Below are positions 1 through 45,038 of a DNA stretch of 45,038 nucleotides, piece by piece. The notes under the pieces are model-generated. The model saw only the letters and a list, made by a program, of their open reading frames with translations. It ran no database searches and was not told the DNA's origin. The stretch spans positions 1 to 45,038 of the forward strand of contig NZ_QLNP01000083.1 in assembly GCF_003261175.1 (NCBI RefSeq). Reading direction: 5' to 3'. The position numbers were made by a program, and so were the translations under genes. Source of the stretch: Arthrobacter globiformis. GTDB taxonomy: Bacteria > Actinomycetota > Actinomycetes > Actinomycetales > Micrococcaceae. Each line of letters opens with the position of its first letter. Position 1 is the first letter of the stretch.

Positions 1-290
1 GGGCCGGGCCGCGGGCCGCCGGAACCCCACTGCCCGCCGCTGCCCCCCTGGCCGGCGCCGCTGCCGGCGTACTGCCGGTAGTCGGCGCCGAACCGGTCAT
101 AACGCGTCCTGGTCTCGGGATCCGACAAGGTGTCGTAGGCCTCGCCTATCTCCTTAAACTTATCGGCGGCATCCGGCTCGCGGTTGACGTCCGGATGGTA
201 TTTCCTTGCCAGTTTGCGGTAGGCGCGCTGGATTTCGTCGGGCTTCGCTGTGCGCGGGACTCCGAGAACCGAGTAATGATCCTTAGCCAC
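1..290 (-). CDS. dnaJ: DnaJ/CbpA-type J-domain co-chaperone (N-terminal part, cut by window edge)
   Basis: The visible 96 residues are a J-domain. It begins [20 protein letters not shown], carries the DnaK-stimulating HPD tripeptide at residues 32-34, and ends in a typical third helix ([21 protein letters not shown]). A Gly/Ser/Gln-rich linker follows and then leaves the window, so it cannot be seen whether a zinc-finger domain is present (DnaJ) or absent (CbpA). The GTG start at 288-290 overlaps the grpE stop in the string GTGGCTAA, which implies translational coupling as the third gene of dnaK-grpE-dnaJ. It should deliver clients to the DnaK next door in the cytoplasm. The family is certain; the exact subtype is not. 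Confidence 0.93.
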
Positions 291-828
291 GGTCCGGGGT
301 CACCGCCCGGCTCACCACGACGGCGGCTGGCCGGAGAGCGTTCTCAGGGCCTCCGTAGCCAGGACGCAGTACGCTTACCAGGGTCCCGGGGGGAACGTCG
401 TCAGTTTCCACCACGCTGACAACCTCATGGACGCGCGGATCGAAGGGGACGTTCTCCGCGTCGATCCGGGGGTAGCCCAAACGAGCCAAGGTATCGATGG
501 CCTGTTTCCGGATGGAGGCTATGCCCTCCACGAGCGGGTCCTCCGCCCCCGCCGGTGCGTGGGCCAGGGCCAGTTCGAGATTGTCCAAAATCGGTAACCA
601 TGCCAAGGCAACCGCGGCGCGCTCCTGGGCCCGTTGCTGGGTGCCGTCGCGGACGGCGCGCTTCCGCAGGTTGTCGTTGTCGGCCAACGCGCGACGCCAC
701 TGGTCCTCCATCTTGGCCAGCGCTTCCGCCTGGGCTGCCGCTTCGGTTTCCTTTTCATCGGGTGCGGCCGCGGCTGCCGCGTCACTTCCTGGACGGGCCT
801 GTTCAGCCGGCCCTGCCTGGTCGCTCAT
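283..828 (-). CDS. grpE: GrpE nucleotide exchange factor
   Basis: A 181-residue GrpE. It has an acidic, alanine-rich N-terminus (about residues 1-35), then a long helix with the family pattern ([19 protein letters not shown], about 41-59), and a beta domain with [20 protein letters not shown] (about 129-148). GrpE drives ADP release from DnaK. The start ATG at 826-828 has a strong Shine-Dalgarno, AGGAGGGG, that overlaps the dnaK stop codon; the stop overlaps the dnaJ start, so the three genes form a tight operon. The N-terminal tail is shorter than in the main GrpE of many actinobacteria, which fits a secondary chaperone set, but that is inference. Confidence 0.95.
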
Positions 829-836
829 GGCCCCTC

Positions 837-2735
837 CTAGCCACGATCGAATTCTGCATCGACTATGTCATCGTCATCTACGGCGTTCGACGCTCCGGAT
901 TGAGATGCGGCTCCCTGGGCCGGCCCTGCAGTGGCCGCGGAGGCAGCCGAGGCACTCAGCGCTGCCTGCAGTTGCTGAAGCTCGGAGATGAGTTCCCTCG
1001 CCGTGGACACCTCCGCCTGGTTGCTGACCGCATCGCGTGCCTGTCCGATCAGCAGTTCCGCCCGGGCTTTGTCGTGCGCCTGGAGTGCGTCACCGAGTTC
1101 GTTGACAGCCCGCTCAACGCGGTAGGCCACCGCATCGAGCTCGTTGAGGGTATCGATCCGCTCCCGGTTCTGCACATCCTCGTTCCTGTGGGACTCGGCC
1201 TCTGCAATCATGCGCTCGACTTCCTTGGCGTCGAGGTTGGAGCCTTCACTGATGGTGATGCCCTGCTCCTTGCCCGTGTCCTTGTCGCGCGCGGTGACGT
1301 TCAGGATGCCGTTGGCATCGACGTCGAACGTGACCTCCACTTGCGGTTCCCCGCGAGGCGCCGGCCGGATATCACTCAGCTGGAACCGTCCCAGCACCCG
1401 GTTATCCGCCGCCAGCTCACGCTCGCCCTGAAGGACCACTACGTCAACGGCGGGCTGGTTGTCCTCCGCTGTGGAGAAGACCTCACTGCGCCGGGCGGGG
1501 ATGGTCGTGTTGCGTTCGATGATCTTGGTCATGACGCCGCCGCGGGTCTCCACACCCAGGGAAAGCGGTACAACATCCAGCAGCAGGACGTCGGACACCT
1601 CGCCCTTGAGCACGCCGGCCTGGATCGCCGCACCGATGGCCACCACTTCGTCCGGATTGACGCTCATATTCGGCTCTTTGCCGCCCGTCAGCCGCCGCAC
1701 GAGGTTCTGTACCGCAGGAATGCGGGTGGAGCCGCCCACCAGAATCACTTCGTCGATGTCATTGGCCGAGACTTTGGCGTCCGTCATCGCCTGCTGCACC
1801 GGCCCCATCGTGCGCTCGACGAGGTCGTGGGTAAGGTCCTCGAAGACGGACCGCCGGATGGTGCTGGTCAGGTGCTTGGGGCCCGTCGCGTCGGCCGTAA
1901 CAAAGGGAAGATTGACCTGCGTCTGGGCGACCGAACTGAGTTCAACCTTGGCCTTCTCGGCCGCTTCGAACAGGCGCTGCAATGCCTGGGGGTCCGTTCG
2001 GAGATCGATGCCGGACTCCTTCTGGAAGTCATCGGCGAGGTAGTCGACAAGCCGGCGGTCAAAATCGTCGCCACCGAGGTGTGAGTCGCCCGCGGTCGAG
2101 CGGACCTCCACTACCCCGTCGCCAACGTCCAAGAGGCTCACATCGAAGGTTCCGCCGCCCAGGTCGAACACCAGCACCGTCTCATGCTCACGCTTGTCAA
2201 TGCCGTAGGCCAGGGCCGCGGCAGTGGGTTCGTTGATGATGCGCAGGACTTCCAGCCCGGCAATCCTGCCCGCGTCCTTGGTCGCGGTGCGCTGTGCGTC
2301 GTTAAAGTACGCGGGAACCGTAATAACGGCCTCCGTTACCTTTTCGCCCAACTGCTTCGCGGCGTCGTCCACTAGCTTGCGGAGGACGAGCGCGCTCACC
2401 TCTTCGGGTGCGACCTTCTTGCCCTGGACCTGAAAACGCGCCACGCCGTTGTCGTCCGCCACGACGTCGAAACTCACGGCCTTGGCTTCATCCGAGATCT
2501 CATCATAGTGCCGGCCGATAAACCGCTTGGCCGACGTGATGGTTCCCTTGGGGTTCAGAATCGCCTGCCGCCGGGCCAGTTGCCCCACAAGGCGTTCACC
2601 GCTGTCCGTGTACGCCACAACTGACGGAGTGGTCCTGGCTCCTTCAGCGTTGGGTATGACGCGGGCTTCCCCGCCTTCCCAGACGGCGATCACCGAGTTG
2701 GTTGTTCCAAGATCAATTCCTACTGCTTTGGCCAT
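837..2735 (-). CDS. dnaK: Hsp70 chaperone DnaK
   Basis: A 632-residue Hsp70. The ATPase domain begins [20 protein letters not shown] and contains the phosphate motif [17 protein letters not shown] and the adenosine motif [13 protein letters not shown]. The substrate domain holds [20 protein letters not shown], and the tail ends in an acidic [10 protein letters not shown]. The ATG at 2735 was chosen because GGAGCGAG precedes it and because the protein begins directly with the conserved first strand; the frame stays open 39 codons further upstream with no family similarity. It folds and protects proteins under stress with GrpE and DnaJ encoded downstream. I saw no clear CIRCE or HAIR element upstream, so its heat control is not evident. 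It may be a second dnaK copy. Confidence 0.97.
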
Positions 2736-3059
2736 GACTCGCTCCGGTCCTAGAGGGCGCGTTCCTGTCCTGCGGCGACGTCCGCCCGAAATTGCACCGC
2801 ATGATTCCACCCCCTGTCCTGATGGGCCGTGAGGCTCAAAGGGCTGTGTCATGGTGCCTTACAGGTTGAGTCTGCCCCGTGGAGGGGAGCGACGGCATGG
2901 CCCTCGAGGGTCCAAATATGCTCCAGGGCATTGACCTAGCAGGATAGGGTCCGCAGGCGTAGTGTCGAAGACCTGGGATGACTGGGGATCCGCCGCCACG
3001 CATCTCGCCCACGGACGTGGCCCTCAGCCGCGGAAAGAGAGAACTGGCAGGTAACCTGG
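2736..3059. other. Divergent intergenic region between dnaK and the PucR-type regulator
   Basis: This 324-bp stretch holds no convincing gene. It should contain the promoters of both flanking genes. No CIRCE (TTAGCACTC inverted repeat) and no HAIR-type CTTGAGT/ACTCAAG pair was found. An imperfect inverted repeat, GACCTA at 2933-2938 facing TAGGGTC at 2945-2951, overlaps a TTGACC hexamer and is a weak operator candidate. Confidence 0.5.
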
Positions 3060-4676
3060 ATGTTCGATCGACTAAGGGCCGAGGAGACTCTCGGCAAGAC
3101 CCTACAGTCTGTTTCTGCACTGGGATTCTGCCATGTGGCCGCTTTCTATCTAGTGGTGGACGGTCATCTGCTTCCGGGCCCGAACCGGGCGCCGCCCGCC
3201 CAGGACCCCGATGTCCGCCAGCTCGAAGGCAGCGCTGCCGAACTTCCCACCACAGGGCCGGGTTGGCGGTACGCGCTCTCGACCTTTGGCGACAGCGGAG
3301 AACTGAACGGGTGCCTTGTCCTGCGTGCCCGCGCGGCTCCGAGTCCGGCGCAGATGATCGAGCTACACGCAATGGCCGGAACAGCTGCCCCCGGCACAGT
3401 CGAGGAAGCAGCAGGAGCACACCAGCAGGAGCACGTGGCCCCGCTCTCCAATGCCCCCGACGTGGACGATCGCCTGCGTATCCTCACGGCAACGGTACTT
3501 CAGCTCGAAACCCGAACGTCGATCCAGCACGCCCTCAATGGCGCCCTCACAGCCCCCCTCGGACAAATGAGCTCCCGGGAGTCCCTTCTGGCGGAAGTAC
3601 TCTCAGTGCTGACGGGGCGCCCGGTCTGCACGGAGGACGGATTCGGCAACATCCGAGCGGCGGCCGGCACCAAATCCGGGCGTCCGTATCCCCGGCCCAG
3701 TGCGGCCGAGAGGTCGCGGCTGGTGCAGCTCTGGCACGCCTTCGGATTGCCGGTCCACGAACGCCGAGGGCTCGTGGCGCTGGTTCTGCCGGACAGGGAC
3801 GTGCTCGGGGCAATGTGCTTGCTTGAAAACGGCAGGCCCTACACGGCCGACGACGTCTTTGCCTTGGAGTGTGCAACGCGGCTCTTGCAGGTCGAGTTGT
3901 CGCACCGCCGCAGCATTGCCCAGCTGGAACTGAAACTGGGGCGCGACTTGGTGTATGACCTGGTGTCGGGAATGGACGAAGAGACCGCAGCCGTGCGTGC
4001 TGAGGCGATGGGGTATGACGTCACGGGCCCGCAGCACGTCATCGTTGCTCAGTGGCAACCGCCAAGGACCGACGATACGGTCGTGGTCGCCCTGCGCAGG
4101 GCGCTGCGGGACCTGCAGACACCTGCGCTCGTTTCACGGCGTTCGGACATAATACTTGCGGTGGTTACGGGAGATCCGCTCGATACACAGCTCTTTACCG
4201 TTGTGGCAAGGACTCTGCGCAGCGCCACCGGAGCCGTGGGCATCGGAGGTCCGAGCCATGATGTCACGCAGCTCCCACGCTCCTACGCGCAGGCTCTGCG
4301 AGCGCTGCAGATCCGGGTACATTCCATCGACCCCTACGGGCTCACGCGCTACGACCAGTTGGGGATCTACCGCATCCTTGACATGCCCGGCAGCGAAACG
4401 GACCTCTCCAGCTACGTCACGGAATGGCTAGGTGCACTGCAGAGTAACGACGACCGCAGGGGATCCGATCTGGTGCACACCTTGGCGCAGTATCTGGATC
4501 ATGGCGGCAACTACAACGACACGGCCGACAGCCTTGCCGTTCACCGGAGCACGCTGCGATACCGGCTGAAGTCCATCCGGCAGATCACCGGCTTAGACCT
4601 TGCTGACCCCGAGACCCGCCTCAACCTGCACGTTGCCACGCGTGCCTGGCGCCTACGGTCGGCACGGCAGCGCTGA
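3060..4676 (+). CDS. PucR/CdaR-type transcriptional regulator
   Basis: A 538-residue cytoplasmic regulator. The N-terminal 300 residues look like a sensor region with GAF-like stretches (around 175-290, ending ALECATRLLQVELSHRR). A middle GGDEF-like segment follows (about 300-420). The C-terminus is the PucR/CdaR helix-turn-helix: TLAQYLDHGGNYNDTADSLA followed by VHRSTLRYRLKSIRQITGLD (about 475-520). The ligand is unknown. The gene is divergent from dnaK and lies 146 bp upstream of the HtrA-like protease, so it may control the stress block, though PucR proteins usually sense small metabolites. The Shine-Dalgarno before the ATG is weak (GGCAGGTAACCTGG). Family assignment is firm; targets are unknown. 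Confidence 0.86.
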   Translation: MFDRLRAEETLGKTLQSVSALGFCHVAAFYLVVDGHLLPGPNRAPPAQDPDVRQLEGSAAELPTTGPGWRYALSTFGDSGELNGCLVLRARAAPSPAQMIELHAMAGTAAPGTVEEAAGAHQQEHVAPLSNAPDVDDRLRILTATVLQLETRTSIQHALNGALTAPLGQMSSRESLLAEVLSVLTGRPVCTEDGFGNIRAAAGTKSGRPYPRPSAAERSRLVQLWHAFGLPVHERRGLVALVLPDRDVLGAMCLLENGRPYTADDVFALECATRLLQVELSHRRSIAQLELKLGRDLVYDLVSGMDEETAAVRAEAMGYDVTGPQHVIVAQWQPPRTDDTVVVALRRALRDLQTPALVSRRSDIILAVVTGDPLDTQLFTVVARTLRSATGAVGIGGPSHDVTQLPRSYAQALRALQIRVHSIDPYGLTRYDQLGIYRILDMPGSETDLSSYVTEWLGALQSNDDRRGSDLVHTLAQYLDHGGNYNDTADSLAVHRSTLRYRLKSIRQITGLDLADPETRLNLHVATRAWRLRSARQR

Positions 4677-4822
4677 CCGTCCAGCTGCATTGAGTTTGAC
4701 CTGGGGGACTCAAACCCGAGCGGTTTTTAGGCGTACCGGGGCCATGCGGGCGCGATGCCGGCGGAGGAGACTCGGACTGGTACATGTCGCCGTAGACGTC
4801 CAGAGAAGGCAACGGGAATCCA

Positions 4823-5917
4823 ATGAGTATGAGCAGACCAATAGCCGCCGAGGGCAAGGCCTCGCACCCAGCGCCAGGACTCAGGAGGGCGTGGACAGCC
4901 CTTCTCGGCGCGGGGTTACTCATATGCGGATCAGCGTGCACAGCGACGTCTCCGGCTCCGGAGTCGCAATCCCCAAAGGCAGGGGATTCCAGGTCCACAG
5001 GGGACCTTTCAGCCGTCCCTGGAATCGTCAGAGAAGTCGAGCCCTCCGTGGTCACGATCCAGACGTCAGGGGGCATCGGCAGCGGAGTGGTCTACCGCAG
5101 CGACGGCACCATCGTCACGGACGCCCACGTGGTGGAGGACGAGCAAAAGAAGCCGTTCAAGAGCGTCCGGATCCACTTCGCGGACGGATCCCAGGCGCCG
5201 GCCACCGTCGTCGGTGTTGACGACCCAACCGACGTGGCAGTGGTGAAGGCTGACCGGGGCAACCTTCCGGCCGCCAAGTTCTCGACTACGCTTCCCGAAG
5301 TTGGGCAGCTCGCGGTTGTCCTTGGCAGTCCGCTGGGGCTGGAGCAGACCGTCACGGCAGGCATCGTTTCCGCGCTTCACCGTAATATGCCACCGTCAGA
5401 GGGATCGCCGCAGGGACTGATCGACCTCATCCAGACGGACGCGCCGATCTCCCCGGGGAATTCCGGTGGAGCCGTGGTCAACAGCAACTCTGAGGTCATC
5501 GGGCTCTCAGAAGCGTATCTGCCGCCCAGCTCGGGGGCCGTGTCCATCGGATTCGTGACTCCCGCGGCGACCGTGATCGACGTAGCGGACCAAATACTGA
5601 AGAGCGGTGTGGCCGCGCACGCGGTTCTTGGGATTATTCCGACCGACATCTCTCCTGAGGTCGCAAGCCGCTTTGGCCTCCCCACAACGTCAGGCGCGCT
5701 GGTCATCGAAGTGGCCCGCGAAGGACCGGCAGCCAAAGCGGGACTGCAACCAGGAGACATCATCACGCAGTTCGACGGGCAGAAGATTGCGAGTGTGACC
5801 GACCTCCTGGCCGCTATCCGCAAGAAGGAGCCAGGACAGCAGTCCGATGTCGGGTTCCAGCGCGGGCAAGACACGAAATCAACGAAAGTCACACTGGGGA
5901 GCACCACAAAGGGCTAG
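4823..5917 (+). CDS. HtrA/DegP-like S1C serine protease, probable lipoprotein, with PDZ domain
   Basis: A 364-residue envelope protease. Residues 22-39 form a hydrophobic signal ending GSAC, a slightly unusual lipobox with Cys39 as the likely lipidated residue. The trypsin-like domain (about 65-260) has the full catalytic triad: His102 in VTDAHVV, Asp137 in DPTDVAVV and Ser214 in PGNSGGAVV. One PDZ domain follows (about 270-355, GPAAKAGLQPGDII). It would degrade or refold damaged proteins outside the membrane. The first ATG (GGGAA five bases upstream) was taken; a second ATG two codons later is possible. Its place between a dnaK operon and an HdeD-family gene supports an envelope-stress role. 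Confidence 0.93.
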   Translation: MSMSRPIAAEGKASHPAPGLRRAWTALLGAGLLICGSACTATSPAPESQSPKAGDSRSTGDLSAVPGIVREVEPSVVTIQTSGGIGSGVVYRSDGTIVTDAHVVEDEQKKPFKSVRIHFADGSQAPATVVGVDDPTDVAVVKADRGNLPAAKFSTTLPEVGQLAVVLGSPLGLEQTVTAGIVSALHRNMPPSEGSPQGLIDLIQTDAPISPGNSGGAVVNSNSEVIGLSEAYLPPSSGAVSIGFVTPAATVIDVADQILKSGVAAHAVLGIIPTDISPEVASRFGLPTTSGALVIEVAREGPAAKAGLQPGDIITQFDGQKIASVTDLLAAIRKKEPGQQSDVGFQRGQDTKSTKVTLGSTTKG

Positions 5918-5982
5918 AGCCTGCTCAGAAGCCCCGGCCGGCAAGGTTGCAACGAACAATTTCAAGAATCAGAGGTCTGGCT

Positions 5983-6555
5983 ATGTCTGAAACACTGCCA
6001 CAACAACTGTTTAAGGGATCAGGAACCGCGCTGATTATCCGGGGCGTAGCGGCCATCCTGTTCGGCATCCTAGTTGTCGTCTGGCCCGGCGTGTCCGTAC
6101 TCGCACTGGTGATCCTCTTCGGAATGTACGCCGTCTTTGACGGCGTCACTAACATCGTGCACTACGTCAGGCGCAAGAGGCGGCGCTCCGCCTGGCAACT
6201 GGTTGGCGGCATCATCTCCGTACTGGCGGGTCTCGTCGCGTTCGTCTGGCCGGGCACCACCGCCCTGTCGCTGACGCTCGTAATCGGTGCATGGGCGGTT
6301 ATTCTCGGTATCTCCCAGATGGCTCTCGCCTTTGAAGCCAAAAAGACCGTCGGGCTGTGGTGGCTGTGGCTGATCACAGGCATCGTCACCACTCTTTTCG
6401 GCCTCTTCCTAGTCTTCTTTCCCGGCCCGGGCATACTGAGCCTTCTGGGTCTGCTCTCGTCCTTCGCAGTTCTCTTCGGAATACTTCTGATCGCCTCCGG
6501 AGCCGGACTGCGCAGGATGGGCGAAAGCCCGGATGCAAGGTTCTCGATGGGATAA
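5983..6555 (+). CDS. HdeD-family (DUF308) membrane protein
   Basis: A 190-residue protein with about six membrane segments arranged as repeated hairpins rich in the pattern G(I/L)LVVVWPG, for example FGILVVVWPGVSVLALVILF, VAFVWPGTTALSLTLVIGAW and LFLVFFPGPGILSLLGLL. This is the DUF308/HdeD architecture, linked in enterobacteria to acid resistance; the molecular activity is unknown. The ATG at 5983 was preferred to an in-frame ATG at 5947 because CAGAGGT stands just upstream and the family sequence starts there. It follows the protease gene by 65 bp in the same direction, and the two may be co-transcribed. Confidence 0.9.
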   Translation: MSETLPQQLFKGSGTALIIRGVAAILFGILVVVWPGVSVLALVILFGMYAVFDGVTNIVHYVRRKRRRSAWQLVGGIISVLAGLVAFVWPGTTALSLTLVIGAWAVILGISQMALAFEAKKTVGLWWLWLITGIVTTLFGLFLVFFPGPGILSLLGLLSSFAVLFGILLIASGAGLRRMGESPDARFSMG

Positions 6556-6591
6556 CAGCCTGCCAACGGCCGGCCTGACATAGGAGCCAAC

Positions 6592-6855
6592 ATGATTCTT
6601 GGAATTCGTGATCCGCATCTGGCGCGGATACGTCCCGTTCGGGTGCGCACACCGCAGGGCTGCGAGGAGTGCCTGTCGTTGGGCACGGCATGGGTCCACT
6701 TGCGTTTATGTCTCACCTGCGGCCATGTCGGGTGTTGTGACTCCTCACCCATGCGGCACGCCCGGGCCCACGCCACCGAGTTGCATCCAATCGTTCGTTC
6801 TCTGGAACCCGGCGAGGACTGGCGCTGGTGTTATCCCCATGAGGCATTCGTCTAG
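6592..6855 (+). CDS. UBP-type zinc-finger protein
   Basis: An 87-residue protein that is little more than one UBP-type zinc finger. The likely metal ligands are C24 and C27 (GCEEC), C40 and C43 (CLTCGHVGCC), then C48 and the histidines around 56-65 (RHARAHATELHP). In eukaryotes this fold binds the ubiquitin C-terminus; actinobacteria lack ubiquitin as such, so the partner here is unknown. A good AGGAG precedes the ATG. It lies 51 bp before the cNMP/flavin oxidoreductase gene, a pairing that suggests the two work together. Confidence 0.9.
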   Translation: MILGIRDPHLARIRPVRVRTPQGCEECLSLGTAWVHLRLCLTCGHVGCCDSSPMRHARAHATELHPIVRSLEPGEDWRWCYPHEAFV

Positions 6856-6906
6856 GCTACGGGGAGACGCAACCAGCTGATGGAACCTGTCGCAGGATCG
6901 ACGCAC

Positions 6907-8622
6907 ATGGAAACGCCGGATATTGCCGGCGCCTATCCACGCCTCGGCCGAGCCCAGATCGAGTTGTTGGGCCGCGCCGGCACCAGCCGGGCTACCGCGG
7001 CCGGAGAAGTCCTCATCCAGGAGGGGACGGTTGGGGCTGATTTCTTCGTCGTACTGCAGGGCACGGTAGTGGTCGTCGAGGGGCTACACGCCGGCGACGG
7101 TAGACAGCCTGCGGAGCTTGGCCCCGGCACCCGGATCCTCGAAGTTCACGGTCCCGGACGCTTCCTCGGGGAACTGGGCCTGGTCGAGGGGCAACCGGCC
7201 TTTGTCAGCGCTGTGTCCGCCGAGGCGGGTGAAGTGCTTCAAATCAGCGGGGACGACCTGCGTCGTGCCGTGCTGACGGACGCCGCGGTGGGCGAGACCA
7301 TCCTGCGGGCATTCCTTCAGCGCCGGATCCTGCTGATCAGTGCGGGCGCGGGCACCCGCATCGTTGGATCCCGCTTCAGCCGTGACACCCTTCGGCTCCT
7401 GGAATTTGCAGCCGCCAACCGCCTGCCTCACCGCCTGGTTGATCTGGAGGATGATAAGCAGGCGCAGGGCATCCTGGACAGGGCCGGGATACTCGCGGAT
7501 GAGCTGCCGGTGGTGGTGCTAAACGCCTCGCAGGTCCTCAAGAACCCGTCAAACGCAGACCTGGCCCTTGCCATGGGCCTACGCGCGGTGAAAGAGCACT
7601 CGGCTTCATACGATCTCATGGTGATCGGAGCCGGCCCCGCCGGCCTGGCGGCAGCCGTCTACGCGGCGTCGGACGGGTTGTCGGTCGTCCTTAAGGAGGG
7701 CTTCGCGATAGGTGGGCAGGCCGGCACGTCGCCGCGGATCGAGAACTTTCTCGGCTTTCCCGCCGGAATCTCGGGCGGTGAACTCACTGAAAGAGCAATC
7801 ATTCAGGCCCGCAAGTTCAGAGTCCAGATCAACGTCGCCTGCCGGGCACGCACCATCGAGTTGAAAGACGGCCAGATCCGAGCCGAGTTCCACGAGAGCG
7901 GCCCTGCCTCCTCACGGGCAGCGCTGCTCGCAACCGGTGTTCACTACCGCCGGCTGCCAGTCCCCGGGCTGGAGAAATTCGAGGGGATCAGTGTCTTCTA
8001 CGCCGCCACTGTCCATGAAGCCAGGCTCTGCGGAATGCAGCCGGTGGCCGTCGTCGGGGGTGGAAACTCCGCAGCACAGGCCGCCCTTTTCCTGGCCGGA
8101 ATAGGAGCACCAGTGCGGCTGGTGGTGCGCGGGGCAGACCTCCGCGCGGACATGTCCGGGTACCTCGCGGAACGAATCGAAGAACACCCGGGCATAGAGG
8201 TGCTGCTGGGGGCCAACATCGTCGGCGTGGACGGTTCAGGCGCCCTTGAACGGATCGTCGTCCAGTTGGCGGCCACAGGCGAACAGCGCATCTTCGACTC
8301 CCGATATCTCTTCATTTTCATCGGGGCCAAGCCGCACACAGAATGGCTGCAGGGCACGCTCGCCTTGGATGGCCACGGATTTGTTCTCACCGGGGCTGAC
8401 CTCCAGGACCTTCCTCCTGAGTTCAGCCATCTGGGCCGCAGCCGGCTGCCCTTGGAAACCAGCATCCCGGGGATGTTCGCTGCCGGTGATGTTCGGCATG
8501 GGTCGGTGAAACGCGTAACGGCTGCCGCCGGTGAAGGCTCAACAGCCGTGGCAATGATCCACGAGCACCTGCGCCTCCTTCGGGATGGACCGGCCATCGC
8601 GCGTCAGGGCAAAGGACATTGA
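6907..8622 (+). CDS. Cyclic-nucleotide-binding/thioredoxin-like/flavin oxidoreductase fusion (TrxR-like)
   Basis: A 571-residue three-part protein. Residues about 10-140 form a cNMP-binding (CRP-type) beta-roll (GEVLIQEGTVGADFFVVLQG). About 141-225 look like a thioredoxin/glutaredoxin fold without an active CxxC. About 235-560 form a thioredoxin-reductase-like flavoprotein with the FAD motif GAGPAG (241-246), IENFLGFP, and the NAD(P)H motif GGGNSA (384-389). Where true TrxR has CxxC the sequence reads YAATVHEARLC (365-375), so only one Cys remains and dithiol chemistry is unlikely. The start at 6907 has AGGA at a good distance; an in-frame ATG at 6880 would add nine residues. A ligand-gated NAD(P)H oxidoreductase is inferred; the substrate is unknown. 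Confidence 0.88.
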   Translation: METPDIAGAYPRLGRAQIELLGRAGTSRATAAGEVLIQEGTVGADFFVVLQGTVVVVEGLHAGDGRQPAELGPGTRILEVHGPGRFLGELGLVEGQPAFVSAVSAEAGEVLQISGDDLRRAVLTDAAVGETILRAFLQRRILLISAGAGTRIVGSRFSRDTLRLLEFAAANRLPHRLVDLEDDKQAQGILDRAGILADELPVVVLNASQVLKNPSNADLALAMGLRAVKEHSASYDLMVIGAGPAGLAAAVYAASDGLSVVLKEGFAIGGQAGTSPRIENFLGFPAGISGGELTERAIIQARKFRVQINVACRARTIELKDGQIRAEFHESGPASSRAALLATGVHYRRLPVPGLEKFEGISVFYAATVHEARLCGMQPVAVVGGGNSAAQAALFLAGIGAPVRLVVRGADLRADMSGYLAERIEEHPGIEVLLGANIVGVDGSGALERIVVQLAATGEQRIFDSRYLFIFIGAKPHTEWLQGTLALDGHGFVLTGADLQDLPPEFSHLGRSRLPLETSIPGMFAAGDVRHGSVKRVTAAAGEGSTAVAMIHEHLRLLRDGPAIARQGKGH

Positions 8623-8850
8623 AAGTCCAGCAAGACAGTCCCTATCCCCTAAGAAACCGACAAGCCCTGGCATCGGGGAGGGACGCTGATCAAGGTCGAC
8701 ATAGCTTCCCAAACGAGCACGGGACCTGCAGGGCACGAGCGGCGGCGACCCGGATCAGACCCCACGGAATCAGGCATCGGGAACCTCTCTCCAGAGCGAC
8801 GGTGAAATCCAGTTTGCTGGCCGCACACACTGAACCATAGGAGGCTTGGC

Positions 8851-9945
8851 ATGCCGAAAATTTCCACCGGTGCACGTACGCTGGGCGTGCTCGCCGAACC
8901 GGAGGTCACCGCCGAGTTTGCCGAGCGTAACGGCCGCGAAGTGGGCCATCTGCTCAACCTTGCCGATGAGCGCCACGACTGGTCCGTGATCATCGAGTAC
9001 CAGGATTTTACTGCTGGCAATGGCTTGGCGCCGATGCTGGACTCCTTGGCAGCACACCGGATCCGCCGAGCATGGGATGTCATGGTGTGCCTAACCGATC
9101 TTCCGATTCGTCTCGAAGGCCGCACTGTGGTCGCGGAAGTCGCGCTCGGGGAGTCGATTTCCCTGGTTTCCGTGCCCGCGCTCGGCGCCGTCAACATCGA
9201 CCGCCGGGTCCGCACTGCCGTCGCCGACCTCGCGTGGGCGATACACCGCCACTTCGATCCGGACGATGACATCAGCGAATTCGGTCCGCCCTCACTGCAC
9301 CAATCGCGACGTATCGAGACCGCGGTAATTGACGACGGGCCAATTGGGTTCCGCTACGTCTCGGCAACCCGCCTCGGCCGCGGACGGTTGCTGGCGGGCA
9401 TGCTTCGGGCGAACCGTCCGTGGCGGCTGGTCTTCGGATTAAGAAGCGCAATGGCCGCCGCGATCGCTACAGGCGCCTTCGCGCTTGTCACGAACACAAT
9501 CTGGCAACTCGCAGACCTGCTGGGTGCGCCGAGGCTGGCATTGTTGATGGTCCTTTCGATCAGTTCGATGGTGTTCTGGATTATCACCCAACACGACCTG
9601 TGGGAAAGTCCCAGGCGCAACGATCCCATCGAACGATACAAGGCTTCCTTATACAACAGCTCTACGGTGTGGTCATTGATCATCGGCGTCCTGATCAGCT
9701 ACCTCCTGCTGTTGGTGGCCGTGATGCTGGCCGCGGCGTTCACTATCGACGACGGCCTGTTGGCGCAGACCCTGCAACATCCCGTGGCTGTTTGGGATTT
9801 TGCGGAAGTTGCCTGGATGACGACATCGGCGGCGCTCATCGGTGGAGCGCTGGGCTCGGGATTCGAGTCAAAGGACGACATTCTTCGGGCGGCGTACGGC
9901 CAACGGGAACGTCATCGGCGCCAGTCGGTCGCCGAAGGCGAATAA
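8851..9945 (+). CDS. Membrane protein of unknown function
   Basis: I do not recognise a characterised family. The protein has 364 residues. The soluble N-terminal half (1-190) reads as a mixed alpha/beta domain (for example VMVCLTDLPIRLEGRTVVAE). The C-terminal half has about four membrane segments, near 195-218, 226-246, 271-297 and 321-338, and ends in a basic tail (RQRERHRRQ-like). A strong Shine-Dalgarno, AGGAGG, is eight bases before the ATG, so the gene is surely real. The 228 bp in front (8623-8850) hold nothing else I can identify. It closes the rightward stress block and may share its role, but that is only by position. Confidence 0.82.
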   Translation: MPKISTGARTLGVLAEPEVTAEFAERNGREVGHLLNLADERHDWSVIIEYQDFTAGNGLAPMLDSLAAHRIRRAWDVMVCLTDLPIRLEGRTVVAEVALGESISLVSVPALGAVNIDRRVRTAVADLAWAIHRHFDPDDDISEFGPPSLHQSRRIETAVIDDGPIGFRYVSATRLGRGRLLAGMLRANRPWRLVFGLRSAMAAAIATGAFALVTNTIWQLADLLGAPRLALLMVLSISSMVFWIITQHDLWESPRRNDPIERYKASLYNSSTVWSLIIGVLISYLLLLVAVMLAAAFTIDDGLLAQTLQHPVAVWDFAEVAWMTTSAALIGGALGSGFESKDDILRAAYGQRERHRRQSVAEGE

Positions 9946-10025
9946 TCCGGCAGGGCCTTTCCACCCGCGGGATCATTTTGATGCACTAGAAGCTAGCAGG
10001 TCCCAAGGGTCCGTGCCGGGACTGC

Positions 10026-11531
10026 CTACTTCGGGATTGTGATCCCCAGTCTGGCCATGCGGCGGTAGATGGTCGCCCTGCTGATGCCCAGTTCTGCTGC
10101 CGCCCCGCTTACTGTTGCCCCCTGCTTGGAGAGACAACGGACGATCTCGTCACGTTCCACCGCCTCGATCCGGCTCAGGTGCACGCTGCTCCCCCCGCCC
10201 AGAAGGTAGGCAGGCAGATGGCAGACGTCGATGGTCTCCGTCTGGACAGCGGCGGCGTTGATGACGGTGAAAAGCTCGTCAATGTTGTCCGGCCAGCTAT
10301 GGGCGATCAGTGCTTTTTCTGCGGCAGCAGTGAAGTTGATTTCCCGCAGGCGGGTTTGGCGGGCAGCGTATCTGGCCAAGTGCAGGACATCCTCGCCGCG
10401 TTCCCGCAGGGCGGGAACGGAAATCACCGTATCGACCATGCCTGCCAAGGGCTGCGGGATGCCGTCGTGCGTCGCAGCTGTAACGGCCCACGCGAGCGTT
10501 GGCGCGCTCCCGCTCTGGGAGACGGGAAGGGCCCGAACTGCGCTGCGGGCTTGGGCGTGAAGTTCCTGCGCTGCCCACGCGGGCAACAGGTCTACGTTTT
10601 CGACCACGACGGCGGTTGCTGGCTTGCACAGTTCGGGGGCCCACAAGGACAGCCAGGCGTCGACGTCGCCGGGGGCGGGAGCGGCAGCTGAAATGATGCG
10701 GCTCCCGGGTTGAATTTGGCGCAAGGCCTGCGCCAGCAGAGTTGCGCGCCCCGAACCCTGCTCGCCTACGGCCGCAACAACCCGTCCGGCCGCCAAGGCC
10801 TGAGTCGCCTGATCCAGGGCGGTTGTCCAGGCTGACGACATTTTCCGCACTGTTCCGGCTGCTGGCTCGAGTTTGCTTCTCTGGATACGGAAGACGCCGC
10901 CCTTTGGTCCGGTCCTTCCTTTGCGGCCCTGTGACCTTGCGAGCATTAGTGCGGAGGTATTGCCCGCAGCTGATTCTGCCAACGCCAGGAGCAATTGCGG
11001 AGATGAGCGGGACCATGTGGTGATGTTGACGCTCCCTTCCAGCAATCCGCTAACCGGATCGAAGACAGGGACTGCCGCGCAGGTGTAAGTCCGGAGGCTG
11101 GCACTGTAGTGTTCTTCAGCGCGGACAAGGGTCGGGATGCGGTCCGCCAGCGCTAATCCCATGCCGTTGGTCCCGGCGTCCCTTTCGGAGAATGCGAACC
11201 CTGGCGCCAGATGGACCTTGTCGAGCGCCCGCAAGAGGGAAGTGTCTCCGCTGAAGCGGTTGAGGAGCAAGCCGTTGGCATCGGTAAGCATGAGGCTTAA
11301 GGGTTCGTTCGCCAGAGTGCCGTAGAGGCCGGTGAGCACTTCCTGACCGCACTGGAAAAACAGGGAGTCAGTCCCTGCGGAGCCAGCCCACGTCGGATCC
11401 ACTACTTCGGCGGAAACGCCGTATTCCTCGCTCCGCTGCCAGGAAGCGAGGAGGCGTTTGTCCGGAGTGGCGAGCTGGCCGGCGTAATCGTGCGCCGGGC
11501 TGACAATCCCCTCATCCTTGTTCGGCATCAT
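10026..11531 (-). CDS. GAF/AAA+-like/Fis-type transcriptional activator (AcoR/MimR-like)
   Basis: A 501-residue regulator. It has an N-terminal GAF-like sensor (about 40-190, HLAPGFAFSERDAGTNGMG and YTCAAVPVFDP), a degenerate AAA+ domain (about 225-430) and a C-terminal Fis helix-turn-helix (GAAAELGISRATIYRRMARL). The AAA+ part has a weakened Walker A, GEQGSGRAT with Arg for Lys, and no GAFTGA loop, so it should not drive sigma-54 and is expected to act with ordinary RNA polymerase. The start at 11531 was chosen because AGGAGG lies seven bases upstream; seven more codons are open above it. It is divergent from the amidohydrolase-DUF59-ADH genes and is the obvious activator of that operon. Confidence 0.9.
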   Translation of the reverse strand: MMPNKDEGIVSPAHDYAGQLATPDKRLLASWQRSEEYGVSAEVVDPTWAGSAGTDSLFFQCGQEVLTGLYGTLANEPLSLMLTDANGLLLNRFSGDTSLLRALDKVHLAPGFAFSERDAGTNGMGLALADRIPTLVRAEEHYSASLRTYTCAAVPVFDPVSGLLEGSVNITTWSRSSPQLLLALAESAAGNTSALMLARSQGRKGRTGPKGGVFRIQRSKLEPAAGTVRKMSSAWTTALDQATQALAAGRVVAAVGEQGSGRATLLAQALRQIQPGSRIISAAAPAPGDVDAWLSLWAPELCKPATAVVVENVDLLPAWAAQELHAQARSAVRALPVSQSGSAPTLAWAVTAATHDGIPQPLAGMVDTVISVPALRERGEDVLHLARYAARQTRLREINFTAAAEKALIAHSWPDNIDELFTVINAAAVQTETIDVCHLPAYLLGGGSSVHLSRIEAVERDEIVRCLSKQGATVSGAAAELGISRATIYRRMARLGITIPK

Positions 11532-11596
11532 CGCCGTCCTCCTCATCTCCATACTTCGAGGTTACTTTGTCCCGCGATCCCAGCGGGAGGAGAGCC

Positions 11597-11611
11597 GTCT
11601 CAAAATGAGAC
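11597..11611. promoter_or_regulatory. Perfect inverted repeat, candidate operator for the Fis-type activator
   Basis: GTCTCA (11597-11602) and TGAGAC (11606-11611) form a perfect 6-bp inverted repeat around AAA. It lies between the divergent activator and amidohydrolase genes. It is 12 bp upstream of TTGACA (11624-11629), which is followed after 15 bp by TAGTCT (11645-11650), a possible promoter. A second repeat, TCCCGC with GCGGGA seven bases apart (11570-11588), lies next to it. Function is inferred from position. Confidence 0.5.
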
Positions 11612-11693
11612 ACACGCCACATGTTGACAGCTGTTCCTCCAGCCTAGTCTCGATGATGTGGCGACTACGGCAGTCGCCAGAAGGAGACCGGAC

Positions 11694-12740
11694 ATGTACA
11701 GCAAAGACGGCGAAAGCTACTTCATTGTCGACGCCCACATCGCTTTGTGGGACGCCCGCCCGGAAAACCAGCGGAATATCCAGGGTAAGCAGTTCATCGA
11801 TTGCTTCTACGACTACCACCGCAACCTCGGTCCGGACGAGGAACACTGGTCCTACGAGGAATTCCTTTACCAGGGCGGCGAGCGCCTCATGAAGGATCTG
11901 TTCGAGGACGGCTACGTGGACCATGCGATCTTTCAGCCGGCCTATCTCGGCGCGTTCTACAAGAACGGATTCGCGCAGGTCGAGGAGGCGTACGGCCTGG
12001 CCGCGGCAAATCCGGGCAAGCTCACTTACAACCACTGTTATGACCCGCGCCAAGGCGAGGCCGGCCTGGACCGGCTCCGCGCCGACCACGAGAAGATGAA
12101 GTTCAAGGGAGTCAAGCTCTACACCGCCGAATGGCGCGGCGAGTCCCGCGGGTACAAGCTCTCTGATCCCTGGTCCTACCGGTATTTCGAGGAGTGCCGC
12201 AAGCTTGGCATCAAGAACATCCACATCCACAAGGGCCCTACCGTCCGCCCGCTGGACCGGGACGCTTTCGATGTCGCCGACGTCGACCACGCCGCTTCCG
12301 ACTTCACCGACCTGAACTTTGTGGTGGAGCACGTCGGTCTGCCCCGGCTGGAAGACTTTTGCTGGATCGCCACCCAAGAACCCAACGTTCATGGCGGCCT
12401 GGCCGTCGCGATGCCCTTCATGCACACCCGGCCACGGTATTTCGCCCAGATCATCGGCGAGCTCATCTACTGGATTGGCGAGGACCGGATCCAGTTCTCC
12501 AGCGACTACGCCATCTGGTCGCCCCGCTGGCTGATCGAGCGCTTCGTTGACTTCCAGATCCCGGAAGACATGACCGAGTACGCACCGCTCACCGTGAACC
12601 AGAAGAAGAAGATCCTGGGACTGAACGCCGCGAAGATGTACGACATCCCGGTGCCCGCAGAGCTCCAGCTCCCCAACGCGGACGAGACGAAGACGGGACC
12701 GCGGCAGCCGGAACGCGCCGACCTGGCGGCGGCGGTATGA
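11694..12740 (+). CDS. Amidohydrolase-family (TIM-barrel) protein of propane-monooxygenase-cluster type
   Basis: A 348-residue amidohydrolase_2-type protein. It begins MYSKDGESYFIVDAHIALWD; later come KNIHIHKGP, VVEHVGLPR and the terminal metal-ligand motif FSSDYAIW. The usual HxH metal pair near the N-terminus reads H15-I-A17, so one ligand is missing. The overall sequence is like the amidohydrolase found beside actinobacterial propane monooxygenase genes (mim/prm clusters), where its precise role is unsettled. The ATG at 11694 follows AGGAGA at a good distance; an ATG at 11658 is in frame but lacks one. The stop overlaps the next start (ATGA), so it is translationally coupled to the DUF59 gene. 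Confidence 0.88.
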   Translation: MYSKDGESYFIVDAHIALWDARPENQRNIQGKQFIDCFYDYHRNLGPDEEHWSYEEFLYQGGERLMKDLFEDGYVDHAIFQPAYLGAFYKNGFAQVEEAYGLAAANPGKLTYNHCYDPRQGEAGLDRLRADHEKMKFKGVKLYTAEWRGESRGYKLSDPWSYRYFEECRKLGIKNIHIHKGPTVRPLDRDAFDVADVDHAASDFTDLNFVVEHVGLPRLEDFCWIATQEPNVHGGLAVAMPFMHTRPRYFAQIIGELIYWIGEDRIQFSSDYAIWSPRWLIERFVDFQIPEDMTEYAPLTVNQKKKILGLNAAKMYDIPVPAELQLPNADETKTGPRQPERADLAAAV

Positions 12741-13558
12741 CGGCGGCACTGACGGAGCGCACCCTCCGGCACAGGGATGTGGCGGTGAGCGCCAAGGACG
12801 TCCGCCAGGCACTGGGGGCCGTGCTGGATCCGGAGCTGGACGAGCCCATCACGGATCTGGGCTTCGTCCGTTCCCTCGAGATCACCGGCTCCCTGGCCGG
12901 TGCCGTGGTGACCGTGCACCTGCGGCTGCCCACGTCGTTCTGCTCGCCGAACTTCGCCTACCTGATGGCCTCCGACAGCAAGGACGTAATCTCGGCGCTG
13001 CCCGGGGTGGCGAGGGTGGTGGTTGAGCTCGATGACCACCACGACTCTGCCATCATCAACGCTGGTCTTGCGGCCGACGCTGGGTACCGGGGCACGTTCG
13101 GACAGGAAGCCGAGCACAGCCTGGAGGAGTTGCGGTGGACCTTCCGCCGCAAAGCGCACACCGCCGCGATGGAGCGCTGCCTCACCGAACTGCTGCGGGC
13201 CGATCCCACACTGGCAGAAGAGAGCGCCGGGGCGGTACGGCTTGGTGACCTGCCCGCCGGCCGGACCAAAGACGCTCTAGTACGACGGCGGACGGCGCTT
13301 GGGCTGCCGACGCAACCTTCCGCCGTCGTCCTCGTTGACCATAACGGCATACCCTACCCGCCCGACAACGTCCCGATGGCCCTGCGTCGGGCCCGTTCCA
13401 CCCGCATTTCCATTGACGGCAATGCGCACTTCTGCCGCGGCCTGCTGCGGACACGCTACGCCGGCTCCGGCGCGGACCAGAGCGCGCGGCCCGATGGCGC
13501 AGAGCCCGCAGACCACCAAGAACTACTTCCGTTACGAGTCAAGGAGATTCACCCGTGA
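12737..13558 (+). CDS. DUF59 (MIP18/SufT-like) metal-cluster assembly protein
   Basis: A 273-residue protein. Its first 100 residues are a DUF59 domain with the hallmark VLDPELDEPITDLGFV and a conserved-position Cys in TSFCSPNFAYLM. The remaining 170 residues are an extension I cannot assign, ending in a low-complexity tail. DUF59 proteins help in Fe-S or other metal-site assembly. A gene of this type sits between the amidohydrolase and the alcohol dehydrogenase in propane-oxidation clusters. Start and stop overlap the neighbours as ATGA and GTGA, so the three proteins are probably made together. The client metalloenzyme is not encoded in the window. Confidence 0.85.
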   Translation: MTAALTERTLRHRDVAVSAKDVRQALGAVLDPELDEPITDLGFVRSLEITGSLAGAVVTVHLRLPTSFCSPNFAYLMASDSKDVISALPGVARVVVELDDHHDSAIINAGLAADAGYRGTFGQEAEHSLEELRWTFRRKAHTAAMERCLTELLRADPTLAEESAGAVRLGDLPAGRTKDALVRRRTALGLPTQPSAVVLVDHNGIPYPPDNVPMALRRARSTRISIDGNAHFCRGLLRTRYAGSGADQSARPDGAEPADHQELLPLRVKEIHP

Positions 13559-14589
13559 GCACCATGCGAGCCGTCCAGGTTGTTGGCTACCACAAGGGCC
13601 TGAAAATGGCAGAAGTGCCGGTCCCCGAAGTCACAGGCCCCTTTGATGTCGTCGTCAGAATCGGGGGAGCCGGGGTCTGCCGAACCGACCTGCACATTCT
13701 CGAGGGCCAGTGGGCGGAAAAATCGCAGGTGCACCTGCCGTACACCATCGGCCACGAGAACGCCGGGTGGGTGCACGCGGTCGGTAGCGCCGTTACCAAT
13801 GTGAAGGAAGGCGACAAAGTCATCCTGCACCCCCTCATCACGTGCGGCCTGTGCCGTGCCTGCCGTTCGGGGGACGACGTGCACTGCGAGCAGAGCAAGT
13901 TCCCTGGGATCGACACCAGCGGCGGATACGCCGAATACCTCCTGACATCCGCCCGCTCCGTCGTCAAAATCGACGACTCGCTGGAACCCGCAGACGTCGC
14001 AGCCCTGGCCGATGCCGGCCTTACCGCCTATCACGCGGCCGCTAAGGCAGCCAAGCGGCTGACCGCTAGGGACACATGCGTTGTTATCGGCGCCGGAGGG
14101 CTCGGCCACATCGGAATCCAAGTGCTCACAGCGCTAACACCGGCCCGCATCATCGTTGTAGACCGTAACCCTGCCGCCTTGGACCTGGCCAAGAAGATCG
14201 GAGCACATGAGGGCGTCCTGGCTGACGGGTCACAGGTCGAGCAGGTACTTGCCCTCACCGGCGGCCATGGGGCGGAGGCCCTCATCGACTTCGTTGGCGA
14301 AGGCGGCGCGACCGCCCAAGGCATCGCCATGCTGCGCCAGGCAGGGGATTACTACGTGGTGGGCTACGGCGAGAACATCGACGTCCCTACCATCGACATC
14401 GTCTCAGCCGAGATCAACATCATCGGCAACCTCGTCGGCTCCTACAATGACCTTCAGGACCTGATGGCCTTGGCGGCGCGGGGTGCCGTCACCCTTCATA
14501 CCCAGAAATACGCCCTCGACGACTTCCAGCAGGCGATCGGCGACCTCGAGGCGGGCAAAGTGCGCGGCCGCGCCATCCTGGTGCCCTAA
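13555..14589 (+). CDS. Zinc-dependent NAD(P)-alcohol dehydrogenase
   Basis: A 344-residue medium-chain dehydrogenase. Catalytic zinc ligands are visible at C42 (GVCRTDLH) and H67-E68 (IGHENAGWV). The structural zinc loop has C97, C100, C103 and C111 (CGLCRACRSGDDVHC). The Rossmann motif VIGAGGLGHIG lies near 178-188. It should oxidise a short-chain or secondary alcohol to the aldehyde or ketone. The GTG start at 13555 overlaps the DUF59 stop; an ATG at 13564 is an alternative. Its relatives in propane-oxidation clusters are alcohol dehydrogenases for propanol-type products, but here the substrate is inferred only from context. Confidence 0.9.
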   Translation: MSTMRAVQVVGYHKGLKMAEVPVPEVTGPFDVVVRIGGAGVCRTDLHILEGQWAEKSQVHLPYTIGHENAGWVHAVGSAVTNVKEGDKVILHPLITCGLCRACRSGDDVHCEQSKFPGIDTSGGYAEYLLTSARSVVKIDDSLEPADVAALADAGLTAYHAAAKAAKRLTARDTCVVIGAGGLGHIGIQVLTALTPARIIVVDRNPAALDLAKKIGAHEGVLADGSQVEQVLALTGGHGAEALIDFVGEGGATAQGIAMLRQAGDYYVVGYGENIDVPTIDIVSAEINIIGNLVGSYNDLQDLMALAARGAVTLHTQKYALDDFQQAIGDLEAGKVRGRAILVP

Positions 14590-14730
14590 GGAACATCCGG
14601 AGGCGACGACCCACACCGCCCCGTCCGTGGGCGAAGAACACAATCCATCGGAAACTGCAGACCGTGTTCCCTGGCCATCACCGACGGTCCAAAATTCGGC
14701 GTGGAACGCTTACTTGTACAGGAGACCATC

Positions 14731-17094
14731 ATGAGGGTGGAAGATTTTCAGACCACAGCAGAGCGCCCGGGCACCGCGTGCCCTGAGGATGCAGCGTTCG
14801 GGACAGCAGTCCTGGAGAGTATCGCCCGGCGGGTGCGCTGGACAGCCGCCGCAATCGTGGACGCCGCCAACCGCGGACGGGCCAACACCAGCGGCATCAA
14901 GGTCGGCGGCCATCAGGCCTCCAGCGCCTCCATGGTTGAAATTATGACCTCCCTCTGGTTCTCGGAGCTGACCGAGGCGGACCGTGTATCAGTCAAACCC
15001 CACGCCTCCCCTGTCCTGCACGCCATCAATTACCTCCTGGGCGACTTGGACGAAAACAAACTCAGCACACTTCGGCAGAAGGGCGGCCTGCAGAGTTACC
15101 CCAGCCGGTCAAAGGATCCTGACACGGTGGACTTTTCCACCGGGAGTGTGGGTATCGGGGCCACGGCCACCATCTGGGCGGCCATGTCACACCGCTTCGT
15201 CAGCGACAGGTACGCTGAATCCCGCAAGTCCGGCCGCTTTATCGGACTTCTGGGTGACGCCGAACTGGACGAAGGCGCCATCTGGGAAGCTGTCGCCGAC
15301 CCGGCGGTGGCGCAACTCGGCGAATTGCTCTGGATCGTCGATCTGAACCGGCAGTCATTGGACCGGGTGGTACCCGATTCCCAGATCATGCGCCTACGGG
15401 GCATGTTTGAAGCCGCCGGCTGGCAGGTCCTAACCCGGAAGTGGGGAACCCGTGTGCAGGAACTCTTCACTCGTCCCGGCGGTGTGGATCTACGCCGCCG
15501 GCTGGAGACCATGCCCAACGAGGAATACCAGCGGCTGCTCCGCTCCCCCGACTCGGAGATCTTCGACCGTCTGCGCGCCAGCGGTTCAACCCCGGCCATG
15601 GAAACCCTGCTCAGTTCGCTCACCGCCAGAGAACAAGCTGTGGCGGTACGTGATCTCGGCGGACACGACATCGGACTGCTGCTCGACACTTACAACCACG
15701 TCGACCCCACCCGGCCCACCGTCATCTTTGCCTACACGATTAAGGGCCGCGGCCTTGCCACCGAAGGACATCCGAACAACCACGCAGCGCTGCTGTCCAA
15801 AGATCAGATGGAAACACTGGCGGGGATCTCCGGGATGGACCTTGACGATCCATGGCGCAAATTTCAGCCGGGCACCGTTGAAGAACAGGCCTGCGCCCAG
15901 GCATCCCTCCGCCTCAAGCGCAGGCAACCCGCACTGGCACCGTCCCTCCAGATCCCCGCTTCCCTGCCATGGGGCTACGGCGACAGAATTTCCACCCAAG
16001 CCGCTCTGGGACGGTTCCTGTCCGACCTGAAAAGGGCAGCGCCTGAGGTGGCCCACCGTGTCGTCACCTGCAGCCCCGACGTTGCCTCCTCCACCAACCT
16101 CGGCGGCTGGATCAACAAGACCGGAGTCTGGTCCGTCGGCGAGCGCCAGGACTGGTTCGCGGACGACCCGGAACGGGTCCTCCGCTGGATTGAAAATTCC
16201 CACGGCCAACACATTGAACTCGGCATCGCCGAAACCAACCTCGTAGGCCTCCTGTCCGAACTCGGAACGACCTGGAGCCGCTGGGGCCAGCCGCTGATTC
16301 CTCTCGCCACCATCTACGACCCGTTCGTGGCGCGCGCCCTCGAACCGTGGTCCTTTGGCATGTACGCCGGGGGCCAGTCCATCCTGATCGGGACACCGTC
16401 AGGGGTGACCCTGGCACCGGAGGGCGGCGCGCACCAGTCCCTCACCACTCCGTCCATCGGCTTGGAACAACCAGAGTGCACAGCCTGGGAGCCAGCCTTC
16501 GCCCAGGATCTGGAATGGTGCATGCTCGAAGCCATGAGCCGGATCGGCATCCCCGGAGGACGCTCAGCCTACTTCCGGCTCACCACCCGTCCACTGGATC
16601 AGGCTCTGGCCGCCTTGCCGACGGACGCGCTGCTGCTGGAGCGGCGTCGCAGGCACGCGGTTGCCGGCGGTTACCGGCTGACCGACCACGACCCGGTCGA
16701 GGACAGGGTCACTCTGGTCGGCGTCGGAGCGATCATGCCCGAAGTCATCGCCTCGGCCACACGGCTGAAGGCACTTGGCGTCGTGGCCGGCGTAGTCTGC
16801 CTCACCTCCCCTGACCTGGTCTTTGAATCCCTCCAGCGCCGCAACTCGCTTAACCAAGGAACCGGATTCGACATCATAGACGGCCTCTTTCCACGACACG
16901 CACCCGCGCCCCTCGTCACGGTCCAGGACGGACACCCCCACACTTTGTCCTTCCTCGCCGGGGCCCGAGGCGACCGCACAGTCTCCCTGGGAGTGAAGGA
17001 CTTCGGGCAGTCCTCTGATCTGCAGGACGCATACCGGATCCACGGCATCGACGAAGCATCCATCGTAAACGCAGCGCTGAACCTCGTCCGCTAG
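14731..17094 (+). CDS. Homodimeric-type 2-oxoacid dehydrogenase E1 / transketolase-like ThDP enzyme
   Basis: A 788-residue ThDP enzyme of the AceE kind. Similarity starts at GGHQASSASMVEIMTSLWF. The cofactor motif is GDAELDE (175-181) through WIVDLNRQ with Asn206. The pyrimidine domain carries ELGIAETNLVGLLSELG, and a transketolase C-terminal domain ends the chain. It is about 100 residues shorter than typical AceE (near 890-920). No E2 or E3 gene is adjacent, so it may act on a small 2-oxoacid with shared E2/E3 or as a non-oxidative ThDP enzyme. AGGAGA precedes the ATG at 14731; an in-frame ATG at 14701 lacks one. It follows the alcohol dehydrogenase by 141 bp and is probably in the same operon. 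Confidence 0.85.
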   Translation: MRVEDFQTTAERPGTACPEDAAFGTAVLESIARRVRWTAAAIVDAANRGRANTSGIKVGGHQASSASMVEIMTSLWFSELTEADRVSVKPHASPVLHAINYLLGDLDENKLSTLRQKGGLQSYPSRSKDPDTVDFSTGSVGIGATATIWAAMSHRFVSDRYAESRKSGRFIGLLGDAELDEGAIWEAVADPAVAQLGELLWIVDLNRQSLDRVVPDSQIMRLRGMFEAAGWQVLTRKWGTRVQELFTRPGGVDLRRRLETMPNEEYQRLLRSPDSEIFDRLRASGSTPAMETLLSSLTAREQAVAVRDLGGHDIGLLLDTYNHVDPTRPTVIFAYTIKGRGLATEGHPNNHAALLSKDQMETLAGISGMDLDDPWRKFQPGTVEEQACAQASLRLKRRQPALAPSLQIPASLPWGYGDRISTQAALGRFLSDLKRAAPEVAHRVVTCSPDVASSTNLGGWINKTGVWSVGERQDWFADDPERVLRWIENSHGQHIELGIAETNLVGLLSELGTTWSRWGQPLIPLATIYDPFVARALEPWSFGMYAGGQSILIGTPSGVTLAPEGGAHQSLTTPSIGLEQPECTAWEPAFAQDLEWCMLEAMSRIGIPGGRSAYFRLTTRPLDQALAALPTDALLLERRRRHAVAGGYRLTDHDPVEDRVTLVGVGAIMPEVIASATRLKALGVVAGVVCLTSPDLVFESLQRRNSLNQGTGFDIIDGLFPRHAPAPLVTVQDGHPHTLSFLAGARGDRTVSLGVKDFGQSSDLQDAYRIHGIDEASIVNAALNLVR

Positions 17095-17137
17095 CATCGG
17101 CCGTCTAACGATACGGGGTGGGAGATATTCGTCTGTC

Positions 17138-17414
17138 GGGTCAGGAATCAAGTTGGTCTGCTCCGGCACACCATCCGACCTGCCGCGGGTCTCGGACCAC
17201 GTGCGCCGCGACTCTGCGAACGCCAGGGTCAAGGAGCAGCTCAAGGAGGACTACGAACTGGAACGGTGATTGTCACGGACATGATGCTCGCCGGCTACGA
17301 CTCCCCGCCGCTGCATAGCCTGTATCTGCGTCTGCGGCTCAAGGGGGCGCTACTGTGCGGACGCTGGCCCGGGGTAACCGTACGTTCGGCACGAAGGAAG
17401 ACGGGCTGCTGGCG
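17138..17414 (+). pseudogene. Remnant of type I restriction endonuclease subunit HsdR, two frameshifts
   Basis: Three consecutive reading-frame blocks read as one HsdR helicase-motor segment. Block 1 (17138-17263) gives GIKLVCSGTPSD and DHVRRDSANARVKEQLK. Block 2 (17266-17355), in the next frame, gives VIVTDMMLAGYDSPPLHSLY and LKGALL. Block 3 (17358-17414), in the third frame, gives TLARGNRTFGTKEDGLLA. Intact HsdR proteins run these together (VxDMxLTGFDxPxLHTLY, then LMQxLARVNRTF). Each frame change is explained by loss of one base. About 90 residues of a protein normally near 1000 remain, and no hsdM or hsdS is near. It is clearly non-functional. Confidence 0.8.
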
Positions 17415-17553
17415 AATCGCCGCGTCAAGGCCGAAGTCAATCCGGGGCCATTGACCCTCGAGTTTTCCCCCTTGACTTCTCTGCTGACCGCCGTCAGTCT
17501 TTCGACAACAGGAGGGGGGCATCCGTCCGCTCCTAGCCCGGTGGAGGATACTG

Positions 17554-18717
17554 ATGGTTCGTGCAAGGTCGCTGATGCGTTCCGCGACCTCCGGAGACCG
17601 GGTTACAAGCCTTGAGCTATTCTTCGATCTGGTTTTTGTCTTCGCGCTATCGCAGCTATCCCATCATTTGCTGGAGCATCCCTCGTGGGTGGGGGCTGGT
17701 GAGACATTTGTGCTTCTTCTCGCGGTCTACAAGGTGTGGGTGTACACGACCTGGGCTGCTACATTGCTGGACACTTCGCGGCTAGAGGTGCAGTGGATGC
17801 TGCTGATCGTCATGCTTGTCACATTGTTCATGAACGCCTCAATCGGCTCAGCGTTTGGCGCCTTCGGCTGGCTCTTTGCTGCTAGCTATCTCCTCGTCCA
17901 GCTGGGCCGGGGTGCGTGGATGCTCACTGTCGGGCTTGACCGGACCACCCACGACCACTTCGTGCGCACGCTGGTCTGGGGGTGCATGAGCGCGCCGTTT
18001 TGGATTGCCGGCGTCTTTTTCGGTCAAGGTCCGCGTTTGATGTTCTGGGGTGTCGCTGCCGCGATCGACCTGGGCGGCCATATGCTGGCGCACAGGCTGC
18101 CCGGCCGGAAAACCGAAGGAAGGCGGGTCCCACTCCCGGGAGAAAGGATCTTCGAGCGGTTCGGGTTGTTCTACCTGATCGCGCTCGGCGAGACGATCCT
18201 CTCAACGGGCCTGGCGATTGCAGGCAATCTGGAGAACCCCTTGATATTTCTGACCGGGACCGTAAGTTTGGCCGGAAGCGTCGCGATCTGGTGGTGCTAC
18301 TTCCATGGCCTCGAACAGGACATTCTGGAAAAGCTTGCTTCTGTCGATGATAAGTTCAGGCCCGGCATCCTGGCGGGCAACACCTTGGTCATGTTACTGG
18401 CAGGCCTTATCCTGGTGGCGGTTGGTGATCAGCTCGTGATCAGCGATCCGGCCGTCCGCCCCGATCTGGCCACCGTTCTGCTTCTTTTTGGTGGACCGGC
18501 TCTCTTCCTTGCCGGCCGGGGCTTTTTTATTCGGCAGGTACTGGGCCAACGCCAACCATCTGATCTCGCCGGCCTCGGAGCCTTGGTCGTGCTGGCGAAT
18601 TTGACCTTTCTGCTTCCGACCTTCGTTGCCGCTATTGGGGCCGTTCTTCCACTCGTAGGCGTAGCAGTTTCCGACGCCGTGGGCCGCCGCCGCAGAACGC
18701 AACTGGGAGCCCGCTGA
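17554..18717 (+). CDS. ltrA: LtrA-like low-temperature-requirement membrane protein
   Basis: A 387-residue integral membrane protein with about ten hydrophobic segments. The family signature ELFFDLVFVFALSQLSHHLL lies near residues 20-40, with WWCYFHGLEQD around 248-258 and a basic C-terminus (GRRRRTQLGAR). LtrA was named from Listeria, where it is needed for growth at low temperature; the biochemical role is unknown. GGAGG stands six bases before the ATG. The gene is intact although its flanks on both sides are gene remnants, so it may be a recent or selected arrival. The T-richer wobble use (for example GGTTTTTGTC) differs slightly from neighbours. Confidence 0.9.
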   Translation: MVRARSLMRSATSGDRVTSLELFFDLVFVFALSQLSHHLLEHPSWVGAGETFVLLLAVYKVWVYTTWAATLLDTSRLEVQWMLLIVMLVTLFMNASIGSAFGAFGWLFAASYLLVQLGRGAWMLTVGLDRTTHDHFVRTLVWGCMSAPFWIAGVFFGQGPRLMFWGVAAAIDLGGHMLAHRLPGRKTEGRRVPLPGERIFERFGLFYLIALGETILSTGLAIAGNLENPLIFLTGTVSLAGSVAIWWCYFHGLEQDILEKLASVDDKFRPGILAGNTLVMLLAGLILVAVGDQLVISDPAVRPDLATVLLLFGGPALFLAGRGFFIRQVLGQRQPSDLAGLGALVVLANLTFLLPTFVAAIGAVLPLVGVAVSDAVGRRRRTQLGAR

Positions 18718-19040
18718 CGGCCTATTGGATGCCCGGGAACGTATCCTGCGCCGGCTTTGACAGTCTAAGAAGGCTTCTGCCTGTCCCTACCCCCACGATC
18801 CCGCGCTGGACCGCTGCATGTTTCGCAGCCCGAGTCCCGTTGCAGGGTGAGGGGGTGTTGTCAGCGGGACCGATCAGGCGGCAGGCCATCGCTGATACAG
18901 GCAGGACGACAAGTCCTTCGTAACGTGGGTTCCGACAGCTTCCGCCCCTTGACCAGCCAGCCAGCCTAGCTCAGTGGACTGCGATCACATCCAGCGCGAG
19001 CCGTCTCGCGAGCATTCCGGAGGCGCCCAGGCGCAGCGAA
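18718..19040. other. Non-coding or decayed stretch
   Basis: Between ltrA and the fuconate dehydratase remnant I see no gene with a ribosome-binding site or family motif. Short open frames exist but have no recognisable content. It is probably decayed coding DNA, as are the sequences from 19406 to 19605, where an open stretch (TDTWLAGNCDGEMDGNVKLP) looks protein-like but is unassigned. Confidence 0.45.
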
Positions 19041-19405
19041 ATGACTCCCGAAGAGCTGCTCAGCGTCGCCGATTTCACCCACATCCGCGACGCCCTCAGC
19101 CCCGAGCAAGCACTGGAGATCCTGCCTGCCGGCCAGCGCGGGAAGGGCGATGATTGCCCCGCTCAAAGCCGACGGTTCCCGGCGTACACCACCTCACCCG
19201 GATGGCCAGGGTACAGCGACGAGAAGCTGGTGCGTCTGAGTAAAGAGGCGGCGGCCGAGGGCTTTTCCATGATGAAGCTCAGCACTGGGAGGTGTCCGAG
19301 GCCATCAGCTGGGTTAATGACATTCTGGTCCACGCCGCCGGCCGGAACTTCACCGTCGTTAGCGGCACCGAATTAACCCGGCTGGTCATGGTCAGCGGGC
19401 TGTAA
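19041..19405 (+). pseudogene. Remnant of L-fuconate dehydratase (enolase superfamily) with internal deletion
   Basis: Residues read from 19041 (MTPEELLSVADFTHIRDALS) and around 19185-19280 (PAYTTSPGWPGYSDEKLVRL, then EGFSMMKL) match L-fuconate dehydratase closely. Directly after MMKL the frame changes, and 19280-19318 reads QHWEVSEAISWVN, which in the intact enzyme lies some 30 residues further on, after the metal-binding strand. The catalytic KxK region and first metal ligand are therefore deleted. From about 19319 to the stop at 19403-19405 the sequence (DILVHAAGRNFTVVSGTELT) no longer matches anything I know. N- and C-terminal domains are missing. It cannot be functional. Confidence 0.72.
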
Positions 19406-19605
19406 GACCGCTCGGTCCGCGGGACGGGGCCCACGCTGCGCGCGCCTAGGACAGACACCTGGCTGGCCGGCAACTGCGACGGGGAAATGGACGGCAACGT
19501 GAAGCTCCCCGACAACGCTCCCATGCTCAATGACGCTGGCAAGCCCTCGTGTGGCTCAGGGGCCCTGCACATGGAACACCGTCCGACTCCGAAGTCAGCA
19601 TTATA

Positions 19606-19650
19606 AAAGGAGGCCGACGACGACACGCAGTGTCGCCGTCGGCCTCCTTT
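19606..19650 (-). terminator. Strong rho-independent terminator for the small repeat-protein gene
   Basis: A long hairpin: arm AAAGGAGGCCGACG (19606-19619) pairs perfectly with CGTCGGCCTCCTTT (19637-19650), and inside it CGACAC pairs with GTGTCG around a GCA loop, with one A/C mismatch between the two helices. Read on the minus strand it ends in TTTTATAA, 40 bp after the stop of the minus-strand gene at 19690. It may also stop rightward transcription. Confidence 0.85.
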
Positions 19651-19689
19651 CTACGCCGCACGGTGCCATCCACCAAAGACGCTGGGGCT

Positions 19690-19965
19690 TTAGGCTGCAG
19701 TCGGAAGCGTTACGTAGCTGCCCTCGACGAGGCCGGCGGCAACTGCGGGAGCGCCGGCCACCGCGACATAGCTTCCACGCGTGACGGGAGACATGTTTCG
19801 GCTGCCGGGGACGGTGACATAGGTGCCTTCGACACCGGCCGGGGCGCTGCCACCGGGCAGAGTTACATAGCTGCCGCCGCGCAGCGCGGGGCCAACGACA
19901 GTGGTGCCGGCAGCGGTCTTAGGGGCGGAATGGGTCGTTGCGGGGCGTTCGGCGAGCAAAGTCAT
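19690..19965 (-). CDS. Small four-repeat protein (GSYVTLPG repeats), function unknown
   Basis: A 91-residue protein I cannot assign to a characterised family. It starts MTLLAERPATTHSAPKTAAG and then carries four copies of a nine-residue unit: GGSYVTLPG (30-38), EGTYVTVPG (46-54), RGSYVAVAG (63-71) and EGSYVTLPT (81-89), spaced 16, 17 and 18 residues apart with Ala/Pro/Gly-rich linkers. There is no Cys, signal peptide or membrane segment. Evidence that it is real: GAGGAG five bases before the ATG, a strong terminator 40 bp after the stop, and repeat units conserved in protein but varied in DNA. Tyr and Thr in each unit are possible modification or cross-link points. Beta-strand stacking or a peptide-precursor role are guesses. 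Confidence 0.78.
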   Translation of the reverse strand: MTLLAERPATTHSAPKTAAGTTVVGPALRGGSYVTLPGGSAPAGVEGTYVTVPGSRNMSPVTRGSYVAVAGAPAVAAGLVEGSYVTLPTAA

Positions 19966-20377
19966 GGGTACTCCTCGGGGTTCAGGATCAGGGCCAGTTC
20001 AGGTTCCAGTGCCGCTCAAGCAGAAGGGCGTTGCGGGTTGTGTCGCCTGCCCTGCCGGCCCGGGGATGTTCACCGGTGCGGTACTCGAGGGCTACTCTGG
20101 CCTACATCCAACTCTATCGCCTTATTGATAGCTACTCAAAATAACGTGGGTAGACTCACGCTGTGGTGGCAGGCCTGCTGGGGCAGCCAGGGGGTGAGCT
20201 CGTGCCTTCGGCGAGGAGCCGTCCGACTAGTTGCAGTGGTCGGCCAGTGCGACGACGAAGTGCCTGAACAGGATGCTCGGTTCGGGGTTACATGCCTTGG
20301 GAAAGGAAGTCATCGGACGGGTCTCCAAAGGAGGACTCAGAGAAGCTTCGCGGCTTCTGTCGCCCTTACTTGCCCCG
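19966..20377. other. Intergenic region upstream of the repeat-protein gene
   Basis: This 412-bp stretch should hold the promoter of the minus-strand repeat-protein gene. The AT-richest part (about 20100-20150) contains CTATC and GATAG as an inverted pair eight bases apart (20108-20126 area). On the minus strand TTGAGT with GATAGA 15 bases downstream is a poor promoter candidate. The right half (20160-20377) shows no gene or family motif that I can support. Confidence 0.4.
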
Positions 20378-21076
20378 CTACCAGGACGGCAACGTCGGTA
20401 GGGGGCCGCTAGCCTCCACATTGTCAAGAGCACCTCGAGCCAACCACTCGAGCAATCCTTCACGGTCCGACGAGACACGAAGAGCACCATCGCCAATCAC
20501 CCACTCGTCGCGTTCCTCCGTCACCAGGGTCATTCCCGGTGCTCCCTTGGCGCGCATCGTGCGAACGGCAGCCTCAATGGCGTTAAGCACCGAGTCCGGG
20601 TCAGCCTCTTCGATAGTCCAGGCGGTGCCGAGGTCGTGATGGTGGACGACGACCTCTGCGATTCGCAACGCCACGATTGATGTCGCGGGGATCTGCTTAC
20701 CGTGCAGGTGCACCTCCTCGACCGCGAGCCCCCCTCCCAGCCGCCGCGCCTGCTCCGCAAAGTATTGAGCGGACTCGCGCAGCATGCCAAGCAGTTCCTC
20801 ACGAGGCAAATTGGCGAGGTCCGAAATTTCCTGGCCGCGCGCCTCCTTCGAGGCGTAGAGCTGCTGCTCTTCGCCAGTGAGCGCCCAGTTAATGAGCCGG
20901 ACCAAGGCGCGGCCGTTCGAGGCGAGGTGGGCAATGACGTGGGCCCGCGTCCATCCCTCGCACAGGGAAGGGGCAGTCATTTCATCGGCGGACAGTGACT
21001 CGACGGTGGCCATTAGCATGTCGGTCTCCCTGCCGAGGCGGGACAGGTCCGAGTGCAGGCGTGCGGGGTTGATCAT
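20378..21076 (-). CDS. Maleylpyruvate isomerase family mycothiol-dependent enzyme (DinB-like)
   Basis: A 232-residue protein of the DinB-like four-helix fold. It has the family N-terminus PSLCEGWTRAHVIAHLASNG and the EVVVHHHDLG motif. Candidate metal ligands are H50, E141 and H145, matching the His-Glu-His site of the Corynebacterium enzyme. Family members transfer or isomerise substrates with mycothiol, the actinobacterial thiol; maleylpyruvate isomerase acts in gentisate breakdown. No gentisate dioxygenase is near, so the substrate here is open. Other members detoxify electrophiles, which would suit an aromatic-degradation locus. AGGGTG stands before the ATG at 21076. Confidence 0.85.
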   Translation of the reverse strand: MINPARLHSDLSRLGRETDMLMATVESLSADEMTAPSLCEGWTRAHVIAHLASNGRALVRLINWALTGEEQQLYASKEARGQEISDLANLPREELLGMLRESAQYFAEQARRLGGGLAVEEVHLHGKQIPATSIVALRIAEVVVHHHDLGTAWTIEEADPDSVLNAIEAAVRTMRAKGAPGMTLVTEERDEWVIGDGALRVSSDREGLLEWLARGALDNVEASGPLPTLPSW

Positions 21077-21401
21077 CTATTCACCCTATCGACCGGCACG
21101 GCGCGCCAACCAGCTGTCCACGCGTCTTATCCATACTGAATTCGTCCCGATTGGGACGGGTCGGGTACTTGTGGAAGCCGCATGCCCCCCAGGCCCTCAG
21201 GGTACGCCACCTCGCTCGTACTTTTATGCTGTGGCTGTCGTGCCCTTTTCATTGATATGGCCAATGTATAGATCACCCCCCGGCCCGAACCCGGGTATTT
21301 TCCTCATATGGCGCGCGTCACAGCCCTGCCACACTGGACGACGGGTGCCCCGGCGTACCCCTACCGCATTACTTCCATGCTCCGTCAGAGAGGACAGGCA
21401 T
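21077..21401. promoter_or_regulatory. Control region upstream of the BenK-like transporter
   Basis: This 325-bp gap lies between the divergent isomerase and transporter genes. It contains a perfect inverted repeat, CGTCCC (21143-21148) and GGGACG (21153-21158) around GATT, and an AT-rich segment with TATAGAT near 21265. These are candidate regulator and promoter sites. No coding sequence is supported here. Confidence 0.5.
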
Positions 21402-22793
21402 ATGGCAAAGTCGCCCACCGTCGTCGCCCAAAATCCGCGCACAGAGGCGCGCACTGCAAACTGGGTGGCGTTCGTCATCTGCGCCGCACTCTTATTCGAT
21501 GGGTACGACCTCGTCGTGTACGGCACCGTCCTGCCGGGGCTGCTCGCCGACCCAACCCAGATTGGCGCCTTCGATGCCGCCGCAGCCGGCCTCCTGGGCT
21601 CGTGGGCACTTATTGGGGTGCTGGTCGGGTCGCTGATCTGCGGCGCAGTCGGCGACTTCTTTGGCCGCCGCCGGCCCATGCTTTTGGGTATCGCCTGGTT
21701 CTCGGTAGGCATGTTCATCACGGCGCTAACCACGACCGTAACGGCCTTCGGTGCCATGCGGTTCATAACCGGGGTGGGACTCGGCATTGTTCTTGCCAGC
21801 GCCGGTGCGACCATGGCGGAGTTCGCACCGGCGGGCAGGCGCCAGTTTTACAACGCTATCGTCTACTCGGGCATCCCGGCCGGTGGCGTCTTCGCTTCCA
21901 TCATGGGCATCCTGTTCCTCAACAACATCGGTTGGCGAGGACTGTTCATGATCGGCGCCCTCCCCCTGGTCCTGCTCGTGCCCATCGCGTCGTTCAGGCT
22001 TCCCGAATCCCCGCGCTGGTTGCTGGCGCGCGGCCGCGAGGAGGAGGCTCAGGCAGCCGCCAGACGGACGGGCGTTCCGCTTATCGAAGAGCGGGTTATT
22101 CGGCAATTGGGTGCGGCCCCCCAGAAGGCCGGCTTCGCGGCTGTGTTCTCCAGCCAGTTCGCCCTGCCCTCGATCCTGTTGGGCATGATGTCTTTTTCCG
22201 GCCTGCTGCTGACCTACGGCTTGAACACGTGGCTGCCGAAGATCATGGAGGGTTACGGCTACGGGCGAACGTACGCCCTGTTCTTCCCGCTGGCGCTGAA
22301 CCTCGGGGCTGTGGTGGGAGGCCTGCTGCTCTCACGTTTGGCCGATAAGCGCGGTCCACAGCGAGTCATAGCCTTCACCTTCGTCGTGGCCACCATCTCC
22401 TTGGTTCTGATGACCTTTGGTTTCCCGCTGCCCGTGCTGTTCCTGTGCATCGCCATCGCCGGACTAGGTACGCTGGGCACCCAGGTGCTGGTTTACGGGT
22501 TCCAGTCCAACTACTACACCACCAATGCCCGGGCTGCCGGCGTCGCATGGTGCGCAAGCGTAGGCCGCTGCGGCGGCATACTGGGACCGATCATCGGTGG
22601 CTGGCTGGCTGTTGCAGGCATCGGAGGGGCTACCGCGTTCTACATCTTTGGTGGCGTGGCCCTGGTGGGGGCCGTCGTGACGGTTCTGGTTCCCCACCAG
22701 CGGAAGCTGGAAGAGGCCGAGCACAGAGTCGGGGAGATGACCGAGCACCCATCAAAAGACCACCTCGCCGCTACTTCCACAACCCGTCGCTGA
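21402..22793 (+). CDS. benK: MFS aromatic acid:H+ symporter (BenK/PcaK type)
   Basis: A 463-residue, twelve-helix MFS carrier of the aromatic acid:H+ symporter group. The first helix holds LLFDGYDLVVYGTVLPGLL, the group signature with the proton-linked Asp. The loop between helices 2 and 3 reads GDFFGRRRPMLLG, and RLPESPRWLLARGR is in the central loop. Near the aromatic-ring genes the substrate is most likely benzoate; 4-hydroxybenzoate or protocatechuate are alternatives. Start chosen at 21402 (GAGAGGA upstream); the frame is open far upstream but with no family sequence. A second benzoate carrier, benE, lies 11 kb away. Confidence 0.9.
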   Translation: MAKSPTVVAQNPRTEARTANWVAFVICAALLFDGYDLVVYGTVLPGLLADPTQIGAFDAAAAGLLGSWALIGVLVGSLICGAVGDFFGRRRPMLLGIAWFSVGMFITALTTTVTAFGAMRFITGVGLGIVLASAGATMAEFAPAGRRQFYNAIVYSGIPAGGVFASIMGILFLNNIGWRGLFMIGALPLVLLVPIASFRLPESPRWLLARGREEEAQAAARRTGVPLIEERVIRQLGAAPQKAGFAAVFSSQFALPSILLGMMSFSGLLLTYGLNTWLPKIMEGYGYGRTYALFFPLALNLGAVVGGLLLSRLADKRGPQRVIAFTFVVATISLVLMTFGFPLPVLFLCIAIAGLGTLGTQVLVYGFQSNYYTTNARAAGVAWCASVGRCGGILGPIIGGWLAVAGIGGATAFYIFGGVALVGAVVTVLVPHQRKLEEAEHRVGEMTEHPSKDHLAATSTTRR

Positions 22794-22943
22794 CCGCACC
22801 GCCCGGCAGCTCCCGCCCGGGTGCGCGACCCACACCGCTATTGGGTCTGACGCATGTACTAGTCGTCCATTTTATGGTTACTCTGTGAATCAATGGTGTT
22901 CGGTCCTGGACCGGATACACCGGGCGGAGGGAAGGCACCCACA

Positions 22944-23864
22944 ATGGAGATACGGCAGCTGAACTACTTCATCGCTGTAGCGGAGGAGCGCCACTTTGGC
23001 CGTGCCGCTGAACGCCTCCACATGGCTCAGCCGCCCTTGTCGCAGCAAATCCGCCAGCTGGAGGAGCAATTGGGGGTGCGCCTGTTTAACCGCACTACCC
23101 GTAGGGTCGAGCTTACGGCGGCTGGGCAGGAGCTGCTGACCCGGGGGCGGCAGATTGTCAACGCCGTCGGAACGCTCCGGGCGGACGTGTACCAGGTCGG
23201 ACAGGGTGCTGCCGGGGTGCTGCGCGTGGGCTTCTCCGGCTCGGCGACCTATGGGGTTATGCCCCCGATCGTCCGCCGCGCCAAGCAGGAACTCCCGGGA
23301 CTGTCGCTCACCCTGCATGGCGAGATGCTGACTCCTGCAATGGAGGAAGGGCTACGGGATGGCACCCTCGATGCGGCGCTGTTGCGTCCACCCGTCGCCT
23401 CGCAAGAGATTGACTACCACGTGGTGACGCGTGAGCCGCTAATCGTGGCGCTGCCCTCCTTCAGTCCCCTTGCGGTGGACCGGCCAGTGTCGGTGCGCGA
23501 ACTACAAGACCAAGCGTTCATTGCCTATCCACCGGATTCTGTTCTCTACCGGACCACCGCAGGCATTTGCCGGAAGGCCGGTTTCCAGCCGCGCATCACC
23601 CAAGTGATCAGTGAGACCTCCACGATGCTCTCCCTGGTGGCCGCCGGTGGTGGTGTAGCCATCATTCCCGCAAGCATCCGTGCCCTCCAGCTTGAGGGCG
23701 TGGTCTATCGCGACATTGACGAAGCCCCCGAAGTTGAACTGGCCGTCGCTTGGCGGCGTGAGGACCGATCCGCGCTGCTCCACAATTTTCTCGGCGTCGT
23801 CCGCGCCGCCACGACAGGACTTCCCAGTATTCATGTTCCTTCCCCTCCCGCAACAACGCGATAA
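22944..23864 (+). CDS. LysR-family transcriptional regulator (CatR/BenM type)
   Basis: A 306-residue LysR protein. The winged helix-turn-helix is at residues 1-60 (MEIRQLNYFIAVAEERHFG, then LHMAQPPLSQQIRQLEEQLG). The rest is a periplasmic-binding-like sensor domain with LRVGFSGSATYGVMPPIVRR and a YPPDSVLY segment typical of the CatR/BenM/CatM group that senses muconate or benzoate. The ATG at 22944 follows GGAGGGAAGG. It lies 150 bp after benK in the same direction and is convergent with the LAL regulator. Its likely targets are benK or the cat genes; the inducer is inferred from family resemblance only. Confidence 0.87.
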   Translation: MEIRQLNYFIAVAEERHFGRAAERLHMAQPPLSQQIRQLEEQLGVRLFNRTTRRVELTAAGQELLTRGRQIVNAVGTLRADVYQVGQGAAGVLRVGFSGSATYGVMPPIVRRAKQELPGLSLTLHGEMLTPAMEEGLRDGTLDAALLRPPVASQEIDYHVVTREPLIVALPSFSPLAVDRPVSVRELQDQAFIAYPPDSVLYRTTAGICRKAGFQPRITQVISETSTMLSLVAAGGGVAIIPASIRALQLEGVVYRDIDEAPEVELAVAWRREDRSALLHNFLGVVRAATTGLPSIHVPSPPATTR

Positions 23865-23898
23865 ACGATAGGGCCGCCATGGACATGAGGAGACGTCC

Positions 23899-26784
23899 TC
23901 AGTCCGCAGCCCGGAACCGTGCCGCCAGTTCACTCCGGGAGCGGATCCCCAGCTTCCCGTAGATGCGCGTCAGGTGGTACTGCACGGTCTTCTCGGCCAG
24001 AAACAGGCTACGGGCTGCCTCCTTGTTGGTGGCGCCGGCGGCCACCAGCTCGGCCACTGCCTGCTCTTGGGCGGTGAGCTGGACCTGCGGCCGGGCCACG
24101 GCGGCGAGCACGGCGTCAGAAGGGTCGGGCAGGTTGCCGGCATCAAGCCCCGTGGCCTTCAGCTCCCGGTCGCATCTGTCCACATACGTGACGGCGCCCA
24201 GGGAATCGTAGAGATCCCTTGCCACGCGAAGCACCGAGGATGCCAGGCGTCTTTTGCCGGCCCGTCGCATGCTCTGCCCGAAGGCAAAGCTCACCCTTGC
24301 GCGCAGGTACGGCCGGTTAAGCCCGCGCAAGTGTCCCAGTGCCGCCTCGAAGTGCTCCCGGGCCGTGTCGGGATCACCTTGGGCGGCGACGAGGCGGCCC
24401 CTTGCCCACGCCATTCGTGCCAGGTCTGAGGGTACTGCCCGCTCCCGCCGCACCTGCTCGAAGGCTGTGAGGAACTTGTCGGCGAGGTCAAGCTGGTCTG
24501 TCATGACCAGGGCGTTGACGTAGGTATCTTGCCAGGGCCAGAAGGACACCCGATCCTCTGTCCAAGGGTCCAGCTCCGTCAGGGGCTGCAGTACGGCCAG
24601 AGCGCTTTCGTAGTCAGCGCGTGCTTCATGGAAACGCGCCCGGGCGAGACTGGCCGGTACCTGCATGGCGCGGTAGGTGCCCGGCTGCACGGCCGCTTGG
24701 GAGACGTAGTATCGCGCCCGGTCCCAATCCCCGCGCATGGACCACAGCTCAGCGGCGGTCCAGTACAACAAAGGGCGGATCAGCGGCATCCTCGAGGTCT
24801 CGAGCCGCACCGAAGCGCGGGCAACCGTGGCGGCGGCCGCATCCCAGTTACCGAGCACGAGGTGGGTGCGGGCCAACCACGCTTCGGCCCACAGGGAGAT
24901 CCGCAATGATCCGCCCCGGAATTCAGTCGGTGCAGCGGCTTCGAAGTTTACAAGCGCCGTCTCGGCGTCGTCCAGGCGCAGGGCCAGCCAGCCGGCACCC
25001 ATCTGCACACGCTGCTTCTGGGCATTCTCGGAGGCGTGCTCGAAGGCCCTGCGGTAGGAACCCTCTGCTTCGGACAGCCTGCCCTGGGCGTAAAGGCCCA
25101 GCCCGTAGATGGCCTCAGATTCGATGTGGGCCGGGGTGCCTGGTTTCGTGAGGGTCATTGCCTGCTCCGCCCAACGGGTGATGAGCCGGCCATCCCACGA
25201 CGCCACCCCGTGGAGAACCAGGCGTTGGGCCACCTGCGCGGCGTCCACCGGATCCCGCTCCGGGTTGCTCGTTCTCCAAGCCATTTCCAACTGGGTTTGG
25301 GCACTGTGGTTCTGTCCCGACGCCGTGGAGAGGTAGCCGAGCACGGAGGAGCGCAGCGGTGAGGGCGCCATGGCGTCTACTGCCGCGGCCCACATCTGCG
25401 CCTGGGCCATGTTGCCGGAACCCACGAGGGCGTCGATTGCTCTAAGGAGCCGATCATTCATGGTGCGGGGGTCCGCGGAGAGCCTTGACGCGGAGAACAG
25501 CGCGGTCGAGACATCGCGCCAGGCTCCCACGAGTGCCTGTTGGCGGGCGTACTCTTCCAGCTCCGCGGCCAATTCTTCGTCAGCGCCTGGTGTCGCGGAC
25601 ACGCGGTGCTCCAGACGATCGCCCTCAAGCTGCACGGTTTGCGCAGCCCGTCGGTGCAGCTCAATGCGCCGGGAGGGGACGATCTGCTCATAGACGGACT
25701 CTGTGATGCCAGCCTCAAAGAATGTCACTACCGAGCGTGACTGTTCCACTGAAAGGCCCAGCAGTCCGGCTCGATGGCCCTCGTCGAGTGCATCCATGAC
25801 TGATGCGACTCCGCTGACGGAGGTTACCTCAGCTATGCCAGCGCTGCTTCTTAGCACAGACGCGGCCTCCGCCACGGCGACCAGCTCCGGAGACGCGGCG
25901 TGGAGGAGGCTCCGCACCCGTCCGCGCACGCGGGAACTCGGCGGTAGGGACGAAAACCACGTCTGCCAGGTTTCCGGCGGAAGCTCAGCCAGGAGTTCCA
26001 CAATCGACTGGGGCAAACCACCGGTATGCTGCACTACGCCGTGGGCCGCCGTCGCGCTCATGTCGATGCCGAACCGGCGCCGGGCGAGCTCCTGAACCTG
26101 CTCTGGTGACAGTGGTTCCAGCGGAAGGCGGGAAACCTGATGTCCGGTGAGGAAGGCGAGCACGCCAGCGGGTACGAGCTGTGCTTGAGTGGGGTCGAGA
26201 GTGACGACGAAAAGGATTCTCTTGTCGCGGAGCCGTCGCATAACGAACACGAGGACGTGCAGGCTTTCTGCATCCAGGTGCTGGATGTCGTCGACGGCTA
26301 CGACCACGGTCCCGTGCGATTGAAGCCCTTCGAGGTGCGCGTTAAGAGTCGAGGCGTAGTTGGCCACTTGGGCAGGGCGGAGAGCGCCGGCCAGGTCCGC
26401 GGCCGGCGCCGCGGCTCGATCATGGTCCTTCGCCGAGCGCAGCGGCGGGGTGACCATGAGCTGGGAGTAGCCAGCGAGGGGGAACTGCGCCTCCCACTCG
26501 TCGCCGGTAGCGGACAGCACCCGCACACCGCGTGCCACGGCGCGGCAGCGCTCCAGGAAGAGATCCAGCACAGCAGTCTTGCCGGATCCCTGTGGGCCGC
26601 TGAGCACCACTGAACGTACGGTCCCCTTGCGCACGGTCCGCAGCGTCTCCAGCAACTCCTCGAAGACCTCAGCCCTGCCGAGGAGCTCCAGATCTTCCTC
26701 GCTGTCGCCGTGGTGGGGGCCAGGGATCATGCTGGCAAGCTTACTCGAGCGCGCCATTTGCCCCCGCCAGCGAGTTTCCGTCAC
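23899..26784 (-). CDS. benR: LuxR-family LAL (MalT-like) regulator, probable BenR
   Basis: A 961-residue large ATP-binding LuxR regulator. Walker A GPQGSGKTA is at 63-71 and a Walker-B-like VVVAVDDIQHLD near 150-165. A long TPR-like helical repeat region (about 400-880) follows, and the LuxR helix-turn-helix is at 903-961 (LTAQEQAVAELVAAGATNKE). Size, order behind benD and architecture match the BenR activator known in Corynebacterium glutamicum. It should sense benzoate or an intermediate and switch on benABCD. The GTG start at 26784 is 7 bp after the benD stop; ATGs at 26757 (after GGCGGGGG) and 26730 are alternatives. Confidence 0.88.
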   Translation of the reverse strand: MTETRWRGQMARSSKLASMIPGPHHGDSEEDLELLGRAEVFEELLETLRTVRKGTVRSVVLSGPQGSGKTAVLDLFLERCRAVARGVRVLSATGDEWEAQFPLAGYSQLMVTPPLRSAKDHDRAAAPAADLAGALRPAQVANYASTLNAHLEGLQSHGTVVVAVDDIQHLDAESLHVLVFVMRRLRDKRILFVVTLDPTQAQLVPAGVLAFLTGHQVSRLPLEPLSPEQVQELARRRFGIDMSATAAHGVVQHTGGLPQSIVELLAELPPETWQTWFSSLPPSSRVRGRVRSLLHAASPELVAVAEAASVLRSSAGIAEVTSVSGVASVMDALDEGHRAGLLGLSVEQSRSVVTFFEAGITESVYEQIVPSRRIELHRRAAQTVQLEGDRLEHRVSATPGADEELAAELEEYARQQALVGAWRDVSTALFSASRLSADPRTMNDRLLRAIDALVGSGNMAQAQMWAAAVDAMAPSPLRSSVLGYLSTASGQNHSAQTQLEMAWRTSNPERDPVDAAQVAQRLVLHGVASWDGRLITRWAEQAMTLTKPGTPAHIESEAIYGLGLYAQGRLSEAEGSYRRAFEHASENAQKQRVQMGAGWLALRLDDAETALVNFEAAAPTEFRGGSLRISLWAEAWLARTHLVLGNWDAAAATVARASVRLETSRMPLIRPLLYWTAAELWSMRGDWDRARYYVSQAAVQPGTYRAMQVPASLARARFHEARADYESALAVLQPLTELDPWTEDRVSFWPWQDTYVNALVMTDQLDLADKFLTAFEQVRRERAVPSDLARMAWARGRLVAAQGDPDTAREHFEAALGHLRGLNRPYLRARVSFAFGQSMRRAGKRRLASSVLRVARDLYDSLGAVTYVDRCDRELKATGLDAGNLPDPSDAVLAAVARPQVQLTAQEQAVAELVAAGATNKEAARSLFLAEKTVQYHLTRIYGKLGIRSRSELAARFRAAD

Positions 26785-26791
26785 GGCATAC

Positions 26792-27619
26792 TCAACCGAG
26801 GTCTCCGCCTGCCACCGGGAGGATGCTGCCCGTCACATACGACGCCTCGTCGGATGCCATGAACACGATCGGCGCAGCCTGTTCGTCCAGGGTGCCGTAT
26901 CGCTTCAAAAGGGAGGACTCCACGGTCTGATCCACGATGGTCTGGTACCACGCCTTTTCGGCCGCCGACTGCGCTTCCGGTCCCCGCTTGACTTTTCTGG
27001 GCGGGGCTTCGGTGCCACCGGGGGCGGTAGCGACAACGCGGATACCGTGCGCGGCGACCTCCATGGCCAAGGACTGGGTAAGGGCGTTGACGCCACCCTT
27101 CGCCGCCGCGTAGGGGACGCGGTGCATCCCGCGCGTGGCGACTGAGGAGACGTTGACGATGGTGCCCGACCCCTGCTCGATCATTGCCGGAAGTACGGCG
27201 CGGCAGGACCACAGGGTCGGGAAGAGTGAACGGCGGATCTCCCGCTCGATCTTCTCCTCGTCGTACTCTTCGTAGGGGCGGGCCCAGATGGTTCCCCCAA
27301 CGTTGTTAACGAGAACGTCAACCATGCCGTGAAGATCCAGCGCCGCACTCACGGCCTGTTGTGCGCCCGTGAAGGTTTCCAGGTCCGCGGTCACGGCGAC
27401 GGCGGACCCTCCGGTTCCTGACCTCTTCGCGGCTTCCTGGATCTCCCGGGCGACCTCGTGAACGATGTCGGCGCGGTCCACAAGGACCACCGCGCCCCCT
27501 TCGGCCCCGATCCGCTCGGCGACCTTTTGGCCGATACCTTGGGCTGAACCCGTTACCACCGCCACCTTGCCGGCGAAGCGGCCGGGCGTGACGAACTGCC
27601 CAGCGTATGTCGTAACCAT
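26792..27619 (-). CDS. benD: Benzoate cis-diol dehydrogenase BenD
   Basis: A 275-residue short-chain dehydrogenase. The NAD motif TGSAQGIG is at 23-30, NNVGG at 105-109, and the catalytic Ser158/159-Tyr170-Lys174 set sits in NVSSVATRGMHRVPYAAAKG. It oxidises 1,6-dihydroxycyclohexa-2,4-diene-1-carboxylate to catechol with loss of CO2, the step after BenABC. The ATG overlaps the benC stop as ATGA, so it is translationally coupled. The order benA-B-C-D supports the specific assignment over a general reductase. Confidence 0.95.
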   Translation of the reverse strand: MVTTYAGQFVTPGRFAGKVAVVTGSAQGIGQKVAERIGAEGGAVVLVDRADIVHEVAREIQEAAKRSGTGGSAVAVTADLETFTGAQQAVSAALDLHGMVDVLVNNVGGTIWARPYEEYDEEKIEREIRRSLFPTLWSCRAVLPAMIEQGSGTIVNVSSVATRGMHRVPYAAAKGGVNALTQSLAMEVAAHGIRVVATAPGGTEAPPRKVKRGPEAQSAAEKAWYQTIVDQTVESSLLKRYGTLDEQAAPIVFMASDEASYVTGSILPVAGGDLG

Positions 27620-29193
27620 CAGGAGACTTTGTCTTTGGCGTCGATAGCGCGGGACATGGTGCGCTTGGCGTCACGGGCGTGAGCCATAATGACTTCCCGG
27701 GCGCGCTCCTTGTCCTGGTGCTCGAATGCGGCCACGACTTCGAGGTGGTCCTGGGCGACCCGCTCGAAGATTTCCGTGCCCTCCACGAAGGTAGCTGCCA
27801 TCTGGGCATGGACGTCGAGCAGTCGGTATGACTCCAGCAGCATCGGGTTGTCGCAGACCGTGAAGAGGTACTCGTGGAACTCTTCGTTGGTCCTTACGTA
27901 CTGTTCCGGGTCGAGGACACTGCCCAAGTCGACGGCGCGTGTGGTCGCTTCGGCGAGGCGGCGGAACTGGTTCAGCTGCTCCTCGCTAAGGCGGCCCACC
28001 ATGAGTTCGGTCACTGCAAGTTCAAGGCCCATGCGGGCCTCCAGATGGGCGAAGCTGTCCTCCTTGCGGAACTCAAGCCGGCCGGTCTCCAGTGAAGAAA
28101 TGGCCTGGACGCGACTGACCGCGTCTCCCTCGGTCTCCAGCTTCTCCACCGGGGCCGGCGCACCTGTCTCGGTGTCCCCTCCGGTGGTCTCCTTTGGGGC
28201 GAAACGCTCGAAATAGAAGTTGGCGGGCTGAATGTCCTCCGTGTCCAGCCACTTGGAAACGGCGTTCACCATGGGCGGCGGACCGCACAGGTAAATGTCG
28301 ACATCACCGTTGTTCAGGTGGGACGGCTGAATGATCTGTGTGACATATCCCGTGTGCGGGGCGGAGGTACCGGCCTCGGAGGCGATGTAGTCCCAGGTGA
28401 AACTCGGCAGCTTTGCTTCGTAAGTGCGCAGCCAGTCGAGCCCGACGATGTCGGCTTCACGGGAGACGCCGTAAATCAGGTGGACCGCGGTGGCCGGCGG
28501 GTTCTCGGAGAGCTTTTCCAGGATTGACAGGAGGGGCGCAAGCCCGGTGCCGCCTGCAAGCAAAAGGAGGGGCCGCTTTGGTTCGCGGAGGAAGAATGAG
28601 CCGTAGGGGCCGGTGAACTCGATAGTGTCCCCAACTGCGGCCCGGTCACGCAGGTACTCAGACATGGCGCCCTGCGGGGTTATGCGCACCATGAAGGACG
28701 CGTCCTCCACTTCGGGGCCGTTGCTGAAGGAGTACGAGCGCTCGGCGTCGGTGCCCGGGACCTTGATGTTGACGTATTGGCCGGGCAGGAACGCCAGAGC
28801 GTCCCGGTTCTGCACGTCCAGGGCGAAGGAGATTGTGGACTCCGAGTGCTTGTCGAGCTCTTTAAGGGTGGAGGTGAACGTGACTGCAGAGGTCTTGGCG
28901 GATTCCGAAGTGGCCGGGATCTGGATGGCGAGGTCCGTCTCCGGGACTGCCTGGCAGGTAAGCAGGTAGCCCTTTTCGAGCTCCTCCTCGGTCATCGCGT
29001 CGTCGATGAAGTCCCCGGGGTCGAAGGAGCCTGAGTCGCAAAAAGCCTTACACGTGCCGCAGGCACCGTCACGGCAGTCCGACGGGATGTTGATGCGCGC
29101 CTTGTACGCCGCGTCCATGACAGTCTCATAGTCACCGACCTTGATGACCTTGGTGACGCCATCCTCGAAGCTGAGGGCTACCTGATGGCCCAT
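27619..29193 (-). CDS. benC: Benzoate 1,2-dioxygenase reductase BenC with C-terminal FCD-like domain
   Basis: A 524-residue reductase. A [2Fe-2S] ferredoxin domain comes first with Cys at 40, 45, 48 and 80 (CRDGACGTCKAFC). The flavin domain (about 103-200) contains RSYSFSN, and the NAD domain (about 205-332) has LLAGGTGLAP and YLCGPPPM. Classic BenC ends here (about 340 residues). This one continues with a linker and a helical region (about 380-515) that resembles the FCD ligand-binding domain of GntR regulators, with His440, His483 and His505 at plausible metal positions. It passes electrons from NADH to BenAB. AGGAGG precedes the ATG at 29193 perfectly; the open frame above is not used. Confidence 0.94.
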   Translation of the reverse strand: MGHQVALSFEDGVTKVIKVGDYETVMDAAYKARINIPSDCRDGACGTCKAFCDSGSFDPGDFIDDAMTEEELEKGYLLTCQAVPETDLAIQIPATSESAKTSAVTFTSTLKELDKHSESTISFALDVQNRDALAFLPGQYVNIKVPGTDAERSYSFSNGPEVEDASFMVRITPQGAMSEYLRDRAAVGDTIEFTGPYGSFFLREPKRPLLLLAGGTGLAPLLSILEKLSENPPATAVHLIYGVSREADIVGLDWLRTYEAKLPSFTWDYIASEAGTSAPHTGYVTQIIQPSHLNNGDVDIYLCGPPPMVNAVSKWLDTEDIQPANFYFERFAPKETTGGDTETGAPAPVEKLETEGDAVSRVQAISSLETGRLEFRKEDSFAHLEARMGLELAVTELMVGRLSEEQLNQFRRLAEATTRAVDLGSVLDPEQYVRTNEEFHEYLFTVCDNPMLLESYRLLDVHAQMAATFVEGTEIFERVAQDHLEVVAAFEHQDKERAREVIMAHARDAKRTMSRAIDAKDKVS

Positions 29194-29328
29194 GTTTCCT
29201 CCTGTGGGGTCGCGCCTTCGCGACCCGAATAAGTAGTGCGTGCGAATGTTTCGTGTGAGCGGAGATGTAACGGCTGGATGCTCTTGAGCGTGACCGGCCG
29301 CGCAAACCACGGCCGACGCCGGATTCCG

Positions 29329-29865
29329 TCAGATCATGTAGACATCCACCACATGGTGGATGTAGTCGTTCTTCAGTACGACCTTCTTCTTCAGGATCAT
29401 GGGCCCGTTGCCCGAGAGATCGATGGTGTAGTAGCTCGTGCCGAAATATGTGTCGCTGGTGTTGTAGCGGAAGTACAGGGTGAACCAGTTGAAACGGACC
29501 TTCACCTGGTCGCCGTCGTGCTCCAGAACCTCGACGTCAGTGATGTTGTGCCCCGTACGGGGCTCCGGCAGGGACGTGGCGGAGGAACGGTCGGTCTTGA
29601 TCCGGAACACCCGGTCCTCGATGCCGCCACGGTTTTCGTAGTAGATCAGCGAGATCTCGTTCTGGGGATCCTCAGTGAGCTGGTCGTCGACGTCCCATGC
29701 CGGCATCCAGAATTCGGAGTCCGGGTGATAGCACTGGAGCCATTCGTCGAACTGGCGGTCGTCCAGCAAGCGGGCTTCCCTATAGAGGAAGGCGCGCACG
29801 GTCTCGAGGGTCGCGATTTCCTCCGAGCTTTTCAGCGCGGGCAAGGGGTTAAGTACGTTGACCAT
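29329..29865 (-). CDS. benB: Benzoate 1,2-dioxygenase small (beta) subunit BenB
   Basis: A 178-residue ring-hydroxylating dioxygenase beta subunit of the SnoaL/NTF2-like fold. Characteristic pieces are LYREARLLDDRQFDEWLQCY near the N-terminus, SEFWMPAWD, SLIYYENRGGIEDRVFRI, and the C-terminal KKKVVLKNDYIHHVVDVYMI. It has a structural role in the alpha3beta3 hexamer with BenA. The benA gene ends 37 bp upstream and benC starts 135 bp downstream; that gap (29194-29328) holds no gene. Confidence 0.95.
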   Translation of the reverse strand: MVNVLNPLPALKSSEEIATLETVRAFLYREARLLDDRQFDEWLQCYHPDSEFWMPAWDVDDQLTEDPQNEISLIYYENRGGIEDRVFRIKTDRSSATSLPEPRTGHNITDVEVLEHDGDQVKVRFNWFTLYFRYNTSDTYFGTSYYTIDLSGNGPMILKKKVVLKNDYIHHVVDVYMI

Positions 29866-29902
29866 TTATGTGTGCAATCTCTCTGTGAGTCGGGGCGCTT
29901 GG

Positions 29903-31285
29903 TCAGACAGTGACGGACACGGTTTCGTTGGTTGAGGCTTCCGTCTCCGTGAGAGCCTTGTCCATAACTTCCTTCCAGTACCCGTGCTGGATCGGGTAGA
30001 GCCCCTCGTCCTCAGTGCGAACGCCAGAGGCAATTACCCGCGTCATGCCCAGCGCCGTAGCCTGTTCGTCAGGGCCGGCGATCTCGTGGGTGGAGCCGCG
30101 CGTCATATCGTTCCACGGCGCCGACGTGGCCCAGTACGTCTTGTTGCAGGAGCGGAACTCTTCGAGGTCGTCCGGCGTGGCCATGCCGGTCGCGTTGAAG
30201 AAGTCCTCGTACTGGCGAATGCGCTTAGAGCGGTTCTCCCGGGACTCCCCCTTGGGGGCAATGCAGTAGATCGTGACTTCGGTCTGGTCAGCGGAGATTG
30301 GCCGGAAGTGGCGGATTTGCGAGGAGAACTGGTCCATGATGTAGACGTTGGGGTACAGGCAAAGGTTGCGCGAGATGTTGATCATGAAGTTAGCCATCTC
30401 CTCGCCGTACTTCTCGACCAGCTCGTCGCGGCGGTCCCACAGCGGACGGTCCTGGGGGTTGGTCCACTCCTGCCACAGCAGCAGGTGTCCGTGATCGTAT
30501 GAATAGAAGCCGCCTTTGACCTTCCCCCATTTGCCTGCGTCCATGGCTTTGGTCTTGTTGGCGGAATCGCCGGCGCTGCGGCGGGCGGTGGTCGCGGCGT
30601 AGTTCCAGTGCACGGCGGTGACATGGTAGCCGTCGGCGCCGTTTTCTGCCTGCACCTTCCAGTTGCCGTCGTATGTGTAAGTGGAAGACCCGCGCAGTAC
30701 TTCGAGCCCCTCCGGGGACTGGTCCACGATTGAGTCGATCACCTTAGTCGCGTCACCCAGGTGTTCCTCGAGCGGGAGGACGTCTGCATTCAAGGAGCCG
30801 AACAGGAAACCGCGGTACGAGTCAAAGCGGGCGACCTTGGTGAGGTCGTGCGAGCCCTCCTTGTTGAAGGTCTCCGGATATCCGGCATTGCGGGAGTCCT
30901 TAACCTTCAGCAGCTCACCTGAGTTCTTGAACGTCCAGCCGTGGAACGGGCAGGTGAACGTGGTTCTGTTGTCGGTTTTGCGGCGGCACAGCATCGCGCC
31001 CCGGTGCGAGCAAGCATTGACGATGCAGTTGATCTTCTCGTCCTTGTCCCGGGTGATCATCACCGGGGTCCGCCCAATAGAGGTAGTGAAGTAGTCGCCC
31101 ACGTTGGGAACCTGGGACTCATGCGCGAGGTAGACCCAGTTGCCCTCGAAGATGTGCTTCATCTCGAGTTCGAATATTTCCTGGTCAGTGAAAATTTCGC
31201 GTTTTGCCCGGATGACACCGTTCTCACGATCATCGATCACGGCGTCGGCAAGGACCTCACGGACACGGGTCAGGTTCTCGGTCAT
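29903..31285 (-). CDS. benA: Benzoate 1,2-dioxygenase large (alpha) subunit BenA
   Basis: A 460-residue Rieske oxygenase alpha subunit. The Rieske [2Fe-2S] ligands are C92, H94, C112 and H115 (CSHRGAMLC and CPFHGW). The mononuclear iron histidines are H221 and H226 in [16 protein letters not shown]. It adds both atoms of O2 to benzoate, giving the cis-diol for BenD. The ATG at 31285 has AAGGAG seven bases upstream; a GTG one codon above is less likely. First gene of benABCD(R), facing catA across a 332-bp control region. Confidence 0.96.
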
Positions 31286-31386
31286 CACGTGCTCCTTCTT
31301 CGGAGATTGGGGGCGGGCGAGCAGCGTCCGGGGGGAACAACGTTTCTGCCCATTGAGGAAAAGGTATGTGAGCCATTCTTGCCCAG

Positions 31387-31402
31387 CGTGATCGCTTTCA
31401 CA
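31387..31402. promoter_or_regulatory. CRP/GlxR-like binding site
   Basis: CGTGA, six bases, then TCACA differs in one base from the TGTGA-N6-TCACA consensus. It lies about 100 bp upstream of the benA start. GlxR is known to act on benzoate genes in Corynebacterium; the same kind of carbon-source control is inferred here. Confidence 0.6.
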
Positions 31403-31411
31403 TCAGGCAAA

Positions 31412-31432
31412 ACCCTAGGTTCGACCAAGGGT
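31412..31432. promoter_or_regulatory. 21-bp inverted repeat, candidate ben/cat operator
   Basis: Arms ACCCTAGGT (31412-31420) and ACCAAGGGT (31424-31432) around TCG are inverted repeats with one mismatch. The site sits midway between the CRP/GlxR-like site and the TAGATAC repeats, so it suits either the LAL regulator or the LysR regulator. Which one binds cannot be told from sequence. Confidence 0.55.
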
Positions 31433-31447
31433 GCTTTTATGTACGTT

Positions 31448-31476
31448 TAGATACCGAAAGCCGCCCTAATAGATAC
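31448..31476. repeat. Direct TAGATAC repeats, one 22-bp period
   Basis: TAGATAC occurs at 31448-31454 and 31470-31476, start-to-start 22 bp, about two helical turns. MalT-type regulators often bind direct repeats, so this is a candidate BenR box. Seven bases recurring by chance in 332 bp is possible but not likely at this spacing. Confidence 0.4.
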
Positions 31477-31617
31477 TTGTTTCGTCCTTATCCTGCACCT
31501 AACCTGAGATGGACGTCACGTGAAGCCGATGGCCCCACGGGCCCAGCCTGTGCCCGGCACGTCGCGGCGGGATAGGAGCCCCTCCTGTCCCGGATTCAAG
31601 GATGAATGGAGATCACC

Positions 31618-32502
31618 ATGACTGATACTCAGGCGGACATCCGCAAAGAGAATGAGGGTACTGCCGTAGAGGCCGGCTCAAAGGCCACCGAGCGCTTCGC
31701 CGCCTCGGGCAAGATCGCCGGCCTGGGCGTATCCAAGGAGCGCGTGAGCCTGCTCGCCGGAGCCCTGATCAAGGCTGCTAATGACATCGTCGTTGAGCAC
31801 CAAGTCACCTATGAGGAGTACAACGCGCTCAAGGCCTGGCTGATCAAGGTCGGCACCGATGGGGAATGGCCGCTGTTCCTCGACGTGTGGCTCGAACACA
31901 CAGTGGAGGACGTCAACTCCCAAGAACGCCCTGGTACCCGGGGCACCATCGAGGGCCCCTACTACGTGCCGAACTCGCCGGCGCTCGAGTCCCCCGCCAC
32001 GGTAGAAATGCGTGAGGGCGAAGAGGGTACTCCCCTGCGCTTCAGCGGCCACTTCACCGACACTGACGGCAACCCGATCCAGGGTGCACAGCTGGAAATT
32101 TGGCATGCGGACGCGGCCGGGTTCTACTCCCAGTACGCTCCCGGGCTCCCGGAGTGGCTCTTCCGCGCCACCGTGAAGGCTGACAGCGATGGCCAATTCG
32201 TGCTCCACACCATGCGCCCGGCCCCCTACCAGATCCCGACCGACGGAGCCTGCGGGCAGCTGATCAGTGCTGCTGGGTGGCACGCGTGGCGCCCCGCCCA
32301 CATACACATCAAGGTCTCCGCGCCCGGATACCAGCCGGTGACTCAGCAGCTTTACTTCCCCGGAGACCCGCACAACGCCGATGACATCGCTTCGGCGGTC
32401 AAGCCTGAACTGATGCTTGACCCCAAGCCGCGCACCGATGGCGGGGCCGGAGAGGAAGCCGTTTACGACTACGTCCTCGCCAAGGTTGGCCAGTCCAAGT
32501 AG
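31618..32502 (+). CDS. catA: Catechol 1,2-dioxygenase CatA
   Basis: A 294-residue intradiol dioxygenase. An N-terminal helical dimer domain (about 20-105) precedes the beta-sandwich. The non-haem Fe(III) ligands are Y170 (AAGFYSQY), Y204 (PAPYQIP), H228 and H230 (RPAHIHIK). It cleaves catechol between the hydroxyls to cis,cis-muconate. The ATG at 31618 follows GGAGATCACC; an ATG four codons upstream at 31606 is in frame. First gene of catA-catB-catC-benE; the 128-bp gap to catB holds no gene. Confidence 0.96.
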   Translation: MTDTQADIRKENEGTAVEAGSKATERFAASGKIAGLGVSKERVSLLAGALIKAANDIVVEHQVTYEEYNALKAWLIKVGTDGEWPLFLDVWLEHTVEDVNSQERPGTRGTIEGPYYVPNSPALESPATVEMREGEEGTPLRFSGHFTDTDGNPIQGAQLEIWHADAAGFYSQYAPGLPEWLFRATVKADSDGQFVLHTMRPAPYQIPTDGACGQLISAAGWHAWRPAHIHIKVSAPGYQPVTQQLYFPGDPHNADDIASAVKPELMLDPKPRTDGGAGEEAVYDYVLAKVGQSK

Positions 32503-32630
32503 CGGACTCCCCCGCATGCCTTGGCCAGGGCGGCCACGGCCAATGAAGCGTCCCGGAGCAAAGGCTCTGGGCGTTTCTCACCTCTTCCGCCACCACGCTC
32601 GCCTCGTCTGACCCGAAAGGAAACGCGCCG

Positions 32631-33731
32631 TTGAAAATCGAACGGATTGAAGTGATTCCCTACTCGATCCCCTACACGCATCCCCTGAAGTTCGCCAGCG
32701 GCGAGGTGGCGAATGCTGACCATGTACTGGTGCGCCTGTACACGGACGACGGCGTCGTGGGAGTTGCAGACGCACCTCCCCGCCCATATACCTACGGGGA
32801 GACGCAGGAGTCGATCGGAACGATCATCGAGAAGACCTTTGCCCCGCAGCTGATCGGCCTCGAGATATTGGACCGCGAGCAGATCCAGGCGGTACTGCGC
32901 CGCACCATTCACAATCAGGTCGCGAAGGGTGCCGTTGACATTGCAGTGTGGGACGCGATCGGCAAGACACTCGGCACTCCGGTGCATAAGCTGCTCGGAG
33001 GGTACACGGACCATATGCGGGTCAGCCATATGCTCGGCTTCCGGCCCGCGCAGGAACTCCTCGACGAAGCCTTGGGCTTTGGAGAGGAATACGGCATCAC
33101 CACCTTCAAACTGAAGGTGGGCCGCAGGCCGCTGTCACTGGACGTGGAGGCTTGCCGCGTGCTGCGCGAGGGGTTGGGTGACGATGTGGAGATCTACCTG
33201 GACGCGAACCGCGGATGGACCGCAAACGAAGCCCTTGAGGTGCTGCGGCGGACCGAGGGATTGGGACTGACCCTGCTCGAGGAGCCCTGTGACGCAAAGG
33301 AAGCAATGAGTCGCCGCCGCCTGGTCGACAAATCCCCAATTCCGGTAGTGGGCGACGAATCCGTCCCCACGGCCGGCGATGCGTCACGGGAACTGCTCTC
33401 CGGCGGCTGCAATGCCATCTGCATCAAGACCGCGCGCTCTGGCTTCACGGAGGCCACGGAGATCCTCGGGCTCTGCACCGGGCTCGGCGTGGACGTGACC
33501 ATGGGCAACCAGATCGACACACAGGTTGGCTCGCTTGCGACCATCGCCTTCGGTGCCGCCCACGAGGCCACCAGCCGCCGCGCTGGCGAACTGTCAAACT
33601 TCCTCGACATGGCCGACGACCTGCTGGCCGACCCTCTCCGAATCATCGGTGGCACGATTTCGGTGCGCGATCTGCCCGGGGTCGGAGCCGAAATCGACGA
33701 CGACAAGCTCGCTACCTACAGGCTGTCCTAG
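32631..33731 (+). CDS. catB: Muconate cycloisomerase CatB
   Basis: A 366-residue enolase-superfamily enzyme of the muconate lactonising group. Catalytic K160 and K162 lie in TFKLKVG; metal ligands are D191 (YLDANRGW), E217 (LLEEPCD) and D242 (VVGDESVP); K266 is in CIKTARSG. It turns cis,cis-muconate into muconolactone. The start is a TTG at 32631, placed by AAAGGA nine bases upstream and by the family N-terminus MKIERIEVIPYSIPY; no ATG or GTG fits. It is 24 bp before catC, which it feeds. Confidence 0.94.
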   Translation: MKIERIEVIPYSIPYTHPLKFASGEVANADHVLVRLYTDDGVVGVADAPPRPYTYGETQESIGTIIEKTFAPQLIGLEILDREQIQAVLRRTIHNQVAKGAVDIAVWDAIGKTLGTPVHKLLGGYTDHMRVSHMLGFRPAQELLDEALGFGEEYGITTFKLKVGRRPLSLDVEACRVLREGLGDDVEIYLDANRGWTANEALEVLRRTEGLGLTLLEEPCDAKEAMSRRRLVDKSPIPVVGDESVPTAGDASRELLSGGCNAICIKTARSGFTEATEILGLCTGLGVDVTMGNQIDTQVGSLATIAFGAAHEATSRRAGELSNFLDMADDLLADPLRIIGGTISVRDLPGVGAEIDDDKLATYRLS

Positions 33732-33755
33732 CCCCGACCACAAAGGAGAAAAGTA

Positions 33756-34034
33756 GTGTTGTTTTTGGCCCGGATGGACGTGCAGTTCCCATCGCATCTC
33801 TCCCCCGAGGACGTTACCCGCATGCAGGGGTTGGAGAAGGAGTACTCCCAGGCGCTGCAACAGGAAGGCCGTCTTGCCTCAATCTGGCGGGTGGTCGGCG
33901 AGTACGCAAACTATTCGGTCTTCGACGTCGGATCCAACGACGAGCTGCAGCAGATCCTCAGCGGCTTCCCGATGTACCCCTACATGAAAATCAAGGTCAC
34001 ACCGCTGGCCAAACATCCCAACTCGATTCACTAA
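33756..34034 (+). CDS. catC: Muconolactone delta-isomerase CatC
   Basis: A 92-residue full-length CatC. It begins MLFLARMDVQFPSHLSPEDV and ends YPYMKIKVTPLAKHPNSI, both strongly family-like. It moves the double bond of muconolactone to give the beta-ketoadipate enol-lactone and works as a decamer in characterised species. The start is GTG with AAAGGAG eight bases upstream. The enol-lactone hydrolase (CatD/PcaD) is not in this window. Confidence 0.95.
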   Translation: MLFLARMDVQFPSHLSPEDVTRMQGLEKEYSQALQQEGRLASIWRVVGEYANYSVFDVGSNDELQQILSGFPMYPYMKIKVTPLAKHPNSIH

Positions 34035-34135
34035 CGCATCTTAGCCGGATCTTCAGGGGCTCTTGACATTGCATGAACCTGCTCCCCTAATGCTTTGCCA
34101 TCCTTCCGCACCCGTCATCGCCTCAGGAGCAAACG

Positions 34136-35446
34136 ATGCCCCACCCCTCGAAGGCCCAGTCCACGACTGACAAGGCAGGACCAGGCCTTAACCACGGAGC
34201 CCAACCGCTCTTCGAGCGGCCCGGGGCCCGTCCGGCTGGGGTACGCGACTTTCTGCGGGACATCGGCCCACATTACGCCTCGAACGGGGTCGTCGGACTG
34301 GCGTTTTCCGCCTCCGGTCCGATCGCAGTCACCCTTGCCGTCGGGTCCCTTGGCGGACTGACACAGGCCCAGCTCGCGTCGTGGGTCTTCGCCATTTTCC
34401 TCTCGGCAGGCGCGGCGACCCTGCTCATGTCAATGATCTATCGCCAGCCACTGGGCTTCGCCTGGTCCATTCCGGGGACGGTCCTGCTGGGGCCCTCCCT
34501 GCAGCACCTGTCCTTCCCGGAAGTGGTCGGGGCGTTTTTCTCCGCCGGCGTGCTGATCCTCGCCCTGGGTGCCACCGGCGTAGTGCGCCCAAGCATGGCC
34601 GCGATTCCCGTGCCGATTGTCATGGCCATGGTTGCAGCCGTGTTCCTCCGGTTTGGGACGGACATCGTCTCCTCCACCCGGACCGACCCCGCCGTGGCGG
34701 CACCGATGGTGGTGGCATTTCTCCTGCTGGCCGCCGTGCCCGCCCTGGGCAGGCATCTCCCTCCGGTACTCGGCGCCCTGGCGGTGGGCGTCGTCGCCGT
34801 CGCGCTCAGCGGCCGGTTCACCATTAAGGAGGGCGGCCCGATCCTCGCCGCCCCTGTGTTTACTGTTCCCGAGTTCACTTGGGCCGCCCAACTGGAGCTG
34901 GTGATACCCTTGGCGCTCACGGTACTGGTTGTGCAGAACGGGCAGGGTGCGGCTGTCCTCCGGACCGCGGGCCATCACCCTCCGATCACCGTCTTCGCGG
35001 TGAGTTCGGGCCTGTTCTCCCTGCTCAATGCGGCATTCGGCGCCGTCTCCGCCTGTGTCACCGGGCCGACCAACGCATTACTGGCCTCCTCCGGGCAGAA
35101 AAAACGCCAGTACACCGCAGCGGTGGTCTACGGTCTGCTGTCCCTGGTCTGCGCCCTGCTGGCCCCCACACTCACCCGCTTCATGCTCGCCACCCCCGAT
35201 GCATTCATTCTGGCCTTGGGCGGCATCGCAATGCTGCGGGCCCTCCAGCAGGCTTTCATCACCGCCTTCGCCACGAACTTCACCCTGGGATCACTGGTAA
35301 CTTTTGTTGTCACGGTTTCCGGTCTGGACCTCTTCAACATCCATGCCGCGTTCTGGGGAGTGGTCATCGGCTACGGCGCATCCCGCCTGCTCGAGCGCCA
35401 GGACCACGCTACAACTGATGCCGCTGTGCCTGGGCCGAAGGATTAG
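34136..35446 (+). CDS. benE: BenE-family benzoate/H+ symporter
   Basis: A 436-residue membrane carrier of the BenE family with about twelve hydrophobic segments. Signature stretches are NGVVGLAFSASGPIAVTLAV, MIYRQPLGFAWSIPGTVLLG and FGAVSACVTGPTNALLASSG. It brings in benzoate with protons. CAGGAG stands before the ATG. The 101-bp gap to catC contains TTGACA (34063-34068) and TAATGC (34088-34093) 19 bp apart, a possible separate promoter. Together with BenK it gives the locus two uptake routes. Confidence 0.94.
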   Translation: MPHPSKAQSTTDKAGPGLNHGAQPLFERPGARPAGVRDFLRDIGPHYASNGVVGLAFSASGPIAVTLAVGSLGGLTQAQLASWVFAIFLSAGAATLLMSMIYRQPLGFAWSIPGTVLLGPSLQHLSFPEVVGAFFSAGVLILALGATGVVRPSMAAIPVPIVMAMVAAVFLRFGTDIVSSTRTDPAVAAPMVVAFLLLAAVPALGRHLPPVLGALAVGVVAVALSGRFTIKEGGPILAAPVFTVPEFTWAAQLELVIPLALTVLVVQNGQGAAVLRTAGHHPPITVFAVSSGLFSLLNAAFGAVSACVTGPTNALLASSGQKKRQYTAAVVYGLLSLVCALLAPTLTRFMLATPDAFILALGGIAMLRALQQAFITAFATNFTLGSLVTFVVTVSGLDLFNIHAAFWGVVIGYGASRLLERQDHATTDAAVPGPKD

Positions 35447-35635
35447 ATGTCGCACATATTGGTCGTCATGCAGGCCATCAGGATCTTGGGGCGCGACGTC
35501 GCCCTGGTACCGCGCTTCTCGAAACTCCAGGTCCGCCCGTGAGCGCCCGGAAGAGCCTCGACGTCTTCCTCCGCGGGCAGCGGATCGGTGAGCTGCGAGG
35601 TCGTCCCCGTCCGCGAAACCTTCGAGAGTGACAGC

Positions 35636-36408
35636 GTGAAGACTCTGGGGATCGACCTGGCCGCTGATCCGAAGAGAACGGCTGCTGCGATCATTGAGTG
35701 GCGCGACGGGCAGGCGCGGCTTGTCCACTTGTCTCTCGGCGTCACGGACGAAACCGTCGTCGAGCTTTTCCGAGACTCCGATGTGACCGGCATCGACTGT
35801 CCTCTTGGCTGGCCGGCGCCCTTCCTCTCATTCCTCCTCGGTCATTCCCGGGAGGAACCCGGTGCCGTCCTCTGTCATGACGGGTTGGCGGGGCGCCGTG
35901 AGCTTGCCTACCGGACCAGCGACCGATTCGTCACTGGCAGAACGGGCCTGATCCCGTTGAGCGTGTCGGCGGACCGGTTGGCGCATCCGGCCATGCGCTG
36001 CGCCGTCATCCAGGCCAAAATAGCCCGGGCCTGCGGCGTTCAGCCCAGGGACGGCACGGGACATCTTGTCGAGGTCTACCCTGCCGCTTCCTTGAAGATA
36101 TGGGGCATCTCGGCCCGCCGGTACAAGGGCCGAGGGACACCTGAGTCCGAAGTCCGCAACAACATTCTGGGCCAGCTCACCGCCGCGGCACCCTGGCTGG
36201 ACCTTGATACCTACCGCGACCAGCGACCGCCTCGGACGATCTACTCGATTCCGTCATCGCATCACTGACAGCCCGCGCCACCGCACTCCAAGCGACCCTG
36301 CTCCCCGACCCAGACCAGAGCCTTGCAGCGCGTGAAGAGGGCTGGATCCACCTGCCAACCCGGCCGCTCACCGAGCTGAACAATCAGGGTCAACGGGGCT
36401 GCTTATGA
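35636..36408 (+). pseudogene. DUF429 protein gene interrupted by one frameshift
   Basis: The first part reads as a DUF429 protein: VKTLGIDLAADPKRTAAAII (GTG start at 35636), then VTGIDCPLGWPAPFLSFLL and GHLVEVYPAASLKIWGI. The frame ends early at 36268. From about 36215-36235 the next frame continues the family C-terminus: ASDDLLDSVIASLTARATAL and AREEGWIHLP, to a stop at 36406-36408. Loss of a single base explains the break. The family is of unknown function (RNase H-like fold proposed). A sequencing error cannot be excluded, in which case the gene would be intact at about 257 codons. The 189 bp before it show nothing I can assign. Confidence 0.75.
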
Positions 36409-36486
36409 CAGGCAGCGAACCACTGCCCGCATGATGCCGTCGCTCAGCGTGTCGATGACAACTACCTGCGGAACTAGAAAATGGGC

Positions 36487-37848
36487 TTACGAGAAATTCA
36501 TAAGGGCCTCGGTGACGAGGCCGCCCGGCTCTCCCAGGCGTAGGTGGGACCCGTTGGACGCCACCATTTCGCCGTTTATTACCACGTCGGTGACGTCGCT
36601 GGCCGTCGCGCTGAATGGGAACTGCTGCGCCTGCGATCCCGCGGTGCGAACCGAATCCGGTGCCACGGCCATCAGGTCACATACGGCGCCGGTCCGGAGG
36701 GCCGCCGGCATGACCGGCGTGGCCATGGCGGCCGCCGCCCCGCCCGTGGCCGCGGCCAGCAGTTCCCCTGGCGTGAATCTGCCACGTTGGCCGGAGCGAA
36801 GCCGCTCGCCGTGTTCCAGTGCGCGCATCTCGGTCCAGGGGTCGATCACGGCGTGCTGATCAGTTCCGAGCGCAATGTTCGCTCCGGCGTCGGACAATGC
36901 CCGGGCGGGCCCGATGCCGTCTGCGAGATCCGCCTCGGTACTCGGGCACATCACCACTGTGGAACCGGCCTCGCCAAGCAGCCGGATATCCTCCGGCGTT
37001 AGGTGCGTGGCGTGGACTGCGGACAGGCGCCGGGTGAGCAGTCCGTGCCGTGCCAGCAGACCCGCCGGGGTGACCCCGTATGCCCGCTGGCAGGCGTCGT
37101 TCTCCGCGGGCTGTTCGCTGAGGTGGATGTGAAGGGGAATGTCGGCAGGGAGATGTTCGGCGACAGTCTTGAGTTCCTGCTCGGGAACGCCCCGCACAGA
37201 ATGCAGCGCGGCTCCCACGCTGACCATTTCCGCGGGAAAGGCGCGGCTCACTTCGGCCCGAAGCGAGCTGAGTCTTTCCAGCCACCGGTGGGCGTCGGCG
37301 TCGCCGAACCGGACCTGTTCTGCGCTGAGCGGTGCGGCGACGCCGTCCGCTTTCACGCCGCCGGCCAGATACAGGGTGTCCAGCAGGGTCAGCCTGATGC
37401 CGGCCGCTGTTGCCGCCCGGGCCAGCGCCAGTTCCATCGCATGGCGCTCGGCATATGGGCGGCCGTCCGGCTGATGGTGGACGTAATGGAACTCCGCCAC
37501 GCTGCTGAAGCCGGCCACCACCATTTCTGCGAAGACCGCCGTGGCAAGCTTTTCGTACTTTTCCGGGGTCAGTTCGCCGGCACTGCGATACATCTGCTCC
37601 CGCCAAACCCAGAAGTCGCCGCGCCCGTCATGTGTGCGGCCGCGGAGAATCCTGTGGAAGGCGTGGGAATGGGCATTGGCGGCAGCCGGGAAGACGACGC
37701 CTTTCAGCACCGGGTCACCCGGTGCAGCGTTGACGCCGGACGTGATGCCTGCAATCCGTCCATCGTGCGTTTCCAGCCGCACGCCGGTGGCGACCGTTGG
37801 CCCGCCGTCGGCCTCTATCAGTGCCGCCTCGCACCAAAACCGGTTCAC
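36487..37848 (-). CDS. hutF: Formimidoylglutamate deiminase HutF
   Basis: A 453-residue amidohydrolase-superfamily enzyme. The metal pair H60 and H62 is in NAHSHAFHRILRGR; further ligands lie in PLHIHLSEQPAEN and the terminal LGTDQHAVIDPW. FWVWREQMY and FHYVHHQPDG are HutF-specific. It removes ammonia from N-formimidoylglutamate, giving N-formylglutamate, in histidine breakdown. The GTG start at 37848 overlaps the M20 gene stop as GTGA, so the two enzymes are made together. HutU to the right supports the assignment. Confidence 0.94.
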   Translation of the reverse strand: MNRFWCEAALIEADGGPTVATGVRLETHDGRIAGITSGVNAAPGDPVLKGVVFPAAANAHSHAFHRILRGRTHDGRGDFWVWREQMYRSAGELTPEKYEKLATAVFAEMVVAGFSSVAEFHYVHHQPDGRPYAERHAMELALARAATAAGIRLTLLDTLYLAGGVKADGVAAPLSAEQVRFGDADAHRWLERLSSLRAEVSRAFPAEMVSVGAALHSVRGVPEQELKTVAEHLPADIPLHIHLSEQPAENDACQRAYGVTPAGLLARHGLLTRRLSAVHATHLTPEDIRLLGEAGSTVVMCPSTEADLADGIGPARALSDAGANIALGTDQHAVIDPWTEMRALEHGERLRSGQRGRFTPGELLAAATGGAAAAMATPVMPAALRTGAVCDLMAVAPDSVRTAGSQAQQFPFSATASDVTDVVINGEMVASNGSHLRLGEPGGLVTEALMNFS

Positions 37849-39044
37849 AGCAGGCCCTCCAAAACATCAGCCAACGCGACAGCACCGGCGTTCGCGTCCT
37901 CGTCCGCAACATACTCCTCAGGGGAGTGCGATATGCCGCTGGGATTGCGGACAAACAGCATTGCGGACGGAACGTGCGCCGAGAGCACCCCCGCGTCATG
38001 GCCCGCGCCGGTGGCCAGCACGGGTGCATCGGGGAGGATTCCGCTGATCCGCCGGCTCAGTCCGGGGTCGAAATGCACGGTGTCACTGTAGGACTCCTCG
38101 GTGAGGGATACAGAGCATCCTTCACCGGCCGCAATGTGGCGGGCGGTGCCGTGAATGGATTCGATCAGGCGGGCGGTGACGGCGTCGTCGGGATGACGTG
38201 CATCCAGCCACATGTCCACCCGGGAGGCAATGACGTTGGTTCCGCCCGGCACCGGCATCAGGCGCCCGACGGTGGCACGCGCATCGGGCTGCGCCGCGGC
38301 GGTGTCGCGGACCGCAACGATGATCTGTGCAGCCGCGACCATCGGGTCCGCACGGTCCGCCATCAGGGTGGTCCCGGCGTGGTTGCCCTGGCCGCTGATG
38401 CTCAGCTTCCAGCGTCCGTGCCCGAGTATGGAACTTCCGACGGCGATGGCCGGGCCGTGCGCCCCGAGCCCCTTGCCCTGCTCGACGTGGAGTTCCACGA
38501 AGTCACCGATCCGCGCGAGGGCCTGGGCGTCAGGGCCCAGATGGCTGGGGTCAAGGCCGTTGGTCCGCGCCACGTCGGCGAAGGTGTTGCCGTCGCCGTC
38601 ACGCAGGTTCCGGGCCTTATCGACGGCGATGGCGCCCGCGAGAAGCCGGGAGCCGAGGCAGGCCACGCCGAAGCGTGAGCCTTCCTCCTCCGGGAACACC
38701 GTGATGGCCAGGGACCGCGCCGGCACTGTTCCGCGCGCTTTGAGAATGTCGACCGCGGCCAGTGCCGAGGCAACGCCGAGAGGGCCGTCGAAGGCCCCTC
38801 CTCCCGGCACGGAATCAAGGTGGCTGCCCGTGACCAGGGCACCCTCCTGGGGCTTGCCCCACCATGCCCAGATGATGCCGTTGCGGTCGGTCTCCACGGA
38901 AAGGCCGCGCTGGAGTGCCTGTTCGATGAACCATGCCCTCAGGTCGAGCTCGGCGGTCGAATAGACAGCGCGGGAATAGCCTCCGCGAACCGCGTCCCGG
39001 CCCACGCCCTTGATCGAGTCAAGGAGCTGATTGACGGTTTCCAC
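37845..39044 (-). CDS. M20-family amidohydrolase (allantoate/N-carbamoyl amino acid hydrolase type)
   Basis: A 399-residue dinuclear-metal hydrolase. Metal ligands visible are H75 (GSHLDSVP), D86 (GAFDGPLG), E120/E121 (FPEEEGSRF), the His in ELHVEQGKGL and the C-terminal ISHSPEEYV. By family it would cut the N-acyl or N-carbamoyl bond of an amino acid or allantoate. Its tight coupling to hutF, and the absence of a HutG-like gene here, suggest it deformylates N-formylglutamate. GGAGG precedes the GTG at 39044. Annotated relatives are usually called allantoate amidohydrolase, a name that may mislead in this locus. Confidence 0.86.
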   Translation of the reverse strand: METVNQLLDSIKGVGRDAVRGGYSRAVYSTAELDLRAWFIEQALQRGLSVETDRNGIIWAWWGKPQEGALVTGSHLDSVPGGGAFDGPLGVASALAAVDILKARGTVPARSLAITVFPEEEGSRFGVACLGSRLLAGAIAVDKARNLRDGDGNTFADVARTNGLDPSHLGPDAQALARIGDFVELHVEQGKGLGAHGPAIAVGSSILGHGRWKLSISGQGNHAGTTLMADRADPMVAAAQIIVAVRDTAAAQPDARATVGRLMPVPGGTNVIASRVDMWLDARHPDDAVTARLIESIHGTARHIAAGEGCSVSLTEESYSDTVHFDPGLSRRISGILPDAPVLATGAGHDAGVLSAHVPSAMLFVRNPSGISHSPEEYVADEDANAGAVALADVLEGLL

Positions 39045-39067
39045 AGTGAACCTCCGGTAGTAGGGAC

Positions 39068-39084
39068 TGCCACCAAGTAAAAAC
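39068..39084 (-). promoter_or_regulatory. 17-base hut element, left copy
   Basis: On the minus strand this reads GTTTTTACTTGGTGGCA, ending 23 bp upstream of the M20 hydrolase start. The same string with a single G/A change occurs on the plus strand at 39245-39261. The copies face away from each other, each toward the genes it would control, which marks them as operators or matched promoter parts. Confidence 0.68.
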
Positions 39085-39244
39085 TAGATTCCACTGGATG
39101 ACAAGGGTTTCAGGGCTCGCCCGGAACAGTTAACCGCCCTGCAACACGGCGGAAACACGCCGTTGCCACAGGGCGTAACACTCATCAGCCCGGTCGAAAA
39201 CCTGCGTAATTTTGGCTCAAGGGGTTGCCATCAAATGAAAGTAG

Positions 39245-39261
39245 GTTTTTACTTAGTGGCA
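39245..39261 (+). promoter_or_regulatory. 17-base hut element, right copy
   Basis: GTTTTTACTTAGTGGCA, 16 of 17 identical to the minus-strand copy at 39068-39084. It ends 39 bp before the preferred iclR start. It also overlaps a short inverted pair, AAGTA and TACTT six bases apart. Likely binding site of the IclR regulator encoded next to it, by position. Confidence 0.68.
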
Positions 39262-39300
39262 AGACATAGTGATTCGGACCACTTGAAAGCGGGTCAGACA

Positions 39301-39987
39301 GTGGCTGCAGATTCTTCGACACGCACGGTGGAGAGGGCGCTGGCGCTGCTCAGCGCCGTGTGTACTGACGGCTCCATCACCCTCAGCGACGCCGCACGTG
39401 TTGTTGACCTGTCCGCCAGCACAGCACTTCGCCTCCTCCGCACTCTGGAGGGCGCCGGCTTTGTATCGAGGGACCCGGGCGGGAACTTCCGCCCCGGCGC
39501 CAGTGTCATCCAGCTGGGCGCGCTGGCATTGAGCCAGGAATCACTGGTCTCGATCTGCACCCCGCACATGAAGCGGCTGGTGGCCGAAACGGGTGAGTCC
39601 TGCTATCTGAGCATTCCCGGTCCTGGGGACACCGGAATCTACATAGCAATAGTCGAAGGTACCCGCTCGGTCCGGCATGCCAGCTGGGTCGGTCGGAGCA
39701 TACCGCTGGACGGATCTGCTGCCGGCCAGGTCCTGAACGGCCACCAGCCCGAGCGCGGCTTCGCCATCGTGCGCAGCGGAGTGGAAGACGACATCACAGC
39801 CGTCGCCGCTCCCATCGTGATCGGCGGCCGCACTGTTGCCGCGCTGAGCATCGTCGTACCCAGCTACCGGCTGGACGAAGCCAAGGCTCTGAAGATTGGC
39901 GAGGAACTGGTGAAGGTCGCTGGCAATGTCCTCACCGAGCCCTCCGGAAACCATGAAATGCCCCAGGAAAGCATGGAAGAGAAATGA
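39301..39987 (+). CDS. IclR-family regulator of the hut locus
   Basis: A 228-residue IclR protein from the GTG at 39301. The helix-turn-helix is at about 5-65 (TRTVERALALLSAVC, then VDLSASTALRLLRTLEGAGF) and the effector domain follows (HMKRLVAETGESCYLSIPGP). Open frame continues upstream to ATGs at 39235 and 39163, but family similarity starts at TRTVERAL and the 17-base element lies in that upstream part, so the short form is preferred. The stop overlaps the ABC ATPase start (ATGA). It probably senses urocanate or a later intermediate; this is inference. Confidence 0.85.
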   Translation: MAADSSTRTVERALALLSAVCTDGSITLSDAARVVDLSASTALRLLRTLEGAGFVSRDPGGNFRPGASVIQLGALALSQESLVSICTPHMKRLVAETGESCYLSIPGPGDTGIYIAIVEGTRSVRHASWVGRSIPLDGSAAGQVLNGHQPERGFAIVRSGVEDDITAVAAPIVIGGRTVAALSIVVPSYRLDEAKALKIGEELVKVAGNVLTEPSGNHEMPQESMEEK

Positions 39988-41090
39988 TCAAGTTTGAAAA
40001 TGTCACCAAGACCTATCCTGACGGAACAGTCGCCGTCGACGGGCTGAACCTTGAAGCGCCGACCGGGAAACTAACAATCCTGGTTGGTCCGTCCGGCTGT
40101 GGCAAGACCACCTCCCTGCGGATGATCAACCGCCTGATTGAACCGACCAGCGGAACCATCTACCTGGACGACCAGCCCACCTCCGGCATGGATGCAGCGT
40201 TGCTCCGCCGCCGGATCGGCTATGTCATCCAGCACGCCGGCCTGTTCCCGCACCGCACCATCGTGGACAATGTGGCAACCATGCCGGTGCTGCTTGGGGA
40301 GGGCAGGCAAAAAGCCCGCACGAAGGCTCTCGAACTGATGGAGCGGGTGGGCCTGCCGGCGAACTTTGCCAACCGCTACCCCTGGCAGCTCTCGGGCGGC
40401 CAGCAGCAGCGTGTTGGAGTAGCCCGCGCGCTGGCCTCGGATCCGGCCTTCATGCTGATGGATGAACCGTTCAGTGCCGTGGACCCCGTGGTCCGCGCAC
40501 AGTTGCAGGACGAGTTCCTCCGCCTGCAGCGCGAAATCGGCAAGACCATCATCATGGTCACCCACGACATCGACGAGGCCCTCAAGCTGGGCGACCAGGT
40601 GGCTGTGATGCGCGTCGGCGGAAAGCTGGCCCAGATGGCCACGCCGTCGGAGCTCCTGACCGCCCCCGCCGATGAATTCGTGGCCGACTTCGTTGGCCGG
40701 GACCGCGGCTACCGTTCCCTGGGGTTCGCCAATGCCGCCGGCACTGTCTCGGTCAGCGAAGAACCCGTGGTTCACCTCGGAGCCTCCGCCGCGGAAGCGC
40801 AGGCAAAGGCATCCGGCGCGTGGGTGCTGGTCCTCGACGGCGCACGGAAGCCGCTGGGCTGGGCACAGCCCGAGCTGATCGGCAGTGAACTGAAGACAGA
40901 ACACCTGAACCTTAGCGGGACGTCAGCGTCAGCCTCCGGAACCATGCGGCAACTGCTCGACGCGGCACTGTCCTCGCCCAGCCGCCGCGGCGTCGTCGTC
41001 AATGACCACGGTGAGCTCATCGGCACGGTCACTGCCAGCGACATCGTCAGGGCCATCGAGGCCGAACCGCACCTGGAGACGGCCCGATGA
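39984..41090 (+). CDS. Glycine-betaine/histidine-type ABC importer ATPase with CBS-like domain
   Basis: A 368-residue ATPase of the ProV/OpuCA group. Walker A GPSGCGKTT (35-43), signature LSGGQQQRVGVARAL and Walker B FMLMDEPF are intact. The C-terminal 100 residues are CBS-like (RRGVVVNDHGELIGTVTASD). In osmolyte systems the CBS pair senses ionic strength; here the setting points to uptake of histidine, urocanate or a similar compound. ATGA overlaps on both sides couple it to iclR and to the first permease. Confidence 0.92.
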   Translation: MIKFENVTKTYPDGTVAVDGLNLEAPTGKLTILVGPSGCGKTTSLRMINRLIEPTSGTIYLDDQPTSGMDAALLRRRIGYVIQHAGLFPHRTIVDNVATMPVLLGEGRQKARTKALELMERVGLPANFANRYPWQLSGGQQQRVGVARALASDPAFMLMDEPFSAVDPVVRAQLQDEFLRLQREIGKTIIMVTHDIDEALKLGDQVAVMRVGGKLAQMATPSELLTAPADEFVADFVGRDRGYRSLGFANAAGTVSVSEEPVVHLGASAAEAQAKASGAWVLVLDGARKPLGWAQPELIGSELKTEHLNLSGTSASASGTMRQLLDAALSSPSRRGVVVNDHGELIGTVTASDIVRAIEAEPHLETAR

Positions 41091-41737
41091 ACCTCGAATG
41101 GCTGGGCCGCCAGTTCGACAACATTGTCTTCCTCCTCGGCTGGCACGTGCTGCTGGCCGTCACCCCGCTTGTCTTGGGCCTGCTGATTGCACTGCCCCTG
41201 GGCTGGTGGGCTCACCGCAGCCGCCGCATCTACCCCCTTTTGGTAGGGGTAGCGGGCCTGCTCTACACCGTCCCCTCCTTGGCGCTGTTCGTGTTGCTGC
41301 CGCTGGTCCTGGGCACCAAGATCCTGGACCCGCTTAACATCGTGGCCGCACTGACCATTTATACGGTGGCGCTGCTGGTCCGCGTAGTGGCAGACGCCCT
41401 GGAGTCCGTTCCCGAAGACACCGTCCAGGCGGCGAAGGCGATGGGCTACCGCGGCTACCAGAGCCTGCTGAAGGTGGAGCTCCCCGTGGGCGTCCCCGTG
41501 ATCTCCGCCGGCCTCCGCGTGGCAGCCGTTTCCAACGTCAGCCTGGTGTCCGTGGCCGCACTGCTGGGCATCCCCCAGCTCGGCTCCCTCTTCACCCAAG
41601 GCTTCCAGCTGCGGTTCTTCACCCCGATCGTTGCCGGCATCATCCTCTGTGTGGTCCTGGCCATGGTCCTGGACGGGCTGATCATTCTTCTCAACCGGTG
41701 GCTGACACCGTGGACCCCCAAGGTGGTGGCATCGTGA
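41087..41737 (+). CDS. ABC importer permease, OpuCB type
   Basis: A 216-residue inner-membrane permease with about five to six membrane segments. It has the coupling-loop pattern ALESVPEDTVQAAKAMGYRG typical of glycine-betaine-class permeases, which contacts the ATPase. Start overlaps the ATPase stop (ATGA). It pairs with the next permease to form a heterodimeric channel. Confidence 0.9.
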   Translation: MNLEWLGRQFDNIVFLLGWHVLLAVTPLVLGLLIALPLGWWAHRSRRIYPLLVGVAGLLYTVPSLALFVLLPLVLGTKILDPLNIVAALTIYTVALLVRVVADALESVPEDTVQAAKAMGYRGYQSLLKVELPVGVPVISAGLRVAAVSNVSLVSVAALLGIPQLGSLFTQGFQLRFFTPIVAGIILCVVLAMVLDGLIILLNRWLTPWTPKVVAS

Positions 41738-42459
41738 ACTACTTGTTCGACCCCGCGCACTGGACCGGTGCAGACGGCATTCCCAGCCTGATCGGCGAGC
41801 ACCTCCTGTACTCGCTCATCGCCCTCGCAATAGCAGCCGTCATCGCCGTTCCGCTCGGTGTGTACATCGGCGTCACAGGCAAGGGCGTCTTCATGATTGC
41901 CGGCCTGGCCAACGCCCTCCGTGCCCTTCCCAGCGTGGGCCTGCTCATTCTGCTGGTCCTGATGATCTCCCCCGCCTTCCCATCCAAGATGGGCTACATC
42001 CTCCCGAGCCTCATCGTCCTGGTGCTCCTCGCGGTGCCGCCCATCCTGACCAACACCTACGCCGGAATCCGGGCAGTGGATGCCGCCGCCGTCGACGCCG
42101 CCAAAGGCATGGGCTTCCGCACCATGAAGATCCTCACGGATGTCCAGCTTCCCTGCTCGCTTCCGCTGGTGCTGTCCGGCGTCCGCAGCGCACTGCTGCA
42201 GATCATCTCGACGGCGACCATCGCGGCGTACATTTCGCTCGGCGGCCTCGGCCGCCTGCTGATCGACGGCAAGGCGCAAAACGACTACGGCCAGATGGTG
42301 GCCGGTGCCGTGCTGGTGGCCCTGATGGCCTTGTTCTTCGACCAGCTGCTCGCCTTCGTCACCCGCCGGGTGGTCTCCCCAGGGCTGACCCGGCGGAACC
42401 TCAAGACCGCCCCACCGGCCTTGGCGGCGGACGTCCCACCGGCCCCCATCACGGTCTGA
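41734..42459 (+). CDS. ABC importer permease, OpuCD type
   Basis: A 241-residue second permease with six likely membrane segments and the loop IRAVDAAAVDAAKGMGFRTM. The GTG at 41734 overlaps the previous stop (GTGA) and is preferred to a GTG 12 codons upstream inside the first permease. GLANALRALPSVGLLILLVL is the usual first conserved helix of the group. Partner of the preceding permease. Confidence 0.9.
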   Translation: MNYLFDPAHWTGADGIPSLIGEHLLYSLIALAIAAVIAVPLGVYIGVTGKGVFMIAGLANALRALPSVGLLILLVLMISPAFPSKMGYILPSLIVLVLLAVPPILTNTYAGIRAVDAAAVDAAKGMGFRTMKILTDVQLPCSLPLVLSGVRSALLQIISTATIAAYISLGGLGRLLIDGKAQNDYGQMVAGAVLVALMALFFDQLLAFVTRRVVSPGLTRRNLKTAPPALAADVPPAPITV

Positions 42460-42541
42460 ACCACCGCCGGCATCCCCCACGTATTAATCCACCCCAGCTG
42501 GCCGCTGCATGCCCCGCGCCAGCCTCCCAGAGAGCATTGAC

Positions 42542-43450
42542 ATGAAAAAGTACCTGACCGGTTTCACCGTCGCGGCCGTGGCCGCCCTCGCCCTCAGCGC
42601 CTGCGGCGGGGACCCCATGAGCACTTCCAACACCCAGGCCGCAGGCTCGGGCGACAGCATCATCGTGGGCTCCGCGGACTTCCCGGAAAGCCAGCTGATC
42701 GCCAAGATCTACGCCGTAGCCCTCAAGGCCAAGGGTGTCCAAGTGACAGAAAAGCCCAGCATCGGCAGCCGCGAGGTCACAATCCCTGCGCTCAAGGACG
42801 GCTCGATCGACCTCATGCCCGAATACGGCGGGGCCCTCCTGCAGTATCTCGACCCGAAGACAAAGGCAGTAACCTCCGAGGAAGTCACCAAGGAACTGGG
42901 CGCCAAGATTCCTGCCGGACTGACCCAGTTGACAGCATCCAAGGCACAGGACAAGGACGTGCTGGCGGTCAAAAAAGAAACTGCCGACAAGTACAACCTC
43001 AAGTCCATCAGCGACCTCAAGCCTGCGGCCAAGGAGCTCGTCCTGGGCGGACCGCCGGAGTGGAAGACACGCGTCAACGGTGTTGCCGGCCTGAAGTCCG
43101 TCTACGGTCTGGAATTCAAGGAATTCTCGGCGCTCGACGCCGGCGGTCCGCTGACGCTGAACGCCCTCCTTTCCGGCCAGGTACAGGTTGCCGACCTCTT
43201 CAGCACCGACCCGGCGCTGGCGACCAACAACCTGATTGCGCTGGAGGACGACAAGAACCTGTTCCTTTCCGAGAACATCGTCCCGGTCATCAACGCGAAG
43301 AAGTCCACGGACACGGTCAAGGAGGTCCTGGACAAGGTCTCGGCAGCGCTCACCACCGAAGACCTGATCGACATGAACGGCCGCACGGCGAAGTTCGAGG
43401 ACGTCGGAGAGATCGCCAAGGACTGGCTCAAGTCCAAGAACCTGGCCTAG
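42542..43450 (+). CDS. Substrate-binding lipoprotein of the ABC importer (OpuAC/OsmF type)
   Basis: A 302-residue extracellular binding protein. Signal peptide MKKYLTGFTVAAVAALALSA ends in lipobox LSAC with Cys21 lipidated. The mature part has the class II betaine-binding pattern: VGSADFPESQLIAKIYAVAL, IPALKDGSIDLMPEYGGALL and STDPALATNN. Aromatic-cage residues for betaine are not obvious to me, so the ligand may be histidine-related, given the locus. The ATG at 42542 starts the signal peptide; 82 bp separate it from the permease. Confidence 0.9.
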   Translation: MKKYLTGFTVAAVAALALSACGGDPMSTSNTQAAGSGDSIIVGSADFPESQLIAKIYAVALKAKGVQVTEKPSIGSREVTIPALKDGSIDLMPEYGGALLQYLDPKTKAVTSEEVTKELGAKIPAGLTQLTASKAQDKDVLAVKKETADKYNLKSISDLKPAAKELVLGGPPEWKTRVNGVAGLKSVYGLEFKEFSALDAGGPLTLNALLSGQVQVADLFSTDPALATNNLIALEDDKNLFLSENIVPVINAKKSTDTVKEVLDKVSAALTTEDLIDMNGRTAKFEDVGEIAKDWLKSKNLA

Positions 43451-43476
43451 GCCGCGCCGGATATTAGGAGTACACA

Positions 43477-45038
43477 ATGACAGCCGATTTCACCACCGGT
43501 GCCCGCCCGGTCAAAGCAGCCCGCGGCACCGAGCTCACCGCCAAGTCCTGGCAGACCGAGGCGCCGCTGCGCATGCTCATGAACAACCTCGATCCCGAGG
43601 TCGCCGAACGCCCGGATGACCTGGTGGTCTACGGCGGTACCGGCCGGGCGGTGCGCTCGTGGGCCGCGTTCGATGCCATCACCCACACCCTGGAAACCAT
43701 GGAGAAGGACGAGACCCTGCTGGTCCAGTCCGGCAAGCCGGTGGGTGTTTTCCGCACCAACGAGTGGGCGCCGCGGGTGCTTTTGGCCAACTCCAACCTC
43801 GTGGGCGACTGGGCCACGTGGCCCGAGTTCCGCCGGCTCGAGGCCGAGGGCCTGATGATGTACGGGCAGATGACGGCCGGGTCCTGGATCTACATCGGCA
43901 CGCAGGGCATCCTGCAGGGCACGTTCGAAACCTTCGCCGCGATCGCCCGGAAGCTCACCGGGGACAGCAACGGCACGCTCGCCGGCACCCTGACGCTGAC
44001 CGGCGGCTGCGGCGGCATGGGCGGCGCCCAGCCCCTCGCCGTCACCCTGAACGAGGGCGCCTGCCTGATCATCGACGTCGACGAGACCCGCCTGCGCCGC
44101 CGGGCCGGCAAGCGCTACCTGGACGAGGTGGAGACCGACCTCGACGCCGCGATCGCCAAGGTCCTCAAGGCCAAGGAGGAGCGCCGCGGCTGGTCCGTGG
44201 GCTATGTGGGCAACGCCGCCGAGGTCTTCCCCGAACTCCTTCGCCGGCACAAGGCCGGTGAGCTGACCATCGACATCGTCACCGACCAGACCTCCGCCCA
44301 CGACCCCCTGTCCTACCTGCCCGAAGGCATCTCCGTGGACGAATGGCACCGCGAAGCCGAGGCTGACCCGGAGGGCTTCACCAAAAAGGCCCAGGCATCG
44401 ATGGCCCGCCACGTCCAGGCCATGGTCGAGTTCCAGGACGCCGGCGCCGAGGTGTTCGACTACGGAAACTCCATCCGCGACGAGGCCCGCAAGGGCGGGT
44501 ACAGCCGGGCCTTCGAATTCCCCGGCTTCGTCCCGGCCTACATCCGCCCGCTGTTCTGCGAGGGCCTGGGCCCGTTCCGCTGGGTCGCCCTCTCCGGTGA
44601 CCCCGAGGACATCGCCGTCACCGACAAAGCCATCAAGGAGCTCTTCCCGCAGAACCAGCACCTGCACCGCTGGATCGACGCCGCCGCCGAGCGCGTCGAA
44701 TTCGAAGGCCTGCCGGCCCGCATTTGCTGGCTGGGCTACGGCGAACGCGCCAAGGCCGGGCTGCTCTTCAACCAACTGGTCAAGGAAGGCAAGGTCAAGG
44801 CCCCCATCGTGATCGGCCGCGACCACCTGGACTCCGGCTCCGTTGCCTCACCGTACCGGGAGACCGAAGCCATGGCCGACGGCTCGGACGCGATCGCCGA
44901 CTGGCCCATGCTCAACGCCCTCCTCAACACCGCCTCCGGCGCCACCTGGGTCTCCCTCCACCACGGCGGCGGAGTAGGCATCGGCCGCTCCATCCACGCC
45001 GGCCAGGTCTCCGTTGCCGACGGCACCGATCTCGCCGC
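43477..45038 (+). CDS. hutU: Urocanate hydratase HutU (3' end beyond window)
   Basis: The first 520 residues of urocanase, of a protein usually near 550-560. It starts [20 protein letters not shown] with AGGAG six bases upstream. Family marks are [24 protein letters not shown]-like [38 protein letters not shown], the NAD loop [28 protein letters not shown], and [17 protein letters not shown], and the frame stays open to the edge with [16 protein letters not shown]. It hydrates urocanate to imidazolone propionate with bound NAD+. The antisense strand also has a long open frame, but every urocanase motif is on this strand. Confidence 0.97.

Follow-up and report, generated by a model that had tools for sequence, protein, structure and literature searches.

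A small tyrosine-repeat protein of Arthrobacter probably controlled, together with the main catalase, by a peroxide-sensing Fur-family repressor

The window analysed here, a stretch of 45,038 nucleotides from Arthrobacter globiformis, contains a small gene that raises a simple question: why is a 91-residue protein built around four tyrosine repeats maintained, and under what control is it made? An earlier sequence-only reading described it as an orphan, alone in a decayed region, that fits no known family but is kept for a reason. The comparative analyses presented below suggest that the gene is probably a stand-alone unit which is derepressed, together with the catalase, by a peroxide-sensing Fur-family repressor (CatR, PerR-type). 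The features of the locus are as follows.

19690..19965, minus strand: reading frame of the small protein, 91 amino acids, ATG start, stop codon included
19855..19875, minus strand: module 1, GSYVTLP, residues 31-37; Tyr in 48 of 49 distinct proteins, Phe in one
19807..19827, minus strand: module 2, GTYVTVP, residues 47-53; Tyr in 48 of 49, Phe in one
19756..19776, minus strand: module 3, GSYVAVA, residues 64-70; Tyr in 49 of 49
19702..19722, minus strand: module 4, GSYVTLP, residues 82-88; Tyr in 46 of 49
19971..19976, minus strand: Shine-Dalgarno sequence GAGGAG, 5 nt 5' of the ATG, read from the sequence
19605..19651, minus strand: intrinsic terminator, a long G+C-rich hairpin and a T run
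19966..20104, minus strand: conserved 5' leader of about 140 nt, transcription start inferred
20111..20116, minus strand: -10-like TAGAGT, picked by eye, 17 nt from the -35-like element
20134-20139, minus strand: -35-like TTGAGT, picked by eye, inside the dyad
20121..20145, minus strand: 25-bp dyad GTTATTTTGAGTAGCTATCAATAAG, a putative CatR-type operator with three mismatches to the consensus

The reading frame, its four tyrosine repeats, the Shine-Dalgarno sequence and the strong terminator are borne out by the sequence and the translation, and the composition of the protein confirms that it has no Cys; Trp is also missing, and no signal peptide was recognised by eye. Four copies of the motif G[STN]YV[TA][VL] are found in the window protein, while even two were never reached in 20,000 shuffles of it. 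The repeats had been taken for nonapeptides, but are better described as G-x-Y-V-T units placed 16-18 residues apart. A GGAG is found at the Shine-Dalgarno place in nearly all aligned homologues. The terminator hairpin follows 13 of the 18 genes of the window's type (type A, see below), with a 14th copy truncated where the contig stops, and its sequence changes among these genes preserve pairing, while it is missing in four of the 18, including the nearest sister (L079). Matches of the hairpin to miRNA labels scored far below their cut-offs and are regarded as chance.

The small gene is flanked by genes with Pfam matches to LtrA and MDMPI_N, which does not fit the idea of a decayed region, although the approximately 0.9 kb to its left (18718-19605), where two reading frames were tried and gave no Pfam match, agrees with it. 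One of these two frames, at 19041-19376, may by eye be a remnant of a fuconate dehydratase. Two further genes of the window combine domains, as identified with Pfam. At 27619-29310 (minus strand), within what by eye is a benzoate dioxygenase gene cluster, a single reading frame joins a dioxygenase-reductase-type protein (Fer2, FAD-binding and NAD-binding domains) to a C-terminal FCD domain, which in GntR-type regulators binds the ligand, while at 6880-8622 (plus strand) a thioredoxin-reductase-like enzyme (Pyr_redox_2) carries an N-terminal cyclic-nucleotide-binding domain.

The protein proved to be no orphan. A profile of 14 rows matched 49 of 395 genomes of the window's taxonomic family at E 0.001, representing five of 32 genera, and the named records with relatives belong to Arthrobacter and Pseudarthrobacter. 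With the window protein alone as query, 25 of 295 family genomes were hit at E 0.01, many of these hits being weak and probably due to chance. Beyond the family the picture is sparse: at the level of the order four of 396 genomes matched, all from the window's own family, and at the level of the class three of 345. One of these three is the window's genome, and the other two hits, at E 0.0045 (with internal stops) and E 0.008, are taken as chance. Such searches score just the top candidates of a permissive initial screen and can therefore miss distant members. The profile matched 48 genomes besides that of the window, and 40 homologue loci were read from 38 of them (those left out being G078, G145, G211, G256, G271, G272, G327, G336, G348 and G350). 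Together with the window and nine further genes, minus one duplicate, these gave 49 distinct proteins; the repeat genes L151 and L154 were left out of this set as no fitting start was found.

Two main types are distinguished. Type A proteins are about 90 residues long, window-like and mostly end in SYVTLPxAA, while type B proteins, of about 80 residues, contain three YVT units before a final SYTR unit. In more distant forms the terminus is YTYxx, YTDRx or similar. In three longer variants (L092, L099 and L146) a fourth YVT unit stands in place of the terminal SYTR unit. The homologues thus preserve the repeats, with tyrosine in at least 46 of the 49 proteins at each of the four aligned columns, which give a better count than the module pattern, as the latter undercounts (exactly four copies in 39 of 49 proteins). 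The composition is also conserved, 45 of the 49 members being devoid of Cys and 48 of Trp. The median dN/dS (NG86) is 0.51 among type A genes (151 usable of 153 pairs) and 0.43 among type B genes (118 usable of 120 pairs), and the ratio is below 1 in every usable pair of both types, which argues that the frame is coding and under purifying selection. Together with the conserved repeats, this upholds the view that the gene is kept for a reason. That it fits no known family also stands: the window protein matched no family in Pfam or NCBIfam at the curated cut-offs, 14 family members gave scattered single matches only (best E 0.051 in Pfam and 0.11 in NCBIfam), and no convincing match was obtained in the PDB. 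The strings GSYVTLP, SYVTLPG and YVTLPG were not found in the paper text searched, and nothing relevant to small proteins in Arthrobacter peroxide or CatR literature was present among the matches listed.

The first indication of how the gene may be controlled comes from its upstream region. When the regions upstream of the gene in 13 type A and 15 type B loci are aligned, one common block emerges, a 25-bp dyad CTTATTnTGAnnnnnTCAnnATAAG (form 1), which in solo genes is located 156 to 230 bases 5' of the ATG and is followed in the homologues by a recurrent -10-like TAnnnT. In the window it overlaps the predicted promoter of the small gene. The window's genome (G000) contains form 1 three times when up to three mismatches are allowed, and does not contain the reversed pattern. 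The sole perfect copy (G000:C67:188966-188990) lies directly 5' of catR-katA, a Fur-family repressor gene followed by the gene of a 499-aa catalase; the second, with three mismatches, is that of the small gene; and the third (C29, three mismatches) is situated between an IdeR-type-looking gene and serC, both named by eye. Hence the small gene, earlier considered to be alone, has the same operator type as catR-katA. The regulator encoded beside the catalase gene is a FUR-domain protein that matches Fur and PerR chains in the PDB. Two of the three mismatches of the window operator fall in the inner right half-site, a deviation shared with the sister genome G366, and with three mismatches the window copy may be bound only weakly by CatR. 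The dyad is present at all 40 fetched homologue loci, as form 1 (up to five mismatches) in 39 of them and as form 2 (two mismatches) in the remaining locus (L106 of G159; L197). Six unrelated Fur loci (L206-L211) have at best 6-8 mismatches to form 1 and 7-10 to form 2.

In order to view the dyad independently of the small gene, form 1 was scanned for in 61 genomes of the genus, allowing up to two mismatches and using the reversed pattern as control. It is present in all 61 genomes, in one to three copies each and at 82 sites (summed forward counts), while the reversed control gave none. Of these, 76 were examined, all except three sites of G760, two of G773 and one of G392, and 57 precede catR and 19 the small gene, none being found elsewhere (the total combines sets of 48, with 38 before catR and ten before the repeat gene, 20, with 19 and one, and eight, all before the repeat gene). 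A KatA match follows catR at 56 of the 57 sites, many of the fetched stretches reaching only the KatA start; the exception (L138) has catR followed by a katG-looking gene, named by eye. At one site (L180), devoid of catR and katA matches, the repeat gene was recognised by reading the open reading frames. In the 12 genus genomes compared, there are as many repeat genes as dyad sites in excess of one: the small gene is present in seven (G177, G360, G392, G371, G320, G370 and G394), while the other five (G009, G289, G244, G208 and G227) have a single, catR-type site only. The window's genome is an exception, its site having three mismatches. In the profile search at least 20 genus genomes lacked the small gene, which makes it an accessory factor.

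A further arrangement was found in three other genera (g24, g31 and g32), where at nine loci the repeat gene is immediately preceded by a Fur-family gene of the same strand, with only about 100-160 bp between the two reading frames. The encoded paralogues are 42-51% identical to CatR, and the FUR domain (Pfam PF01475) was found on both of those tested. All nine loci have the form 2 dyad GTTGTTTTGAnnnnnTCAAAACAAC before the fur gene, with zero to three mismatches, and a katA match behind the paralogue was found at none of the nine. In addition, each of these nine genomes has a catR-like gene that is followed by a katA match. In seven of them the product of this additional gene shares 64-73% identity with CatR, and the dyad is of the CTTATT form with zero to four mismatches, while in the two g24 genomes (G247 and G024) the katA-adjacent catR-like gene is about 50% identical to CatR and has neither dyad (at best six mismatches to form 1 and nine to form 2). 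Of the paralogue's 30 best order-level relatives, 24 are followed by a katA match and six are not, and a repeat gene was not detected behind any of the 30 with a pattern that required three GxY units in a 900-bp stretch. A solo repeat gene is present in three g31 genomes (G248, G292 and G285), which contain catR and are devoid of the paralogue, apart from one weak extra match in G248, and their solo genes carry form 1 with one mismatch. The absence of katA at the nine loci, set against its presence behind 24 of the 30 relatives, suggests that the repeat gene may have taken the place of the catalase in some lineages. It thus appears, on the evidence of gene order and dyads, to occupy the catalase's position behind a duplicated repressor in some lineages and to use a CatR-type operator in others. 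The occurrence of CTTATT and GTTGTT dyads before two CatR-like repressors of the same genomes (catR-katA: L186-L191 and L194; paralogue: L196-L201 and L203-L205) offers a possible case of operator specificity in paralogous repressors. The regulator itself, CatR in certain lineages and its paralogue with a variant dyad elsewhere, has apparently been exchanged, a compact natural case of regulatory rewiring. In genus g24, at L107 (G024) and L105 (G247), the repeat gene is followed two genes further on, in the same direction, by a gene for a CueP-like copper-binding protein; the Pfam match (PF21172) was obtained with the L107 copy.

Taken together, these observations are best accommodated by a simple switch. 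Metal-loaded CatR would occupy the 25-bp dyad overlapping the promoter and thereby keep both catR-katA and the small gene off, while hydrogen peroxide would inactivate CatR, so that the catalase and the small protein would be made together; operator binding, induction and the role in peroxide defence are here all inferred. As the operator is common to the small gene and the main catalase, the small protein probably belongs to the peroxide defence of Arthrobacter-type soil bacteria. The usual features of antioxidant proteins are missing from it, as it has no Cys and few metal ligands. It is probably a flexible chain with four beta-prone Gly-x-Tyr-Val-Thr units. An AlphaFold2 model built on six rows has a mean pLDDT of 36 and is thus uninformative as to the fold, though it forms strands of at least three residues only at the four YVT units, so that scaffold strands at the repeats are conceivable. 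Acting beside the catalase, the four units might take up oxidising radicals or dock on KatA or another peroxide-damaged target. While the sequence evidence lends good support to the regulation, such a role as tyrosine radical sink or catalase partner, although preferred here, is a guess.

Other explanations were weighed against this reading. One is that the small protein is a modulator or feedback partner of CatR or its paralogue rather than a defence effector. The nine loci where it directly follows the CatR paralogue, without katA, show a layout common to regulators and their partners, but in genus g1 the small gene is located away from catR, and the five compared genomes with the catR-type site only show that CatR occurs without such a partner, so that this explanation is unlikely. 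A second candidate is the leader, which may be a functional RNA: it could even be the main product, a peroxide-induced regulatory RNA such as OxyS of Escherichia coli, with the reading frame secondary or both being functional. Among 17 type A loci the mean pairwise identity is 0.79 in the upstream 80 nt of the leader and 0.72 in its last 60 nt, compared to 0.71 in the coding sequence and 0.20-0.25 in distant flanks, and blocks of the leader are identical in all 16 aligned type A rows, while a related core recurs in type B. Consensus folds also suggest hairpins. However, the fold of the window leader is no better than those of shuffled sequences (z -1.09, 33 of 200 shuffles as good), no Rfam family reached its gathering score, the space between the reading frames behind the CatR paralogue is short, as noted above, and the dN/dS values reveal selection on the protein. 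Given its conservation, the leader may matter as RNA beside the protein, but the RNA as main product is a distinctly improbable alternative.

The control by CatR itself may also be questioned, as the link between CatR and the dyad is drawn from sequence and the third match in the window's genome lies between the IdeR-type-looking gene and serC; the dyad could then belong to another regulator, and the connection to CatR be a coincidence of promoter architecture. Yet every one of the 76 genus sites examined precedes catR or the small gene, and the dedicated pairs of Fur paralogue and repeat gene carry a variant dyad of their own, which makes such a coincidence very improbable. The chance is slimmest for a RiPP precursor or a surface protein with modified Tyr or Thr repeats, an idea prompted by the repetition of a short motif in a small protein. 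Type A loci have few neighbours in common, and although type B and Fur-linked loci do share neighbours, those common to several type B loci are aromatic-acid/aldolase-type enzymes and a MerR-type regulator (by eye) and not modification enzymes; no conserved modification enzyme was seen, mostly by eye, among the neighbours in the 40 loci and the window. The lack of a visible signal peptide also speaks against this idea, as does the lack of any match to the small protein in phage and plasmid collections.

Joint derepression with the catalase is therefore the explanation retained. A wider and more doubtful extension of it, conceivable at best in all its parts, is a peroxide-defence protein of a new kind, in which a flexible four-tyrosine chain made with the catalase would act via tyrosine chemistry or by tethering the four-subunit enzyme, with a leader RNA that may itself be active and a repressor that was duplicated and handed over in some lineages. 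If true, a repeat protein can be an output of the peroxide switch on its own. At the sites examined in the 61 genomes, the operator of the genus points to two targets only, catR-catalase and a hitherto unrecognised four-tyrosine protein. An unannotated small reading frame thereby becomes a testable peroxide-defence factor, and a clear operator is provided for a group of soil bacteria.

To our knowledge, the targets of Fur-type peroxide sensors comprise enzymes, metal transporters and storage proteins. The PerR regulon of Bacillus subtilis involves the same repressor family and logic, and CatR of the window's genome matches PerR (2fe3, E 5.2e-07), while that regulon is larger and has an operator sequence different from the dyad found here. 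The closest counterpart is the CatR regulon of Streptomyces (catA/katA1 and vtlA), with which the present system shares a peroxide-sensing Fur-family repressor and a monofunctional catalase (PMC5288332, PMC4530454). According to the available parts of these papers, CatR of S. coelicolor is characterised as a PerR orthologue that senses peroxide via bound iron and derepresses catA (PMC5288332), and KatA1 of S. natalensis was in 2015 called "the only known representative" of the CatR regulon (PMC4530454); vtlA, encoding an iron exporter, is placed in this regulon by a 2026 paper, in its available part, with reference to Kim 2021 (PMC13061897). Unlike in Streptomyces, where the targets named in these parts are the catalase and vtlA, the second target here is a tyrosine-repeat protein, a kind of protein of which no mention was found in the available portions of the CatR and Fur literature (PMC5288332, PMC4530454, PMC13061897, PMC2464607). 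A phylogeny of Fur proteins in Actinobacteria lists, in the part available, two Fur homologues in Arthrobacter aurescens TC1 and another two in Arthrobacter sp. FB24, and the same source, to the extent available, describes the FurA-katG operons of Mycobacterium and Streptomyces, which resemble the present system in that a Fur homologue controls a downstream catalase-peroxidase (PMC2464607). In contrast to these operons, it is a small repeat gene that stands behind the Fur paralogue at the nine loci described here.
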